NCBI RefSeq assembly: GCF_002078015.1
Contig: NZ_LWBP01000197.1
Span: 1 to 64,000, forward strand
Direction: 5' to 3'
DNA length: 64,000 nucleotides
DNA from: Niastella populi
Lineage (GTDB): Bacteria; Bacteroidota; Bacteroidia; Chitinophagales; Chitinophagaceae
Position 1 is the stretch's first letter; each line of letters opens with the position of its first letter. The position numbers and the translations under genes are program-made. Of this stretch, positions 1 through 64,000 are shown in pieces. The notes beneath the pieces were generated by a model. It worked only from the letters and a program-made list of their open reading frames with translations, did no database searches and was not told where the DNA came from.

Positions 1-1
1 G

Positions 2-793
2 GAGGCGAATACCATCTGGAACAATACAGTTTTAGGAGGTTTTCTTAAAACCAATATTGAAAATAATGAATTAAAGGAGGTTACGGAATGGTTCTCATCA
101 TATTTGAGACCTTTAGTTTTTTCCAGAACTGAATTAGAAAGTTATATTACAGTAGGAATAGATAAAGGGGAAATAAATAAAACTACAATAATTGAAATAC
201 TAAAGAAAGCCGATCTTAATATTTCTGACATAATTATAGAAGATGATACTGTAGCAATATCCGACAAAATAATTAAAGTATTCGAAGCATTTGACATCTC
301 CAATGATGTGGTGGAAAGATTAAAAAGCGCTCCTTTAAAAAAATTACAATTCGAACATACTATTAATAACAGTAAGTATTTCCTTCCTTTTAATCTGGAG
401 TCACAGGGAACACAAAGATATTTTGGCTTTGCAGGCTTATTAAGCCTGTTATTATATCATCCAACCTTTATCCCTATCGATGAGCTCGAGTCCTCATTGC
501 ATCCCGATCTCTATATGCATTTCATTTTATCCTTTTTAACAAACGCTAAATTTTCCCAAATATTAGGCACTACACACAATAGAGAAATCCTGAATAACAA
601 AGATATTTTCAGAAACGACGCTATATGGTTTACAGATAAGACAGAAAACTGTTCAACAAAACTGTATTCACTTGCAGACTTCGACTCTTCAATAATCAGA
701 GACACAAGTAACGTTTATAATGCTTACAAAATCGGTAAACTTGGAGGTGTTCCTCATTTGCAAGATTATTATTTAGACCTGGGTAATGAGTAG
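2..793 (+). CDS. AAA family ATPase, RloA-like, C-terminal part (partial at left edge)
   Basis: The reading frame is open from base 2, so the gene enters from outside the window and only its last 263 or so codons are present. Near fragment residues 156-168 there is a Walker B-like stretch, IPIDELESSLHP, of the kind found in ABC/SMC-like AAA_15/AAA_21 ATPases. A TTHN switch-histidine motif follows at about residue 190. The Walker A part must lie upstream. The stop overlaps the next gene by 8 bp, which suggests translational coupling with the RloB-like protein. Known ATPase plus RloB or Toprim pairs act in phage defence, with the ATPase as sensor; that role is inferred here. The DNA is clearly richer in A and T than the genes to the right, consistent with transfer. 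A stand-alone OLD-like ATPase is the alternative. Confidence 0.75.
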   Translation, partial: EANTIWNNTVLGGFLKTNIENNELKEVTEWFSSYLRPLVFSRTELESYITVGIDKGEINKTTIIEILKKADLNISDIIIEDDTVAISDKIIKVFEAFDISNDVVERLKSAPLKKLQFEHTINNSKYFLPFNLESQGTQRYFGFAGLLSLLLYHPTFIPIDELESSLHPDLYMHFILSFLTNAKFSQILGTTHNREILNNKDIFRNDAIWFTDKTENCSTKLYSLADFDSSIIRDTSNVYNAYKIGKLGGVPHLQDYYLDLGNE

Positions 794-1418
794 AACCAAA
801 AAAAATCCTTTTACAAGCAAGCCAGTTTACGCAATTGTCGTTGATGGAGATTGTGAATCATGGTATATGAGCATGATAAAACGAAATGAGCAGTCGATTA
901 AAGTAGACATTAAGCCGGAAATACCACAGAAGAAAAAATTAAAGGATCAATACGAAAGGGTACTTGAACTTTCCCGGTACTATGACAAAGTTATCTGGAT
1001 CGTTGACTTTGATGTAATAAATAATGAGACGCTTAAAGCAAAAAGAGGTGCAAACACACCACTAAATGAATTCAAATCATATCTTGGAGCACTAAAAAGT
1101 TTAGATACCGTTTCTGTAATTGTAAATGTTCCTTGTCTGGAATATTGGTTTTTGTTACACTTCGAAATGACGTCAAAGTACTTTTCTAATTGCGAGGATG
1201 CAAACAAACAATTAAAAAAGCATCTAAAAGACTATGAAAAGTCTCAAAAATACTTTACCAATAAAAACAATGACATTTATTTAAAGTTAAAAGACCGGTT
1301 AAACACGGCCTTTGAACATGCCGAAAAACTCGAAGCCTTCGATATAAACAATCCATATAAAGGCGTGACGCAAATGCAAATTCTATTTGAACTTCTTGGC
1401 CTGAAAGAAGCCACATAA
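786..1418 (+). CDS. RloB-like protein (Toprim-like putative nuclease of an ATPase/RloB pair)
   Basis: This 210-residue protein matches the RloB pattern. An N-terminal strand carries an acidic turn (VVDGDCESWY, about residues 17-28), a second acidic strand follows (WIVDFDVI, about residues 74-81), and then comes the diagnostic PCLEYWFLLHF motif (about residues 117-127). RloB proteins are thought to have a Toprim-like fold and often sit in restriction or defence islands next to an AAA ATPase. The ATG lies inside the end of the upstream ATPase gene, which argues for co-expression. Function as an anti-phage effector is inference from family and context. Base composition is as AT-rich as its partner. 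The next gene is convergent, 77 bp away. Confidence 0.72.
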   Translation: MSRTKKNPFTSKPVYAIVVDGDCESWYMSMIKRNEQSIKVDIKPEIPQKKKLKDQYERVLELSRYYDKVIWIVDFDVINNETLKAKRGANTPLNEFKSYLGALKSLDTVSVIVNVPCLEYWFLLHFEMTSKYFSNCEDANKQLKKHLKDYEKSQKYFTNKNNDIYLKLKDRLNTAFEHAEKLEAFDINNPYKGVTQMQILFELLGLKEAT

Positions 1419-1495
1419 AATAATCAAAATCATCAATCAAAACAGGCAGAAAGTAAAATGAGGCTGCAGCCCCGCTTTACATTTCTAAAGTACGA

Positions 1496-3982
1496 TCATA
1501 ACGCCGTCACCACATATTTTTGCCCCTTCCCCGCCGGAAACACCAACACATACCCATGATCGTCTTTCTTCGATTTGATGTTCAATGATCTTATGGTAAC
1601 CGGTGCGGCGGTTCTTACCTTACAAACCCCGCCCACTTTTGACGTTATTGCCGCTGTCGTCAGTTTATGGTCTTTCCAGTTCATGGCCACTTCAAAATTA
1701 CCGCGTGCTTTTAAGCCGCTTACCGATCCTTCTTTCCAGGCGTCGGGTATGGCAGGTAACAAATGCAGTTCGCCTAAATGACTTTGCAGCAGCATTTCGG
1801 CCATACCGGCGGTGCCACCAAAATTGCCATCGATCTGGAATGGCGGATGCGCATCGAAGAAATTCGCATAGGTGCCGCCCCTTTTGAAACCGGTGCCTGA
1901 ATTGCCCGTATAATACAATAACTGCCGCACCAGCGAGTAGGCATGATTGCCATCGAGCAACCGTGCCCAGAAATTGATCTTCCAGGCCTTGCTCCACCCC
2001 GTACCCTCATCCCCTCTTATCTCGAGCGTTTTGCGGGCCGCGGCCGCAAGTCCGGGGGTCGATACCGGCGCTATCTGCCGGCCGGGATGCAACCCAAACA
2101 AATGCGATACATGGCGGTGGTTCGGGTCAACATCTTCATAATCCTTATCCCACTCCTGCAAATTGCCCTTAGCACCTATATGCAAGGGATATAATTTCGC
2201 TTTTTTCGCAATCAGCGTTTCGCGGAAATCTTTATCTATACCCAGCACTTCGCCTGCTTCTATCAGGTTGGTGAACAGGTCCCAGATGATTGACATATCC
2301 ATAGTAGTCGCAACGCCAATACCTGACGTCTTACCCTCGCCGTATTTGAAATCATTTTCAGGCGAAGTAGATGGCACCATAATGAGGTAACCGTCTTTTT
2401 CAACCAGCCAGTCCAGACAAAATGCCGCCGCGCCTTTCATCAGAGGATAAGCTACATTTTTTAAGAATGGGGTATCGCGGGTAAAACTGTAATGTTCCCA
2501 CAAATGCTGGCACAACCAGTTACCGCCCTGCGGCCAGTTGGCCCATTTGGGATCGCCATCGCCTTTATTTCCTACGGGATTACTGGTTGCCCATATATCG
2601 GTATTGTGATGCGCTACCCAGCCGTTCATGCCATAAAACTCCTTCGCCGTGCGTTTGCCCGTAACGGCAAGGTCTTTCATCAGGTCAAACAGCGGCAGAT
2701 GCGTTTCAGATAAATTCGTTACCTCCGCCGGCCAGTAATTCATTTGCGTATTGATGTTGATGGTATAGTTGGAGCTCCACGGTGCGCGCAGCTCTTTATT
2801 CCAGATGCCCTGTAAATTGGCTGGCGTACCGCCGGGCCGTGAACTGGACAACAACAGGTAACGGCCATAATTGAAATACAATTCCTCAACACCGGGATCG
2901 TATGCACCGCCTGAATATTGTTCAAGCCGTTTATCGCTGGGCAGCGATGTATTTTTGTTGGCGTTTGTAGTGTCTTTTATCTTAAACGAAACCCGTTTGT
3001 AAAAACGCTGGTAATCGGCCGCATGGCGGGCTAACAGGGAAGCGAATGACTGTTTGAGCGCTTTACCCAAATATCCTTTTGCCAGCTGGTGTTCATTTTT
3101 TCCGTCTTTATCCGGACATTTATCAAACCCGTTAAAACTGGTGGCCGCAGAAAGATACAATACCACTTCGCTGGCATTTTTTATGAACATACCACCGGCA
3201 TCAGCGGTTACCGTTCCACCGGTATTGACGGCTTTTACGATCATTTCATACCGCATGCCGCTGCATTGTTCGCCGGTACTGTCTTTCCAGATGATGGGAT
3301 TTTTATTCTTATTATAATAGCTGGGATCGGCATGTGCGGGTGCGTACCCTTTCATCACCAGTTCATTCTTTCCCACAGTGCCGATCACGGGCATCAACTG
3401 GCTTTGGGCGCCTACTGTCAGGTTCAACATACCTGGTTTGCTGGCTGACAACCGCACAACGATCACCTGGTCGGGGGCCGATGAAAACACCTGGCGTGTG
3501 TAGGTTACGCCGCCAGCAGTAAACCTGGTGGTGCTTATTGCATTTTTCAGATCGAGATCGCGGTAATACGCCGTTGTATTGGTATCGCTGAGTTGTTGTT
3601 TAATGAGCAGATCGCCCAATGGCATGTACGATTCAGTGAACAGACCCTGGATCTTTTTTGCCAGCGCGTTCGCCTTTTCAAAATCGCCATCCAGCAAAAC
3701 CTTTCTTAATTCAGGCAAATGATTAACTGCATCGGGGTTGATGACTTCCGGCACCGGTCCGCCAGACCATAACGTGCTTTCATTCAACTGGATCAACTCT
3801 TCACCCACGCGGCCAAACACCATGCCGCCGAGGCGGCCATTGCCTACGGGCAGGGCTTCCGTCCATTCACGGGCCGGCGCTGCATACCAGAGTTTTTCAT
3901 TATGATCCTGTGCGATCCCCGCAAATGGAATTACCCCCAGAAGAAAACAAATAACCAGCAAAGCATTCAACTTTTTATTCAT
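1496..3982 (-). CDS. Glycoside hydrolase family 95, probable alpha-L-fucosidase
   Basis: The 828-residue protein has a signal peptide (about residues 1-25) and begins with the family's typical LWYAAPAREWTEALPVGNGR stretch and the N-terminal beta domain. The catalytic (alpha/alpha)6 barrel contains NTQMNYWP near residue 412, SPEN near 541 and IDGNFGGTAG near 717. These correspond to the GH95 catalytic asparagines, the general acid Glu and the Asp. GH95 enzymes remove alpha-1,2-L-fucose (some L-galactose) by inversion; this one should act in the periplasm or outside the cell. It stands alone, with no SusC/SusD, and is divergent from the peroxiredoxin gene. Length is normal for the family. Confidence 0.9.
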   Translation of the reverse strand: MNKKLNALLVICFLLGVIPFAGIAQDHNEKLWYAAPAREWTEALPVGNGRLGGMVFGRVGEELIQLNESTLWSGGPVPEVINPDAVNHLPELRKVLLDGDFEKANALAKKIQGLFTESYMPLGDLLIKQQLSDTNTTAYYRDLDLKNAISTTRFTAGGVTYTRQVFSSAPDQVIVVRLSASKPGMLNLTVGAQSQLMPVIGTVGKNELVMKGYAPAHADPSYYNKNKNPIIWKDSTGEQCSGMRYEMIVKAVNTGGTVTADAGGMFIKNASEVVLYLSAATSFNGFDKCPDKDGKNEHQLAKGYLGKALKQSFASLLARHAADYQRFYKRVSFKIKDTTNANKNTSLPSDKRLEQYSGGAYDPGVEELYFNYGRYLLLSSSRPGGTPANLQGIWNKELRAPWSSNYTININTQMNYWPAEVTNLSETHLPLFDLMKDLAVTGKRTAKEFYGMNGWVAHHNTDIWATSNPVGNKGDGDPKWANWPQGGNWLCQHLWEHYSFTRDTPFLKNVAYPLMKGAAAFCLDWLVEKDGYLIMVPSTSPENDFKYGEGKTSGIGVATTMDMSIIWDLFTNLIEAGEVLGIDKDFRETLIAKKAKLYPLHIGAKGNLQEWDKDYEDVDPNHRHVSHLFGLHPGRQIAPVSTPGLAAAARKTLEIRGDEGTGWSKAWKINFWARLLDGNHAYSLVRQLLYYTGNSGTGFKRGGTYANFFDAHPPFQIDGNFGGTAGMAEMLLQSHLGELHLLPAIPDAWKEGSVSGLKARGNFEVAMNWKDHKLTTAAITSKVGGVCKVRTAAPVTIRSLNIKSKKDDHGYVLVFPAGKGQKYVVTAL

Positions 3983-4237
3983 ATGGCAATATTAAAGAAG
4001 AAAGGAAGTTAGTCCGATCTGTAGTATATAGTCAAAGTTAAAGGCGCAGGCATTTCCATCATTCAACGAAAAAGATTATATTTTGCACAAATCCGACCTT
4101 TCAGGCATGTTCATGGAGGTATGCATTAGGGTAATGGCAATCAATACCGGCAAATGCTTCTTTTACCATTGAATATGTAAGCCAGCCGACATTTATTTGA
4201 TTTTGTAGAGTATATATTGCGCTTTTATAAAAAAATT

Positions 4238-4900
4238 ATGCAAAAAATGACAATCACTTTCAGAAGGAGTAATTTATCCGGCCTGGCAGTTGCAACCCTG
4301 CTCTTTGTTTTTATTTGCAGCAGTATACGAATAAATGCACAAACGGCTGCCGGCAACCCGGCAAAACCCGAGGATATAAGTCCGCTGCTGATCGGTGAAA
4401 AAATACCAGTAATACAAACACCGGACGCTAATGGAAATAATTTCGACCTGAACGCCGCTATTGCAAAGCAACCAACCATATTGATATTTTACCGGGGCGG
4501 ATGGTGCCCTTACTGCAACAAGCAGCTTTCGGGTATTCAGGAAATAGAGGCCGAATTAAAAAGTTTGGGTTACCAGATCATTGCCATAAGCACGGACAGC
4601 CCCGACAATTTGAAATCGTCACTTACAAAAAATAAACTGGCGTATACGCTGTTATCAGATGCCGACCTCAGCATATCGAAGCAGTTTGGGCTTGCCTACC
4701 AGGCACCTGCCGCTTACGATAAGTTGTTGCCCGTATCTTCAGGCGGAAAGAACCAGGATAAGTTATTACCGGTACCTTCTGTTTTCTTTATCAGCAAAAA
4801 AGGGGTTATCAGGTTTGAATATATAAATGTAGATTTCAAACAACGCATCAGTTCCGACCTGTTAAAGGCGGTTGCAAAGGTTGTTTTGAATGAAATGTGA
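4238..4900 (+). CDS. Secreted peroxiredoxin-like (AhpC/TSA) protein
   Basis: I take the first ATG at 4238; a TTG 21 bp upstream and an ATG at 4247 are alternatives. The product of about 220 residues has an N-terminal hydrophobic signal ending near INAQ, then a thioredoxin fold with a GGWCPYCNKQ active-site motif and a typical downstream ISTDSPDNL strand. The CPYC arrangement suggests a peroxiredoxin or thiol peroxidase that uses two close cysteines. It would detoxify peroxides in the periplasm. It is a single gene, and a perfect hairpin 4 bp after the stop separates it from the convergent GH32 gene. Confidence 0.82.
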   Translation: MQKMTITFRRSNLSGLAVATLLFVFICSSIRINAQTAAGNPAKPEDISPLLIGEKIPVIQTPDANGNNFDLNAAIAKQPTILIFYRGGWCPYCNKQLSGIQEIEAELKSLGYQIIAISTDSPDNLKSSLTKNKLAYTLLSDADLSISKQFGLAYQAPAAYDKLLPVSSGGKNQDKLLPVPSVFFISKKGVIRFEYINVDFKQRISSDLLKAVAKVVLNEM

Positions 4901-4904
4901 TTAT

Positions 4905-4941
4905 ACAGGTGTGGCACACTTTCAAAGTGTGCCACACCTGT
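4905..4941. terminator. Perfect inverted repeat between convergent genes
   Basis: Two perfectly complementary arms (4905-4922 and 4924-4941) flank a single central base. The element sits between the peroxiredoxin stop and the GH32 stop, so it can terminate transcription from both sides. No clear T-run follows. Its plan (outer ACAG/CTGT, inner GTGGCAC-type block, central TCAAAG) recurs in the hairpin at 56902-56938. Confidence 0.7.
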
Positions 4942-4946
4942 TACGC

Positions 4947-6458
4947 TTACCAGATACTTTTCAAACTACTTACCGTTAACTTTTTTATTGTTACATTCTC
5001 CGGCGATTCAATACGGATGTGCGTGAATGGTTTGGTTGGAAAATAAATAGACGTCATGACCGTTAAGCCGCTATCGGCAAACATTTCAACCGAATTCACA
5101 TCCAGGATCAATGAAAGATCCATACTGCCGGCTTTACTCAAACGCGGGGCTACATGCCTGGCCGGAAAGTCTTTCTGAAAATTGGTTTGCCCCGACCTAC
5201 TGCGGTCGATATAATATTGCTGCTGCGCTTTATTATATCCTATGGCCACTTCTTCACCGGCATCATTCGACAGAACGATCGAATAATCGCTGTTCTTTTC
5301 GAAGTTCAGATCCAAACGGGCCGGGAATGTTATTTTGCCTGCCTTTGAAGCCACATCAAAAGATTTTTGCACCTGTATATTGTGCAGCACAACCGGTTTT
5401 GACTGGATCTTCTTCAATTCTGCAACCGGCTCCGACGCCACATACATTTCATTACCTGTTCGTTTCAGTTTTAACTCGCGGGCGATGGTCATTGCGTTTC
5501 GCCAGGTGGTAGCGGGCACTATATTCGCATAAAGCCAATTGCTCATCCAACCTAAAAATATTTTACGGTTACCGGTATTGCTCCACGTTATACCGGCATA
5601 ATTATCGGGCCCGTAATCGATCCACCTTGTATTGGTATCTACGGGTGCAAACCGGCTGCCGTCGAAATCGCCTAGAAAATACTGCGTGGCAGAACCGCCG
5701 TTCGGTCCGCCGGGATTGATACTAACGATGAGCACCCAAACTTTTTTCCCATTGTCGTCATCGAGTTGAAACAGATCGGGGCATTCCCACACACCGCCAT
5801 GCGCGCCCAGCTCTTTGCCAAACTCGCTTTCTTTCGTCCAGCCTTTCAGATCGGGTGATGAATAAAACGTAATGCGGTCTTTGGTGGCCAGCGTCATGAT
5901 CCATTTTTTTTGCGGCTCGTACCAGCACACTTTGGGATCGCGGAAGTCGGTAATACCAGGATTTTTCAGCACCGGGTTGCCGGCATATTTCGTCCAGGTT
6001 CTGCCCTCATCGGTACTATAGGCAATACTTTGGTTCTGGAAGTTATTCCGCTTCTCTTTTTCTCCTTGCGGATCGTGATGAGTAAAGATGGCCACGAGGG
6101 CGTTTTTGCCAAAACCAGCCGTATTATTCTTATCAACCACCGCACTGCCGCTGAAAATATAACCCAGGCTGTCGGGATACAGGGCTATAGGCTGCTCCTG
6201 CCAGTGAACCAGGTCTTTACTGGTGGCATGCCCCCAGTGCATTGGGCCCCATATGGTGCTGTCGGGATAATGTTGAAAAAACAAATGCCAGGTACCGTTA
6301 TGATATACCATTCCATTGGGATCGTTGGTCCATTTTTGTTTAGGCGAAAAATGGATCTGCGGCCGGTGCCGTTCATGATAGAGCTGCTGCGCTTTTGATG
6401 AACTGCCGCTGGCGATCATTATGCTCACCAGTGAAAAAAATACTTTCGTTTTAATCAT
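4947..6458 (-). CDS. Glycoside hydrolase family 32, exo-fructanase (levanase/inulinase/sucrase type)
   Basis: This 503-residue protein has a signal peptide ending near SSSKAQ. All three GH32 signatures are visible: WTNDPNG with the nucleophile Asp46, RDP at 173-175, and WECPDLF with the acid/base Glu225. A five-bladed propeller is followed by the C-terminal beta-sandwich. It should release fructose from beta-fructans or sucrose in the periplasm or at the surface. It is the last gene of the operon MFS, fructokinase, SusC, SusD, GH32, so its product feeds the fructokinase. There is no lipobox. Exo versus endo action cannot be told from sequence, though a lone GH32 suggests exo. Confidence 0.92.
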   Translation of the reverse strand: MIKTKVFFSLVSIMIASGSSSKAQQLYHERHRPQIHFSPKQKWTNDPNGMVYHNGTWHLFFQHYPDSTIWGPMHWGHATSKDLVHWQEQPIALYPDSLGYIFSGSAVVDKNNTAGFGKNALVAIFTHHDPQGEKEKRNNFQNQSIAYSTDEGRTWTKYAGNPVLKNPGITDFRDPKVCWYEPQKKWIMTLATKDRITFYSSPDLKGWTKESEFGKELGAHGGVWECPDLFQLDDDNGKKVWVLIVSINPGGPNGGSATQYFLGDFDGSRFAPVDTNTRWIDYGPDNYAGITWSNTGNRKIFLGWMSNWLYANIVPATTWRNAMTIARELKLKRTGNEMYVASEPVAELKKIQSKPVVLHNIQVQKSFDVASKAGKITFPARLDLNFEKNSDYSIVLSNDAGEEVAIGYNKAQQQYYIDRSRSGQTNFQKDFPARHVAPRLSKAGSMDLSLILDVNSVEMFADSGLTVMTSIYFPTKPFTHIRIESPENVTIKKLTVSSLKSIW

Positions 6459-6499
6459 ATAACAAGTTTTAGAAAAAGCCGGTGACTTATGCTTTGTTC

Positions 6500-8206
6500 T
6501 CAGTAGCCCGGGTTTTGTTTATATAGTCCTTTCGTAAACGTGATCTCCGATTGCGGAATGGGCAGGTATTCATCGCGGCCGGCTGTAAATACAGCGGTAG
6601 CCAAAAATGTACGCCTGCTTTTTTCAGCGCTTATATAATCATTCAACACCTGTGCCGCAGTGCCCCATCTTACCAGGTCGAAGAAACGCTGGCCTTCGGT
6701 AGCAAATTCCAGCCGCCGTTCCCATTGCAGGGCGGTACGCGCATACGACTGGGTAAAACCCGCAGCAGGATAAGGCTGCATATTGTAATTCGATGCAAAG
6801 GTACCATCCATTTTCTTCAATCTTGCTGTACTGGCTGCCGCCCGGGCCCTGATCTGGTTTATAAGGGGCAAGGCATTACCAGGTTGCCCCAGTTCAATAT
6901 ATGCTTCCGCCTGCATCAGCAACACATCGTCGTACCGGATCACATCATAGTTTTTCGCAACGCCCATGAACGGGCCGTTTTTGAAATAAGACGAACTGGT
7001 AGCCAACTGCTGGTTCCGCATCGTATGAAAATAGCCATAAACGCCGGGGTCGCGCACCCAGCTGTTGCTGAAGAGTTTTGTGTTGTCGTATTTGTACACA
7101 TGCCCGTCGATACCCACGGTATGATCGATGCGTACATCTACAGTTGCTGTGTTCAGATCGGGGATGGTGGAGTTGAAAGAATTGAATTTAGGCAAACCGC
7201 CCGCATCGGTTGTATAGGCATTAACGAGGTTCTGGCTGGCCGCATGAAAACCGCAGCAGCCATACTGGGGAGCGCCATGCGGATAGTTCAGTCCGTCTTC
7301 ATAATTCAATCTTCCCGCGGTAGTGCCATCATTGATCGTAAACTGAATGGCAAATACCGACTCGGGCCCGTTCTCGGTTTCGGGTAAAAAGTTATCGGCA
7401 ATATCGGCGCTTAATGCGTATTTGCCCGATGCAATAACCGACTGGCATAAGTCAACCACTTCCTGCAGCCTGGTCTGGTTGATGCTGATCACCTTATGTT
7501 GCTCATTCTGTTCATAGGCCTGGAAGAGCCGGAGTTTCGCAAGGTAGGCCTGGGCAGTGTATTTGTTTGGCCTTGCCTTATCGCTTTGGTTTTCGGGTAA
7601 ATTATCAACCGCAAACTGCAGATCATCGGCTATCTTATTCCAGCTTGCTTCCCATGAAAGATCGTTCGACACGGTCAAAATATCTTCCGACGTGGCATTT
7701 TCATCGAACTGCGGAATGTTCTTATACAGGATCTTCATTTGAAAATAACTATGCGCCCGTAAAAACCGCAGTTCAGCCAGTCTCGATCTCTTTTGCGGGA
7801 AGCTGGCTTCAGTGAGGTCGTTCACTGCACGCAAGGCCACGTTTGCGCGGGAAATGGATTTGAATAAATTCTTCCAGGTGCGTGACACGAATGATTCCAT
7901 CGTGGGGGTTACCAGGTTATAATGTTCCATGGCATCTACCTCGCCCACATCACCGGTGCCGCCGCCGCCTTTGTAGGCATCATCGGAACGCACACTGCCA
8001 TATGCCCACATGCTGTAGATGGGGCCGATCATATCGCCATTACCGATAGAAGCGTAGGCCGCGGTTACCAGTCCATCAACGGCTGTTGGTGAAGTAAGGG
8101 CCGACGACGACAATACGCCGGTTGGGGTATACTCCAGTTGCTTTTTGCAGGAACCGAAAAACAACACGGCGCCGGCGATACAGGCTGTTATATATTGATG
8201 TTTCAT
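6500..8206 (-). CDS. SusD/RagB family outer-membrane glycan-binding lipoprotein (fructan locus)
   Basis: The 568-residue protein begins with a lipoprotein signal (GAVLFFGSCKK, lipid-bearing Cys near residue 20) and ends with the SusD pattern of Arg-rich ERRLEFATEGQRFFDLVRWG followed by YLPIPQSEI. SusD proteins form the lid over a SusC barrel and bind oligosaccharide at the cell surface. It starts 22 bp after the SusC stop, and the GH32 gene follows 41 bp after it. Substrate (fructan) is inferred from the operon. Confidence 0.93.
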   Translation of the reverse strand: MKHQYITACIAGAVLFFGSCKKQLEYTPTGVLSSSALTSPTAVDGLVTAAYASIGNGDMIGPIYSMWAYGSVRSDDAYKGGGGTGDVGEVDAMEHYNLVTPTMESFVSRTWKNLFKSISRANVALRAVNDLTEASFPQKRSRLAELRFLRAHSYFQMKILYKNIPQFDENATSEDILTVSNDLSWEASWNKIADDLQFAVDNLPENQSDKARPNKYTAQAYLAKLRLFQAYEQNEQHKVISINQTRLQEVVDLCQSVIASGKYALSADIADNFLPETENGPESVFAIQFTINDGTTAGRLNYEDGLNYPHGAPQYGCCGFHAASQNLVNAYTTDAGGLPKFNSFNSTIPDLNTATVDVRIDHTVGIDGHVYKYDNTKLFSNSWVRDPGVYGYFHTMRNQQLATSSSYFKNGPFMGVAKNYDVIRYDDVLLMQAEAYIELGQPGNALPLINQIRARAAASTARLKKMDGTFASNYNMQPYPAAGFTQSYARTALQWERRLEFATEGQRFFDLVRWGTAAQVLNDYISAEKSRRTFLATAVFTAGRDEYLPIPQSEITFTKGLYKQNPGY

Positions 8207-8228
8207 TTCAATACTGATTTGTGGTTAA

Positions 8229-11200
8229 TTAAAAAGATGCATTAACACCGAAGGTGAAAGTTTTGGGTACGGGTATGGGATCGAGATCGATCCTTTCGGG
8301 ATCGGGGCTCTGGTACTTTTTGTTCTTAAACCAGAACAGGTTCTCGGCCATGGCAAACAACCGTAACGCCGTAAAGATGGACTTTGGTTTCACATTGTAT
8401 CCCAGTTGCAGATTACGCATTTTGAAATAGGATGTGCTCACCATAAAGTAATCGGAAGTGCGGCCTTCGTTGTTATTGTCTTTGAGAGTAAGCGCCGGAA
8501 TGCGGGAATTTGTGTTTTGCGGCGTCCAGGCGCTGAAAACACCGGGACCAACATTTTCGCGGCTTTTCATAAGGTTGTTGAATAAGGTATATACGTCGAA
8601 CCCTTTTCTACCCGCAACGCCTGAGCCGAAGATCGAGAGGTCGAACTTCTTATAAGTAAGATCAATCCGCAAGCCATATTCCAGAGCCGGCAAAGTAGTA
8701 CCGATCCAGGTTCTGTCGAGGTCGCTGATAAGTCCGTCGTTGTTCACATCTACATAACGAATTCTGCCCGGCCCCGCCCCGATCTGTGTGGGCGCTTTAT
8801 TCACTTCATCCTGTGACTGAAAAATGCCATTGGTTTTATAACCGAAAATATCGAACTGCGAATGACCGATGATGGTGTTGATGAGGTTGCCTGCATAGGC
8901 CGGACGAACACTTTCGGGCAACTCGGTTATTTTATCCCTGAAGTGCGCAAAGTTCAATCGTACATCATAACTAAAATCGCCCGTTCTTTCGCCGTGGTAA
9001 CCTACTACCAGTTCCCAGCCTTTATTGGTTTTTGAAGCGCCGTTCACCGCTTTTTGCTGCCCTTCGCCCAGGGCCGATGCAACCGGCGGCGTAATTAAGA
9101 TGCCAGTGGTTTTGCGGGAAAAATAATCGAACGAACCATAGATCCTGTTCTTCCACAATGTAAAATCGATACCCGCATTTATTTCATACGTTGTTTCCCA
9201 TTTAAGATCGGCATTCTGCGCCTGCGTTTGCACAAAACCCGAAGGCAGCGTGCCGGTATTGGCGCCGGAAAGCGAATATGCGGTGCCGATATTCATATAT
9301 TGTTCCCAGAAACCTGCGGTAAGCTGGTTCTGCGTGGTACCATATCTGGTATCGAAAAGGCCAAAGCGGGCCAGGTCGCCAATCTGCTGGTTACCTACCC
9401 GGCCGATACCGGCGCGTAATTTGATCTCAGAAAATAATTGCTGAAACTCCATGAAACTTTCCCTGTCTAACCGCCAGCCAATGGAAGCAGCGGGAAAAAC
9501 GCCGTAGCGGTTATTGGCGCCAAAACGGGACGAGCCGTCACGCCGGATCGTGAGTGCGGCGAGGTATTTATCGGAGAAATTGTAATCGATGCGGCCGAAC
9601 AATGAATACAACCGGTTACCGGTTGAGCCGCCTGAAACGATGGTATTACCGGTACCGGCGCTCAGCGTGAAATATTCTTCGGTTTGAATGGCAAAACCCT
9701 CTTTTTTCGTATACTGGAAATTGAGATCGGTTTTGATGAATTCGGTCCCGGCGAGGAATTTTACATTATGCCGGTCATTGATATTCCAGTTATACCGCAC
9801 CGTATTGGAGAAAGTATAACTGAGGTATTTGTTCTGATCGAGGGCAAGACTGTTGGTGGTTCTGTTGAACGCACCTTCGGTAAATGTGGGCAGAATTGTT
9901 TTATTGAGATACGTAGCATAATCAGCGCCCATCGTTGACCTGAAAAAAAGGTTTTTGACGGGTTGCAGTTCTACAAAGACACTTCCGAAGGTAGAGAGGC
10001 GGTTGGCGTTATCCCATCTTGACAAAAACTGCATGTGCAGGGGATTATTGCGGTCGGAGTATCCCCCACCCGATGCACCGGCAAAGGTGGCGCCATCGCT
10101 TTGATACACGGGAATCGTTGGCGCCAGCGTAACCGCGAGGAACGTGGTAGCAGCGCCGCCGATATCGCGCGCGGTAAGTGTTTCGTTCGAATTGGCTACG
10201 CGAACGTTTACACCAAACGTAGCTTTATTATCAAAAGCCCTGGTTATGGCATTGATGCTGCCGCTCATGCGCTCGTAACCGGTATACCGCAACATGCCGG
10301 TATTTTTCAAATAGCCGAGGTTCACTTCGAGCGATGAATTTTTATTACCGGCCGAAACGGTTAAACTGTTATTGCTGACGAGGCCGGTCTTATACATCAC
10401 ATCCTGCCAGTTAGTATTACCCGCGGGCGTAGCCGGATCACCGCCAACAAAAGGTTTAACGGTTACGCCATTCAGTATGGGGTTGTTGAAGTCGTTGTTC
10501 CAGTCGAAATCATATATTTCGCCGTAAGCGGAAGCCGGGTCCTGTTTATCGTTCACAGACGCCTGCCATAAGGCCTTACCGCGGTCAACCGCATTCAGCA
10601 TCTTAAACCTGACAGATCTTTCTGACTGTGCCGATAAACTGGAATTCAGTTGAAAATTTACTTTTCCATTGGTATTGCCGCCGTTTTTCGTTGTAACGAT
10701 AATAACGCCGTTTGAAGCACGGGAACCGTAAACGGAAGCCGCGGATGCGTCTTTCAACACCTGCACCGAAGCAATAACCGCGGGATCGAGATTTTGAAAC
10801 ACTTCCGGCCTGGTAGTGGGAATACCGTCGATAATATACAACGGGTCGTTAACACCCAGGGTATTCGATCCCCTGATGAGGATGCGCGAATTGGAGCCAT
10901 TGGGCGAACCGCCGTTCTTTTCAATATACAAACCGGCCACGCGGCCCTGCAGCGCCTGCATGGTATTGCCGGAGCAGTTATTTTTCACCGGCGTTAGGTC
11001 TACCACGGCAACTGCGCCGGTAAGGTCTTTTTTCCGCTGCGTTTGATAACCTATCACTACAAATTGTTCCAGTTCTTTTTCACCTTCTTCGACATCGATG
11101 GAGAGCGCCTGTGCATTGGCGGGAATTTTGATCGCCGTGGTTTTCATTCCAACAAATGAAACGGTAACCAGGTCGCCGGGTGCGGCCTCGATGCTGAATT

Positions 11201-11366
11201 TCCCATTGGCATCGGTAACTACCATTTTACCATTAACGGCCACGGTAGCTCCTGAAAGGGGTGTGCGGCTGATCTTATTGACAACCTCCCCCGTAATCGT
11301 TTTTTTCTGGGCGTAGACCATTGCCGACATTAGTAAAGCGGCAGTGATCAAAAGCAATCGTTGCAT
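8229..11366 (-). CDS. SusC/RagA family TonB-linked outer-membrane transporter (fructan locus)
   Basis: The 1045-residue protein has a signal peptide (to MVYAQ), an N-terminal carboxypeptidase-regulatory-like domain (about 22-95), a TonB box region (EQFVVIGY, about 100-107), a plug domain with LYIIDGIPTTRP and VLKDASAASVYGSRASNGVI, then a long beta-barrel ending in an aromatic residue (NASF). It should import fructo-oligosaccharides with the SusD downstream. The 62-bp gap after the fructokinase gene is filled by a 7-bp word array (11391-11435), so its leader may be structured or variable. Confidence 0.94.
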   Translation of the reverse strand: MQRLLLITAALLMSAMVYAQKKTITGEVVNKISRTPLSGATVAVNGKMVVTDANGKFSIEAAPGDLVTVSFVGMKTTAIKIPANAQALSIDVEEGEKELEQFVVIGYQTQRKKDLTGAVAVVDLTPVKNNCSGNTMQALQGRVAGLYIEKNGGSPNGSNSRILIRGSNTLGVNDPLYIIDGIPTTRPEVFQNLDPAVIASVQVLKDASAASVYGSRASNGVIIVTTKNGGNTNGKVNFQLNSSLSAQSERSVRFKMLNAVDRGKALWQASVNDKQDPASAYGEIYDFDWNNDFNNPILNGVTVKPFVGGDPATPAGNTNWQDVMYKTGLVSNNSLTVSAGNKNSSLEVNLGYLKNTGMLRYTGYERMSGSINAITRAFDNKATFGVNVRVANSNETLTARDIGGAATTFLAVTLAPTIPVYQSDGATFAGASGGGYSDRNNPLHMQFLSRWDNANRLSTFGSVFVELQPVKNLFFRSTMGADYATYLNKTILPTFTEGAFNRTTNSLALDQNKYLSYTFSNTVRYNWNINDRHNVKFLAGTEFIKTDLNFQYTKKEGFAIQTEEYFTLSAGTGNTIVSGGSTGNRLYSLFGRIDYNFSDKYLAALTIRRDGSSRFGANNRYGVFPAASIGWRLDRESFMEFQQLFSEIKLRAGIGRVGNQQIGDLARFGLFDTRYGTTQNQLTAGFWEQYMNIGTAYSLSGANTGTLPSGFVQTQAQNADLKWETTYEINAGIDFTLWKNRIYGSFDYFSRKTTGILITPPVASALGEGQQKAVNGASKTNKGWELVVGYHGERTGDFSYDVRLNFAHFRDKITELPESVRPAYAGNLINTIIGHSQFDIFGYKTNGIFQSQDEVNKAPTQIGAGPGRIRYVDVNNDGLISDLDRTWIGTTLPALEYGLRIDLTYKKFDLSIFGSGVAGRKGFDVYTLFNNLMKSRENVGPGVFSAWTPQNTNSRIPALTLKDNNNEGRTSDYFMVSTSYFKMRNLQLGYNVKPKSIFTALRLFAMAENLFWFKNKKYQSPDPERIDLDPIPVPKTFTFGVNASF

Positions 11367-11390
11367 AGTGTTAATTTTGGGTTGAAGAAA

Positions 11391-11435
11391 GTTATAAGTT
11401 GTAAGTGCTAAGTTGTAAGTTTTAAGTTTTAAGTT
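11391..11435 (-). repeat. Degenerate 7-bp word array (AACTTAN) in the susC leader
   Basis: Read on the minus strand, the words AACTTAA, AACTTAA, AACTTAC, AACTTAG, CACTTAC, AACTTAT, AACTT follow each other without gaps. The array starts inside the last codons of the fructokinase gene and ends about 25 bp before the susC start. No reverse-complement partner is visible here, unlike the other word arrays in the window. Confidence 0.75.
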
Positions 11436-12370
11436 CCCGAAATAGGCTGCTGCGTGAACAATGCTTCGGCCCGGGAAAAGTTTTTAACTTTTTCGATCTC
11501 ACCGGCATGATAATTCGGACAGGCGCCGGTATACGAGGCAATGAGCGCGCCCATGGCGCAGGCAAAGTCGAGCATGGCGGCCGGCGGCGCCGCATCGATC
11601 AGTTTTGACAACATACCGGCCAGGAATGCATCGCCGCTGCCAACGGTATCGGCTACCTGTATCCGGTAACCGGGGTGGCGGTAAATATTTCCATCCATAT
11701 TCAACATGGCGCCTGATGCCCCGAGGGTAACCACAATGGTGCCGATGCCAAAGCGGTCCTGCAGCAACTGTACCTTATCAGCAACCGTATGTAACGCTGC
11801 ATACCGGCCTGCGATCAGTTCCAGTTCTTCGAGATTCAGTTTTAAGATGTTTGCTTTGTGAAGTAATTGTTCAACGACCTGGTAGCTGAAATGCGGGGGC
11901 CGTAGATTTATATCCAGCACTTTGGTCTTTGCGGCTTCAAGCAAAGCGAACAGCGTATTGGCGGAGGTATGATTTCGGCAGGCAAGGCTTCCAAAAACCA
12001 GGTATTCCGAATCCTGCATAAGGGATGTGAATCGTTCATCCCAGATGATATGATCCCAGGCGGAAGGAAATACGATATCGTATTTCATTTCATGGCCATC
12101 ACCGGCATGTGCGTATACAATACCGGTAGGATGATACCTGTTGGTGCTTATATAATCAGTGCTCATGCCCCATTGTGATAATAACGCTATCAGGCCGGCT
12201 CCATGCTTGTCCTTTCCCACACGGGAGATCAGGGTGGTATCACATTTGAGTTTATGTAAATGATAAGCCACATTCATTGGCGCGCCGCCCGGCCATTCGC
12301 CTGCCGGCAAAAGATCCCAAAGGAGCTCGCCATAACAAACCAGTTTTTTTGAAATTGTGTGATCGCTCAT
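11429..12370 (-). CDS. PfkB-family carbohydrate kinase, probable fructokinase
   Basis: The 313-residue protein opens with CYGELLWDLLPAGEWPGGAPMNVA, where the GGAPMN segment (about residue 28) is the sugar-binding signature of the ribokinase/PfkB family. It carries the second signature DTVGSGDAFLAGML near residue 242, which holds the catalytic Asp and the anion hole. It would phosphorylate fructose released by GH32 in the cytoplasm. Position between the MFS transporter and SusC matches fructan loci of Bacteroides. Another ketose or 2-keto-3-deoxygluconate kinase role is possible but the GH32 neighbour favours fructose. Confidence 0.88.
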   Translation of the reverse strand: MSDHTISKKLVCYGELLWDLLPAGEWPGGAPMNVAYHLHKLKCDTTLISRVGKDKHGAGLIALLSQWGMSTDYISTNRYHPTGIVYAHAGDGHEMKYDIVFPSAWDHIIWDERFTSLMQDSEYLVFGSLACRNHTSANTLFALLEAAKTKVLDINLRPPHFSYQVVEQLLHKANILKLNLEELELIAGRYAALHTVADKVQLLQDRFGIGTIVVTLGASGAMLNMDGNIYRHPGYRIQVADTVGSGDAFLAGMLSKLIDAAPPAAMLDFACAMGALIASYTGACPNYHAGEIEKVKNFSRAEALFTQQPISGT

Positions 12371-12385
12371 AATGAAATTATTTTA

Positions 12386-12523
12386 GGCTAAAGGCATAAG
12401 GCTGAAGGCTGAAGGCGGAACGCTGAACGCGGAACCCCGGAATTCGAAATGCCGGCATTTAATCGTAAATAACGTTTATCGCGAGCCGGCGTTAAGCATT
12501 AAGCGTTTAGCGTTAAGCAGTAT
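12386..12523. repeat. Two facing 7-bp word arrays between fructokinase and MFS genes
   Basis: From 12386 to about 12441 the words GGCTAAA, GGCATAA, GGCTGAA, GGCTGAA, GGCGGAA, CGCTGAA, CGCGGAA follow in register. From 12489 to 12523 come GCGTTAA, GCATTAA, GCGTTTA, GCGTTAA. The second set read on the other strand gives CGCTTAA-like words, so the two arrays can pair imperfectly. The centre holds two GCCGGC blocks. The whole stretch lies inside the minus-strand operon and would be transcribed. Confidence 0.75.
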
Positions 12524-13854
12524 TAATGAATTATCAGTGTCTTTTCTATTTGTTCCAGCGATTGACCCTTTGTTTCGGGCATCAGTTTCCATACGAACAG
12601 CAGTTGCAATACCATCATCACGGAAAAGAACAAAAAGGTATTACCGCCGCCCAGTCTTTCCGCCAGCATGGGAAACGAAAACGCAATGATGGCGGCCATG
12701 ATCCAGTGGGTAAAACTGCCCAGCGTTTGACCTTTTGCCCTTACCTGGTTGGGAAATATTTCGGCAATGAACACCCAGATGACGGCGCCCTGGCTGAAGG
12801 CGAAAAAAGCGATATATACCAACAGGTAAATGGTAACTGCCCAACCGTTGAAATTTTGTGTATAGAATGCCTGCGCTACGAGGCCGAGCGTTGAGATCAA
12901 CCCGATAGAACCGATCAGCATCAACGTTTTGCGGCCTATTTTATCAATAAAATTGATGGCTATAAGGGTGAAGATAAAATTGACGATACCGATGCCTACC
13001 GTGGAAAGCAAAGAAGAGGCGCGGCCGAGACCGGTCATTTCAAAAATGCGGGGCGCATAATAAATGATGGCATTGATGCCCGATACCTGGTTAAAAACGG
13101 CAAAGGCGATGGCGAGAAAAACCGGCACCCTGTATTTGCGGGTGAGCAACTGGTTTACATCACCGGCGCCGTTTTGAGCCTGCGTACTGTTTTTGATCTG
13201 TGCTATTTCTTCTTCATATCCAACAGGCATTATTATCTTTAAAACAGCGGTAGCTTCTTCCACTTTACCTTTCCGGAGTATGAGCCATCTGGGGCTTTCG
13301 GGCACCAGCTGAAGCAGGATGAGAAACAATAACGATGGAAAAGCCTGCACCCCCAGCATCCATCGCCAGGCGGTTTCCCCCTCCTGCCCGATGAGGTAAT
13401 TGGAAAAATAAGAAAGCAAGATCCCCAACACGATATTGAACTGGAACAGGGCAACCAGCCGGCCTCTTTTTTCGGCCGGGGCGATCTCGGAAATATACAC
13501 CGGGGCGGTTACCGAAGAAGCGCCAACACCCAGGCCGCCAAGGAAACGGAAAAGCAAAAACACATGCCAGTTGGTGGCAAAAGCAGTGCCCAATGAAGAG
13601 ACGAGGTAAATAGCCGCGATCAGTAATAAGGTATTTCTTCTCCCGATCCGTTCGCAGGGAATACTGCCGACGAGGGAGCCAATGACGGTACCAATTAAAG
13701 CAATGGAAACGGTGAGGCCATGTTCAATGGAAGAAAGCGACCAATAGTCCTGAATGGATTGCTCAGCGCCGGAGATCACTGCTGTATCAAATCCAAATAA
13801 AAACCCGCCCAACGCAACAACGATACTCCACAAAAAGACTTTTCTTTTGTTCAT
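12523..13854 (-). CDS. MFS sugar porter (probable fructose:H+ symporter)
   Basis: I choose the ATG at 13854 (MNKRKVFLWSIVVALGGFLFG); a longer frame from a TTG upstream lacks any sign of coding. The 443 residues form about 12 membrane helices with sugar-porter hallmarks: GRRNTLL after helix 2, RFLGGLGVGASS, PESPRWLI before the central loop, DKIGRKTLM, and PETKGQSLEQIE at the C-terminus. It would carry fructose across the inner membrane. It is the first gene of the fructan operon and divergent from the sensor gene, with a 296-bp control region between them. Confidence 0.9.
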   Translation of the reverse strand: MNKRKVFLWSIVVALGGFLFGFDTAVISGAEQSIQDYWSLSSIEHGLTVSIALIGTVIGSLVGSIPCERIGRRNTLLLIAAIYLVSSLGTAFATNWHVFLLFRFLGGLGVGASSVTAPVYISEIAPAEKRGRLVALFQFNIVLGILLSYFSNYLIGQEGETAWRWMLGVQAFPSLLFLILLQLVPESPRWLILRKGKVEEATAVLKIIMPVGYEEEIAQIKNSTQAQNGAGDVNQLLTRKYRVPVFLAIAFAVFNQVSGINAIIYYAPRIFEMTGLGRASSLLSTVGIGIVNFIFTLIAINFIDKIGRKTLMLIGSIGLISTLGLVAQAFYTQNFNGWAVTIYLLVYIAFFAFSQGAVIWVFIAEIFPNQVRAKGQTLGSFTHWIMAAIIAFSFPMLAERLGGGNTFLFFSVMMVLQLLFVWKLMPETKGQSLEQIEKTLIIH

Positions 13855-14150
13855 ACGACAAGCAATTTTGTGTAAACATATCGTACCGGAGCCCCGGTGG
13901 CGTAGCAATACCGTTTCAAAGAATTATTTATGAAAAAAAAATGCCTGAAGCAGATAAATCGTTAAATTTCAATAAAGAACAAATGCTTTTACCCCTTTAT
14001 CCGTAGGCGGTTTTTAGATTTTGTATCCCGGTTTATAGATATTGTTTCCTGTTCGCAGCGTACGATTTTCTCAAAAAATTCAAAGCGGTTCATCATTGCA
14101 TATATTTATATAAGCGCACGAAATTTTTGATTTTTATTGCCGGCCATAAT
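13855..14150. other. Divergent control region of the fructan locus
   Basis: This 296-bp gap separates the MFS-led operon from the hybrid sensor gene. It contains the 21-bp tandem direct repeat described separately. I found no exact TAnnTTTG box for either gene, which would fit activator-dependent promoters. Confidence 0.5.
14009..14050. promoter_or_regulatory. Two adjacent 21-bp imperfect direct repeats, candidate HTCS operator
   Basis: The units 14009-14029 and 14030-14050 agree at 17 of 21 positions and follow each other with no gap; the shared core is GGTTT-TAGAT-TTGT. A period of 21 bp puts both units on the same face of the helix, which is how AraC-type activators commonly bind. The hybrid regulator next door ends in such a domain. 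The site lies about 155 bp before the MFS start codon and 100 bp before the sensor start codon. Confidence 0.6.
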
Positions 14151-16943
14151 ATGATACGATCATTTTCGACTTGTTTTTCTTTGCGATTGCCCTGCCGTAG
14201 TATTACCCGTTTGTTTATACCGGCGGTGCTGGCGCTTTTATGTCTTTGCGGCTGTACCGGCCAAAAGACGCCCCCCGTTTTTACCATCGGGTTTTCGCAA
14301 TGTGTGGAATCGGATGCCTGGCGGAAGACCATGCTCGAAAACATGAAAAGGGAACTGGCTTTTCATCCCAATATCAATTTTATTTACCGGCAGGCGGAAG
14401 GCGATAGCCGGAAACAGGTGAGCCAGGTAAAGGAGCTGCTGCAAAAAAAGATCGACCTGCTGATCATTTCGCCCAACGAGGCCGACCCTTTGACCCCGGT
14501 GGTGGAGGAGGCGTTTTCAAAAGGCATTCCGGTTATTGTTGTGGACAGAAAGATCTCCTCGCCCCTGTATACCGCGTATGTTGGGGGTGACAATTACGAG
14601 ATCGGTAAAATGGCCGGTCAGTATGCCGTGAACGCATTAAAAGGTAAAGGGAAGATCATTGAAGTAACCGGACTGCCAAAATCATCACCCGCCATTGAAC
14701 GCCATAAAGGCTTTTCCGATGCTATTAAAAATTACCCCGGCCTGCAGCTTATACACATGGTAAATGGCGAATGGTTGAACCAGACCGCGAAAAGCGAGTT
14801 TGCAAAGATCGCGTCGCAGTACCCCGATGTGCAACTGGTATTTGCACACAACGATATGATGGCGCATGGTATTTACGAAGTATATAAAAATAGTAAGCAG
14901 CCGCAACCGGCCATCATCGGGGTTGACGGACTGCCCAATGCGGGGATGTTATTTGTATCGGACAAAAAAATTACCGCTACCATGCTGTACCCTACCGGCG
15001 GCGAAGAAGCCATACGAATAGCGGTGAAGATCCTGAACAAACAACATGTTGTAAAAGAGAACCTACTGCAAACAACCGTGATCGACTCCACCAATGTGCG
15101 TATTATGCAGCTACAGGCCGCTAAAACGCTCAGCCAGCAGCAACAGATAGAACGGCAGCAGACGATGCTGGCCGAACAAAAACGGATCTATAACAACCAG
15201 CGCACCTTTGTTTATATCCTCGTTACCTCGCTGGTGCTGTCGATCATCCTGGGTGGACTGGCATTTTATTCGCTGCGCGAGAACCGGAAGATCAGTACGC
15301 AACTGCAACAGCAGAACCAGGAGATCCTCGATCACCAGGCGCAGTTGGTAGCAATGTCGGCCAAAGCAAAAGCCGCCAACGAAGCCAAAGTGAATTTCTT
15401 TACAAATATCTCACACGAATTCAGGACACCGCTCACGTTGATACTGGGGCCGCTGGAAGAACTGCTGGCGAACAGCAGGAATAATTACAGTACCGGCCAG
15501 ACCCTTACCTTAATTCAGAAAAACGTATTGCGACTTTTACGACTGATGAACCAGTTGATGGATTTCAGGAAAATTGAGGTGGACAAAATGCGGTTAAAGG
15601 CATCGGAGAACGATTTGATCACTTTCGTTGCCGACATAATACAATCCTATAAAAGCATTGCGCAAAAACGGAGTATCGATCTCCGGTTGATCACCAAAGA
15701 AAGACAGTTACCGGTGTGGATAGATGTGAACATGATGGATAAAGTGATCTTTAATTTGTTGTCGAATGCTTTCAAGTTTACGAAAGACAATGGGTATATA
15801 CATATTTATATAAGCAGGGCCGACAACAATGCCATTATTAAGATCGAGGACAATGGTGTAGGTATGTCGGCAGACGCCATTGCACATGCCTTTGATGTAT
15901 TTTACCAGGGTGAATATGAAAATTACAAGGGGTCGGGGTTGGGACTTGCATTATCGAAGGAGTTGATCACCCTGCATAAAGGCACGATCAGGGTAACGAG
16001 CGAAAAATGGAAAGGCACCAGCTTCGAGATTCGGCTGCCCCTCGGTACCGCCCACCTTGCAGCCGGTGAAATAGTGGAAGAACAGGCGGAAACCAAACAG
16101 GCTGTACTGTATGAGCATGAAAAAATTTACACCGCCGATCTTACTACCGAAACGGCAGTCAGTCAAGCGACAGAAGAAACATCTATTGAGAAAGAATATT
16201 CCATCTTGATCATAGAAGACAATGCCGACCTGCGACAATTTCTTGTTGGGAAATTAAGTACGCAATACGAAATACTCCAGGCCGACAACGGGCAATCGGC
16301 GTTACAACAGGCATTCGATAACATTCCCGACCTCATCATTTGCGATGTGGTAATACCCGGTAAAGACGGCATGGCGCTTACCTCCATATTCAAAAATGAT
16401 TTCCGCACTTCGCATATTCCCATTGTGCTGCTGACAGCCAAAACAGCCATGGAGCAGCAGATAGAAGGCATGAAAAATCTGGCCGATACGTACATAACGA
16501 AACCATTCAACATTACCTTTCTGCAGCAGACAATAAAGAGCCTGTTAAGCAACCGCGCGCGGCTGAAGGAACATTTTACCGGCGAGCTGCCCACCAATTT
16601 AAAAACCCAAACAATAGGAAAAAGCGATCGGAAATTCATCAATGAGTTTTCTGCATTTGTAGAAAGCAATCTTTCCAATGAAGAACTAACGGTTGATACT
16701 ATCTGTAAACAGATGGGTATTTCGAGGGTGCAGCTGTACCGTAAGGTAAAGGCCCTGCTCGACATCAATGTGAATGATTATATTTTAAACACCAGGCTGC
16801 AAAAGGCCAAATACCTGTTAAAGAACGAGACCTTCGCCATTGGCGAGGTTGCCAGTAAAACCGGCTTTTCATCGTCGGCCTATTTTTCGAGTGTGTTTAA
16901 GACGAAGGTGGGAATGACGCCAAAGGAGTTTAGGGAGAAGTAG
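14151..16943 (+). CDS. Hybrid two-component system protein with periplasmic sugar-binding sensor (fructan/fructose regulator)
   Basis: I use the ATG at 14151. The 930 residues show an N-terminal lipoprotein-like signal (LCLCGC), a periplasmic binding protein domain of the ribose/LacI type (about 40-310), a membrane helix (about 348-370), a HisKA domain with SHEFRTPL (about 420), a HATPase with NLLSNAFKFT, DNGVGM and GSGLGL, a receiver domain with LIICDVVIPG (about 683-800), and an AraC HTH (about 843-928). This matches the architecture of the Bacteroides fructose sensor BT1754, which binds fructose in the periplasm and drives a GH32/SusCD locus. Ligand and target here are inferred from that parallel and from the divergent operon. 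Confidence 0.93.
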   Translation: MIRSFSTCFSLRLPCRSITRLFIPAVLALLCLCGCTGQKTPPVFTIGFSQCVESDAWRKTMLENMKRELAFHPNINFIYRQAEGDSRKQVSQVKELLQKKIDLLIISPNEADPLTPVVEEAFSKGIPVIVVDRKISSPLYTAYVGGDNYEIGKMAGQYAVNALKGKGKIIEVTGLPKSSPAIERHKGFSDAIKNYPGLQLIHMVNGEWLNQTAKSEFAKIASQYPDVQLVFAHNDMMAHGIYEVYKNSKQPQPAIIGVDGLPNAGMLFVSDKKITATMLYPTGGEEAIRIAVKILNKQHVVKENLLQTTVIDSTNVRIMQLQAAKTLSQQQQIERQQTMLAEQKRIYNNQRTFVYILVTSLVLSIILGGLAFYSLRENRKISTQLQQQNQEILDHQAQLVAMSAKAKAANEAKVNFFTNISHEFRTPLTLILGPLEELLANSRNNYSTGQTLTLIQKNVLRLLRLMNQLMDFRKIEVDKMRLKASENDLITFVADIIQSYKSIAQKRSIDLRLITKERQLPVWIDVNMMDKVIFNLLSNAFKFTKDNGYIHIYISRADNNAIIKIEDNGVGMSADAIAHAFDVFYQGEYENYKGSGLGLALSKELITLHKGTIRVTSEKWKGTSFEIRLPLGTAHLAAGEIVEEQAETKQAVLYEHEKIYTADLTTETAVSQATEETSIEKEYSILIIEDNADLRQFLVGKLSTQYEILQADNGQSALQQAFDNIPDLIICDVVIPGKDGMALTSIFKNDFRTSHIPIVLLTAKTAMEQQIEGMKNLADTYITKPFNITFLQQTIKSLLSNRARLKEHFTGELPTNLKTQTIGKSDRKFINEFSAFVESNLSNEELTVDTICKQMGISRVQLYRKVKALLDINVNDYILNTRLQKAKYLLKNETFAIGEVASKTGFSSSAYFSSVFKTKVGMTPKEFREK

Positions 16944-16945
16944 GG

Positions 16946-17006
16946 TTAACATTCTCCCGATTTAAGAATGATAAAATAGCAGGATAGATCAGGAGATTAA
17001 TGTTAA
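16946..17006. terminator. Imperfect hairpin between convergent genes
   Basis: TTAACATTCTCC at 16946-16957 can pair with GGAGATTAATGTTAA at 16992-17006, leaving a three-base bulge and a loop of about 34 bases. It lies between the stop codons of the hybrid regulator and the hemerythrin-like gene, which converge. Confidence 0.35.
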
Positions 17007-17022
17007 TTGCTGTGTACAAGCC

Positions 17023-17304
17023 TTATAGTATTGTAAGTGCATACAACTGTTGATGCTCCTTTTCAGCCTGTTCACGCAACGGATCACCCACCGGCAATTT
17101 GCCGAACAAATATTTTTCCTCTTTTTTGAAGTGCCCGCGCAGGTCTTTTTCAAAGAAATCAAGTACATACCTGCTGATCAGTTCAGCAGGTACTTCTATG
17201 GCAAGATCATGCCGGATCTGCCAGGCCTGCAATAAGCCGAAATGATGTTCTCTTGAAAATTGCACGAACGCCTTACTGCGTTTTATGGGGGTATGCGTTT
17301 CCAT
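17023..17304 (-). CDS. Short hemerythrin-like (HHE) domain protein, C-terminally truncated
   Basis: Only 93 residues are encoded. Visible iron-ligand-like residues are REHH (about 15-18), HFKKEEKYLF (helix 2) and EKEHQQLY at the end. A full HHE four-helix bundle normally needs another helix with further ligands, usually giving 130 residues or more. Translation past the stop does not continue the domain. So the gene is either a remnant or an unusual short form. HHE proteins bind a di-iron centre and sense or carry oxygen or NO. A TATCTTTG box on the minus strand lies 26 bp before the ATG. Confidence 0.65.
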   Translation of the reverse strand: METHTPIKRSKAFVQFSREHHFGLLQAWQIRHDLAIEVPAELISRYVLDFFEKDLRGHFKKEEKYLFGKLPVGDPLREQAEKEHQQLYALTIL

Positions 17305-17329
17305 TGTAATTCAGGATTTTTCAGTATAT

Positions 17330-17337
17330 CAAAGATA
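17330..17337 (-). promoter_or_regulatory. TAnnTTTG -7 box for the hemerythrin-like gene
   Basis: On the minus strand this reads TATCTTTG, an exact match to the Bacteroidota -7 consensus, placing a start site close to the ATG at 17304. No clear -33 TTTG is present at the usual spacing. Confidence 0.4.
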
Positions 17338-17439
17338 TTTTCGGATTGATTATCTGAGGCTAACAGGCGTCATAACCGCGGCTGATCCGGGTCATTTAAA
17401 CCCTTTTAAAAAATATAAATTTAGTTTAACTTAGTACCT

Positions 17440-18324
17440 ATGTCCAGATCGATCCTGAAGGAAGCGCCCCCCTTAACCAAGTCGGATTGCTTCTCATTGT
17501 TTGCCAGGTATAAAACTGAATTTGATTTCCCCCTGCACTTTCATGAAGAATACGAATTGAACTTTATTGAAAATGCCAGGGGAGTTAAACGGGTTGTGGG
17601 CGATAGCATGGAAGAAATTGACGATCTGGAGCTTGTATTGGTTGGCCCCAATATTCCGCACGCGTGGTTCACGCACAAATGCCAGAGTGATAAAATATTC
17701 GAGGTCACCATTCAATTTCACCGCGACCTTTTTCATGAAACCCTGTTGAAAAGAACGCAATTGAGTTCTATAAGGGAATTGTTCGAGCACTCCATCAAAG
17801 GCATCCTGTTCTCAAAAGAAACCATTCAACAACTGGCGCCCCGGCTTAAAGCGCTGGAGCACAAAACGGGTTTCGATTCGGTGATAGAACTGATGATCAT
17901 CCTGAACGAATTATCTGCAGCAAAGGACTCCCGCTATCTTTCCGGTGAGAAGATCTACAATGCGGATTACATTTATATGGATAGCGTGCGAATGGAAAAA
18001 CTGATCGAATTCATGAACGCCAATTTCAGCCGCCCGGTGCGGCTGGCAGAAGCGGCCTCGCTGGTAAATATGGCCGAGACCGCGTTTAGCCGTTTTTTTA
18101 AAACAAAAACGGGGGTGAACTTTGTCGATTTCCTGAACGACATCCGCCTCGGCCATGCCGCACGGTTACTGATAGACACCAAGGACTCTATTGCCGAAAT
18201 TGCCGCCGCCTGCGGTTTTACCAATATCTCTAATTTCAACAGAACATTCAAACGCCAGAAAGGATTGACGCCAAAAGACTTCCGCTCGAAACACGGCAAT
18301 GTGGGTGAACGCCTCTTTTTTTAG
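17440..18324 (+). CDS. AraC family transcriptional regulator with cupin-like sensor domain
   Basis: The 294-residue protein has an N-terminal cupin-like domain (FPLHFHEEYELNFI at about 29-42, then a VGPNIPHAW turn) and a C-terminal double helix-turn-helix (about 195-285) with AEIAAACGFTNISNFNRTFK and GLTPKDFR. Such proteins usually bind a sugar or small carbohydrate acid and activate nearby catabolic genes. It is convergent with the SGNH gene that ends the mannoside operon, and the two stop codons share bases in TTAG at 18321-18324. Control of the mannoside operon is likely but unproven. Confidence 0.88.
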   Translation: MSRSILKEAPPLTKSDCFSLFARYKTEFDFPLHFHEEYELNFIENARGVKRVVGDSMEEIDDLELVLVGPNIPHAWFTHKCQSDKIFEVTIQFHRDLFHETLLKRTQLSSIRELFEHSIKGILFSKETIQQLAPRLKALEHKTGFDSVIELMIILNELSAAKDSRYLSGEKIYNADYIYMDSVRMEKLIEFMNANFSRPVRLAEAASLVNMAETAFSRFFKTKTGVNFVDFLNDIRLGHAARLLIDTKDSIAEIAAACGFTNISNFNRTFKRQKGLTPKDFRSKHGNVGERLFF

Positions 18325-19715
18325 TTCGCTTTCACTATCCGGATGGTATGTTTGCGAGGTTGGTTGATCCTGTAGATCTCCTCTACCAGCACATCCATTT
18401 GCCGCTGCCATGCTGCCCTTACAGCCGCATACCGCGCCGCACGATAGTTGTCTTTCTTCGACCCTACAAACCAATCCCGCGCCGATCGCGATGCCACTGA
18501 ATCCATTGCCACCCGGCTATCGTTGAATTGCAGGCCGATATCTTTCAGGTAATTGAACTGCAGCCAGTAATACTGACGCAGTTTCGATTCAAGCGCCATG
18601 CGTTCCTCATTCAGCCACAGCACCGCCATGGCCTGTTCATATTGTGGCGTATTGGTCAACAGCGCCAGGTTGATTCCGGCGCCCAACTGCTCACCTGTAT
18701 ATTTACCAATAGGCCTGCCATCGATAGTGAGTGAATAATTTCCATTGGCCAATCCGTGTACGGTGAGCATTTCGCGGTTCATCTCTTCGTTAAAGGGAAT
18801 CACCTTCAACGCGTCGGCCTGCCGCTGCGGATTGTCCCATATTCTTGAAACCGTATCCTGCGGAAATGGTAGTGAAGCAGCCAGGTACTCAACACGCACA
18901 TCGCCGGGTGTTACCGTCAATGCCGAAAGCTGACAATTTTCTGCCTTCTGCACTTTACGCGTACCGGCATCGATCACCATATCGGCAACTGGTTTACCAG
19001 CCAGCCCCTGCTGTTTTAAAAACAACCAGGCCATAACAAAATGCCCGGCATTACCGGGATGGATCCGGTCTGAACCGGTAAGCGTAAACGTAGAATCTTT
19101 GCGTTGCCCGCGCAATGTTATCTCAGTCATAGGATGCAAAAGATCGACAAAGCCCCAGCGGTTGTCCTTTGCCGCCTTTTCCTGGAAAGCTGCAATGGCT
19201 TCTATCGCCTTGCTCTTACCGGGAAAATAATTCTTCGGGTTTTTCATGGTTTCATCGTACAACGGCGAAGTGATGATTATTTTCTTTGCGGCCGGATACG
19301 CTTTTAGCTTTTGCGTAATGCTGTCAAAATAGCGCCGTGATTCATTCACTCTTTCTTTCGCAGTTGAATCGGCATTCGCCTGCAGAAATTCAAAATACCC
19401 GCTGTCATTCATGCCAAAGGTCATACAAACAGTAGTGGGCTTTTTTGCCAGCACATCGGCATCTAACCTGCCCCAGATGTTTTTGGCCCTGTCGCCGCCG
19501 ATACCGCAGTTGTATACGGTTATTCTGCGGCCGGGAAAATGCAACATGTAGTACAGCCATATATACGATCCGTAATATCCCTGCTCTGTTATACTGTTGC
19601 CTGCAAAACAGGCGCGTTCGCCCGGTTGAAAGGGCGCCAGCGGCTGCACCTGTGCCTGACTGAACGTTGATAAGCCTGCTATAAATGATAATGAAAAAAA
19701 GATCTTCTTAAACAT
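18321..19715 (-). CDS. SGNH/GDSL hydrolase, probable secreted carbohydrate esterase
   Basis: The 464-residue protein has a signal peptide (to FSQA) and the four SGNH blocks: GNSIT with Ser41, NCGIGGDRAKN with the Gly, FGMNDSGY near 105 with the Asn, and DRIHPGNAGH near 218 with the Asp-x-x-His dyad. This family deacetylates or deacylates glycans. The remaining C-terminal half (about 240-464) is helical and conserved in length but I cannot name it. The ATG overlaps the GH38-like stop by 8 bp, so translation is coupled. It is the last gene of the mannoside operon. Confidence 0.85.
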   Translation of the reverse strand: MFKKIFFSLSFIAGLSTFSQAQVQPLAPFQPGERACFAGNSITEQGYYGSYIWLYYMLHFPGRRITVYNCGIGGDRAKNIWGRLDADVLAKKPTTVCMTFGMNDSGYFEFLQANADSTAKERVNESRRYFDSITQKLKAYPAAKKIIITSPLYDETMKNPKNYFPGKSKAIEAIAAFQEKAAKDNRWGFVDLLHPMTEITLRGQRKDSTFTLTGSDRIHPGNAGHFVMAWLFLKQQGLAGKPVADMVIDAGTRKVQKAENCQLSALTVTPGDVRVEYLAASLPFPQDTVSRIWDNPQRQADALKVIPFNEEMNREMLTVHGLANGNYSLTIDGRPIGKYTGEQLGAGINLALLTNTPQYEQAMAVLWLNEERMALESKLRQYYWLQFNYLKDIGLQFNDSRVAMDSVASRSARDWFVGSKKDNYRAARYAAVRAAWQRQMDVLVEEIYRINQPRKHTIRIVKAN

Positions 19716-22143
19716 GTTCGAATTTTATGGTTCTTATTCCGAATCGGGGTATGGATACTTCTATCCACTTACGGCCTGTTTTATCGGTATGCACAGGTAA
19801 GGTTGTTATTTTTCGTTCGTCCAGCTCCACTACAACAGCTGTAGCGGCGGTAAAACCAAGATAAACTTTCACCGTGGGCGTTTTTGCCGCTGCATTGAAC
19901 AATCGCACCTGCAGTGCTTTATCTGAAACTGTAACTGATGATATTTCTATTCCCTTTTCCGGCTGCAGTAAGGAGCGCTGCCCTTCACTATCCGCAGCAG
20001 CGGTGATCAGCGGTTCGCTCCATCTGGCGCCTTCTGCCCAAAGACCGGCCTGGTCCCATTTTCCCCTGTGTGGCAATAATGCATAATTTACTTCTGTAGG
20101 CCCGTCAATGGTGTAGTTGCGGTAGAAGATGCCGTTGCCCGAATACTGCAGCGTTAAACCCAAAGGGAAACGCTCTCCATGCGTATAACTGGTGGTATGA
20201 TCGCTGAACAAAGCCATCCCATATTCACCGTTCTCATCTTTCACATCAACCCAGTTCAGCAACACATTGTTCTTGATACTATCCCAGCGATTGAAAAAGG
20301 TGTTTTTGAGTTTGCTTTTGGTTACATCGTAGGGCGCGTTCTTATAAATTTTTTGGGAAGAAAGGTTTACCGGGAACAGGGCCAGCAGTTTGAAACGGTC
20401 GTCGTAATACGCTTTTCTTACCTGTGTATCTTTGGGCTCATCGTGATACTCACCGATAGCGGGGTTGCCTTTCCAGTCGATCTTCAAATGACAATCTACA
20501 CGCGGTTGTCCCTGCTGTACGGTCAACACCTGTGTGAACGGATGCCCTGCTATCTCCCCTTTGATCGCCAGTTTTACTTCGGCCCCGCCGTTTTCAATGA
20601 TCTCTACTTCCGCCTTTGTATCTGTACTGGACTGCATACCCCCATTATTATAGAAATTACCGCGCAGCTCATTGAACAATTTTCCTTTTTCCACAAACTC
20701 TTTATCGCCCAACTGTTTTGCCACCCAGCTTGTAATTGCGCCTCCTTTTGCCGGATCGACCACCATCCGGTACAGGTCGGTTTCCACCTGCACCAGACCG
20801 TTACCGAGCCGGGTTGCCGCCGCGCCTTTTCCCGATGGCAGCGCATTTAATTTATAACTGGCGTAACCCATGGCTGGCACTTTTGCGCGGAACAACCGAT
20901 CGCCAAAACGCACCCACTCATCGCGTTCAACCGCCGTTGTGTTGAACACGCGCACATATTCACCTGCATTGCCGGAAAGCTGTTGCGTCACGCTTTTCGT
21001 TATGCTGTCGCTTACCCGATTCGTAAAGCCCGTCCACCTGACTACTTTATCGGCCCAGGTATCGCCTTTTTTACCGTTGTAGGGCACGATCCAGCAGTCA
21101 TGGTGCTGCGATAACAACAAGGTGCGCCAGGCTTCACCGAAATGATTTTCCGGCCAGGCGGCGCCCTTCCAAACGGCGGCCATGGCCGCCAGTTTCTCTG
21201 CCTGTATTATGTTGTTCTCCGAATGCCTTACCGACTGCGCTATCCGTTGTAACACCTGCGCACCCCACATCAGCGCTACCAGCACATCTTCCTGGGAGAA
21301 GCGCCAGTCCTTACGCGCACCGCCGTTTGCGATCTTTTCAAAATACCCTCTCCATGTAGTGTATTTCGTTGGCGCGTATACGCCGTTGTTGCCGGTTTCG
21401 TTCGCGCCCCGTAACCAGGGACCAAATGACCAGCCGGCATCCTGCAGGCACATGCCAACGGGATGTTTAATGCCATAGGCAAAAGACTTCTGTACATATT
21501 CCTTACTGTTACCCGATGCAATGGTTTCCCAGATGGAATTTGGTTTGAACGCTTCCACTTCATATCGCGGCGAAGTGAGCATGGCACTGCCATCGGCACC
21601 GGTCCAGTTTACCAGCTCCCCGCCAAAGGCGCGCGTATAACCACCCCAGCAGGTATTGGGGTTTTTAAGCGATGCATATTTGAATCCGTACGATTTCAGT
21701 ATTTGCGGCAAGGCGCTGGTAAAACAGGGCTCCTCCGATGAATAGGTGGTAAACCGCACCCCGGGAAAATGCTGCCGCATTTTTTTCATTCCATAATAAA
21801 ACTGCCTGATCACGCTTTCGCCGGAGATATTGTACATATAGGCCTGGCCATACGCCGGGTTTACATATTCAATACGGGCATCGGCTGTTTGATCAGCAAA
21901 TAATTTTTTAAAGGCCCTATAGTTTTCCGGATCGTGTAATGCAATACTGTCCCACGACTCGGGCTCCAGTTCGAGGTTGATCTTCCAGTTGGGATACTGT
22001 GCCAGCTTCTCTACCATGAACTTCGTTTGCCATGGCGGAAGATGACCATAGATACCGCCGTGGTAGCCATCGATAAACCAGGCGGTTTGCGCACCACCCT
22101 TCAACACGATAAACAGTAATATAACAATCAGTAACCGCTTCAT
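19708..22143 (-). CDS. GH38-like alpha-mannosidase, secreted
   Basis: The start is set at the ATG 22141-22143, which overlaps the upstream TAA by one base (TAATG). The product of about 811 residues has a signal peptide (MKRLLIVILLFIVLKGGAQ). Its N-terminal part (WFIDGYHGGIYGHLPP, then YSSEEP and a polysaccharide-deacetylase-like barrel) resembles GH38, followed by a long beta-sandwich typical of the GH38 C-terminal domains. The usual first HxD motif of GH38 is replaced by DGYHGG, so it is a divergent member. It would trim alpha-mannosides alongside GH92. The family call is less sure than its neighbours. Confidence 0.65.
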   Translation of the reverse strand: MKRLLIVILLFIVLKGGAQTAWFIDGYHGGIYGHLPPWQTKFMVEKLAQYPNWKINLELEPESWDSIALHDPENYRAFKKLFADQTADARIEYVNPAYGQAYMYNISGESVIRQFYYGMKKMRQHFPGVRFTTYSSEEPCFTSALPQILKSYGFKYASLKNPNTCWGGYTRAFGGELVNWTGADGSAMLTSPRYEVEAFKPNSIWETIASGNSKEYVQKSFAYGIKHPVGMCLQDAGWSFGPWLRGANETGNNGVYAPTKYTTWRGYFEKIANGGARKDWRFSQEDVLVALMWGAQVLQRIAQSVRHSENNIIQAEKLAAMAAVWKGAAWPENHFGEAWRTLLLSQHHDCWIVPYNGKKGDTWADKVVRWTGFTNRVSDSITKSVTQQLSGNAGEYVRVFNTTAVERDEWVRFGDRLFRAKVPAMGYASYKLNALPSGKGAAATRLGNGLVQVETDLYRMVVDPAKGGAITSWVAKQLGDKEFVEKGKLFNELRGNFYNNGGMQSSTDTKAEVEIIENGGAEVKLAIKGEIAGHPFTQVLTVQQGQPRVDCHLKIDWKGNPAIGEYHDEPKDTQVRKAYYDDRFKLLALFPVNLSSQKIYKNAPYDVTKSKLKNTFFNRWDSIKNNVLLNWVDVKDENGEYGMALFSDHTTSYTHGERFPLGLTLQYSGNGIFYRNYTIDGPTEVNYALLPHRGKWDQAGLWAEGARWSEPLITAAADSEGQRSLLQPEKGIEISSVTVSDKALQVRLFNAAAKTPTVKVYLGFTAATAVVVELDERKITTLPVHTDKTGRKWIEVSIPRFGIRTIKFEHV

Positions 22144-25100
22144 TAATTTGTTTTTGGGGTTGGTTCTACCCAATCATCCGTACGAAAAGGAATTACAGGC
22201 CATCCTTCGCCGTTACATAAGGTAGTAACCGCGTAATTGGTGAATGCATAACGTACAGCTACCGGCTTTTTCACTTTGTTGTTCGATACAATGATCTTAT
22301 CGCCATCGATAACCGCATTGGCAGGATAGAATTGCTGATCGGCGCCGGCAATGGTAAAGAACCGCGGCGCACCGCCATCCGTTGTATGCAAACCACCCGT
22401 AGTGGTACCGGGCTCAAAATGAATGATTGCCTTTTTGCCGCTCACTTCCAGATGCTGGTATTGCGGTCCGCGCCAAACCACATTCAATTGTCCATAGGTT
22501 CGGTTGAGCGCGGTGTTCGCCAGCCTGATGCCAATGGGCTTTTTGTTATGCGGGTGCAGATCCTTTGCCTCGCCTACATCGACGGTAGTGATCATTGCCG
22601 TATTGGCAAGCGTGGAAACCTTTTCCTGCGCTTCGCGAAAAAATGCATAATCGGCCAGCGTAGGATTGTCCATCTCGAGCCAGTAAGGCGCTACCTGTAC
22701 ATAGTAAAAAGGTAAGTCATTTTGCCCAAATGCCTTTCGCCAGCTCGTAATAAGGGCCTGCGTAAGCCGGGTATAACTTTCCCGCTCTTTGCGGTTGGCT
22801 TCGCCCTGGTACCAGCAAACACCCCTGATGGAGAAATGCCGCAGGGGATGAATAATGGCGTTGTATAATAAGAACGGCCGGGTAACTTTTTCAAAACTAA
22901 AGCCCCCGTCGATAGGTTCTTTCGACTTTGCACTATTGAGATAAGGCTGCAGGTACACGCGGTTCAGCATCGTATCGGCAGCCAGCACCGGCTGCGGCAC
23001 ATAGGCCTGTGCAGCCGATGCGCCAATACCCGAAAAGATAATGCCCACCGGAACATTCAGCGTTTGCTGTAACCCGCGCCCGAAATAATAACCAACGGCG
23101 CTGAAATCTTTTGCGGTGGCAGAACGGCAGCTCACCCATTTACCCGAGAAAGACTCAACAGGCGTAGCGCTGAAATTCAACCCTACATTCAACAACCTGA
23201 TGTTGGGGTGATTGGCTGCCGCTACTTCATTCGCAGCATCTACCACTTCTTTCAAACTAAACTGCATATTCGACTGGCCGCTGCAAAGCCATAATTCGCC
23301 GATCAATACATTGTTCAAAGTAACTGCCGACAGGCCATCGCTTATTTCGATGCTATGCGAAGTATAATCGCCGGACTGAACCGCAGGAACTGCGACGATG
23401 CCGGAAAATTGTCCATCGGCATTCGCCATTACCGTTACCGGTGCCGGCATCCAGTCGGCCCGGATAGCCACTTCACTACCGGCCGGCGCAGTTCCCCAGA
23501 TGGTCAATGGCCGGTTTTGCTGAACCACCATACTATCCTGCAGACCGCTGCCAAACTGCAAACTGCCGGCATCGGTACGTACTAACGCATCAGCCTGTGC
23601 GCCCCAGCTTTTATTGGGTGCAGGTCCCATTTCGAGCTCCAGCACACCACCGGATGCAATGGCGGCATGATCGATAAAACATTTATCCCAGGGTTTGCCG
23701 TTCAGCCATGCACGCTGGATATATACGTTCTTTGCGGAGTTGTTTTTTGCTATTACCGTAAAGCTGTTGCCTTTTGCATATTGCGGATCTAACTGCAATA
23801 CAATTTTTGAGAAGACCGGGCTGGTGATCTCATACCGCGTATCGCCCGGGCAAACCGGGTGAATACCCGATGCAGCCAGTACATACCAGGCCGACATCTG
23901 CCCTACATCTTCATTACCTACCAGTCCCTCTACTTTATTATGATACGCTCTTGCGCAAATCCTCCGGCTCCACTCCTGCGTTAACCAGGGCGCGCCAAGG
24001 CGGTTGAACAGAAAAGGAACATGATGTACCGGTTCGTTGGCGTGGTTGTAATAATCGTTCCACAAAAGACTGGCCGGTGTATGGTTAAAGAAATGGAGCA
24101 GATCGGTAATTACACTGTCGCGCCCGCCCATGAGCTTTACCATTCCCGGCACATCGTGGGGTACAAACCAGCCCTGCTGGTAGGGATTGCTTTCAACGGT
24201 TCCATAGAAATGTTTCAGTCTTCCCTCTTTTGGCCATTCTTCCCAGCTGCCATCTTCTTTTTTTGGGCGGAACCATTTTTGGGTTTTGTCGAAAATATTC
24301 TGATAACTCAGCGCCCTTTGTGCAAACGTCTTTTCATCTTCCTTTTTTCCCATTGCGGCCGCCAGTTGCGACAGGCACCATTCGGAATAAGCGTTTTCAA
24401 GTGTATTCGAGATTGGGAACGGTGAATTACCATAGGAGTTCCGGCGGCGATCGATGGGTTCGCAGGTGTAGGTCCACCCTTTATCGCCATTCCCAAACCG
24501 TTCACAGGTATTACGGGCATAGGTATATGCTTTTGCCAGATCGTACCCTCTTATACCTTTTGCATACGCATCTGCCAGCACCGATACCGCCGGGTTGCCG
24601 ATCATACAACCTGAATACGCATTCAACAATTCCCAGCGTTCAAAATACTGTTTACCGGTTTCCCCGGCCAGATCGGTCAATGAACCAAGCAGGTCGTTTA
24701 CAACCGAGGGATTGATGATCGTTTGCAGCGGCATCTGGCTGCGGAATACATCCCATCCGCTAAATACCGTTCTGCGGGTTTGGCCGGCAGTTCCATTATG
24801 GAGCTTTCCATCGCCACCGGTAAAAGCGCCATCCACATCAGACACAATACGTGGGTCGATCATCGTATGATACAGTGCCGTATAGAAAACGGTTTTCTCT
24901 TCTTCGGTGCCCCCATCAATTTTTATTTTATTCAGCGCCTGGTTCCATAATGTTCGCGCGTTAGCATGTACTTTGTCAAAATCCCAGCCGGTGATCTCGG
25001 CTTCAAGGTTCATTTTGGCATGCGCTACATCGGTGAAGGAAATACCTGTTTTCATCAGCACCTGCTCATTTGGCGCTGTAGCAAACTCCGTATAAAAGCC

Positions 25101-25967
25101 AAGGTGTTTTCCCTGCTGCTCACGCGGTTGTTTGGTTACACCATTTATTGCAGCTTCTGCAATCCGCTGCTGGTAACGCCGGCTTTCAATGTCTTCCCGT
25201 TTCCGTTTCCAGTTGTCAGGAATAGCAGCGCTCCACACCCCATATTGTTTCAATGGTTTGCTGAACTGCGCATAGAAGTATACGGTATAATCGGCCAGAC
25301 CTTCGCCATTGCCCCAGCCGCCGCCGTCGGGTGTACACTTCATCCACCCTTCAATGGTGTGATCATCTACCACGCGCACATATTGTTCGGTAGAAGTACC
25401 ACCTACCCTTCTTGCCAGATCGATCTGAATACGGGAACGGTTATTGGCCGGAAAAGTAAAACGCATCATACCGCTGTGCGGCGCCGCCGTCATTTCGGCC
25501 GTTACGCGGTATTTCCCCAAGGTTACTTTGTAATAACCCGGGCTTGCCGCCTCCGTTTGTTTGGCAAAAGCGGAACGGTACCCTTCTTCTTCATGACCGG
25601 CACGGCCAGCCGAGGTTTTTAACGGTCCGGTGGAAGGCATGACCAGGAAATTTCCCAAATCGCCATACCAGCCGATACCGCTTAGCTGGGTAAAGGCAAA
25701 ACCTTCGATGGAAGTATGTTCATAGCTATACCCCGAGCCATTGTCACCGCCCGTTATGGTATTTGGACTAACCTGCACCATGCCATAGGGTGTTGTAGCG
25801 CCGGGAAATGTTTTGCCCAACCCATGACTGGCGCCTGCTTTATCAACATTGGTGCTGGCGCCAATAAAAGGATTTACATATGTTACTGCCTGCCGTGATA
25901 ACTGACCGGCCCCGGATAAGGTGGTTAACAACAGGGACGCCATTAAAAATCTTTTCATTTTGATCAT
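22143..25967 (-). CDS. GH92 alpha-mannosidase fused to a sialate-O-acetylesterase-type (SASA) domain
   Basis: The 1274-residue protein begins with a signal peptide. Residues up to about 780 are GH92: YVNPFIGA at the start, NHANEPVHH near 644 (general acid region) and GNEDVGQMSAW near 686 (calcium and base region). GH92 enzymes are calcium-dependent inverting exo-alpha-mannosidases. From about 790 on the protein is a SASA esterase with GQSNMQF near 896 (nucleophile Ser), CWYQGEAN near 1053 and DLHPHNKKPIG near 1137. One polypeptide could thus remove acetyl groups and mannose from the same glycan. The reading frame is unbroken across the junction. It lies directly upstream of the GH38-like gene. 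Confidence 0.9.
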   Translation of the reverse strand: MIKMKRFLMASLLLTTLSGAGQLSRQAVTYVNPFIGASTNVDKAGASHGLGKTFPGATTPYGMVQVSPNTITGGDNGSGYSYEHTSIEGFAFTQLSGIGWYGDLGNFLVMPSTGPLKTSAGRAGHEEEGYRSAFAKQTEAASPGYYKVTLGKYRVTAEMTAAPHSGMMRFTFPANNRSRIQIDLARRVGGTSTEQYVRVVDDHTIEGWMKCTPDGGGWGNGEGLADYTVYFYAQFSKPLKQYGVWSAAIPDNWKRKREDIESRRYQQRIAEAAINGVTKQPREQQGKHLGFYTEFATAPNEQVLMKTGISFTDVAHAKMNLEAEITGWDFDKVHANARTLWNQALNKIKIDGGTEEEKTVFYTALYHTMIDPRIVSDVDGAFTGGDGKLHNGTAGQTRRTVFSGWDVFRSQMPLQTIINPSVVNDLLGSLTDLAGETGKQYFERWELLNAYSGCMIGNPAVSVLADAYAKGIRGYDLAKAYTYARNTCERFGNGDKGWTYTCEPIDRRRNSYGNSPFPISNTLENAYSEWCLSQLAAAMGKKEDEKTFAQRALSYQNIFDKTQKWFRPKKEDGSWEEWPKEGRLKHFYGTVESNPYQQGWFVPHDVPGMVKLMGGRDSVITDLLHFFNHTPASLLWNDYYNHANEPVHHVPFLFNRLGAPWLTQEWSRRICARAYHNKVEGLVGNEDVGQMSAWYVLAASGIHPVCPGDTRYEITSPVFSKIVLQLDPQYAKGNSFTVIAKNNSAKNVYIQRAWLNGKPWDKCFIDHAAIASGGVLELEMGPAPNKSWGAQADALVRTDAGSLQFGSGLQDSMVVQQNRPLTIWGTAPAGSEVAIRADWMPAPVTVMANADGQFSGIVAVPAVQSGDYTSHSIEISDGLSAVTLNNVLIGELWLCSGQSNMQFSLKEVVDAANEVAAANHPNIRLLNVGLNFSATPVESFSGKWVSCRSATAKDFSAVGYYFGRGLQQTLNVPVGIIFSGIGASAAQAYVPQPVLAADTMLNRVYLQPYLNSAKSKEPIDGGFSFEKVTRPFLLYNAIIHPLRHFSIRGVCWYQGEANRKERESYTRLTQALITSWRKAFGQNDLPFYYVQVAPYWLEMDNPTLADYAFFREAQEKVSTLANTAMITTVDVGEAKDLHPHNKKPIGIRLANTALNRTYGQLNVVWRGPQYQHLEVSGKKAIIHFEPGTTTGGLHTTDGGAPRFFTIAGADQQFYPANAVIDGDKIIVSNNKVKKPVAVRYAFTNYAVTTLCNGEGWPVIPFRTDDWVEPTPKTN

Positions 25968-26006
25968 ACAATTTTTTCCTTCGCAGGCTTTTCCAGCCTT
26001 TCTTTT

Positions 26007-29000
26007 TTATAACCCTACCTGTAAACCGATATTGATCACGCGCTGCGACAGGTAGGCATCGCCCGCTGTATTGCTGGCCACCTCAGGGTCGGCCTGGTAT
26101 TTTTTGCTGACGTTACTCCACGTAACGAGATTGTACGCGCTCAGGTATATGCGGCCGTTATTCATTTTTAACGGCAGCCAGCGGCGTGGTAAAATATAAC
26201 TCAACTCCACGGTTTTCAGCCGAACATAGTGTGCATCGATCACCCAGAAATCGGAATTGTATGCACCGGGGCTATTGATGGTAGTGGGATTGCTGGTAAG
26301 CCGCGGAAACTCCGCAGCGCCTGCCGTTGCCGGCGTCCACCGTTTTTCATGCAGCGGTTGAAACTGCCCTTTGAACGGCTCTATGGCCGTACCCGTTAAA
26401 CCGAGGCTATACCCGAACGCACCCTGGAAAAGCACGCTTGCATCAAAACCCTTGTAACCGATCTTTATCGGTAAACCTACTGTGGTATTAGGTAAATTGG
26501 GCCTGCCAATGGTGGTAATGTCGTTCTGATCGATAACGCCGTCGCCATTCTGATCTTTATATTTCAGGTCACCGGGTTGAATAGCTACCGCACCAACGGG
26601 TTTGGCCACTTTAGGATCGTTTACATCTTCTTCGCTGTAGAAACCCATGAACTGGTACCCGAATGGCTGGTTGATGGAATGACCGGTTGCCGCCAGCCAG
26701 GGATACCGCGGCGATGCTTCCGCCATATACAGGATCTTATTTTTTGCATACGACCAAACCAGCCCCACACTATAATGTACATTCCCGATCTTGTCGTGGA
26801 AATTAAATGTTTCTTCCCATCCCCTGTTCAAGGTGATACCCACATTGGTTGGCGAAACGCCTATACCGAGAATAAACGGTGTATTGCCGGGCGCCACCAG
26901 CTGATCGTACCGGCGCTCATGAAAATAATCGGCCGACAATGTTAGTTTATCATTGAACAAATTCACATCCAGCCCCACATCGAATTTCTTTGCCTTTTCC
27001 CAGGTAACGTTATTGTTGCCAAGTGCGCCTTCATAAATAGTTCCTGCGCCCTGGTTGGTTTGCCCGAAGCTGTATCCCCCACCCTGGTAGTATACCTGGT
27101 TATAGAGATATTGGTTTCCCGGCGCCACATCTGAACCCACTATACCATAAGTGGCACGCAACTTAAACAGGCCTACAGCCGGGAACAGTTTGCCGAAGAA
27201 TTCTTCTTTTGCCATGTTCCAGCCAATACCCACCGCGGGAAAAAAGCCGTTTCTTTTGCTGGCCTGAAAACGGTCTGACCCATTGAATGCGCCATTGAAA
27301 TCGATCAGGTATTTTTGTTTGTAGTCGTACCCTATCTTTAATGAATACCCGCGGTATTTATGCGGCACCTGTCCCACTACAGGAAAAATACCTGTTTGAT
27401 CCATATCTATGCGGTAGCTTTCCTGGTTCCACAAAAACAAACCGGAAAAATGGTGATCGGCATCAAACACGCGATCATAGTTCAGGTAAACCTGCACATT
27501 GGTGCGCTGGTTGTCTAAATCTGTATTACCCAGTGTGCGGTAAGTAGCATAGGTATAACCACCGGTGCTTACGCCGGTATTCAGATGATAGCTTTCATCG
27601 CGCGGATCGTACCGGTAGGTTGGCGGAAAACCGCGGAACAATGTCAAATTGTTTTGCTGCACATTGGCGTAGGCTATACGGCCAATAAGCGATAAACCGC
27701 GGGTGATGTCATCGAGCTTTTCAGTAAAACCCAATAATACATTATAGTCTGTACGCCGGTCGCGTTTATACCCCTGCGTTGCCAGCTGCGCGTTGATGGT
27801 GGGTAACTGGTTTTGCGTATCGTATGCATAAGCCCAGCTACCGTCGGGGTTTATCAACGGGGCGGAATAGGGATGTATTTTGGAGAAATCGTAAATATTG
27901 CTGATCACATTCATGGCGTATGGCTGGTTGATATCGCCAAAACGAACGGTAGCGTCGAGACGAATACTGAGGTTCCTGGTTGCCTGAATATCCAGATTGG
28001 AACGCGCATTATACCGCCGGTAAAAATAATTGCTGTTCACCCCTTCTGAATTGGTGGAGAAATCGCGGATGCTGCCGTTTTGGGTGAATGCGCCGCCGGA
28101 GATAAAATACTTTATATGGCTGGTACCGCCGGAGATATCGAGGTTTGAATTCGCCTGTAAAGAATAAGGCCGGTTGATGGCATCATACCAGTTTACATTG
28201 GGATGACCGTACGGATCGCTGCCGGTTTTAAACGCATCCAGATCGGCCTGACTGAAGACAGGGGTAAGGCCGTCATTGGTATAAGCCTCGTTCACCAGTA
28301 ACGCCGTATGATAAGAGTCGAGGAACTTCGGTGTTCTTACCGGCGCCTGCGCACCGCCTTCCAGCCGTACATTGAATTTTGGTTTGCCCGCTATGCCCCT
28401 GCGGGTAGTTACCACCAATACCCCATTGGCGCCTTTGATGCCATAGATAGCCGTAGTGCTGGCGTCTTTTAAAATGGAAATGCTTTCTATTTCATTTACG
28501 TTTATCTGCGCCAGCTGCGCGTAGGTATATTGAATATCGTCTACAACTATCAGCGGCTGGTTACCATCGGGGTTCAATGAGCTCACCCCCCGGATAAAAT
28601 AATCGGAAGCATCTTTACCCGGCTGGCCCGAACGCTGCTGTGTAAAGAAGCCCGGCAGCTTACCTGCCAGTGCATTCTGTACACTGGAGGTTGGTACGTC
28701 GCGGATCTCATCGGCATTGATGGAACTTACAGAACCCGTATTGGTGATCCGTTTCTTTTTACCAAAACCCACTACTACCAGTTCTTCCATGCCCTGTACC
28801 GCTGGCTGCATGATCACTTCTACATGGTCATCTTTTTTCACGTTCACTTCCTGTTGCTGGTAATTCAGGTAAGAGATCACCAATACACCGGAAGTACCGC
28901 GTAATACAATCCTGAAGTGGCCGCGGTTATCGGCCGCCACTGCATTTCGCGACTGCTGTTTTTCGGTAACCGTTGCCCCCGCCAATGGACCATTGGCGTC

Positions 29001-29093
29001 TTTCACCGTACCCGTTATCACTCTTTCCTGTGCAAAGACCAGCCCGGGCAGTAAGAGAACAGCTATTGAAAAAAGAACGATAAGCTTGTTCAT
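26007..29093 (-). CDS. SusC/RagA family TonB-linked transporter (mannoside operon, second copy)
   Basis: The 1028-residue protein has a signal peptide (to LVFAQ), a carboxypeptidase-like domain, a clear TonB box (ELVVVGFG, about 104-111), a plug with LIVVDDIQ and ILKDASTTAIYGIKGANGVL, and a barrel ending LQVGL. It follows a SusD gene by 34 bp rather than preceding one, the reverse of the usual order. It shares with the SusC at 30882 the plug-adjacent patterns such as GHPNVNWYDAI (GHPDVNWYNTI there), suggesting duplication. Import of mannosides is inferred from the operon. Confidence 0.93.
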   Translation of the reverse strand: MNKLIVLFSIAVLLLPGLVFAQERVITGTVKDANGPLAGATVTEKQQSRNAVAADNRGHFRIVLRGTSGVLVISYLNYQQQEVNVKKDDHVEVIMQPAVQGMEELVVVGFGKKKRITNTGSVSSINADEIRDVPTSSVQNALAGKLPGFFTQQRSGQPGKDASDYFIRGVSSLNPDGNQPLIVVDDIQYTYAQLAQINVNEIESISILKDASTTAIYGIKGANGVLVVTTRRGIAGKPKFNVRLEGGAQAPVRTPKFLDSYHTALLVNEAYTNDGLTPVFSQADLDAFKTGSDPYGHPNVNWYDAINRPYSLQANSNLDISGGTSHIKYFISGGAFTQNGSIRDFSTNSEGVNSNYFYRRYNARSNLDIQATRNLSIRLDATVRFGDINQPYAMNVISNIYDFSKIHPYSAPLINPDGSWAYAYDTQNQLPTINAQLATQGYKRDRRTDYNVLLGFTEKLDDITRGLSLIGRIAYANVQQNNLTLFRGFPPTYRYDPRDESYHLNTGVSTGGYTYATYRTLGNTDLDNQRTNVQVYLNYDRVFDADHHFSGLFLWNQESYRIDMDQTGIFPVVGQVPHKYRGYSLKIGYDYKQKYLIDFNGAFNGSDRFQASKRNGFFPAVGIGWNMAKEEFFGKLFPAVGLFKLRATYGIVGSDVAPGNQYLYNQVYYQGGGYSFGQTNQGAGTIYEGALGNNNVTWEKAKKFDVGLDVNLFNDKLTLSADYFHERRYDQLVAPGNTPFILGIGVSPTNVGITLNRGWEETFNFHDKIGNVHYSVGLVWSYAKNKILYMAEASPRYPWLAATGHSINQPFGYQFMGFYSEEDVNDPKVAKPVGAVAIQPGDLKYKDQNGDGVIDQNDITTIGRPNLPNTTVGLPIKIGYKGFDASVLFQGAFGYSLGLTGTAIEPFKGQFQPLHEKRWTPATAGAAEFPRLTSNPTTINSPGAYNSDFWVIDAHYVRLKTVELSYILPRRWLPLKMNNGRIYLSAYNLVTWSNVSKKYQADPEVASNTAGDAYLSQRVINIGLQVGL

Positions 29094-29127
29094 ATAAAAA
29101 AATTAGATTGTTAGTATTGGAGAATTA

Positions 29128-30876
29128 TTACCAAAGGGGATTTTGTTTCATTTGGTTGTTCTTTATCACTTCGCTGTAAGGAACGGGATACAGGTACATT
29201 TGCGGATCGCGGAAAACCGTTTTGAGCACCTGGATGGGATTATAAAAAAGTTGCCCGCTGCTCGACAACTGCAGATCGAGCCCGCGCAACGGCGCGTTGT
29301 TATATACCTCCGCCGCTATTTTCCAGCGCCGGAGATCCCAGTAACGCTGTTCTTCAAACGCCATCTCAACCCGGCGTTCATTGCGAATGAAATTGCGCAT
29401 GTCCTGCTGGCTCATCCCCTGCGGCACGCCATACGTATTGCTGGCATCGGTTAAAATGCCGGCTCTTTTTCGCAATGCATACAAAACATTGTACACATCG
29501 GCTGATGGACCGGAAAATTCATTGAGCGCTTCGGCATAATTCAGCAGCACACCCGCATAGCGGTAATACACCCAGTCGTGGTACGTACCCGAATAAGAAG
29601 GCGGGTTGTTGCTCACGCTTTCAAATGCCCCCATGAATTTGCGCATGTAGTAGGATGTTTTTGTTTGCTGTACGGTACCACCGGGCCTGTCGAGCCCGCG
29701 GGCATAGGTTTGCACTGCCCGGTTCAACCACAAAGAACCATTGTGAAAAACCGTCAGCGATAACCTGGGGTCGCGGTGCGCATAGGGATCGTTGGGATTA
29801 TAATGCGCTGCGGGGTCGGTGATGGCATAACCTGAATCGGAAGCAAAAGCATCTACCAGGTTTTGGGTAGGGCTGGTATTGCCATTTCCGCCGGCAGAGG
29901 TATAGCCAACCGGCGCATTCGCCGATTCTACCCCATTGGCCGGCGTACCGGTTTGCATCCAGCAGATGATCTCTGTATTGGAACCAACGGGCGCCGCCTG
30001 CGTGGTAAACACCTCGTTGAAGTTGGGCATGAGTTTATAATCGTCTTTATCGATGATGGCTTTGGCCGCATCGGCTGCCAGCTTCCAGCGATTGGGATCA
30101 TAACTGGTATATCCGGTCAATGTATTGGCGGGGTCAATATTGCCGCCGTTGAACAAGGGACTGGCAGCATACAACAACACTTCGGCTTTGAGGGCCATGG
30201 CGGCGCCCTGTGTAATGCGACCATAGGTATTGGGGGTAACCATGGCGGCTGTACGCAGGCTGTCTTTTATATTATCGCATTCGCTCACTATATAATTCAC
30301 ACATTCGCTAAAACTGTTGCGTGGCAGTTGTACCTCATCTGTTATCTGGCGAATGGCATCACCCAGCAGCGGAACACCGCCATAGCGCTTTACCAGCTGA
30401 AAATATAACCAGGCCCTTAAAAAGCGGGCTTCGCTGCGGTAGGCTGCGCGCGCCGGCTGCCCATTGGGCAACTTTTCGATCATTGGCACGCGGTTGATGT
30501 ATACGATAAAAACGGTGGCATTGCGAATGGCGGTATAATTACGCGCCCACATATCATCGGCATTGTTCATTGTAGCCGAATAGGCGCCCGTTGCCATTGC
30601 CTGCACCGCGGGAATGCCGGAAGCCGAAGCAACTGCATCATCAGATGCAGCATCGAGGTAATTACCGCCAATTCTGTTATGGCCGTTATAAAAAGTTTGC
30701 TGGTAGGTAGTGAGCAGGTAGGTCATGGCTTGTTTGCCCAGCGAGTCGCGGGGATCAAAAGCCAGGTCGAGCGTTATCTGTTGTCCCAGCGGAACAGATT
30801 CATAGGCTTTGCGGCAGGCACCAAACAGGCAGCCAACAAAACACCATACGATCATTTTATAAAGAAGTTGCTTCAT
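29128..30876 (-). CDS. SusD/RagB family lipoprotein (mannoside operon, second copy)
   Basis: This 582-residue lipoprotein (lipobox CLFGACRK, Cys near 21) carries the SusD hallmarks ERRVEMAFEEQRYWDLRRWK near the C-terminus and YPVPYSEV just before the end (KQNPLW). It begins 5 bp after the SusC stop upstream and is followed by another SusC after 34 bp, so it could pair with either. It resembles the SusD at 35542 in its last 150 residues, again pointing to module duplication. Confidence 0.92.
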   Translation of the reverse strand: MKQLLYKMIVWCFVGCLFGACRKAYESVPLGQQITLDLAFDPRDSLGKQAMTYLLTTYQQTFYNGHNRIGGNYLDAASDDAVASASGIPAVQAMATGAYSATMNNADDMWARNYTAIRNATVFIVYINRVPMIEKLPNGQPARAAYRSEARFLRAWLYFQLVKRYGGVPLLGDAIRQITDEVQLPRNSFSECVNYIVSECDNIKDSLRTAAMVTPNTYGRITQGAAMALKAEVLLYAASPLFNGGNIDPANTLTGYTSYDPNRWKLAADAAKAIIDKDDYKLMPNFNEVFTTQAAPVGSNTEIICWMQTGTPANGVESANAPVGYTSAGGNGNTSPTQNLVDAFASDSGYAITDPAAHYNPNDPYAHRDPRLSLTVFHNGSLWLNRAVQTYARGLDRPGGTVQQTKTSYYMRKFMGAFESVSNNPPSYSGTYHDWVYYRYAGVLLNYAEALNEFSGPSADVYNVLYALRKRAGILTDASNTYGVPQGMSQQDMRNFIRNERRVEMAFEEQRYWDLRRWKIAAEVYNNAPLRGLDLQLSSSGQLFYNPIQVLKTVFRDPQMYLYPVPYSEVIKNNQMKQNPLW

Positions 30877-30881
30877 GTTGG

Positions 30882-33800
30882 TTACAGTTTTACAGTGATA
30901 CCGGTATTGATGACTTTTTGCATGGGATAATTCGGGAACGGCACTTCAGGATCGACGCCATCATAAGCCGCATGCGTAAACAGGTTTTGCGCATTGGCAA
31001 AGATCTTTATCCCCCGCAGTTTTATTTTCCTTAACCAGGTATAGGGAAGATTATATCCTATAGCCACATTTTTTACCCGGAGATAATTGCCATTGCGAAG
31101 AAAATACGAGCTCGACTGAAACAGCGGGGAATAATTGTACCCGCTGCCACCGGCCGTCAGCCGCGGATAGGTAGCTGTTGCACCATTCTCGGGGATCCAG
31201 CGGCCCAGCGCCGGTTCATACGCCTGTGAATAACCGTTGTTCTGTGCCTGAAAACCAGCATCGGTATAATTGTTCCCTACATATTGTTCGCGGTTGGCAA
31301 CACCCTGCAGCAGGATGCTGGCCTCGATGCCTTTGAAATGGAAGCCCGCCGTAAACCCATAATAGATCATGGGCCGTTCTTTGCCCATGGGCGCTATATC
31401 GAACTGATCGATAACGCCGTCGCCGGTAAGGTCTTTATAGCGAATGTCACCTGCATGCGGCGTATAACCTGCAATAGTAGGTGCGCTGGCGGCTTCAGCT
31501 CCCGTTTGAAAAAGCCCGTCGGCAACCAGGCCATACCGCTGCCCAACGGGGTGGCCGGTACGTACATTCCATGAATTGGGTTGAAGCTGCTCATCCATGA
31601 AGATCACTTTAGACTGCTGTACAGCACCATTACCGGTGAAAAAATAATTGAGGGCGCCGATCCGGTCCTGCCACGTAAGCGTTAACTCGCCGCCTTCATA
31701 TAAATTGATGCCGATGTTTTCTACCGGGTAAGATGAACCGATCAGCGCAATGCTGCGGCCTCTCGTTTGCATCACATCGGAATAGCGTTCGTGATAATAA
31801 TCTGCCGTCAGCAACAGGCGGTTGTTAAGGAATGCCATATCAACCCCGGCATTCAGTTTATCGGCCTTTTCCCAGGTAGCGCTTACGTTGGCAAGCACCT
31901 GGCTGCCCGGCACACCCTGTTCAGCCAAACCGGCTCCATTGGGATAATTGTTGCCAATAGGATAAGTACCGGCCACCTGGGTAAAGTACTGGCGCCACAT
32001 GTAATACCCGTAAATATCTATATTGGCATTCCCCGTACGGCCATAGGTAACCCGCCATTTCAACTGGTTCAGCCAACCTGAAAGCGATTGCATCCAGTTT
32101 TCTTTTGCCATGTTCCAGCCAAGGCCGCCGGCATAAAAAAGCCCATACCGGTTACCGGGGGCAAACCGGTCGTAGCCGCTGTAGTTCACAGCGCCTTCCG
32201 CAAAATATTTTTCTGCATAACTATAAGTAGCCTTCGCTGCAAAATTGGTAAGCGAAGAAGGGATATCGTAGTTCAGCAATACATTCTTTTGATCGAACAA
32301 CAGCATACCGCCCACGTTGTGATCGCCGAACTGCCGGTTATAACCTGTTGACAGTTGCACAAAACGGTACCTGGCCCAGGATGTACCGGTGAAATTATTT
32401 ACCTGGTTAATGGTACTGCCATACCGGTGATACGCCGTATCGCCTGAAGCCGAAATGGATTGCGAAAATACCGGCGCCTGTTTGCTGCGGTCCTGGTTGC
32501 TGGCTGTTTGTACCGATACATTGCCTTTTGCTTTTACCCACCAGCCTTTTACCCAGTTATCGAGTTTGTAACCGAGATCGAGGTTAACCATCACATCGCG
32601 CTGGTGATCGGTCATATAACCGGAAGCAATGGTTTGCGCCAGCAGGTTCTGTGTATAATTGGAAGTTCCGCCAAAAGACTTGTTTGCATTGTAAACGGGG
32701 TACGCATTGTTGGGGGTGGTCAACAGCCCCTGCAATATGGCTGCCGTAGTTGCCCCGGGCTGGGTGCCATCCTGTAAACGCCCGAAGAGTTGTAAGCCTA
32801 CATTGAAATTCCTGTTAACGTCTATTTCGATCCTGGAATTGATCATATAGCGTTTCAGTTGCGCATTGGTGTTGTATGGGTTGGCATCATCGCTTACGAA
32901 CATACCGTTCTGGTTCATATAGTTCAGGCCCACAACATAGCGGGCGGTGTTACCACCGCCGGTAACGTGCAGGTTGTAGCGGTTAAGGCTTGAATGATCG
33001 CGCAGAATGGTATTATACCAGTTTACATCGGGATGCCCTGCGGGATCGTTTTGATTACGATAAGCCGTAAAGTCCGCCGCGGTATAGGCAGGCGTTTTCC
33101 CGTCGTTCAGCAACGCCTCGTTCAGCAGGTAAGCGTACTGGTAAGCCGGCAATGGTTTGGGCAGTTGCAAAGGTGTTTGCACGCCCGTTTCTGCGGTAAA
33201 GGAAACGCGTGGGGCGCCCACTACCGGCTGCCGGGTAGTAACTATCAGGGCGCCGCGGGCGCTGTTCTGCCCCAGCATAATGGTCGACAACGCATCTTTC
33301 AATACGCTTACCGAACCAATGCTTTCGGGGTCGAGCGAATAAAACTCGCGTTGTACGCCGTCGATAACCACAATGGGGTGCTGGCCTAAACTCGCATTGT
33401 GCCCCCTGAGCTGAAGATTGAATTCGGTGTTGTCGGTTGGTCCGGCCCCGCTGTTATTATTAGGGATATTACCTACAAAGATGTCGCGCGAAGTCAAACT
33501 TCCCGTTAACGGTTTATAAAAACCACTGGTCTGGATCACATTCAATCCTGCCAGCCGGCCGGGCAATGCATAGGTATAGGATGATGCGGGTGTTGTGTGC
33601 AGCTCACCGGCCCCTGCCGTTGCAATGGAGCCCAGAAATGAACTGGCGCTGGTTGTACCATACAATACATTTAATGCGGGCACCGCTTTATCCTGTATAT
33701 AAATGGTATCACCTGTAGTTGTTGTGTTGCTGTGCGGGGCAGGCGTTTGCCGCAGATGCCGGTGCGCCAGGCGTACGAACAGCGGCTGGCTGTTTTTCGC

Positions 33801-34076
33801 TTTTACCTCGGTAGTGTTATAACCGGGATATTCAATTACCAGTACGGCGCCGGGTGTGGCCGGTAATTCAAAAACGCCTTCTTTGTTGGTGAGCAAACCG
33901 TTTTTTTCGCCTTTGAGATGCACGAGAGCTCCCTGCACGGGATAACCGTAATCATCGACCACGGTTCCCCTGATGGAAGTTTGTGCCAGGCAGGTGTTCG
34001 GCAGTGCCATGAAACATAGCACTACCATTAGCACGCCGCCTGGTTTTACAATGTGTTTATATATGGAGAAGACCAT
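30882..34076 (-). CDS. SusC/RagA family TonB-linked transporter (mannoside operon, first copy)
   Basis: The 1064-residue protein has a signal peptide (to TCLAQ), a carboxypeptidase-like domain (about 34-105), a linker rich in Thr and Pro, a plug with IVVIDGVQ and VLKDALSTIMLGQNSARGAL, and the barrel. The TonB box is weak: the position normally holding VVVGYG reads ALNVLYGT. It may still bind TonB. It follows the DUF4961-like gene by 24 bp. Confidence 0.92.
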   Translation of the reverse strand: MVFSIYKHIVKPGGVLMVVLCFMALPNTCLAQTSIRGTVVDDYGYPVQGALVHLKGEKNGLLTNKEGVFELPATPGAVLVIEYPGYNTTEVKAKNSQPLFVRLAHRHLRQTPAPHSNTTTTGDTIYIQDKAVPALNVLYGTTSASSFLGSIATAGAGELHTTPASSYTYALPGRLAGLNVIQTSGFYKPLTGSLTSRDIFVGNIPNNNSGAGPTDNTEFNLQLRGHNASLGQHPIVVIDGVQREFYSLDPESIGSVSVLKDALSTIMLGQNSARGALIVTTRQPVVGAPRVSFTAETGVQTPLQLPKPLPAYQYAYLLNEALLNDGKTPAYTAADFTAYRNQNDPAGHPDVNWYNTILRDHSSLNRYNLHVTGGGNTARYVVGLNYMNQNGMFVSDDANPYNTNAQLKRYMINSRIEIDVNRNFNVGLQLFGRLQDGTQPGATTAAILQGLLTTPNNAYPVYNANKSFGGTSNYTQNLLAQTIASGYMTDHQRDVMVNLDLGYKLDNWVKGWWVKAKGNVSVQTASNQDRSKQAPVFSQSISASGDTAYHRYGSTINQVNNFTGTSWARYRFVQLSTGYNRQFGDHNVGGMLLFDQKNVLLNYDIPSSLTNFAAKATYSYAEKYFAEGAVNYSGYDRFAPGNRYGLFYAGGLGWNMAKENWMQSLSGWLNQLKWRVTYGRTGNANIDIYGYYMWRQYFTQVAGTYPIGNNYPNGAGLAEQGVPGSQVLANVSATWEKADKLNAGVDMAFLNNRLLLTADYYHERYSDVMQTRGRSIALIGSSYPVENIGINLYEGGELTLTWQDRIGALNYFFTGNGAVQQSKVIFMDEQLQPNSWNVRTGHPVGQRYGLVADGLFQTGAEAASAPTIAGYTPHAGDIRYKDLTGDGVIDQFDIAPMGKERPMIYYGFTAGFHFKGIEASILLQGVANREQYVGNNYTDAGFQAQNNGYSQAYEPALGRWIPENGATATYPRLTAGGSGYNYSPLFQSSSYFLRNGNYLRVKNVAIGYNLPYTWLRKIKLRGIKIFANAQNLFTHAAYDGVDPEVPFPNYPMQKVINTGITVKL

Positions 34077-34100
34077 AATTATAGATTAAGCAGTTAGTTG

Positions 34101-35105
34101 TTATTGGCATTTGAACGTATACATAAATGGCGTTGATCCGCCGGCATACCCTACCCTGGTGCCACCAGTGGCATCGGTGAAAAAATAACGCAGCCGGGTA
34201 AGATGCTGGTTATCGGCCAGGTTGAACAGTTTCCGCGGCCAGATATCTTTTTGCCATTTACTCAAACCCAGCGAAGTCATCTTCGTTGCATCGGTTTGTG
34301 TACAAACCGTAAGGCTGTCGCCGGTTGTAGTAATGCCCGCAATACACAGGTATACCTCTGAGGCATTGTCGAGCCCGGTTGACTGTACACCGCCGTCGAA
34401 TGTGAGCGTTACAATGTCATTGTCGAGCGAAGTGCGCGGGTCAACAGTTGATATCTGCGGATTACAGAAATCGATCAGATCGCCCTGTCCGTTTACCTGC
34501 AAACAACCGGTGAACGACGCGGCATACCGGTCAGAGCTGCTTAGGCCATCGGTACTGTTGGCAACACAATACCCCGGTTTGAACAGGAGGTTATCGGTAG
34601 TTGTTTTGATCTTTATACTCACGGTGGCGTGGATGGTAGCATTGGCCACCACCGAATAGCTGGCGTTGGAATAGAACGCCACCCATTCGTAATCGGGCAG
34701 CAGGTTGCCGCCATTGCCTATTTTGGTTGCGAGCAGTGTTGGCCAGTCGAGCCCCCCGCCCTGCGGCGCCGGCGTTCCGGCCGGTATTACCGACATGCTT
34801 TGATCGCCCGAGGTAATGTCGCTGGTAAAAGTGATGGTGGCATTTTGCGCTGCCTTCCACACCTTTGGCACCAGCACGGCCACCATAAAGTTGGAGGTCT
34901 GGTTGTCGTTGGTTTCGATGGTTACGTTAAGGGTTACCGGTAAAATATCGCCGCCGTTCACACCGGAAGGCTGCACCACGCTATCGATGGTGATGGAACA
35001 ACTCGCAATGATGAGCAACAGCAGGGCGCCGATGACCTTCCAGATGACACCGGCTGAAATTTTTCGTTTGCCCGATGGTTTATGTTGTACAGGTTGGTGT
35101 TGCAT
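34101..35105 (-). CDS. DUF4961-like surface lipoprotein
   Basis: This 334-residue lipoprotein has a basic N-terminus, a hydrophobic stretch and a lipobox near IIASCSITID (Cys about 36). The mature part looks all-beta (NVTIETNDNQTSNFMVAVLVP early, then repeated strand-turn units) and fits my recollection of DUF4961, a family found beside DUF5004 and SusD in glycan loci. The start ATG directly follows the TAA of the DUF5004-like gene. It could be an accessory glycan-binding lipoprotein, comparable to SusE/F, but no function is shown. Other surface glycan-binding families are possible. Confidence 0.6.
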   Translation of the reverse strand: MQHQPVQHKPSGKRKISAGVIWKVIGALLLLIIASCSITIDSVVQPSGVNGGDILPVTLNVTIETNDNQTSNFMVAVLVPKVWKAAQNATITFTSDITSGDQSMSVIPAGTPAPQGGGLDWPTLLATKIGNGGNLLPDYEWVAFYSNASYSVVANATIHATVSIKIKTTTDNLLFKPGYCVANSTDGLSSSDRYAASFTGCLQVNGQGDLIDFCNPQISTVDPRTSLDNDIVTLTFDGGVQSTGLDNASEVYLCIAGITTTGDSLTVCTQTDATKMTSLGLSKWQKDIWPRKLFNLADNQHLTRLRYFFTDATGGTRVGYAGGSTPFMYTFKCQ

Positions 35106-35528
35106 TTAATTCGCTTTTTGAAGGGTGTATTGATAGGTGTTCAAACTACAGCCCGAACTGAAAGTGATGATGAGGTTACGCTGTCCGCCGGTAACGGGAA
35201 ACAGCAATGGCGATGTTTTCGCGCCGCTGTCTGCAGCCTGAAAGCTGAGGGTAAACGGGTACGCAGGATCATCAAAGGCCCATTTCCCATTACGGCTCAC
35301 GATAAAGGGCACCGGGTTGTCGATAGTATAGGTGCTATCGGTAAAGCGGATCCTGAACGGCGAAAAATCGAACCGCGTAGTGAGGTCGGTACCGTTACGC
35401 GTGGCTTTAATGATCTGCCAGTTCCCTGAAATATCTTTACGGGGCTCAGACGGCGCAATAAGCATTTCGGGTTTACAGGCATAAAAGCCGGTGGAACACA
35501 GTGCAAGGAAAAAAAGTATGTATTTCAT
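35106..35528 (-). CDS. DUF5004-like lipoprotein
   Basis: This 140-residue lipoprotein (lipobox STGFYACKPE, Cys near 18) continues with DISGNWQIIKATRNGTDLT, a lipocalin-like opening seen in DUF5004 proteins, and then antiparallel strands. It sits between SusD and the DUF4961-like gene, with 13 bp before and none after. The pair likely forms part of the surface binding complex of the mannoside transporter; that is inference. Confidence 0.6.
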   Translation of the reverse strand: MKYILFFLALCSTGFYACKPEMLIAPSEPRKDISGNWQIIKATRNGTDLTTRFDFSPFRIRFTDSTYTIDNPVPFIVSRNGKWAFDDPAYPFTLSFQAADSGAKTSPLLFPVTGGQRNLIITFSSGCSLNTYQYTLQKAN

Positions 35529-35541
35529 ATGACTATCGCTG

Positions 35542-37287
35542 TTAGTATAAAGGATTCTGTAACAGTTCGGGTGATTTGGCTATTTCAGATAAAGGCAGGG
35601 GCCACAGATACATGGCTTTGGTAAAATTGTGTTTTCTTACCGGAAATGGTTTATATACAACCCCCGGTCCGCGATTCACTTCCATCCCATGCATGGTGGC
35701 GTTATCGGTTTGTTCGGCGATCATCCAGCGGCGCACATCCCAAAACCGGAAGCCTTCAAAGGCCAGTTCCAGCCTTCTTTCATGCTGAATTATGGCGCGC
35801 ATCTGCTCACGGTTCAACCCAACCGGTAATTGAAAGGGGCGTAAGCCCGCGCGTTGCCTGATGGCTTCTATCGATTGGTATACTTCTGCCGTAGGCCCCG
35901 CAAACTCGTTGGTAGCTTCAGCGAAATTCAACACCACTTCTGCGTACCTGATAAGCGGCAGCACCCTGAGGGTATTACCAACACTGTTATTGATTACGTT
36001 GGGATCAACCATTTTATAGATGTACAACCCGGTGGGCGTGCCTTTATACACCGCATCGCCGCTGCTGGCCACAGCCGGGGTAACCGAGGTGTTGATGTAA
36101 AGTTGTACCGGAGAAGGCTGGTTGCTGCCAAAAGTTACCCGCAGCGTGGAGTCGTGAATGATAGAATATCCCAGCCGGGGATCGCGGTTGAGGTATGGAT
36201 TATTGGGGTCGTACCCCGAACCCGGGTCGGTAATGTTCAACCCATTGCTCATGGGAAAAGCATCAACCATTTCCTGGTAAGGGAAAGAACCGCCCGAGCC
36301 GCCACGCGAAGGCACATCCCACAACGACTCGAGGTATTTGTTGTCGCCCATCATGCGGTTCAGGATATACTCGGTGTTATAGCGTTTGGTGAACAATGCC
36401 TGGAAACCAAAACCCAGCTCACCGGGCTTTGAAGTAGAGTCAACATACAACTGGTAGGCATTGAGCGCAATTACCGCCCTGGCGGCATCGGCTGCCAGTT
36501 TCCAGCGGTTGAGATCGGCATCGGGATAGGCAACAACGGGCGCCAAATCAGCATTGCCGCCGGCAAGGCCGCCATTATTAAATAAGGGGCTTGCGGCAAA
36601 CAATAACAACCGGCACTTTACCGCCATACAGGCGCCTCTGCTTACCCGGCCATACTGCGAACCACTCCACGTAACCGGCAGCACTGCGCCGGCCGCATCG
36701 AGCTCAGCCAATACATAGTCTACACATTCGCGAAAGGTGTTGCGTTTTACATTGATGTTATCGGCCGATGTATAAATAGTATCGCCTATCAGCGGTACAC
36801 CGCCATAGTGTTGCAACAGCATGGTATAATACCAGGCACGGAGAAAACGGGCCTCAGCGGTAACCTGGGTTTTCAGGGCGCTGTTAAAAGGGATGACGGG
36901 TATATGTTTCAGGAACTGGTTTACCGCGCGGATATTGGAATAACAGATGCGCCACGCATCGTTGGGAACAATGGTGGGGTTCACCGACCCGGTGGCAAAC
37001 TGTATAAAACCGTTGGTGCTTGCGGCATTGGGGCCTTCGGCTTCATCACTGGCTGCTTCCAGCCCGGCCGCATAGCCGTTGCCCGCAAACCGGCGCGGGT
37101 CGGTAGCGAACCCGATATTTACATAAATATTATTAAGGAACTGCATGGCGTTCGAGCTGTCGGAGAAAGTGGTGTTCTCATCGAGACTGGTGGTTACCGT
37201 CTGATCGAGAAAACTCGTTTTCTTACAGGAAGAAAGAATAGCCGCCAACCCGGAAAACAGCAGTGCAGCAATAGCTAGTTTTTTCAT
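35542..37287 (-). CDS. SusD/RagB family lipoprotein (mannoside operon, first gene)
   Basis: The true start is the ATG at 37287 (MKKLAIAALLFSG); a 14-residue upward extension runs into the leader hairpin. The 581-residue lipoprotein has a lipobox LSSCKK, then SusD patterns ending in ERRLELAFEGFRFWDVRRW and LWPLPLSEI. It is the first gene of the nine-gene operon, which is odd because a SusC normally precedes it. No SusC is found upstream; the next genes that way are on the other strand. Confidence 0.92.
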   Translation of the reverse strand: MKKLAIAALLFSGLAAILSSCKKTSFLDQTVTTSLDENTTFSDSSNAMQFLNNIYVNIGFATDPRRFAGNGYAAGLEAASDEAEGPNAASTNGFIQFATGSVNPTIVPNDAWRICYSNIRAVNQFLKHIPVIPFNSALKTQVTAEARFLRAWYYTMLLQHYGGVPLIGDTIYTSADNINVKRNTFRECVDYVLAELDAAGAVLPVTWSGSQYGRVSRGACMAVKCRLLLFAASPLFNNGGLAGGNADLAPVVAYPDADLNRWKLAADAARAVIALNAYQLYVDSTSKPGELGFGFQALFTKRYNTEYILNRMMGDNKYLESLWDVPSRGGSGGSFPYQEMVDAFPMSNGLNITDPGSGYDPNNPYLNRDPRLGYSIIHDSTLRVTFGSNQPSPVQLYINTSVTPAVASSGDAVYKGTPTGLYIYKMVDPNVINNSVGNTLRVLPLIRYAEVVLNFAEATNEFAGPTAEVYQSIEAIRQRAGLRPFQLPVGLNREQMRAIIQHERRLELAFEGFRFWDVRRWMIAEQTDNATMHGMEVNRGPGVVYKPFPVRKHNFTKAMYLWPLPLSEIAKSPELLQNPLY

Positions 37288-37325
37288 CTGAAAATATTTA
37301 TTGAATGTTGGCCAGATGGAACTTA

Positions 37326-37377
37326 CCATGGCAAAATTTTCATTCCCCTGTGTGTGTTAATGAAAATTTTGCCATGG
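37326..37377. promoter_or_regulatory. Perfect 19-bp inverted repeat in the leader of the mannoside operon
   Basis: Arms at 37326-37344 and 37359-37377 are perfectly complementary, with a 14-base loop. Each arm begins or ends with CCATGG and contains CAAAATTTTC. It lies 39 bp upstream of the first susD start codon. There is no T-run on the operon strand, so it is more likely an mRNA hairpin or a dimeric protein-binding site than a simple terminator. Confidence 0.65.
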
Positions 37378-37781
37378 ACGTTTCATTATTTAGCATGTTT
37401 AAGCCTGGAGTATGGTAAAATTGTACAGGTTTTTAGCCCGGTTTTGCAGAAAGTTTTTTTGAATTGAGGTAGAAAAAGACCTGATTGCAGGTGTTGAATT
37501 GATCAACCGACTTAAAAAATGATCCGGGTGGCAATACCCGCAGAGAGGGGTAAGAAAGTGTTGCGAAAAGTGATTCCGATTGATGCCCCGGTAGTGGCAG
37601 AATGATGATTGCAATCTCATATACAAGCAATTAGCATTTAAAAATGAATGTGATCAGGCGCTTTTGATATTGGCTTTTTATAAAAGGCATATCGTTGTAG
37701 CCTGAATAAATGTAGAAAGAAAAACCATTTTTTATATACTTTTCTGCCTGAGCAAAAACAAGCAATGTTATAATAGTACAA
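37378..37781. other. Divergent intergenic region, no gene supported
   Basis: These 404 bp separate the mannoside operon from the Lgt-type gene and must hold both promoters. Two copies of TTGAATTGA lie at 37459 and 37494. Short open frames exist on both strands but none has a family pattern. No exact TAnnTTTG box was found. Confidence 0.5.
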
Positions 37782-38825
37782 ATGATTACACCTTTCGGAC
37801 TTTTCCTTTTACTGGGTTTTGTGGCTGCTTACGTTACTTTCAGGCTCGAGTACCGGCGAAAGGAAGCTGAAGGTATTATCAAACCTTTTGCGGCGCCAAC
37901 CCGTATCGTGCATCCGCTTTTGTGGGGGCTGGCGGGTTTTATTGCCGGCGCCAAACTCGTTTACTGGTGGCAGCATCGCTACCAGTATATTGGCACCCCG
38001 CAGGATTTTATCTTCTCTCTCCGGGGCAACCTTATTGCAGGCCTGGTGTGTGGCCTGGCGGTGTGGCTGATAGCCAAACGGCGGTCATCGCCCAAAACAG
38101 TGACCGAAGTAGTGCATCCCTACCAGTTGATGGATCGGCTGTTGTTGTATTGCGGGTTGTTTGGTTTTGCCGGGGCAGTTCTTTTTGCCAAACTCGAAGA
38201 TGCGGCTGCACATAGATCGATCGTTGCCTTCAACGGACTTAATTATTATGGCGGGCTTATAGCGGGGGCGCTCACTTATTTATACATCAACAAACGGTAT
38301 GGCATTCGAGCCGCCATTGCTGCGGATATCGGCAGCCCCGGTATGATGCTGGCCTATGCGGTTGGCCGGATAGGTTGTCATGTGGCCGGTGACGGCGACT
38401 GGGGTATTGTAAATGAACAAACGAAGCCCGTGTGGTTACCTGCCTGGTTATGGACTTCGCGTTATGCGCATAACAGTGCGCATCAGGGTATTTATATTCC
38501 CGGCTGCACCGGCAGTAACTGCACCATACTGCCTGAACCTGTTTACCCGACCCCATTATATGAGGCCATTATATGTTTCGGCCTGTTTTTACTGCTGTGG
38601 AAACTGCGCCGTTCAATAAAAATACCAGGAAATCTTTTTGCATATTTTGCCATCCTCAACGGTGTTGAACGATTTGCGATAGAATTTATCCGCGTCAATC
38701 CCCGCTATGCTATCGGCCCCTGGAATCTAAGCCAGGCACAGATTATCGCAGTAGGCTGGATGTTAACCGGCCTTACCGTGCTCCTGCTTTTCCAACGGAA
38801 AAACAGTAGTACTATTTTACCATAG
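37782..38825 (+). CDS. Prolipoprotein diacylglyceryl transferase family protein (Lgt-type)
   Basis: The 347-residue polytopic protein shows Lgt features: several membrane helices, LNYYGGLIAG (about 150-160, the position of the HGGL motif) and AVGRIGCHVAGDGDWG (about 191-206, matching the Lgt signature with the essential Arg), then VERFAIEFIRVNPR near 305. Lgt transfers diacylglyceryl from phosphatidylglycerol to the lipobox Cys. The enzyme is followed 84 bp later by an Lnt-type enzyme, so both acylation steps are encoded together. Whether this is the only Lgt of the cell or a second one cannot be seen from this window. Confidence 0.85.
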   Translation: MITPFGLFLLLGFVAAYVTFRLEYRRKEAEGIIKPFAAPTRIVHPLLWGLAGFIAGAKLVYWWQHRYQYIGTPQDFIFSLRGNLIAGLVCGLAVWLIAKRRSSPKTVTEVVHPYQLMDRLLLYCGLFGFAGAVLFAKLEDAAAHRSIVAFNGLNYYGGLIAGALTYLYINKRYGIRAAIAADIGSPGMMLAYAVGRIGCHVAGDGDWGIVNEQTKPVWLPAWLWTSRYAHNSAHQGIYIPGCTGSNCTILPEPVYPTPLYEAIICFGLFLLLWKLRRSIKIPGNLFAYFAILNGVERFAIEFIRVNPRYAIGPWNLSQAQIIAVGWMLTGLTVLLLFQRKNSSTILP

Positions 38826-38909
38826 CTCAAATTCCCGTTGATAAAAAAGTATTCAATTCCAGGTTAAGCACTTACTTTTAGCGTATACTTCACCGCTGAT
38901 TGCCTGCTT

Positions 38910-40367
38910 ATGAACCGTTACACACCAATATGGGGAGCCATTGCTTCGGGCCTGTGCCTGTTTATAGCCATGCAGTACACGGTGTTTTTCCTGGCCTGGC
39001 TGGCGTTGGTTCCGGTATTGATCCCTTTGTTCAATCGTTCTTCGCTTACGCCTTTTCGTGCCGGTTTGTTCTTGGGCGGAACAATTGCCTGCCTTGCTTT
39101 TGCCTGGATGATCGCGGGCATTCATGCTTTTACCGGGTTAGCATCGGGTTATGGCATAGCGCTTTTCCTTTTATGTGCAGTGTTGTTTGCCGGCGGTTGT
39201 GCGGTGGTGTTATGGCTGTCGTTCAGGATACCACATCCTTTATTTATTGCAGCCGGATGGACGCTGGCAGAAATGGCCTTGCAATGGGCGGCCGGCGGGT
39301 TGCCGTGGTTTCTTTTGCATGCCGGCAATGCGGTGTCGGCCAACCTGTATGCCATTCAGCCGGCAGCTGTAACAGGCGTTGCAGGCCTCAGCTTTGTGAT
39401 AGTATGGGTGAACGCGCTTATTGCAAAGGCAATAGCCGGTCGCAGCTACAAACAATTATGGCTTCCCGGCGCCCTGTTCATTGGCTATTTATGCTGGGGC
39501 TGGCTGCTGTTGTATTTATTTGAGCGCTCAGAAAACAACCACCCGCAGCAGCCATTTAAACTGGCCATTCTGCAACAAAACATTCCGCCCGAAATACAGT
39601 GGAACCAAACCAATGGCAATGCGCTGGTGCAACAACTGCTGCAACAGGAACGGCAGTGCATAGCCCAACAACCCAATATGATCCTGTGGTCTGAATCGGC
39701 CATCCCCTGGACGTATTCGCCCGATGACGATCTTATAAAAGAACTGATGCACAACTCAGCGCCGGCCAACATTTCGCATATACTGGGGATGAATACCGCT
39801 ATTACCGGTGATGTTGTTTGTAATTCTGCTTATTGTTTACTACCCGGTGGCCGGGCCGCCGGCCGTTATGATAAAACAACCCCATTGCTGTTTATAGAAC
39901 AACCCTGGCAGGGCTGGCTGCTGCCTTTCTTTTCGGCCAACGGTTATTCGGTACAACCCGGCAAAAACAACCTGCCGCTTGCAACGCCTTATGGAAAAGC
40001 GGGTGTCCTTATTTGTAATGAATCGGCCCTGCCGGCTGCGGCAGCTGCCACAGTTCGGCAGGGCGCGCAATTCCTGTTGAACTTAAGCAACGACGGCTGG
40101 TTCAGAGATACCTGGCTGGTGAACAGTCATTTTTATAATGCACGGTTGCGGGCAGTGGAAACCCGGAAAGACCTTGCCATCAATAGCAATAATGGACGAA
40201 GCGGTCTGGTAAGCGCATCGGGCCGCATCAGCGAAGAAACGCTTGTTAGGATTCGCCCCAATACCGTTCAACCCGTTGCCGTGCGTTACCCGCTGCTGCC
40301 AGCCTGTATTTGTATACTCAGTTTACTCTTTACCATAGTCATAAACCAGAAAACCAAATTAACATGA
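38910..40367 (+). CDS. lnt: Apolipoprotein N-acyltransferase (Lnt-type)
   Basis: The 485-residue protein has an N-terminal block of membrane helices (about 1-200) and a nitrilase domain. The Lnt catalytic triad is visible as Glu in WSESAIPW (about 262), Lys in RYDKTTPLLF (about 320) and Cys in VLICNESALP (about 370). Lnt adds the third acyl chain to the N-terminus of lipoproteins in the inner membrane. The usual ICYE around the Cys is ICNE here. The stop overlaps the next ATG by ATGA, coupling it to an exported protein gene. It works after the Lgt step encoded just upstream. Confidence 0.87.
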   Translation: MNRYTPIWGAIASGLCLFIAMQYTVFFLAWLALVPVLIPLFNRSSLTPFRAGLFLGGTIACLAFAWMIAGIHAFTGLASGYGIALFLLCAVLFAGGCAVVLWLSFRIPHPLFIAAGWTLAEMALQWAAGGLPWFLLHAGNAVSANLYAIQPAAVTGVAGLSFVIVWVNALIAKAIAGRSYKQLWLPGALFIGYLCWGWLLLYLFERSENNHPQQPFKLAILQQNIPPEIQWNQTNGNALVQQLLQQERQCIAQQPNMILWSESAIPWTYSPDDDLIKELMHNSAPANISHILGMNTAITGDVVCNSAYCLLPGGRAAGRYDKTTPLLFIEQPWQGWLLPFFSANGYSVQPGKNNLPLATPYGKAGVLICNESALPAAAAATVRQGAQFLLNLSNDGWFRDTWLVNSHFYNARLRAVETRKDLAINSNNGRSGLVSASGRISEETLVRIRPNTVQPVAVRYPLLPACICILSLLFTIVINQKTKLT

Positions 40368-42289
40368 GATCAAAACGATTACTTGCCTTATGTGTGTTGC
40401 TGTTTGCCATCAGCAGCCAGGTTACTGCCAGCTTTAGCCAGGCGCACTGGCGCTGGCGTAAAGACAACGCCTCAGAAAAAAATGCTACCTGGCTTAGTCC
40501 GCAGGACTTCCCCTCTACCCTGCCTTTTGTTGCGGGAGAGCCGATACGCCTTCGTTTGGAGGTATATAACAGTCTGGGCAATACCGAGACCGGCGTGGTG
40601 AACCTGCAATACCAGCGGGGCAGTGGCGGCTGGACCACTATTAGCAACACCAGTGCCGGCAGGGATTTTGTAATAGCAGGTTCCAGCCCGTTTGTAACGG
40701 ACAAACAGCCTACCACTTTACAGATCCGCGATGACGGCGCAGGCACTTTTACGGGCGGAAAGGTGCTGGTAAGTACCTGGCAATTTACCGATACCATCAA
40801 TGCAGGCACCCGAAAAGAATATGAATGGTGCATTAAACCCACTAATTCCCTATCGAGAGACAGTACGTATCAGTTTCGGCTGACATTTACCGGTACCCAG
40901 GATGCATTGGAGTATGTTTCGCCGGTACCTGTAATGATGTACCGCGCCAACACCACCATTCCCGGTAATGCGGGTATTTATAAAGATCCGCAGGTAACCG
41001 CTTTCTTCGACAGAAAAAGCGGCTGGATCGCCAGTGATGGCGCACTCACCATTCCGCTCTCAGACGGACGTGTGCTTTGGGCCATGAACGATAGTTATAT
41101 CGATCACCTCGATACGGTGGCCGGTACCATTCCCTGTCTTTTCCAGGTACGCAATGCGGCGCTTGTTCAACCGCTGGGAAACTGGAACTGGACAGCTACC
41201 AGCACCCGCATTGGCAGCGCGCCGGGCATACCGAGCCTGTTCAAGAACAATACCGATGACAACTACCTGTTGTGGCCAACCGGAGGTTATCAATGGGGCG
41301 ATACGGTGTATGTGTACAACAGCAATATCAAAAACTCAAACGAAGGACTTGGTTTTACCAGGGGCGGTAACGACTTCATTGGTAAAATGGTAATGCCCGG
41401 TTTAAATGTAACCGGCTTCGACGCCCTGCCAGATTTCAACGATATCACGTTTGGAGTAGGTTTTCATACCACCGAACCGGGGAATTATATTTATACCTGG
41501 GGCATACAGGGTGCGTTTATTACCAGCAATATTGTAGTGGCGCGTTTTCCCAAAAACAATCCCCGTGCCCCCTGGCAATTCTGGAACGGCGCGGTCTGGG
41601 ATACTGCCGTTTCACATATTGCGCCCATTACCACAGGCGCCAGCAATGGCGTTTATGTAGCCAAAGTACGTAATAAATATGTGGCGCTTAGCACCGAATT
41701 CAGTGTGAACTGCGATGCCGGCACCCGTATTTATGTGGCAACGAGCAACAGCATTACGGGGCCGTTCACCAATAAAAAAGTATTATATACCATACCGGAT
41801 AACGAATTAGGGCATACGCCTTTCTTTTATGCGCCGGCCCTTCACCCTGAGTATATCAATTCAAATAACGAGATCCTTATCACGTACGATATCAATACCT
41901 ATAGTAACTGCCTGCCCCATTGCATCAACAACGGGTTCAACCCCGATTACTATCGCCCGCGCGGCATCAGAGTGCCCTTGCAACTGATCGATTCAGGCAT
42001 TGCTGTAACCGGATCGTATAACCGGTTCCACGCCAATCGCTGCAGGTTACTGGTTTATCCCAACCCGGTGCGTTCCCGAATCACTGCAGCGCTGGAAGGG
42101 TTCAGGGGGCGGCAGGCAAATGTGATTTTGCGTAATACAAGGGGCCAGGTAGTTTATACAAACAGGATGGCTATCAGCCATTCTTCCACTATAAATATCA
42201 ATGTACCCAAAGGATTACCGCAAGGCACATATGTGCTGCAGGTAAGTAACGAAGAATACCACCAGGTTACCAAAGTATTGCTTCAATGA
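40364..42289 (+). CDS. Exported beta-propeller protein (DUF5005/DUF4185-like) with type IX secretion C-terminal domain
   Basis: The start at 40364 gives MRSKRLLALCVLLFAISSQV, a proper signal peptide, and overlaps the lnt stop. Of 641 residues, about 20-190 form a beta-sandwich. About 190-550 resemble a five-bladed propeller of DUF5005/DUF4185 type, with GWIASDGALTIPLSDGRVLW and later repeated W and G turns. The last 85 residues are a type A T9SS sorting domain: LVYPNPVRSRITAAL, GQVVYTN, GTYVLQVSN and TKVLL. So it is secreted across the outer membrane and probably anchored. The function is likely carbohydrate binding or cleavage; no catalytic residues are assigned. Confidence 0.75.
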   Translation: MRSKRLLALCVLLFAISSQVTASFSQAHWRWRKDNASEKNATWLSPQDFPSTLPFVAGEPIRLRLEVYNSLGNTETGVVNLQYQRGSGGWTTISNTSAGRDFVIAGSSPFVTDKQPTTLQIRDDGAGTFTGGKVLVSTWQFTDTINAGTRKEYEWCIKPTNSLSRDSTYQFRLTFTGTQDALEYVSPVPVMMYRANTTIPGNAGIYKDPQVTAFFDRKSGWIASDGALTIPLSDGRVLWAMNDSYIDHLDTVAGTIPCLFQVRNAALVQPLGNWNWTATSTRIGSAPGIPSLFKNNTDDNYLLWPTGGYQWGDTVYVYNSNIKNSNEGLGFTRGGNDFIGKMVMPGLNVTGFDALPDFNDITFGVGFHTTEPGNYIYTWGIQGAFITSNIVVARFPKNNPRAPWQFWNGAVWDTAVSHIAPITTGASNGVYVAKVRNKYVALSTEFSVNCDAGTRIYVATSNSITGPFTNKKVLYTIPDNELGHTPFFYAPALHPEYINSNNEILITYDINTYSNCLPHCINNGFNPDYYRPRGIRVPLQLIDSGIAVTGSYNRFHANRCRLLVYPNPVRSRITAALEGFRGRQANVILRNTRGQVVYTNRMAISHSSTININVPKGLPQGTYVLQVSNEEYHQVTKVLLQ

Positions 42290-42332
42290 ACTACCAATAA
42301 CAAACATAGATCCCGAACATTAAATTAAATAA

Positions 42333-44681
42333 ATGAACCGCCTGTTCTCCATCATCACATTCGTAACCCTTTTTTTTAACCCAACCGGTAAGGCCACACC
42401 CCTGCCCGCCAGCTGGAATGCCAGCTGGATTGCTGCGCCGGGTGATGACGGACGGGAATACGGCGTATATTATTTTCGAAAACAGCTTGAGCTGGCAGCC
42501 AGGCCGGCCAGTTTCATCGTTCATGTTTCGGCCGACAACAGGTATAAATTATATGTAAACGATAGCCTGGTTTCGCTTGGTCCAACAAGAGGCGACCTGT
42601 ATAACTGGAATTATGAAACGGTTGACCTGGCGCCCTTTTTATTGGCAGGAAAAAATATAGTAGCAGCCATTGTATGGAATGAAGCCAGTCACCGGCCCGA
42701 AGCCCAGATGAGTTTCCGTACGGCGTTTATTATACAGGGCAACGCTGGCGCAGAAGAAAAACTCAACACCAACAACAGCTGGAAATGCAAACGCGACCTC
42801 GCTTACCAGCCTATAGGCGGATTTTTTGCAGCAAGCGTTGGTGAACTGGTTGACAGAAACAAAACGGTCAATCACTGGACAGCCGCCGGCTTTGATGACA
42901 GTGCATGGCCGCTTGCGAATAAACTGATCGATGGCCAGCCCAAAGGTTTATCGGATGGGTTTGGGTGGATGCTGGTGCCTTCACCTTTGCCGCCCCGGGA
43001 AATGACGTACCAGCGGATCCCGGTTGTACGGAAGGTCACCGGCATACCAATTCCTGCAGGCTTCCCGGCAGTAAAAACCGTGGTGACCATACCTGCAAAT
43101 ACAACGGCCACTTTACTACTCGATCAAACGTTTTTGACGAATGCCTATGTAACGATGCGTTTCAGCAAAGGGAAAAATGCAGGTATCTCTTTGCGTTATG
43201 CAGAATCGATGGTGGTTGAATTCAACCAATACGGCGCCCGGAAGGGCAACAGGAATGAGATTGAAGGAAAGCTCTTTTCGGGGCGAAAAGACAGCCTGGT
43301 ATCCGACGGCACCAATGACCAGGTTTATACCAACCTGAACTTCCGCACCTTCCGGTATATTCAGTTGCTGGTGCAAACGCAAAACGAACCGCTTACCATC
43401 GATGATCTCTATGGCACCTTTACGGGATATCCTTTTCAGGAGCCGGCCCGTTTTGTTACCGGTGATACGGGCATCGACAAGATCCTTGACATTGGCTGGC
43501 GCACGGCCCGCTTAAATGCGTGGGAGACGTATATGGACTGCCCCTATTACGAGCAGCTGCAATACATTGGCGATACGCGGGTACAGGCGATGATCACCTA
43601 TTACAACAGCAGTGATAACCGGTTGCCCCGTAACGCTATTGAACTCATTGACCATTCGCGGTTGCCAGACGGCGTTACGCTTAGCCGTTACCCATCGAAA
43701 GGCACGCAGATCATTTCTACCTTTTCGTTATGGTATATTGGCATGTTGCACGACTACTGGTGGTACCGCGGCGACAGCGCGTTCATCGCCGACAAGCTAC
43801 CGGGCGCAAGAGCCATTCTTGATTTCTTCGGCAAATACCAGGAAGCCGATGGCTCATTAAAAAATACGCCGTACTGGACCTTTGTCGACTGGGCCAATGG
43901 ACCCAACTGGTCAGTAGGTTCACCACCCAAAGGAACAGATGGCAGTTCAGCTATTCTCGACCTGCAGCTGTTGTGGGCTTACCAATGGGCCGCTGCTTTG
44001 GAAAGCAAAATGGGACTGGAATACTACAGCAACTCTTATCTGAAAAAAGCAGCGCAGCTAAAACAAACCATCCAGCGTAAATACTGGAATGTGCGGCGTG
44101 GAATGTATGCCGATACCAGGGAACAGAACAGTTTTTCGCAGCATGCCAATTCACTGGCCATTCTTACCGGCGTGATAAATAAAGATGGCATGAGCACGTT
44201 GGCCAAACGCACGCTGGCCGACACAACGTTGACACAATGCACCATCTACTTTAAATATTACCAGCACCAGGCGCTGGTGAAGGCAGGTTTGGGCAACGGG
44301 TATATGAACTGGTTAGATATCTGGTATAAGAACATAGCGGCCGGTTTAACCACCTGGACGGAGGACAGTAATATTGACTATACCCGAAGTGATTGCCATG
44401 CCTGGGGCAGTAGTCCGAACATCGAGTTCTTCAGAACGGTATTGGGTATAGACAGCGATGCGCCGGGTTTTGGTACAATCAGGATAGAACCGCACCCTGG
44501 AAAACTCACGAAGCTGGCCGGTGAAATGCCGCATCCCAATGGAAAGATCGTTGTAAGTTACCAGTTGGAAAATGGTAAATGGACGATGCGCATTCAATTG
44601 CCGGCCCGCACATCGGGCAAATTTATCTGGAAAGGAAAAGTGTATGCGCTGGAGGCGGGGGAAAATAAATTAATGATTTGA
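42333..44681 (+). CDS. GH78-type alpha-L-rhamnosidase, secreted
   Basis: This 782-residue protein has a signal peptide, an N-terminal beta-sandwich with the carbohydrate-binding pattern (NASWIAAPG, then ADNRYKLYVNDSLVSLGPTR), an (alpha/alpha)6 barrel with DCPYYEQLQYIGD (about 400, the GH78 general-acid region) and TWTEDSNIDYTRSDCHAWG (about 672-690), and a C-terminal beta domain. GH78 enzymes remove alpha-L-rhamnose with inversion. It follows the propeller gene by 43 bp and probably shares its transcript. No SusC/SusD lies nearby. Confidence 0.85.
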   Translation: MNRLFSIITFVTLFFNPTGKATPLPASWNASWIAAPGDDGREYGVYYFRKQLELAARPASFIVHVSADNRYKLYVNDSLVSLGPTRGDLYNWNYETVDLAPFLLAGKNIVAAIVWNEASHRPEAQMSFRTAFIIQGNAGAEEKLNTNNSWKCKRDLAYQPIGGFFAASVGELVDRNKTVNHWTAAGFDDSAWPLANKLIDGQPKGLSDGFGWMLVPSPLPPREMTYQRIPVVRKVTGIPIPAGFPAVKTVVTIPANTTATLLLDQTFLTNAYVTMRFSKGKNAGISLRYAESMVVEFNQYGARKGNRNEIEGKLFSGRKDSLVSDGTNDQVYTNLNFRTFRYIQLLVQTQNEPLTIDDLYGTFTGYPFQEPARFVTGDTGIDKILDIGWRTARLNAWETYMDCPYYEQLQYIGDTRVQAMITYYNSSDNRLPRNAIELIDHSRLPDGVTLSRYPSKGTQIISTFSLWYIGMLHDYWWYRGDSAFIADKLPGARAILDFFGKYQEADGSLKNTPYWTFVDWANGPNWSVGSPPKGTDGSSAILDLQLLWAYQWAAALESKMGLEYYSNSYLKKAAQLKQTIQRKYWNVRRGMYADTREQNSFSQHANSLAILTGVINKDGMSTLAKRTLADTTLTQCTIYFKYYQHQALVKAGLGNGYMNWLDIWYKNIAAGLTTWTEDSNIDYTRSDCHAWGSSPNIEFFRTVLGIDSDAPGFGTIRIEPHPGKLTKLAGEMPHPNGKIVVSYQLENGKWTMRIQLPARTSGKFIWKGKVYALEAGENKLMI

Positions 44682-44797
44682 AATCAAAGCCGGGCAGAAG
44701 TGTAAAAAAAGGCGCCCGTCTCCGGTTGCACTATTAACTTTGCGGGCTGCAGCTTAGATGCGGAGAATGCTTTCCCTACTGTCGAAATTAAATTGGG

Positions 44798-45823
44798 TCA
44801 TTTGTCCTGTTTTTTAACGTATAATTCCCCTATCACTGTCATTAGAATAAGTATTAAAGGAGTTGCCACAATCAGCCCCCATCCTCCGGTAAGAACGCCC
44901 ATCATTAGCTGCGCAATTATAATGAGTGCGGGCGGAATACTGATCAATCGTTTTTGAATCTGCGGGGTAATGAAATTGCTTTCGAGCACCTGCACCAGAA
45001 TGTACAGTCCTGCTACCAACGCAGCAGTCACGGGGCCTTGCGTAAAGCCCACAAGTACGGCCGGGATCAGGGCAATTAAAGGACCAAAATTCGGTATGAA
45101 ATTTAGAAGGCCCGCTATTAAAGCAAGTGCAAAGGCCATGGGCATCCCAATTATCAGTAATCCAACAAGCGTTAGGATGGCTACAACAAGCATAGCCAGC
45201 AATTTCCCTTTCAACCACTTGGTAAGGCGAAAACCAACCAAATTGAGAATGTGTTCAGCGCCGGGTTTTGCACTTGAAGGCATCAACTTTAAAAAGCCTG
45301 ACAGGTATGGGGTTGGAGATGCCGTAAAAAATAATCCCAGAAATAAAACCACATACATGTCACCTAAAACACCAAATGTGCTCCTGAAAAATGACTTGAT
45401 TAATAACGACATCTTTTGCATATTGTCTTCGGAGGAAACTCTTTGTATTATTTGCCTGCCAATTGAGCTATTATTGAGATATTGCTTTACGTTATCAATG
45501 GTTGCGGGCAAAGTTTTGGTCAGTTCATCAATTTGCTGCCCGACCTTATTACCCGCAAAAGCAAAAAATAGCGTCAGCAAAAGAAACGATATTACAACCG
45601 CAAGTAGCAAACTCCACTTTTTTGCAATATGCAACTTCCTATGGATCAACCCGCTCAATCCATGGAAATAAAGAGCAATCAAGGCTCCGGCCAGGATCAG
45701 CAACAACACATTGAAGGTGACTTTTATGATCCATAACAGCACAACTACAAAAGCCCCAATGACAACGACTGTCCATGCTTTTTGTTTAAATTGCAGTAGG
45801 TTGTCTGGTGGCTCTTTTATCAT
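44798..45823 (-). CDS. AI-2E family transporter (PerM-type permease)
   Basis: The 341-residue protein has about eight membrane helices with the typical early pair (VVVIGAFVVVLLWIIKV), a long central soluble segment (about 85-155) and the family's conserved C-terminal GLLNFIPNFGPLIALIPA and GLIVATPLILILM. Family members export AI-2 or act as Na+/H+ antiporters; the substrate here is unknown. It is convergent with the GH78 gene. Confidence 0.88.
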   Translation of the reverse strand: MIKEPPDNLLQFKQKAWTVVVIGAFVVVLLWIIKVTFNVLLLILAGALIALYFHGLSGLIHRKLHIAKKWSLLLAVVISFLLLTLFFAFAGNKVGQQIDELTKTLPATIDNVKQYLNNSSIGRQIIQRVSSEDNMQKMSLLIKSFFRSTFGVLGDMYVVLFLGLFFTASPTPYLSGFLKLMPSSAKPGAEHILNLVGFRLTKWLKGKLLAMLVVAILTLVGLLIIGMPMAFALALIAGLLNFIPNFGPLIALIPAVLVGFTQGPVTAALVAGLYILVQVLESNFITPQIQKRLISIPPALIIIAQLMMGVLTGGWGLIVATPLILILMTVIGELYVKKQDK

Positions 45824-46290
45824 ATACTTCGGTTATCGGTATTGACAGGTTTTTACCCGTCAAATTTCTCATTACGCATCTGCCATTACTATTCATGGCG
45901 ATCCGTCACATGTACCGGGCGGTGCATTCGCGTTTAACGTACAGCTTTGAATATTGTGTAATTTTAACGACATGCAAACCTGTGGCCTCGCAGGACTACC
46001 TTGTTTTTTGGCTAAATAAACCATGCCCGCCTTTGGCGCAAGTGTTTTGCAGCGGTCATAAGGTAATCTGTAAATGCTTCCTCCCACGCAGTTCATACAA
46101 ACCCAAATAAAAAAAATAGGGGAATTTTGGCTACAGGTGCAAAAAATTCAGCATATCGTTGAGCTGTTGCCGCTACGGTAAAAATCCCCTTGAAAATGTT
46201 CATATTTCGACATATACGGGAAAGACGCAAGAAGTTTTTAATTTAAAAACACACCCAAAAACCGATACCATGAGACAGAAAATTAAACGA
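45824..46290. other. Intergenic region, no gene supported
   Basis: These 467 bp separate the AI-2E-family gene from the BON gene. Short open frames on both strands show no family pattern and are rich in Cys, Pro and Leu as random frames are. I see no clear RNA gene or repeat. Confidence 0.45.
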
Positions 46291-46779
46291 TTATTTAACT
46301 ACCAACTGATTATCAATTTTTTTCGCGTTTAAGGCGCTTAACTCGTTCATCAGGGGTTGTAGTTGCGCCCGTTCAATTTGCCCTCTTAATACTATCACAC
46401 CGGCAGCTACATCGGCCTGCACACCGGCGTACTTACTTATGGTTTCCTGAACGGAGCTTCGCAAAGTGTAATCCGTTTCATCAGCTACTTCCCTGACATT
46501 ATTTACAACATCCTTTACCCCTGCAATGTTGCGAACAAGGGCAGCCGCACTGTCGGCGCAGTTCTCACCCTGGCATTCGCCGTTCAGGGTCACTACGCCA
46601 TCTTTGACAACCGGATTAATTTTCGGATACTTTTTACTGCTTTCCGTTTCAGACATTTTTTCGGACAAATTCTTTTGTATCTGCTCATCGCTTTGACTGT
46701 TTGAGCATGCCGCCAGAAGAAAACAAGTCAATAACGGTAGCGTCCAACCTGATCTGTATTGCGTGTATCTGGGTCTCAT
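46291..46779 (-). CDS. BON-domain lipoprotein
   Basis: The 162-residue protein has a lipobox (FLLAACSNSQS, Cys about 25) and two BON units, about 33-98 and 99-162, each with the pattern of a short helix, a strand and VVLNG- or IVLRG-type turn (VVTLNGECQG, GVIVLRGQIE). BON domains bind phospholipid or help keep the envelope sound under osmotic stress. It follows another lipoprotein gene on the same strand after 51 bp. Confidence 0.8.
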   Translation of the reverse strand: MRPRYTQYRSGWTLPLLTCFLLAACSNSQSDEQIQKNLSEKMSETESSKKYPKINPVVKDGVVTLNGECQGENCADSAAALVRNIAGVKDVVNNVREVADETDYTLRSSVQETISKYAGVQADVAAGVIVLRGQIERAQLQPLMNELSALNAKKIDNQLVVK

Positions 46780-46830
46780 ACCTGATATTTTAATTATTTA
46801 AAAAGTTGTGGATTAACATATACCATACAT

Positions 46831-47274
46831 TCAGAGCGAATGTGTGTTCAATACAACATAAGAGCCGGGATACTCGATATTGGCCCTGTCTTCCGCTGTT
46901 ATGAAAATGCGGGTAGGTTTGAATGGCGAAACCGCTTCCATAGATGCTTTGAGCGTGTTTGAAAACATACCACTGGATGTTTTTAGCTGTCCCAGGTTTT
47001 GAGTTCCTTTCCCAGCTGTCTCAATCCATACAACATACACCGACTTTGGCGGCTGCAGGCGGGCAGGGTCAGCCAGGTGTTTGATATCAATCTTGATAGA
47101 ATGGTTACCATTGTTATCCTTCTTCATCTTTACAGTTCCCTGGGCTGCCGGCACCACACTGGACGTATCAAAACGGATCTTCCGGGCGCAGGATCCAACT
47201 AAAACACAAACAACGAACAATGCTGCAGCACACCGAAAAAACCCTCCCTTTGTAGATAATATTGTATTCATCAT
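46831..47274 (-). CDS. Hypothetical lipoprotein, anti-sigma-K-like fold possible
   Basis: I set the start at the ATG 47274 (MMNTILSTKGG), which leaves a normal lipoprotein signal with lipobox LVGSCARK; the longer frame adds residues without a signal character. The 148-residue protein has a C-terminal region with SVYVVWIETAGKGTQNLGQL, which recalls the small all-beta domain of RskA-type anti-sigma factors. I cannot name a family. It is likely co-transcribed with the BON lipoprotein. Confidence 0.6.
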   Translation of the reverse strand: MMNTILSTKGGFFRCAAALFVVCVLVGSCARKIRFDTSSVVPAAQGTVKMKKDNNGNHSIKIDIKHLADPARLQPPKSVYVVWIETAGKGTQNLGQLKTSSGMFSNTLKASMEAVSPFKPTRIFITAEDRANIEYPGSYVVLNTHSL

Positions 47275-47507
47275 TACATCTTTATTTACAGTTGTTGCAA
47301 TAATTACACCGCCCGGCATGTAAAGTCACCAGCAATAACGAGGCGGGAACGGATGGACATTAAATGCGCAGATAGATACACACAATTCTTTCAAAAAATG
47401 AAAAAGGGCAGCCGGGGAAACACAAATACCACCCGGCCTAAGGTTCGCAACAACAGAAAACCCGACAAACGTTTATATCCTGACATAGGGCTGTCACTCC
47501 CCTGTCT

Positions 47508-47525
47508 TAAGTTTGTAGTACAAAC
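47508..47525 (+). promoter_or_regulatory. TAnnTTTG box joined to a palindromic operator, upstream of the YdeI-like gene
   Basis: TAAGTTTG (47508-47515) matches the -7 consensus, and GTTTGTA-G-TACAAAC (47511-47525) is a perfect palindrome overlapping it, 7 bp before the ATG. The -33 element is not evident. Confidence 0.5.
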
Positions 47526-47531
47526 TTTCCC

Positions 47532-48089
47532 ATGCCCGTTAAAGAAATAGAAACTTTTTACCCTGCCAGCCGGCAGGAATGGCGCCGGTGGTTAAAAGCT
47601 AACCACGCAAAAAAGCAGTCGGTCAACCTGATCATGTATAAAAAAGAAAGTAACATGCCCACGATCAGTTGGAGTGAAGCGGTAGATGAGGCTTTGTGTT
47701 TTGGCTGGATTGACAGTACGAGAAGACCGCTCGAAAATGAGAAATTCAAACAGCTGTTCAGCCGGCGAAAACCAGGCAGCACCTGGTCGAAGATCAATAA
47801 AGAAAAGGTGAAGCAGTTGATTGAAAAGGGGCTAATGACAAAAGCGGGCTTGGATTGTATAGAGCGGGCAAAACGAAATGGCTCCTGGACTATACTAGAC
47901 GATGTGGAAGAATTATTAATACCGAAGGACCTGGAGAAAGCATTTAAGTTACGGCCCGGTTCCAAAAAACATTTTTTAAGCCTGAGCAAATCCGTAAGAA
48001 AGTTTTACCTGGCGCAGCTTGTACTTGCCAAACGGCCTGAGACGCGCGCGAAGCGGATTGAAACAATAGTGAACCTTGCCGGTTCGTGA
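47532..48089 (+). CDS. YdeI/OmpD-associated family protein
   Basis: The 185-residue protein begins with FYPASRQEWRRWLKANHAKK and contains SWSEAVDEALCFGWIDS, the signatures of the YdeI-like family, with a C-terminal basic helical region (about 140-185). Family members are linked to resistance to antimicrobial peptides and stress in enterobacteria; the mechanism is not known. It is a single gene ended by a good bidirectional terminator. Confidence 0.85.
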   Translation: MPVKEIETFYPASRQEWRRWLKANHAKKQSVNLIMYKKESNMPTISWSEAVDEALCFGWIDSTRRPLENEKFKQLFSRRKPGSTWSKINKEKVKQLIEKGLMTKAGLDCIERAKRNGSWTILDDVEELLIPKDLEKAFKLRPGSKKHFLSLSKSVRKFYLAQLVLAKRPETRAKRIETIVNLAGS

Positions 48090-48092
48090 ACA

Positions 48093-48127
48093 AAAATGCC
48101 GCTCCTGTAAACCCGAAGCGGCATTTT
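48093..48127. terminator. Bidirectional terminator
   Basis: AAAATGCCGCT (48093-48103) pairs perfectly with AGCGGCATTTT (48117-48127) across a 13-base loop, giving A-runs before and T-runs after the stem on both strands. It lies between the convergent YdeI-like and GapN-type genes. Confidence 0.8.
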
Positions 48128-48138
48128 ACCTGTTTGTA

Positions 48139-49773
48139 TCAGAAGATATAATCAGTGCTCAGGAAATTCGACTCATGGTCGCGCACAATAGTATTGAACA
48201 GGGTTTTTGTTGATTCTGTAACCTTTGCCGCCACCAGTGAGCGGATGGAGAATGAGCGAAGCGCATCGAATACGGAAAGTGTTCCCTCTGCGCTGTCCTT
48301 TCTTCCCGTGAATGGAAAAACATCGGGTGAGCGCTGCGCCTGGCAGTTGATGTTAACCCGGCTAACGAGGTTTACAAACGAGTCGATCAGTTTCGCTACC
48401 TCGGCAGGTTCCTCACTGAAAATACTTACCTGCATTCCATGTGAAGCGTTCACCTGGTAGTTTATCGGTTCGTCGATAGATTCAAACGGCACTACCGGTA
48501 CAATGGGACCGAATTGTTCTTCGTGATACAATTTCATTTGTTCATTTACCGGATACACTACTGCCGGGAATACGAAGGACGCTTCCTGAAAACCACCGTT
48601 CTCATTAAGCACTTTAGCGCCTTTGGAAACAGCATCATCGATACATGCTTTCAGATAAGCGGGTTTATTATCTTCAGGCAGCGGCGTTATTCTTACCCCG
48701 TTTTCCCAGGGCAGGCCGGGTTTAAGGGCAGCCACGGCAGCAGACAGCTTTTCAGTAAATTCAGCTGCTACTTCTTTTTGCACAAAGATCAGCTTCAGGG
48801 CGGTGCATCGTTGTCCGTTAAAACTAAGCGCCCCTAAAATACATTCGTTCACCGCCACGTCGATATTGGCATGTTTTGTAACAATAGCGGCATTTTTAGC
48901 ATCGAGGCTCAGGATGGCGCGTAAGCGGTTTACTTTGGGATGCAGTTTTTTCAACCCGTTTGCCACCTTGCTTGAACCGATAAACGCCAGCACATTCACT
49001 TTGCCGCTTTCCATAATGGGCGAAATGATCTCCGAACCTTTACCGTACAACGTATTTACCGTTCCCTTCGGGAAGGCTTCCTTGAACGCATTCAATAAGG
49101 GATAATGCGCCAGCACGCCGTGTTTGGGTAATTTGAAAAGTATGGTATTGCCCATAATGAGGGCGGGAATAAGCGTGGTGAAGATCTCGTTCAACGGGTA
49201 ATTGAACGGTCCCATGCTCAGTACAACGCCCAGCGGTGCTCTTCTGATCTGGGCAATGGTGCCTTCCGCCTGTTGAAAACGCGACGATTCGCGGTCGAGG
49301 TCTTTCAATGCGCCGATAGTATCGTTGATGTAGTCAACCGTACGATCGAACTCCTTGGTGGCATCGGCCAGCGTTTTTCCTATTTCCCACATCAGCAGTC
49401 TGATCACCACCTCGCGTTGCTGGATCATAAGGTATACAAACTGTTGCATACATTTTATTCGTGCTTCTACCGGCATGGTAGGCCATTCGCCCAATCCATT
49501 ATCATAGGCAGCCACAGCTGCGTCCAACGCTTCCATGGTTTCTTTTGCGGTAGTATTGGGTATGCTGCCAAGCAGTTTTTTGGTCAATCCGTTGGGAGTG
49601 GGTATGCAAACGGGGGAATAAACATTGGTGACCGGTCCGTTCCACGGCACCAGCGCACCGTTCAATAAATATTCCCGCTGATGGATCTCGGCGATCCTGT
49701 AAGTGTCGGGTATGCTGGTTTCTTCTTTAAATATTACGGGAAAGGAACCCCGGTTTGAAATCGGTTGGTGCAT
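48139..49773 (-). CDS. Aldehyde dehydrogenase, NADP-dependent glyceraldehyde-3-phosphate dehydrogenase (GapN) type
   Basis: The 544-residue protein has the ALDH fold: the NADP-binding MGPFNYPLNEIFTTLIPALIMGN (about 188-210), FIGSSKVANGL, and the catalytic FNGQRCTALK near 321, the form typical of GapN. Such enzymes oxidise glyceraldehyde 3-phosphate irreversibly to 3-phosphoglycerate with NADP. One oddity: the segment normally reading LELGGK, with the general-base Glu, is LSLDAKN near 289, so that Glu is absent. This may be a feature of a Bacteroidota subfamily. It is a single gene on the minus strand. Confidence 0.78.
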   Translation of the reverse strand: MHQPISNRGSFPVIFKEETSIPDTYRIAEIHQREYLLNGALVPWNGPVTNVYSPVCIPTPNGLTKKLLGSIPNTTAKETMEALDAAVAAYDNGLGEWPTMPVEARIKCMQQFVYLMIQQREVVIRLLMWEIGKTLADATKEFDRTVDYINDTIGALKDLDRESSRFQQAEGTIAQIRRAPLGVVLSMGPFNYPLNEIFTTLIPALIMGNTILFKLPKHGVLAHYPLLNAFKEAFPKGTVNTLYGKGSEIISPIMESGKVNVLAFIGSSKVANGLKKLHPKVNRLRAILSLDAKNAAIVTKHANIDVAVNECILGALSFNGQRCTALKLIFVQKEVAAEFTEKLSAAVAALKPGLPWENGVRITPLPEDNKPAYLKACIDDAVSKGAKVLNENGGFQEASFVFPAVVYPVNEQMKLYHEEQFGPIVPVVPFESIDEPINYQVNASHGMQVSIFSEEPAEVAKLIDSFVNLVSRVNINCQAQRSPDVFPFTGRKDSAEGTLSVFDALRSFSIRSLVAAKVTESTKTLFNTIVRDHESNFLSTDYIF

Positions 49774-49911
49774 GAAATGATGATTTACTGATGCAATAAA
49801 ATTACTTTAAATATAAGAAGCCATGATGCTCAGTGACAATTTGTGTATTATTTTTTGTCAGGGTATTCATGAAGAAGGAAGAAACATTTTGTATAACGTA
49901 TTGTTCACGGT

Positions 49912-50727
49912 TTATCCAAAATGGATCTTCACCGTTTGATAGAAGAGGCGGCTCTGGTGTTGTTGCGCCTGCTCGGTGAAGCCCTGCAAGCCGAACAGTC
50001 CGGCGGCATTGCCCTTATTGATAGCGATCTCCAGATAGCCGGCGGCGTTGAAGAGTGCGAGCTTTTCGCCTTCAGGCACATCGGCATAGGTTTCGGCAAT
50101 TTTATCGATCACTTCATTTCGCTTAAACACGATCCTGAAGCGGCGGCCCTTGCGATGCTCTTCAAACTGTTCGCGGGTGATATTGACCACTATATTCTCG
50201 AAATGATCGATGAAGATGATCTGTCCCTCCATCCAGTTCTCGCCAAATAGCGGGCGTAAATGGTTCTTTTCGATAAAAGGAACATCGGGCATGCCAATAT
50301 CCTGCAATCCGGCCCCGGTATGCAGTTGCTGAACTGCCTCTCCCATCACCTGGGTTAAATACAGGGTATTTTTTATAGCCTTGGGATCGAGCGGTAAACC
50401 GATGATCATTTCGGGTTTCTCTTCCAGGATCATCGTGAGCAACCCGTTATCGGCGCATAAAATATATTGTTCGCGGTGCCAGGCTAGTAATAGCTGCTCG
50501 GGCCTTTTTTCAAACAGGTTTATCAGCAGCAGGTGAAATGTATGGGAAGGGAACTGTTTTATGGTATTACGGCAGATATAGGCTGCCTGCGGATAATTGA
50601 ACGGGGAAATGCTATGCGATACATCTATCAGGTTAAACGACGGATCGATCTGCAATAGCCGGCCTTTTACTGCACCCACCAGGTAGTCTTGCATACCGAA
50701 ATCAGAAGTGAGGGTTAGTAAAGGCAT
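49912..50727 (-). CDS. SAM hydrolase / SAM hydroxide adenosyltransferase family (DUF62)
   Basis: This 271-residue protein starts LTLTSDFGMQDYLVGAVKG, where the SDFG and the following Tyr bind SAM in the fluorinase-like fold, followed by DVSHSISPFN. The C-terminal beta-barrel holds IDHFENIVVNIT, also typical. Family members split S-adenosylmethionine into adenosine and methionine. It is preceded by an SDR gene on the same strand, with a word array in the gap. Confidence 0.85.
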   Translation of the reverse strand: MPLLTLTSDFGMQDYLVGAVKGRLLQIDPSFNLIDVSHSISPFNYPQAAYICRNTIKQFPSHTFHLLLINLFEKRPEQLLLAWHREQYILCADNGLLTMILEEKPEMIIGLPLDPKAIKNTLYLTQVMGEAVQQLHTGAGLQDIGMPDVPFIEKNHLRPLFGENWMEGQIIFIDHFENIVVNITREQFEEHRKGRRFRIVFKRNEVIDKIAETYADVPEGEKLALFNAAGYLEIAINKGNAAGLFGLQGFTEQAQQHQSRLFYQTVKIHFG

Positions 50728-50850
50728 TTAAGAAATTAAGAATTAAAAATTAAGAATGAGAAATGAGAAAGGTAAAGTACAATCAGTAAGATGAGAAATG
50801 AAAAATCCTTTTTCATTTTTAATTTTTCATTTCTCATTAGTCATTTATTT
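50728..50850. repeat. Facing 7-bp word arrays filling the gap between SDR and DUF62 genes
   Basis: On the plus strand the words ATTAAGA, ATTAAAA, ATTAAGA, ATGAGAA, ATGAGAA run at 7-bp steps from about 50734. Later ATGAGAA and ATGAAAA are followed by TTTTTCA, TTTTTAA, TTTTTCA, TTTCTCA, TTAGTCA. The second set is close to the reverse complement of the first, so a long stem is possible. The array fills the whole intergenic region of 117 bp and would be transcribed with the minus-strand genes. Confidence 0.75.
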
Positions 50851-51651
50851 CGAAAGCTGATCTCCTTTAAAAAAGAATTTATACACCAGCTTGTCTGTCA
50901 GCGAGGGAAAGAGTTTGTTCATAAAGATCGTTCTTTTACCATTAAAGGTAAGAACAAGCGTACGCTTACGATGTTCGATGGCTTTCAGGATCTCACGTGA
51001 ACATGCTTCAGCAGACATGAGTGTGGCTTCATCGAGCGGCGATTCACCCTGGGGCTTACCCTGTTCATTCAATGCTACGTTGCGGATATTGGAAGCCGTA
51101 AAGCCCGGACAAACCCACATAACATGCACGCCTGAATGTAATAATTCGGTACGGATGGCTTCGAGCCAGCCCTGCAGGGCAAATTTTGATGCAGAATAAG
51201 CGGCGCGGCCAGGCAATCCCCTGTAGCCGGCAATGGAAGAAACCCCCACTATGGTGCCTTTACGTTCGAGAATGGAAGGTAAGGCGTATTTGGTGCAATA
51301 CACGGAACCGAAAAAGTTTACATCCATCACTTTTTTGATCACCTCTATATCGGCATCGTTGAATAAAGCCCGCATGCTGATGCCGGCGTTGTTGATAAGG
51401 ATATCGATACCACCGAAGGTTTTGATGGTAGATTCAATAAAGCGTTTACAGTCGGCTTCTTTACTCACATCGCAGGTGATGGTATGCAGCATTACATTGG
51501 CGTGCTGCAGTTGCAGTGTGTACAGTTTGTCATAATTACGAGCGCAGGTAGCCACTTTTGCACCTGCGGCAATGCATGCGTCGACCAGCGCCTTTCCTAT
51601 TCCTTCGCTTCCACCCGTTATAGCTACAACCTTATCTTTTAAAAATGACAT
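50845..51651 (-). CDS. Short-chain dehydrogenase/reductase
   Basis: The 268-residue protein is a classical SDR: TGGSEGIGKAL (cofactor motif, about 11-21), NNAGIS near 90, a Ser near 140 and YSASK (catalytic Tyr and Lys, about 155-159). The C-terminal KRTLVLTFNGKRTIFMNKLFP suggests a lipid-type or membrane-near substrate, as in the 3-ketodihydrosphingosine reductase-like group, but this is weak. A TATTTTTG box on the minus strand lies just upstream. Confidence 0.88.
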   Translation of the reverse strand: MSFLKDKVVAITGGSEGIGKALVDACIAAGAKVATCARNYDKLYTLQLQHANVMLHTITCDVSKEADCKRFIESTIKTFGGIDILINNAGISMRALFNDADIEVIKKVMDVNFFGSVYCTKYALPSILERKGTIVGVSSIAGYRGLPGRAAYSASKFALQGWLEAIRTELLHSGVHVMWVCPGFTASNIRNVALNEQGKPQGESPLDEATLMSAEACSREILKAIEHRKRTLVLTFNGKRTIFMNKLFPSLTDKLVYKFFFKGDQLSK

Positions 51652-51659
51652 AGCGTTAC

Positions 51660-51678
51660 TTTTGTAGGTACAAAAATA
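51660..51678 (-). promoter_or_regulatory. TAnnTTTG box with palindrome upstream of the SDR gene
   Basis: On the minus strand 51671-51678 reads TATTTTTG, and 51660-51675 is a palindrome TTTTGTA-CC-TACAAAA overlapping it. The layout matches the YdeI-like promoter at 47508-47525. The ATG follows after 8 bp. Confidence 0.5.
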
Positions 51679-51741
51679 GCGGAGTTAACCCGCTGAAAAA
51701 ATACAAGTTGAAGAAATAGTTCAGGATTTTTTTTCAAAAAA

Positions 51742-51772
51742 TTTGGTGTGATTTGAATTTCCCCTATTTTTG
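51742..51772 (+). promoter_or_regulatory. Consensus promoter for the tRNA-Lys array
   Basis: TTTG at 51742-51745 and TATTTTTG at 51765-51772 are separated by exactly 19 bp, the Bacteroidota sigma-70 consensus. The first tRNA starts 113 bp downstream of the box. It reads away from the SDR gene. Confidence 0.75.
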
Positions 51773-51884
51773 CACTCCCAAAATAAACGCAACGCTACGA
51801 AAGCGGCAAAAGTAAGAGAATGAAGGAGTTGGGGGGTTAAATTTGGGAAAAAGCTCTTGGAATATTTAAAAACTTTATAAGGTT

Positions 51885-51957
51885 GAACTCGTAGCTCAGT
51901 TGGTAGAGCATTACACTTTTAATGTAGGGGTCCTGGGTTCGAGTCCCAGCGGGTTCA
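51885..51957 (+). tRNA. tRNA-Lys (anticodon TTT), copy 1
   Basis: The 73-base gene folds as a tRNA. The acceptor GAACTCG pairs with CGGGTTC, the D arm is AGCTCAGTTGGTAGAGCA, the anticodon loop CTTTTAA holds TTT, and the T arm is CTGGG-TTCGAGT-CCCAG. CCA is not encoded. Confidence 0.97.
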
Positions 51958-51967
51958 CAAAAAATGC

Positions 51968-52000
51968 AGAGGCTATCAAAACCGGTAGCCTCTTTTTTTT
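51968..52000 (+). terminator. Hairpin with T-run after tRNA-Lys copy 1
   Basis: AGAGGCTA (51968-51975) pairs with TAGCCTCT (51986-51993), followed directly by more T. The same element follows copies 2 and 3 at +208 and +416, so each tRNA may end its own transcript or the hairpins may be processing sites. Confidence 0.7.
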
Positions 52001-52092
52001 AAAGTTAAAATAGCCGGCAGCTCCTTTCGATGGCTATCGGGGCGTGGGTTCGGAAAGTTCTTAAACGATAGGCGTAAGTTATTCATAAAATT

Positions 52093-52165
52093 GAACTCGT
52101 AGCTCAGTTGGTAGAGCATTACACTTTTAATGTAGGGGTCCTGGGTTCGAGTCCCAGCGGGTTCA
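52093..52165 (+). tRNA. tRNA-Lys (anticodon TTT), copy 2
   Basis: Identical to copy 1, 208 bp downstream, followed by the same hairpin. Confidence 0.97.
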
Positions 52166-52175
52166 CAAAAAATGC

Positions 52176-52208
52176 AGAGGCTATCAAAACCGGTAGCCTC
52201 TTTTTTTT
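52176..52208 (+). terminator. Hairpin with T-run after tRNA-Lys copy 2
   Basis: Same stem and T-run as after copy 1, shifted by 208 bp. Confidence 0.7.
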
Positions 52209-52300
52209 AAAGTTAAAATAGCCGGCAGCTCCTTTCGATGGCTATCGGGGCGTGGGTTCGGAAAGTTCTTAAACGATAGGCGTAAGTTATTCATAAAATT

Positions 52301-52373
52301 GAACTCGTAGCTCAGTTGGTAGAGCATTACACTTTTAATGTAGGGGTCCTGGGTTCGAGTCCCAGCGGGTTCA
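52301..52373 (+). tRNA. tRNA-Lys (anticodon TTT), copy 3
   Basis: Identical to copy 1, 416 bp downstream, followed by the same hairpin. Confidence 0.97.
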
Positions 52374-52383
52374 CAAAAAATGC

Positions 52384-52416
52384 AGAGGCTATCAAAACCG
52401 GTAGCCTCTTTTTTTT
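52384..52416 (+). terminator. Hairpin with T-run after tRNA-Lys copy 3
   Basis: Same stem and T-run as after copy 1, shifted by 416 bp. Confidence 0.7.
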
Positions 52417-52508
52417 AAAGTTAAAATAGCCGGCAGCTCCTTTCGATGGCTATCGGGGCGTGGGTTCGGAAAGTTCTTAAACGATAGGCGTAAGTTATTC
52501 ATAAAATT

Positions 52509-52581
52509 GAACTCGTAGCTCAGTTGGTAGAGCATTACACTTTTAATGTAGGGGTCCTGGGTTCGAGTCCCAGCGGGTTCA
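52509..52581 (+). tRNA. tRNA-Lys (anticodon TTT), copy 4
   Basis: Identical to copy 1; the downstream spacer is different from the other three and carries its own hairpin. Confidence 0.97.
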
Positions 52582-52591
52582 CAGAAAATTA

Positions 52592-52619
52592 AAAAGCTAT
52601 CAGAAATGGTAGCTTTTTT
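52592..52619 (+). terminator. Hairpin with T-run after tRNA-Lys copy 4
   Basis: AAAAGCTA (52592-52599) pairs with TAGCTTTT (52610-52617), followed by T. The stem differs from those after copies 1-3 but the plan is the same. Confidence 0.7.
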
Positions 52620-52621
52620 CA

Positions 52622-53450
52622 TTAAATGGTATCTCTTCAACTGCTCCTGACTTTCCTTTGCCGATCTTTTAGCAGCTTCCGGTATTCGCACCATGATAAT
52701 GTAATCTCTTTGGGTCCTTTGTGCCCATCGTGAACCACCATCCTTCTTACATCGCCAAAGGTTTTCGACCGTACGAAGGTATAGACGGAACATAGCAAAT
52801 CATAAAAGTACATCAACAATACCCTTACAGATTGAGGAAAAAACACCGGAAGGAAATTATCTGGAAAATTTTCCGTACCAATAATTCCTCACCTATAAAT
52901 CCAACTATACATCGTCGTTACCAACATCAATTAAGTCACAAAATTTCTTATTTTTTAATTACACCATTTTCAACTTTAATTTTCGTTCATTTGCAAAAAG
53001 TGTAACTCGTACCTGTAAACGTTACACTGAGACCAAATAACCTTATCGTGATGAAATCCGCCCGTTACGCTGACCACCGGTACAACAAACGCAACTGCTT
53101 TTGCCATTACATTAGGACAGTAATTGCCTATTTTTAAAAAAGGCTGTATTCCTGAATTGGATACCTGCCTTAAGTATTAAAATTTTGCAATTGCACCAGC
53201 TTCCGGGTTGGTGCCCTTACCATCTCAACAGGGCACCCCAATCCCCGCTGTTTTCACCATGCAACCTGTTCACCATGTAGTCGTTACGGGCATAATCCTC
53301 TACTTCACGGGCGTCTTTCTTCAAAAAATATCTTCCCCTCCGGCTCCACCCTGCCAAATTACGCTCCCCTTTAGGGTATTAAGGGGTATAACCCCCAAAT
53401 AATCTAACAGTTAACTTAAACTTTGACCCTGAAACTTAAAACATAGAACT
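52622..53450. other. Intergenic region of about 830 bp, no gene supported
   Basis: Open frames here are short. Those reading the minus strand through the tRNA genes are artefacts. The segment 52850-53000 is AT-rich. Near the right end (53408-53452) AACTTA-like words recur at multiples of 7 bp just before the promoter of the DUF2723 gene. I see no RNA gene or mobile element. Confidence 0.5.
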
Positions 53451-53458
53451 TATATTTG
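53451..53458 (+). promoter_or_regulatory. TAnnTTTG -7 box for the DUF2723 gene
   Basis: TATATTTG matches the consensus exactly and lies 24 bp before the ATG at 53483. A TTTG is present upstream but at 25 bp rather than 19. Confidence 0.5.
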
Positions 53459-53482
53459 CCCATTCTTTTAAACCAACACTTT

Positions 53483-56400
53483 ATGAATTTTAACCGAGTG
53501 AACAACATAGTGGGTTGGATTGTGTGCCTGATTGCGTGTAGCGTGTACGTCCTCACTATGGAACCAACCGGCAGTTTCTGGGACTGCGGTGAATTTATCA
53601 GCAGTGCCTATAAACTCCAGATCCCCCACCCGCCCGGCGCCCCGCTCTTTATCCTGCTGGGCCGCTTTTTCATCGTCCTTTTTGGCGACAATCCCGCCAA
53701 TGCCGCACTCGGCGTGAATTTCATGAACGCCATCGCCAGTGGGTTCACCATATTGTTCCTCTTCTGGACCATCACCCATTTTGCCCGCAAACTGGTAAAA
53801 ATAGATGGAACCGACTATTCTCAACAACAACTGATCACCATTATGGGTGCCGGCGCCGTGGGCGCCCTGGCCTATACTTTTTCCGATTCTTTCTGGTACA
53901 GCGCCGCAGAAGGTGAGGTGTACGCCCTGTCGTCCCTGTTCACCGCCGTGGTTTTCTGGGCCATTTTGAAATGGGAACACGAGGTTGACCAGGAAAGCAA
54001 AACCGACGGCCATAGATTTTCCCGCGCCGACCGCTGGTTGATATTTATATTTTATATGATGGGTTTGTCGATAGGGGTGCACTTATTGAACCTGTTGACC
54101 ATTCCCGCCATTGTAATGGTATATTATTTCAAACGTTATAAAGTTACCCGCCGGGGTATCATTGCCGCCTTCTTACTTGGCTGCGTTATCACCGGCCTGG
54201 TACAGGTAGCCATCATTCAATGGTCAATTAAGGGCGCCGGTCAGTTCGATATCTTCTTCGTGAACAGCCTGGGTACCCCCTTCTTTGTTGGTTTCGGTAC
54301 CTACTTTGTACTGCTGACCATTTTGCTGATATTCGGTCTCCGGTTCACCGAAGCCCAGGTGAAGAAGTTCACCGTCTTCCCTGTTTGGTTATCGGCCATC
54401 GTATTGCTGTTCTGTTTCCCTTTCATTCACTCAGCCGGCACCTTTATTGCCCTGGTATTGGGCCTGGGTGTACTTATCGCTATTTGCTACTACTCAAAAG
54501 ATAATATCATTTCATTTTTGAAGATCGGCCTCTGGTCGGCCATCTTCCTCATCCTGGGTTATTCAACCTATTTCACTACCCTGGTACGGTCATCGGCCAA
54601 CCCTTCGGTAGACATGTACAATGTTGATAACCCGGTGAGCCTTGTTGGTTACCTGAGCCGTGAGCAATATGGCGACTGGCCGGTGGCATATGGACCCGAC
54701 TTCGTTTACCGCTCGCCCTTCGTAACTACCGGCGACCTGTATGTAAAAGGAGAAGACAAATACGTGGTAGCCGGTAAAACCCGTAAACAGGACTTCAGCG
54801 CCAAACCTTCGGAAGAAGATAAACAACAGCTGGCACAACAACACCCCGACTGGGATGTAGATAAAATAGGCCCGCACATTTTCCCGCGGATGTGGGATAA
54901 TGGCAACGAGCGCAACCAGGAGTATGTATACCGCACCTTTGGTGGTTTGTCGGCCGATGAACAACCAGGCTTTATGAACAACATCCGGTACTTCCTCGAT
55001 TACCAGTTCCGCTGGATGTACTGGCGTTATTTCATGTGGAATTTTGCCGGTAAACAAAACGACCTGCAGGGCTTTGGCAACCGCCGTGATGGTAACTGGA
55101 ACAGCGGCATCAACTTTATCGATAAAAACATATTCGGCCATAGCACGCCTGCCGAACTGCCCGAAACGGCCGGTTCAAAGAACAAAGCCAATAACAAATT
55201 ATTCTTCCTGCCATTTATATTGGGCGTATTAGGATTTTTATTCCAGTTGAACCGCAACAAACGCGACTGGCTTATCAACTTCCTGTTATTCTTCTTTACC
55301 GGTTTGGCCATCGTCATTTATCTGAACCAAAGCGGCCAGCAACCACGTGAACGTGATTATGCGTATGTGGGCTCGTTCTATGCATTTGCCGTTTGGATCG
55401 GCCTTGGCGTAATTTGGGTACGCGAGCAACTAAGCCGTTACCTCAAAGGGCCTGTTACCGATTACCTGGCATTGGGCGTTTGCTTACTGGCAGTACCGGT
55501 ACTGATGGCTTCACAGGAATGGGACGACCATGACCGTAGCAAAAAAACACTGGCCCGCGACATTGGTAAAGATTACCTCCAAAGCTGCGCCAAAGAAGGT
55601 ATCCTTATTTCATTTGGCGATAACGACACCTACCCCCTCTGGTATGCGCAGGAAGTGGAAAAAAACCGTCTCGACCTGCGGGTGATCAACTACAGCCTGT
55701 TGGGTACCGACTGGTACATCAATGAGCTGCGTTACAAAGTGAATGAAAGCGCGCCAACCGATGTGATCTTCACCCCCGAACAAATTCAGGGCGATAAAAG
55801 GAATGTGGTGTTCACGGCATCTTACCTCAGCCGCATGGGTTATAACGCTCCGCTGGCCGGGTTCGATCAAAATAAATACTACGACCTGTACGACCTGCTG
55901 AAGAACGTTACCGGCAGCGATGACCCCAAATACACCATGCAAATGAATGAAGAGGATTTTGGGAACATTCTGCCCGTTAACAAAGTGAGCGTTCCGGTTG
56001 ATGTGGAATGGGTGAAAAAGAATATCCCGCTCAATCCCGGCGACAGCGTGGTAAGCGAACTGAAACTCGACATTAAACGAAGCTACCTGCAAAAGAATGA
56101 CCTGGCTGTGCTGGCCATTATTGCCGGTAATAAATGGAAACGTCCGATTTACTTCACCTCTACACAGGAGCTGGAAGACCTGGGCCTCGAGAAATACGTA
56201 CGTATGGAAGGCCTTGCTTACCGCCTTGTACCTGTTGAAGGCACCAACGTGCAGCTGGATGTATCGTACAAAAACGTGATGGAAAATTTTGCATATGGCA
56301 ACGCCGGCAAACCAAATGTTTACTTCGACGAAGAGAACCGCCGCCACCTGAACAGCCTTCGCCAGGCGCATGCCTTCCTGGGCATGGCGCTTGTTGATGC

Positions 56401-56881
56401 CGGTAAAACCGACTCGGCACGCAAAGAACTGCGCAAATACGATAGCCAGGTGCGGGAAGAAAATATTCCTTATGGCATGACGTCGAACCGCGGCAACTTC
56501 CACAACCGGGTTACCATGACGTATTTATATGCTGCTTACCGCAGCGGCGATATGGAACTGGCTAAAAAAGTGGGCAAATCGGTTAAAACCGATCTGGAAC
56601 AGCAGATGAAATATTACCGCTCGCTCGGTGATGGAGGTGCGAATAATGAAACACTGGCACTGAACGCCATGAACTATATGAATGGCAAAGGCGGCATATT
56701 GTCAGAAAAACAGGAAGTGTTCGCACAGGACATCGTTTCTTCCTACCAGATGATGATGCAGATGGCCGATTGGGAAAAACAGTTTGGCGGCGGCGCAGGC
56801 CAAAGCCCTGTTGAGAATGCCCCTGCCAACCTGCAAAATGCAGCGGACTCTCAGAAAGCGGTAGATACCGTGAATAAATAA
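53483..56881 (+). CDS. DUF2723 family polytopic membrane protein (putative O-mannosyltransferase-like glycosyltransferase)
   Basis: The start at 53483 gives MNFNRVNNIVGWIVCL. The protein of 1132 residues has many membrane helices in its first 700 residues and opens with MEPTGSFWDCGEFISSAYKLQIPHPPGAP in the first loop, the DUF2723 signature with the acidic DCGE pair seen in GT-C glycosyltransferases. The soluble C-terminal third (about 720-1130) contains ISFGDNDTYPLWYAQEVE and helical repeats late. DUF2723 proteins (TMEM260-like) are taken to be lipid-linked-sugar-dependent glycosyltransferases; in Bacteroidota protein O-glycosylation is common. The exact substrate is not known. A palindrome follows the stop. 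Confidence 0.85.
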   Translation: MNFNRVNNIVGWIVCLIACSVYVLTMEPTGSFWDCGEFISSAYKLQIPHPPGAPLFILLGRFFIVLFGDNPANAALGVNFMNAIASGFTILFLFWTITHFARKLVKIDGTDYSQQQLITIMGAGAVGALAYTFSDSFWYSAAEGEVYALSSLFTAVVFWAILKWEHEVDQESKTDGHRFSRADRWLIFIFYMMGLSIGVHLLNLLTIPAIVMVYYFKRYKVTRRGIIAAFLLGCVITGLVQVAIIQWSIKGAGQFDIFFVNSLGTPFFVGFGTYFVLLTILLIFGLRFTEAQVKKFTVFPVWLSAIVLLFCFPFIHSAGTFIALVLGLGVLIAICYYSKDNIISFLKIGLWSAIFLILGYSTYFTTLVRSSANPSVDMYNVDNPVSLVGYLSREQYGDWPVAYGPDFVYRSPFVTTGDLYVKGEDKYVVAGKTRKQDFSAKPSEEDKQQLAQQHPDWDVDKIGPHIFPRMWDNGNERNQEYVYRTFGGLSADEQPGFMNNIRYFLDYQFRWMYWRYFMWNFAGKQNDLQGFGNRRDGNWNSGINFIDKNIFGHSTPAELPETAGSKNKANNKLFFLPFILGVLGFLFQLNRNKRDWLINFLLFFFTGLAIVIYLNQSGQQPRERDYAYVGSFYAFAVWIGLGVIWVREQLSRYLKGPVTDYLALGVCLLAVPVLMASQEWDDHDRSKKTLARDIGKDYLQSCAKEGILISFGDNDTYPLWYAQEVEKNRLDLRVINYSLLGTDWYINELRYKVNESAPTDVIFTPEQIQGDKRNVVFTASYLSRMGYNAPLAGFDQNKYYDLYDLLKNVTGSDDPKYTMQMNEEDFGNILPVNKVSVPVDVEWVKKNIPLNPGDSVVSELKLDIKRSYLQKNDLAVLAIIAGNKWKRPIYFTSTQELEDLGLEKYVRMEGLAYRLVPVEGTNVQLDVSYKNVMENFAYGNAGKPNVYFDEENRRHLNSLRQAHAFLGMALVDAGKTDSARKELRKYDSQVREENIPYGMTSNRGNFHNRVTMTYLYAAYRSGDMELAKKVGKSVKTDLEQQMKYYRSLGDGGANNETLALNAMNYMNGKGGILSEKQEVFAQDIVSSYQMMMQMADWEKQFGGGAGQSPVENAPANLQNAADSQKAVDTVNK

Positions 56882-56901
56882 GTATATATCAACCAGTCAG
56901 T

Positions 56902-56938
56902 ACAGCAGTGCCACGTCTCAAAGACGTGGCACTGCTGT
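56902..56938. terminator. Perfect hairpin downstream of the DUF2723 gene
   Basis: The arms 56902-56918 and 56922-56938 are perfectly complementary over 17 bp with a three-base loop. It ends in TTT. It shares outer ACAG/CTGT, a GTGSCAC block and central TCAAAG with the hairpin at 4905-4941 although most other bases differ. Confidence 0.7.
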
Positions 56939-57125
56939 TTTAAGGGCGTACTCAACAATTCCTACCCTTCTTTGTTGTAGTGTTAACATTAATTACTTAC
57001 CTCACCGAATGAATATTAATGCTTAAATTGGGTTAGGTCCCCGAAAAAAGTAAGGCGTGCCGCTGTTATTGGGGCGACTCAAATGAACTGTGGCACGGTT
57101 ATTCAGCAAATAAAACAAGTAACCA

Positions 57126-58223
57126 GTGATAGGACACCATTTTACCAAATTCGATCCCCGTCAACAGGGCAAATCGAAATTCGAACAGTTGCTTGATGTT
57201 TTCATGCAATTGCTTACCTATACCAATGGCGATGTGAGCGAAGCACTGAACTGGATGAACCAGCTCGACAAAGAGTATGAGCTTACCAACAACGAATATG
57301 GCATGGGCGATTTCATTGATGAGTTGAAAGAGAAAGGATACATTCAGGAAAACCAGATCAGCGGTGAAATAAAGATCACCAGCAAAACCGAACAGGGCAT
57401 TCGCAAACGTTCGCTTGAAGAGATCTTCGGCAAGCTGAAGAAAACAAAACAGGGCGATCACCATACCTTTAAACCCGGTTCGGGCGATGAAGTAAATCCC
57501 GAAACCAGGCCGTTCCAGTTTGGCGATACGCTTGAACAGATCGATTTCACCACCTCCATCCTCAATGCACAGATCAATCACGGAATTGAAAGTTTCAATA
57601 TGCAGGAGGATGACCTCGCCATTCGCGAAACCGATTTCAAATCGCAAACCTCTACCGTACTGATGATCGATATTTCCCATTCGATGATCCTGTATGGAGA
57701 AGACCGGATAACACCGGCAAAAAAAGTAGCGATGGCGCTCAGCGAACTCATCACAACAAAATATCCCAAAGACACGCTCGACATCGTTGTGTTTGGCAAC
57801 GACGCCTGGCCGGTGGAAATAAAAGACCTCCCCTATTTACAGGTAGGCCCATACCATACCAATACCGTAGCCGGGCTGGAAATGGCCATGGATATTTTGC
57901 GCCGCCGCAAAAATCCCAACAAACAGATCTTTATGATCACAGATGGGAAACCAACCTGTTTAAAAATAGGCAAAAGGTATTACAAGAACAGTTTCGGGCT
58001 CGACAGGCGCATCACCAACCGTTGTTTGAACCTGGCCGCACAATGCAAAAAATTAAAAGTGCCTATAACCACTTTCATGATCGCCACCGATCCGTATTTG
58101 CAGCGGTTTGTACAGGAGTTCACCGAAACCAACAGCGGCAAAGCCTTCTTTGCCTCGCTCGACCGGTTGGGCGCCTTCATATTCCGCGATTTTGAAAATG
58201 GAAAAAGAAAAACAGTGTACTAG
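57126..58223 (+). CDS. von Willebrand factor A domain protein (partner of a MoxR/Mg-chelatase-type ATPase)
   Basis: The first start codon is GTG at 57126, giving 365 residues. Residues 1-170 are helical (KFEQLLDVFMQLLTYTNGDV) and of unknown function. Residues about 175-350 form a vWA domain with the MIDAS motif DISHS near 181, a Thr in YHTNT and Asp in ITDGKP near 270. Together with the ATPase downstream it recalls the ChlD/ChlI or CoxE/CoxD and MoxR pairs, which remodel proteins or insert metals. The ATPase gene follows 96 bp later, separated by a word array. The biological target is unknown. Confidence 0.82.
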   Translation: MIGHHFTKFDPRQQGKSKFEQLLDVFMQLLTYTNGDVSEALNWMNQLDKEYELTNNEYGMGDFIDELKEKGYIQENQISGEIKITSKTEQGIRKRSLEEIFGKLKKTKQGDHHTFKPGSGDEVNPETRPFQFGDTLEQIDFTTSILNAQINHGIESFNMQEDDLAIRETDFKSQTSTVLMIDISHSMILYGEDRITPAKKVAMALSELITTKYPKDTLDIVVFGNDAWPVEIKDLPYLQVGPYHTNTVAGLEMAMDILRRRKNPNKQIFMITDGKPTCLKIGKRYYKNSFGLDRRITNRCLNLAAQCKKLKVPITTFMIATDPYLQRFVQEFTETNSGKAFFASLDRLGAFIFRDFENGKRKTVY

Positions 58224-58225
58224 CG

Positions 58226-58310
58226 ATTTAGGATTTTGAGATTTGGGATTTGGGATTTATTGTAATGCTGTAGTCTTAGAAATCTCAAAATCAGAAATCA
58301 TAACTGCATT
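58226..58310. repeat. Facing GATTT word arrays between the vWA and ATPase genes
   Basis: GATTT recurs at steps of 7, 8, 7, 7 bp from about 58229 (GATTTAG, GATTTTG, AGATTTG, GGATTTG, GGATTTA). After a spacer, AAATC recurs at steps of 8 and 7 bp, the reverse complement. The two sets share GATTTTGAGATTT when aligned, so a stem can form in the transcript joining the two genes. Confidence 0.7.
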
Positions 58311-58319
58311 CGAGATACG

Positions 58320-59882
58320 ATGACACAAAACTTAAGTAAGCGTACGAAAAGGAAATCAACTATGAGTATACCAAAAATAAAGACCCTCGGTGAACTAAAG
58401 AAAAGCGGCTATAAACCACAGTCAGTAAAAGACGAGATCAGAAAAAACCTTATCTGCAAATTACAAAAGCACGAAAGCACCTTCAGCGGTATTATAGGTT
58501 ATGAAGAAACGGTAATTCCCGATGTGGAAAGAGCACTGCTTTCCCGTCATAATATATTGTTCCTTGGTTTGCGCGGACAGGCAAAAACCCGGATGGCCCG
58601 GCAAATGATAGAACTGCTCGATGAATATGTGCCGGTTATTGAAGGCAGTGAGATCAACGACGATCCGTTACATCCGATTTCGCGCCATGCCAAAGACCTG
58701 ATTGCCGAACATGGCGATGCAACGCCTATTCAATGGATCCATCGCAGCGAACGCTATGGCGAGAAGCTGGCTACCCCCGACGTAAGCGTAGCCGACCTCA
58801 TTGGCGACATTGACCCCATCAAGGCGGCCAATCTGCGGCTGAACTTTGCCGATGAACGAGTGATCCACTACGGCATTATCCCGCGCAGCAACCGCGGCAT
58901 CTTTGTTATCAATGAAATTCCCGATCTGCAGGCGCGCATCCAGGTGGCGCTGTTCAACATCCTGGAAGAAGGCGATATACAGATCCGTGGTTTCAAATTG
59001 CGTATGCCGCTCGATATCGTGTTCATATTTACGGCCAACCCCGAAGACTATACCAACCGCGGTTCTATTGTAACGCCGTTGAAAGACCGTATCGAAAGCC
59101 AGATCCTGACACACTATCCAAAAACCATCGATACCGCGCTTACCATCACCGAGCAGGAAGCCGATATTCTGCAGGAACAAAAAAACAAGGTGCAACTGAG
59201 CGACATGGTAAAACGCCTGATAGAACAGATCTCTTTCGAGGCGCGCGCCAGCGAACTGGTAGATAAAAAAAGCGGTGTATCGGCCCGTTTGAGTATCTCG
59301 GCTTTTGAAAATGCGGTCAGCTCGGCCGAACGCCGGGCGCTGATCAATAAAGAAAACAATACACAGGTATGGATCAGCGACCTGATCGGCCTTATACCAT
59401 CAATTACCGGAAAAATTGAACTGGTGTATGAAGGCGAACAGGAAGGCCCGTACCAGGTGGCTATGAACCTGCTCGATAAAGCCATTCGCTCGCAGTTCAT
59501 TCAGTATTTCCCAAATCCCGAAACACTGAAGAAAAAACGCAGTCAGCAGGCGGCGGAAGAAAACCCGTATCGCAGCATTTCATCGTGGTTCGATAAAGGC
59601 AATTCACTCAACCTGCTTTTCCATACCAGGGATGAGGATAAGGTACAGCAATTGTACAAGGTAGACGGACTGCATGCGCTGGTGAAAAAGTATTTCAAAC
59701 AGGCCAATGAAAAAGAAGCCGCGTTGTTGATGGAGTTTGTGCTGCACGGACTGGCCTCCTTCTCTATGATCAGCAAAAAGATCCTCGAAAGCCGTATCGA
59801 GTTCAAGGACCTTATGGGCTCCATGCTCGGCAACACCACTTCTTTTAGCGACGAGGAGCTGGAAAGCGACGACTTTAATTAA
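58320..59882 (+). CDS. MoxR/Mg-chelatase-type AAA+ ATPase
   Basis: The 520-residue protein (an ATG at 58362 is an alternative start) has Walker A GLRGQAKT near 83 and a Walker B-like segment GIFVINEIPDL near 194-204 in which the usual Asp-Glu reads Asn-Glu, as I recall for this subgroup. Sensor and arginine-finger regions follow, with TANPEDYTNRGSIV and PLKDRIESQI. The C-terminal 170 residues are helical. It would act as the motor for the vWA protein upstream. The target of the pair is unknown; a role in metal insertion or protein assembly is the usual guess. Confidence 0.84.
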   Translation: MTQNLSKRTKRKSTMSIPKIKTLGELKKSGYKPQSVKDEIRKNLICKLQKHESTFSGIIGYEETVIPDVERALLSRHNILFLGLRGQAKTRMARQMIELLDEYVPVIEGSEINDDPLHPISRHAKDLIAEHGDATPIQWIHRSERYGEKLATPDVSVADLIGDIDPIKAANLRLNFADERVIHYGIIPRSNRGIFVINEIPDLQARIQVALFNILEEGDIQIRGFKLRMPLDIVFIFTANPEDYTNRGSIVTPLKDRIESQILTHYPKTIDTALTITEQEADILQEQKNKVQLSDMVKRLIEQISFEARASELVDKKSGVSARLSISAFENAVSSAERRALINKENNTQVWISDLIGLIPSITGKIELVYEGEQEGPYQVAMNLLDKAIRSQFIQYFPNPETLKKKRSQQAAEENPYRSISSWFDKGNSLNLLFHTRDEDKVQQLYKVDGLHALVKKYFKQANEKEAALLMEFVLHGLASFSMISKKILESRIEFKDLMGSMLGNTTSFSDEELESDDFN

Positions 59883-59965
59883 TTACGAATATTGAATTTC
59901 CAATTTTGAATGTTGAAGTGAAGACCCGGAATACGGGATCGCCACTTCAACATTCAACTCTTCGG
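59883..59965. repeat. Facing TTGAA word arrays with a strong stem-loop after the ATPase gene
   Basis: Words TTGAATT, TCCAATT, TTGAATG, TTGAAGT run at 7-bp steps. The arm 59906-59920 is perfectly complementary to 59943-59957 (15 bp), and the loop contains a smaller ACCCG/CGGG hairpin. It can act as terminator of the ATPase gene. Confidence 0.75.
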
Positions 59966-60001
59966 GCATTATACCAGGATACTACAATTAAAATCCGATA
60001 C

Positions 60002-60421
60002 ATGGCGATACTCACCACTGCTGTCACCATCGATGCACCAGCCAATAAAGTATTTGAAGCACTTACGCAACCCGCGCTGGTTCAACAATGGCAATTTGGT
60101 AAAACGGTACACACAAACTGGGTGGTAGGAGAAACCATAAAATTTATTGCAGAACATGAAGGCAGGGTGCAGGAGCAATGGGGAACAATATTAGACATAC
60201 GCGCCAACGAATTGCTGAAGTATAATTTGTTCACTCCTGCACCAGGTATTGAAGACAAACAGGAGAACTATAATATCACGAGCTACATACTCACAAACGA
60301 TAATGGTAAAACGCAAATACAGCTTATTCAGGTAGACAACCGGCCATTTGGCTTTGTACCGGCAACGTTAAAGCCAATACTGGTGGCGTTGAAGAAGGTG
60401 GTGGAGGGGAATATTCATTAA
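60002..60421 (+). CDS. SRPBCC (AHSA1/START-like) domain protein
   Basis: I choose the ATG at 60002 (MAILTTAVTIDAPANKVFEALTQPALVQQW), because the longer frame only adds the repeat-derived upstream part. The 139-residue protein is an AHSA1-type SRPBCC domain: an opening strand, the ALTQP turn, VGETIKFI, and a C-terminal long helix FVPATLKPILVALKKVVEG. Such domains bind hydrophobic ligands in a helix-grip fold. The ligand is unknown. It is a single gene. Confidence 0.82.
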   Translation: MAILTTAVTIDAPANKVFEALTQPALVQQWQFGKTVHTNWVVGETIKFIAEHEGRVQEQWGTILDIRANELLKYNLFTPAPGIEDKQENYNITSYILTNDNGKTQIQLIQVDNRPFGFVPATLKPILVALKKVVEGNIH

Positions 60422-60441
60422 ACGTTCAGGGCAAATAAAAA

Positions 60442-60467
60442 AGCACACCTGAATAAACAAGTGTGCT
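60442..60467 (-). terminator. Hairpin terminator for minus-strand transcripts
   Basis: AGCACAC (60442-60448) pairs with GTGTGCT (60461-60467). Read on the minus strand the stem is followed by a run of six T, so it should end transcripts coming from murB and the remnant gene. Confidence 0.6.
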
Positions 60468-60489
60468 GCACAATTATATGACAACCGGC

Positions 60490-60778
60490 TTAACTGTTTA
60501 ACAACTCTTTAGGGAAGCCGTATTTTTCAAATACTTCTTAAGCTCGATCTACCTTTTTAACCACGAAAGGATCATTAGTATAATCTCTCACTGTAAGGTA
60601 CATCACCTTATCGCTTATCTCACTTACCTTTTTATACTTTTTTTCTTACCTGGCATTTTCAGCATTATTAAATAAAATATATATTTTTTCTTCTAACTCC
60701 AAAACCCATATAATTCATTCCAGATTCCGGCAAAGAAAAGAAATAACCAATTTCAATCAACGTTAGTGTAATAACTAC
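60490..60778 (-). pseudogene. Decayed gene remnant downstream of murB
   Basis: On the minus strand the piece ending at 60490 reads KYKKVSEISDKVMYLT, then VRDYTNDPFVVKKVDRA, an in-frame stop at 60538-60540, and EVFEKYGFPKELLNS. Another in-frame stop lies at 60646-60648, and upstream a different frame reads IEIGYFFSLPESGMNYMGFG. The pieces look like one protein broken by at least two stops and a frameshift. I do not recognise the family. Confidence 0.45.
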
Positions 60779-60796
60779 AACTTACATTTTATCCCC

Positions 60797-61816
60797 CTAC
60801 ACCACATTAACTTCCCTTTCCAGGTGCACACCAAATTTCGCGTGCACGCTTTTCATTACGTCTTCGCTCAGGTCATAAATTTCCTGACCGGTGGCATTGC
60901 CATAATTTACCAGTACAAGCGCCTGCTTTTCGTGCACCCCGGCATCGCCACGGCGGTAACCTTTCCAGCCGCTTTGTTCTATCAGCCAGCCGGCCGCCAA
61001 TTTCACCGTTCCATCGGCGTTGGAATAGCCAACTATATTGGGGTATTGTATTTTTAACTGCGTATATACATCCGCTGTAACCGAAGGGTTCTTGAAAAAA
61101 CTTCCGGCATTACCGATCTTTGCCGGATCGGGCAGTTTGGAGCTGCGGATATTGATCACCGCCTGCGATACCGCCTGGATGCTTACCTGTTGCACCCCCA
61201 TGCGCTCCAGTTCCTGTTCAATAGCGCCATAGCTGGTATTGAACTTTGGTACTTTGTTCAGGCGATAGGTAACATTCAAAATAACGTACTGGTTGCGGTA
61301 CTTTCCCTTGAACACGCTTTCGCGGTAACCAAACGCACAATCGCCGGCCTTGAATACATGCATTTCTTTGTCATGTATATGAAACGCCTCCAGTTCCTCG
61401 AAAACCTCTTTTATTTCCACCCCATAAGCGCCTATGTTCTGCATGGGACTGGCGCCTACACAACCGGGGATCAGCGACAGGTTCTCTACCCCGGCCCAAT
61501 TCTGTTTCAGACAAAACTGAACAAAGCCATGCCAGTTCTCCCCTGCGCCGGCCTTTACATAAACATGACCGGCATCTTCCTTTACAACCGATAAACCCGG
61601 AATTTCGTTTTTCAGCACCAGGCCGCTCACATGATCTTTAAACAGCATATTGCTGCCGCCGCCTAAAATAAGGGGATCTTTTCCCGGAATGGGATTGTCT
61701 TCGATCAATACTTTTAATTCTTCACTTGAAGTAAAGGTGGCAAACAGGCTGGCTATTGCGTCAATACCCAGTGTGTTGTATTGCCGGAGCGGAATATTTT
61801 GTTGAATTTGCGTCAT
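60797..61816 (-). CDS. murB: UDP-N-acetylenolpyruvoylglucosamine reductase
   Basis: The start is the ATG at 61816 (MTQIQQNIPLRQYNTLGID). The longer frame upstream crosses the neighbouring gene and lacks the family pattern. The 339 residues contain the FAD-binding GGGSNMLF, GCVGASPMQNIGAYGVEI and the catalytic Ser in GNAGSFFKNP, all MurB hallmarks. MurB reduces UDP-GlcNAc-enolpyruvate to UDP-MurNAc with NADPH in peptidoglycan synthesis. It is divergent from the NAD(P)-binding protein with a 22-bp gap between the start codons. Confidence 0.95.
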   Translation of the reverse strand: MTQIQQNIPLRQYNTLGIDAIASLFATFTSSEELKVLIEDNPIPGKDPLILGGGSNMLFKDHVSGLVLKNEIPGLSVVKEDAGHVYVKAGAGENWHGFVQFCLKQNWAGVENLSLIPGCVGASPMQNIGAYGVEIKEVFEELEAFHIHDKEMHVFKAGDCAFGYRESVFKGKYRNQYVILNVTYRLNKVPKFNTSYGAIEQELERMGVQQVSIQAVSQAVINIRSSKLPDPAKIGNAGSFFKNPSVTADVYTQLKIQYPNIVGYSNADGTVKLAAGWLIEQSGWKGYRRGDAGVHEKQALVLVNYGNATGQEIYDLSEDVMKSVHAKFGVHLEREVNVV

Positions 61817-61838
61817 CAGCAGGGCAAAATAACAAATT

Positions 61839-62507
61839 ATGCATCGAAAAACCGCCGTTGTATTGGGCGCTACCGGATTAATTGGTGGGCACCTGGTACA
61901 GGAACTGTTAGAAAATGAATTTTTCAGCAAGGTGAGAATATTGACACGCAGACCCATTACCCTTAATCATCCCAAAGCCGAGGTTCAGGTGGTTAATTTT
62001 AATGATGAAAAAGACATTGCAGCCAGAATAGATATCGGCGATGTGATCTTTTGCGCCATTGGTACCACGCGAAAAAAAGTAAAGGGCAATAAGACCGAAT
62101 ACCGCAAGGTCGATTATGATATTCCCATCATCACCGCCCGGCTGGGCGTTCAGCATGGCTTCAATCAATTTTTACTGGTGTCAGCTATTGGCGCCAATCC
62201 GCTCGCGGCCAATTTTTACCTGCAACTAAAAGGCTGTATCGAGGAAGACATAACCGCGCTTCCCTTCGAATGCATTCATATTTTCAGGCCGTCGGTGCTC
62301 ATGGGCAAAAGAGAAGAATTCAGGCTGGGTGAAAAGATCGGCGAAAGCATTATGAAAGCAGTTTCATTCCTGTTATTGGGCGGCTGGCGCAAATACAAAC
62401 CCATCGCCGCCGCCGATGTTGCGAAATCGATGGTAGCCGCCGCCAATAAAGAAACACCGGGCGTACATATGTATGAGTATGACGAAATGAAAAAACTAAT
62501 TTGCTAA
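61839..62507 (+). CDS. NAD(P)-binding Rossmann protein (HTATIP2/NmrA-like)
   Basis: The 222-residue protein starts KTAVVLGATGLIGGHLVQELLE, with the GATGLIG nucleotide-binding motif, followed by LTRRPITLNHPKAEVQVVNF and IFCAIGTTRKKVKGNKTEYRKVD. This pattern fits oxidoreductases of the HTATIP2/YbjT type. The substrate is not known. A word array follows it. Confidence 0.82.
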   Translation: MHRKTAVVLGATGLIGGHLVQELLENEFFSKVRILTRRPITLNHPKAEVQVVNFNDEKDIAARIDIGDVIFCAIGTTRKKVKGNKTEYRKVDYDIPIITARLGVQHGFNQFLLVSAIGANPLAANFYLQLKGCIEEDITALPFECIHIFRPSVLMGKREEFRLGEKIGESIMKAVSFLLLGGWRKYKPIAAADVAKSMVAAANKETPGVHMYEYDEMKKLIC

Positions 62508-62655
62508 TGTGATAATTAGCTAATGTGCGAATTCTTCGGTTCGAAGCTCATGCTTTTTCCAAATTATCTCTGCCTATGGCAATTTTCATGAAGGCGAATA
62601 CCCTGTATTTCATTAGCAAATTAGCACATCAGCTAATTAGCACATTATCGCAGTA
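62500..62655. repeat. 8-bp word arrays (CTAATGTG) in inverted pair
   Basis: After the Rossmann gene CTAATGTG, ATAATTAG, CTAATGTG, CGAATTCT run in 8-bp register. From about 62610 the reverse-complement set TTAGCAAA, TTAGCACA, TCAGCTAA, TTAGCACA, TTATCGCA follows. The region between has no gene. Confidence 0.75.
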
Positions 62656-62788
62656 TTTATACGATTGCAGGAAATAAAAATCGCCCCTATATTGGCGGAA
62701 AGTTTAATACTTTAAAATACTTATATTTTAAATCTATTATGCTTTACTGTTATTATTAATCATACCCTCTGAACAAACATTATTAATT

Positions 62789-63490
62789 ATGAAAACAACG
62801 TACCTGCAATTGCCGGCGGCCGCCGTACTGGCAGCCTTTACCCTTCTTTCATGTCAGAAAGATATGTCGGGCAGATCCGGATCTGTTTCCGATCTCAACG
62901 GTTCCTCAAAAGTTACACCATTATCAACAGTTGAAATTTCCTGCGGACAACATCGCACGCAAACACAGGGCGGCTGGGGTGCAAAACCCTCAGGCAATAA
63001 CCCAGGCGCTTACCTGCACGCGAATTTCGATGCCGCTTTTGGCGAGTTAACAGTTGGTTGCGCCCCGGAAAACTATTATATCAGGTTAACTTCGGCCCAG
63101 GCTGTCACCGATCTGTTGCCTACCGGCGGCAAGGCTGCGGCACTGACAGCCATCACTACCGATCCTGCATCGGTTAAGAGTGTGCTGGTTGGACAAATTG
63201 TTGCGCTTAAACTCTCCGTTGGTTTCGATTATAATGATCCCAATTTTGGCGAATCATCAGTTCCATTGGGAAAAATGATCATCGGCAGTGGAGTTTTTAA
63301 AGGTTATGCTGTTGTTGACTTCCTCAATATTGCAGAACAGGTGTTGGGCGGATGCAACACAGCATTCACTCCTGCGCAGGTCAATGAAACCGCTTCTGCG
63401 ATCAATGAAAACAATGTAGACGGCAAAACCGATAACGGATTCCTGGTTTGTCCTGATGGCGGTGGCGGCGAAGATCCGATTGAATACTAA
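62789..63490 (+). CDS. Hypothetical secreted lipoprotein
   Basis: The 233-residue protein has a lipobox FTLLSCQKD (Cys near 22). The mature part contains TQTQGGWGAKPSGNNPGAYL and NFDAAFGELTVGC, a motif set I have seen in surface proteins of unknown role, and ends in a short Gly/Glu-rich tail. Four Cys residues in the mature part may form disulfides. I cannot assign a function. Confidence 0.7.
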   Translation: MKTTYLQLPAAAVLAAFTLLSCQKDMSGRSGSVSDLNGSSKVTPLSTVEISCGQHRTQTQGGWGAKPSGNNPGAYLHANFDAAFGELTVGCAPENYYIRLTSAQAVTDLLPTGGKAAALTAITTDPASVKSVLVGQIVALKLSVGFDYNDPNFGESSVPLGKMIIGSGVFKGYAVVDFLNIAEQVLGGCNTAFTPAQVNETASAINENNVDGKTDNGFLVCPDGGGGEDPIEY

Positions 63491-63597
63491 TTTGTTAATA
63501 TGCTAATGTGCTAATGCAACTTGGGCTTCCTGCGGAAGCCCAAGTTGCGTAATTTATTCCTGTATTTTCATTATCCCATTAGCACATTACATTGCGT
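63491..63597. repeat. 8-bp words (CTAATGTG family) flanking a perfect stem-loop
   Basis: CTAATTTG, TTAATATG, CTAATGTG, CTAATGCA lie before a perfect 15-bp hairpin (63516-63530 with 63534-63548), and TCCCATTA, GCACATTA lie after it. The words match those at 62500-62655. The hairpin lies between convergent genes and probably terminates both. Confidence 0.75.
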
Positions 63598-64000
63598 CTA
63601 CATCAGCTATCACTACCACATTCCTGAACCGCTTGTCGTTGTGCAGTACCGCTATCTGCTCCTGAATATAGCGTTTGCATCGTTGTATAAGCTCGCCATC
63701 CTTCGGCAGTTTTATCAGCAATTCCATCAGGAACTGGTTGCGGATGCGGTTCACCACCGGTTCTGCCGGCCCCACCAGGAATTTGCCATATTCTGCATTC
63801 AGTGCAAAGGTCATCATCTGCGCGGCAGCTTCCGCCACGCCCTTATCCTTGTGCTTGAATGTGAGTTGTATCAGCCGTGAGAATGGCGGATAAAAGAACA
63901 TTTTGCGGCCTTCAATTTCCTGGTTGTAAAACATGCCGTAATCGTGCTGTTGCACAAAATACAAAACCGGGTGCTGGGTATTCGAAACCTGTATATACAC
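63587..64000 (-). CDS. priA: Primosomal protein N' (PriA helicase), C-terminal part (partial at right edge)
   Basis: The frame is open at the right edge, so only the last 138 codons are present. The sequence VSNTQHPVLYFVQQHDYGMFYNQEI, YPPFSRLIQLTFKHKD and VGPAEPVVNRIRNQFLMELLIK matches the PriA C-terminal domain with its conserved PPF, GP and lysine. PriA restarts stalled replication forks. It ends about 100 bp after the convergent lipoprotein gene. Confidence 0.9.
   Translation of the reverse strand: MYIQVSNTQHPVLYFVQQHDYGMFYNQEIEGRKMFFYPPFSRLIQLTFKHKDKGVAEAAAQMMTFALNAEYGKFLVGPAEPVVNRIRNQFLMELLIKLPKDGELIQRCKRYIQEQIAVLHNDKRFRNVVVIADVDAM

What the first reader, a model, noticed from the sequence alone, without database searches (positions are those of the whole stretch)
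12386..12523. Word arrays that face each other: one of several intergenic heptad palindromes
Words of the GGCTGAA type run in 7-bp register, then a centre with two GCCGGC blocks, then GCGTTAA-type words that are near reverse complements. The same plan with unrelated words recurs at 50728-50850, 58226-58310, 59883-59965, 62500-62655 and 63491-63597. The shared property is period and symmetry, not sequence, which no listed feature type explains.
Basis: partly seen in the sequence, partly recalled or inferred. Interest (0 to 1): 0.75.

Follow-up and report, generated by a model that had tools for sequence, protein, structure and literature searches.

The report
Dispersed palindromes with seven-letter repeat arms
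The facing seven-letter word arrays belong to families of short palindromic repeats scattered between the genes of this bacterium and its relatives; they look like small mobile DNA elements, and one family sits beside a little-known transposase gene that could be what moves them.

Summary
At all six loci the 7- or 8-bp period beats 300 shuffles; self-complementarity beats 150 shuffles at five, and 3 of 150 reach it at 12386. In 800 kb of this genome arrays of period 7 and 8, and hardly any other, fill intergenic DNA. The reading 'symmetry, not sequence' fails for the main locus: 12385-12526 belongs to a dispersed family that a model finds in all 10 genomes searched. A second family, with GTTTRTK arms, has a well conserved centre, 78-88% identical over about 110 bp. 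The genus is Niastella. G-richer words read inward from gene borders, 76:15. The same gap often holds different families in different species. Arms do not co-evolve within copies, which argues against selection for a hairpin. Best account: non-autonomous mobile palindromes that arrive whole and then decay. Candidate mobiliser: a single-copy HUH transposase with the 'subclass 1.2' motif, in 10/10 genomes, with heptad arrays just upstream in 9/10; a second Y1 transposase type has none in 9 loci. Facing heptads are published in Xanthomonas, so this is a new variant of a known kind.

The parts
12385..12435 (+). left arm of the 12386 element: heptads of the type (G/C)GC(T/G)GAA reading inward
   Evidence: TRF, lag scan, family alignment
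12436..12487 (+). centre of the 12386 element, partly shared with other copies (consensus CCCGAATTTCG..GAATTTATTCGG..ATTTCGGGAG); holds the first copy-specific GCCGGC block and part of the second
12488..12520 (+). right arm, GCGTTAAGC-type heptads (reverse-complement sense)
12385..12526 (+). whole element, full-length match to family model R1 (133 bits; this copy was in the training set)
50728..50771 (+). left arm, ATTAAGA/ATGAGAA heptads
50806..50846 (+). right arm, TTTTTCA/TTTCTCA heptads
58225..58258 (+). left arm, GATTTGG/GATTTTGA words; element absent at this site in 5 of 9 congeners
58280..58299 (+). right arm, AAATCTCAAAATCAGAAATC
59887..59919 (+). left arm, GAATATT/GAATTTT/GAATGTT heptads
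59944..59958 (+). right arm, ACTTCAACATTCAAC
62496..62533 (+). left arm, octads of AATGTG(A/C)T type; overlaps the end of the upstream ORF
62603..62655 (+). right arm with inner CTGTATTT (reverse complement of the recurrent AAATACAG linker)
63487..63516 (+). left arm, AATGTGCT octads; overlaps the end of the upstream ORF
63516..63548 (+). perfect hairpin between the arms; four congeners without arms (G001, G004, G005, G009) have a hairpin alone in this gap, judged by eye
63560..63591 (+). right arm with inner CTGTATTT linker

Best explanation
The arrays are arms of non-autonomous, dispersed palindromic repeat elements, roughly 75-185 bp long: an arm of about 2-10 degenerate 7- or 8-bp words, a centre of about 20-60 bp, and an arm of reverse-complement words. 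Shown: three families (12386 type, GTTTRTK type, ATGGTSA type) are dispersed in Niastella genomes; copies correspond end to end (arm, centre, arm); occupancy of the same gap differs between species; arrays lie almost wholly in intergenic DNA. Inferred: elements arrive as whole units, mobilised in trans by an enzyme that acts on single-stranded hairpins; arm length then changes in steps of one word; copies decay without upkeep and survive where they break no gene. Most likely mobiliser (inferred, weaker): the single-copy HUH/Y1 protein present in all ten genomes.
For: Whole-element homologues of the GTTTRTK element in its own genome and in six congeners, 78-88% over about 110 bp, both strands; 17 rows aligned with a shared centre, two of them one place. 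12386 family: 16 places at about 61-71% identity in the loaded sequence, 13 of them aligned, mean column identity 64%, centre weaker than arms. Matches in ten genomes: R1 12-129, R2 0-132 (9 of 10 genomes), R3 18-80. Clade-specific numbers of the GTTTRTK pattern, overlapping matches: 222 in G000, 244 in G003, 93, 86, 15, 7, 2, 1, 0, 0 in the other congeners, 1 in 29 other genomes. Presence/absence: 58225 present in 5 of 10 species, gap of 20-33 bp in the other 5; C1:354261 gap about 0 bp in G009, filled in the other eight compared. Same gap, different family: 74 of 112 co-occupied genome pairs. One gap holds the same centre in both orientations. Own arms pair no better than arms swapped between copies, as expected from descent from a family master.
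Against: No target-site duplication or clean empty site was found; flanking genes of congeners are about 76-90% identical and gaps realign poorly. No insertion was seen happening. Gap sharing exceeds permutation (112 vs mean 58, max 81 of 2000), which could mean a needed function rather than permissive sites; 16 of the 26 gaps come from a stretch chosen because it is rich in arrays. The 12386 family's centre is weakly conserved, and much of its model score may come from the arms. The tendency of G-richer words to point inward and the AATACAG linker shared by unrelated word families are not explained by simple insertion. 10 of 23 facing pairs have unrelated words, so not every facing pair is one intact element.
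Confidence: 0.72

Rival explanations
1. The palindromes are kept by selection as bidirectional RNA stem-loops (terminators, 3'-end protectors or insulators); words may drift as long as the arms pair.
For: The five loci folded beat most shuffles on the + strand (z -2.0 to -7.1); some species carry a plain terminator-like hairpin in the same gap, judged by eye; gaps are shared between species more than permutation allows.
Against: Own arms pair no better than swapped arms: 20.2 vs 21.0 in 29 copies of R2, 14.7 vs 15.3 in 23 copies of R1. RNAalifold gives -4.6 and -1.2 kcal/mol with 2 of 14 pairs doubly changed in each alignment. Arrays are as frequent between co-directional genes (48/244) as convergent ones (9/44), and occur in divergent gaps (6/59). 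T-tailed hairpins: co-directional 4/48 with arrays vs 26/196 without, convergent 2/9 vs 10/35, divergent 1/6 vs 8/53; no clear exchange of one for the other (crude scan).
Confidence: 0.2
2. Simple sequence made in place by polymerase slippage, with no mobile element.
For: Narrow period 7/8 and in-place change of array length between orthologues with conserved flanks on both sides (G006 56941-57816 vs G007 54493-55601); a 7-nt slippage step was proposed by Mrazek, as quoted in PMC4679880.
Against: Does not give shared centres, facing arms, inward polarity or a genome-wide vocabulary.
Confidence: 0.1
3. Two-ended healing of DNA breaks: each 3' end is extended with words by a telomere-like or template-slipping polymerase, then the ends are joined.
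For: Would explain inward polarity at both borders whatever the gene direction and facing pairs with unrelated words, 10 of 23.
Against: Shared centres and end-to-end homologues; inner flank conserved while array length changes. Three RVT_1 hits in the genome, none with an array in its roughly 3.5-kb locus.
Confidence: 0.06

Closest known systems
GGGAATC / GGGGA(T/C)T heptamer repeats of Xanthomonas and Nostoc (PMC4692102; passages read)
   Same: Period 7, mostly intergenic; 70 (Xcc) and 75 (Xac) pairs in convergent orientation; intergenic repeats lie nearer the 5' neighbouring ORF irrespective of ORF direction, the same inward placement
   Different: There one G-rich, quadruplex-forming word type per genome, and only a few paired repeats in Nostoc; here many words, most without G-tracts, periods 7 and 8, and dispersed families with centres. 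Quadruplexes cannot be the general cause
TAACTGA heptamers of Beggiatoaceae, Cyanobacteria and five Bacteroidetes (PMC4679880; abstract and sections 3, 8 and 10 read)
   Same: Intergenic heptad arrays shared by Cyanobacteria and Bacteroidetes; for some sites relatives have shorter gaps without repeats
   Different: One word, direct repeats, in the main species mostly just before start codons; one indirect repeat only
Class I/II seven-nucleotide repeat stem of the Nostoc tRNA-Leu intron P6b (PMC4476775; passages read)
   Same: Complementary heptads forming a stem; the Class I motif TDNGATT, rotated, fits GATTTGG here; repeated replacement of one class by the other is reported
   Different: One locus inside a group I intron; origin unknown
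REP sequences and REPtrons (PMC6006769 passages; PMC3116915 and PMC3733652 seen in search listings only)
   Same: Dispersed intergenic palindromes, species-specific, linked to a low-copy Y1 transposase
   Different: REPs are 21-65 nt with a GT[AG]G foot; these are longer, heptad-armed and without a conserved foot; the protein is closer to IS200
BrickBuilt MITE of Porphyromonas gingivalis (PMC4596501; passages read)
   Same: Bacteroidota MITE that contains a minisatellite
   Different: 23-nt unit in one tandem array with leader and tail, not two facing heptad arms

Membership tests
Dispersed palindromic repeat (REP/MITE-like) in the broad sense | many copies, intergenic, inverted arms | tested here: met
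REP (canonical) | 5' GTAG/GTGG foot and 21-65 nt length | tested here: not met
   no conserved foot seen in alignments A1, A2 and A3 (by eye); the aligned copies, some with flank, are about 105-185 nt
REPtron | array-linked transposase of TnpAREP type with a Y..NP motif | tested here: not met
   array-linked protein: YIEKQEEHH; NCBIfam REP_Tyr_transpos 22.7 bits, cut-off 80. A second Y1 protein with YIH.NP exists but has no arrays in its loci, 0 of 9
MITE | target-site duplication and fixed terminal inverted repeats tied to an IS | tested here: inconclusive
   arms are inverted but of variable length; no clean empty site
Heptanucleotide STRR-type repeats | intergenic degenerate 7-bp tandem arrays | tested here: met
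   the name STRR is recalled
TnpA-Y1 subclass 1.2 (PMC6006769), for the protein in L207 | Y---Q--HH signature, low copy number, found in Bacteroidetes | tested here: met
   YIEKQEEHH; one strong Y1_Tnp hit in each of 10 genomes
TnpA-Y1 subclass 1.2 | subclass-specific C-terminal domain and tree position | not tested
   no reference sequences or profile were at hand

The most novel reading that the evidence does not exclude
The orphan HUH endonucleases of TnpA-Y1 subclass 1.2, described in 2018 as lacking IS properties and mostly confined to Bacteroidetes and Cyanobacteria, are the mobilisers of heptad-armed palindromes, forming a third kind of HUH/palindrome system beside IS200/IS605 and REPtrons. 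Facing heptads in both phyla would be the footprint of one system. The protein would recognise the hairpin strand by its 5' G-containing words, which would explain the inward polarity.
Probability: 0.25. Interest if true: 0.8.

Novelty: new variant of a known kind. Interest (0 to 1): 0.58.

Why it matters
Heptamer arrays have been reported piecemeal in Cyanobacteria, Beggiatoaceae and Xanthomonas as simple repeats, possible regulators or G-quadruplexes. Here, with nine related species, they resolve into families of whole palindromic elements with turnover at shared sites, which points to mobility. If the subclass 1.2 HUH protein moves them, two orphans (an enzyme without a substrate, a repeat without an enzyme) become one testable system.

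Tried and rejected
Hairpin selection through compensatory change: rejected for two families by the own-versus-swapped arm test (29 and 23 copies that I picked from the tables, the other rows left out). At orthologous gaps the same test gave: 351947, swapped pairs as good in 0 of 3000; 354261, 150 of 3000; 343794, 239 of 3000; 63490, 501 of 3000; 58223, 2573 of 3000. In the first gap species hold different families, so this shows that both arms of an insertion belong together, not upkeep of pairing. G-quadruplex as common cause: rejected, most words have no G-tract. Terminator-only placement: not supported. Reverse transcriptase as source: three RVT_1 hits, no arrays in their loci. Canonical RAYT: not met; the second Y1 protein, with the YIH.NP motif given for subclass 2.6, has no array of score >=12 in any of its 9 loci (no ORF of the expected size was found in one of them). 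Rfam: no match on the arrays at gathering score.

Weak or contrary results. The ORF caller is crude there, but this gives little support outside the genus. Within the genus the rule is weakest behind stop codons of forward gene pairs, 28:19. The data mix 800 kb taken without regard to arrays with orthologous stretches, so counts are not independent. Cyanobacterial plasmids (250 kb in three records) have arrays in Oscillatoria and Planktothrix, none in 50 kb of Anabaena WA102; none in 49 kb of Bernardetia. In Oscillatoria other periods also score (6, 9, 10, 12, 15: 1-2 each); one Planktothrix array lies inside an annotated NRPS gene. Polarity there was judged by eye: most but not all read inward. 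The word-based polarity test used strands that I chose per word and is biased; the G>C test is the one to rely on.

Full report
What the window is. The window is contig C196 of an 8.6-Mb draft genome. Its nine congeners include G005, whose single contig of 9,033,684 bp equals the size given for Niastella koreensis GR20-10, and G003, whose contigs of 725,285 and 1,926,258 bp equal two Niastella caeni scaffolds. So the genus is Niastella, phylum Bacteroidota; the name rests on those lengths.

All six loci exceed 300 shuffles for period 7 or 8; five exceed 150 shuffles for inverted complementarity, and 12386-12523 is reached by 3 of 150. In 354 intergenic regions of 800 kb the enriched base periods are 7 (37 regions) and 8 (18 regions) with their multiples; one N-containing region counts in every row, real and shuffled; coding blocks give 2 and 0. 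At a lower threshold 63 of 353 N-free regions have an array. Gene calls are from my own codon-usage caller, which misses some short genes.

Words are a shared vocabulary. GTTTRTK, ATGGTSA, AAGTTRT, AGCTKCA, GCTGAA and AGTTCAY heptads, and octads AGGCAACR, GTTRACNR, AATGTGMT and GATTTTGA, recur at many loci. A 301-bp query around 12386 matched 51 places in its own genome at E<=0.001, itself included, with 40 of 144 candidates scored. A 21-base GTTTRTK pattern has 222 overlapping matches in G000, 244 in G003, 93 and 86 in G006 and G007, 15, 7, 2 and 1 in G002, G004, G005 and G009, 0 in G001 and in the 61%-complete G008, and 1 in 29 other genomes of the order; the pattern read backwards gives 4 in G000 and 9 in G003. 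That is a clade-specific amplification.

Elements, not just arrays. The facing array at C1:351978-352088 has homologues over its whole length in its own genome and six congeners, 78-88% identical, on both strands because it is a palindrome. Seventeen rows, two of them one place, align with a centre TTCTTTAATGCGCGAGTTCAAAATTAATTTCGAGCCTCAAAGCGCGGCAGC between arms of about 2 to 10 heptads. The 12386 element has 16 same-orientation places at about 61-71% in the sequence I had loaded; 13 of them are in the alignment, whose centre is weaker than its arms. Models R1 (12386 family) and R2 (GTTTRTK) match 129 and 105 places in G000, and 12-119 and 0-132 in the nine congeners. These counts can include both strands of one palindrome, contain the training copies, and are capped by 150 scored candidates per genome; they are not copy numbers.

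Polarity. Taking G>C as the mark of a strand, arrays within 60 bp of a gene border read inward 76 times and outward 15 times; borders of array-free gaps give 272 to 212. Over all signed arrays it is 105 to 37 (6 of 148 have no sign), inward in the majority in every gap class, weakest behind stop codons in forward pairs (28:19). Adjacent arrays are G-then-C 23 times and C-then-G 3 times among 47 pairs. Of the 23, 13 share a word family and 10 do not. The same placement was reported for G-rich heptamers in Xanthomonas and Nostoc (PMC4692102, passages), so the rule is not new; that it extends to words without G-tracts is, as far as the papers I saw go.

Turnover at shared sites. At 58225 the element is in five species with the same word and absent in five with gaps of 20-33 bp. 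At 12386, G003 has a shorter element with related words, G001 and G008 have gaps of 36 and 26 bp. At C1:351947, G000, G006 and G007 carry GTTTRTK, G003 a GAATRTT palindrome, G002 and G009 GTTRACNR, G004 GTGAGTT, G001 AAGTAGG, and G005 a plain hairpin (families named by eye). Over 26 orthologous gaps, 112 genome pairs are both occupied against a permuted mean of 58 (maximum 81 in 2000), 74 with different families and 38 with the same. Some gaps therefore receive elements repeatedly; whether they are permissive or need a palindrome is not settled.

No arm-to-arm upkeep. In 29 copies of R2 the own arm pair scores 20.2 against 21.0 for swapped arms, and in 23 copies of R1 14.7 against 15.3; random pairings were at least as good in 4768 and 4648 of 5000. 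Complementarity is inherited from the family, not kept up copy by copy. This is the main evidence against a selected hairpin.

A linker. AATACAG follows the inner end of arrays of several word families: 15 of 142 inner flanks against 0.25 expected; AATACA is in 23 inner against 5 outer flanks. In composite gaps it separates modules of different words. I have no explanation.

Candidate mobiliser. Each of ten genomes has one strong Y1_Tnp hit, in an open frame of 146-171 aa, in the same neighbourhood, 85-93% identical to the G000 protein. Its motifs are DHMH and YIEKQEEHH. In nine of ten the 170 bp upstream of its start hold a heptad array at score >=10 (eight at >=12); two arrays are flagged in seven, and in G001 and G008 the second arm is seen by eye only. 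Words are of ATGGTSA type in six (G000, G001, G003, G006, G007, G008) and of CGGCAAT type in three (G002, G004, G005); in G002 and G005 the outer arm is not G>C. G009 has none. A control of the same kind: a second, weaker Y1_Tnp protein of about 190-200 aa with a YIH.NP motif, found in seven genomes (9 loci), has no array of score >=12 in any of its roughly 3.2-kb loci. The ATGGTSA element is dispersed too: model R3 gives 18-80 matches per genome (same cautions). PMC6006769 defines a TnpA-Y1 subclass 1.2 by Y---Q--HH, low copy number, generally no IS200-type ends, and restriction mostly to Cyanobacteria and Bacteroidetes (passages); the Niastella gene fits the points I could test. The same paper gives a subclass 2.6 in Bacteroidetes, motif YIH[QN]NP, flanked by 'atypical secondary structures'; the second protein resembles that one, which makes it a rival mobiliser in principle. 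NCBIfam puts the array-linked protein nearest IS200 (50.8 bits, cut-off 55) and far from REP transposases (22.7, cut-off 80). The link is circumstantial: the ten sites share ancestry, other gaps are also often occupied (up to 7 of 9 genomes), and I could not test co-occurrence across phyla.

Beyond the genus. A GTTTRTK scan of the genome collection stopped at its limit with 108 stretches; of the 80 titles shown, 66 name Bacteroidota or Cyanobacteria, the rest scattered groups. Oscillatoria and Planktothrix plasmids show facing 7/8-bp arrays at annotated gene borders. The polarity count on the 47 usable stretches was only 29:18.

Literature. Searches for heptanucleotide or heptamer repeats with Bacteroidetes, for tandem repeats with Chitinophaga, Niastella with repeats, REP or MITE with Bacteroidetes, and long simple repeats listed no report of these Niastella families; the library holds open-licence papers only.

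Noticed in passing
window 51883-52589: Four tRNA-Lys(ttt) genes in a 208-bp tandem repeat, 99% alike.
   Followed up: no
L041 (G000:C209:250683-251398): A nearly perfect array of about 90 copies of an AAAGAGGC octad between two called genes.
   Followed up: no
L018/L019, C1:199629-200033, and similar composite gaps: Modules of different words separated by one or two copies of AATACAG, mostly on the strand that reads inward (41:10 within 100 bp of a border).
   Followed up: partly
L207, 1340-1902, and orthologues L252-L260: Single-copy HUH transposase gene with a Y---Q--HH motif and heptad arrays just before its start in 9 of 10 genomes; none at a second Y1 gene type, 0 of 9 loci.
   Followed up: partly
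L026, 10737-10857 (G000:C1:350737-350857): Another dispersed repeat of about 110 bp, with hits in G001, G002, G003 and G006, up to 89%, in a gap without 7/8-bp arrays.
   Followed up: no
L093 (Oscillatoria plasmid) 8598-8976 and L097 (Planktothrix plasmid) 13019-13295: Facing arrays of GGGAGAGT/CTCTCCC and GATTTAC/GTAAATC at gene borders, same plan as in Niastella.
   Followed up: partly
L150 and L130: GTTTRTK arrays in a Heimdallarchaeota MAG and a Paenibacillus genome by record title; contamination not excluded.
   Followed up: no
window 62496-62507, 63487-63490, 11429-11435: Arrays overlap the ends of the neighbouring ORFs, so the last codons are part of the repeat.
   Followed up: no
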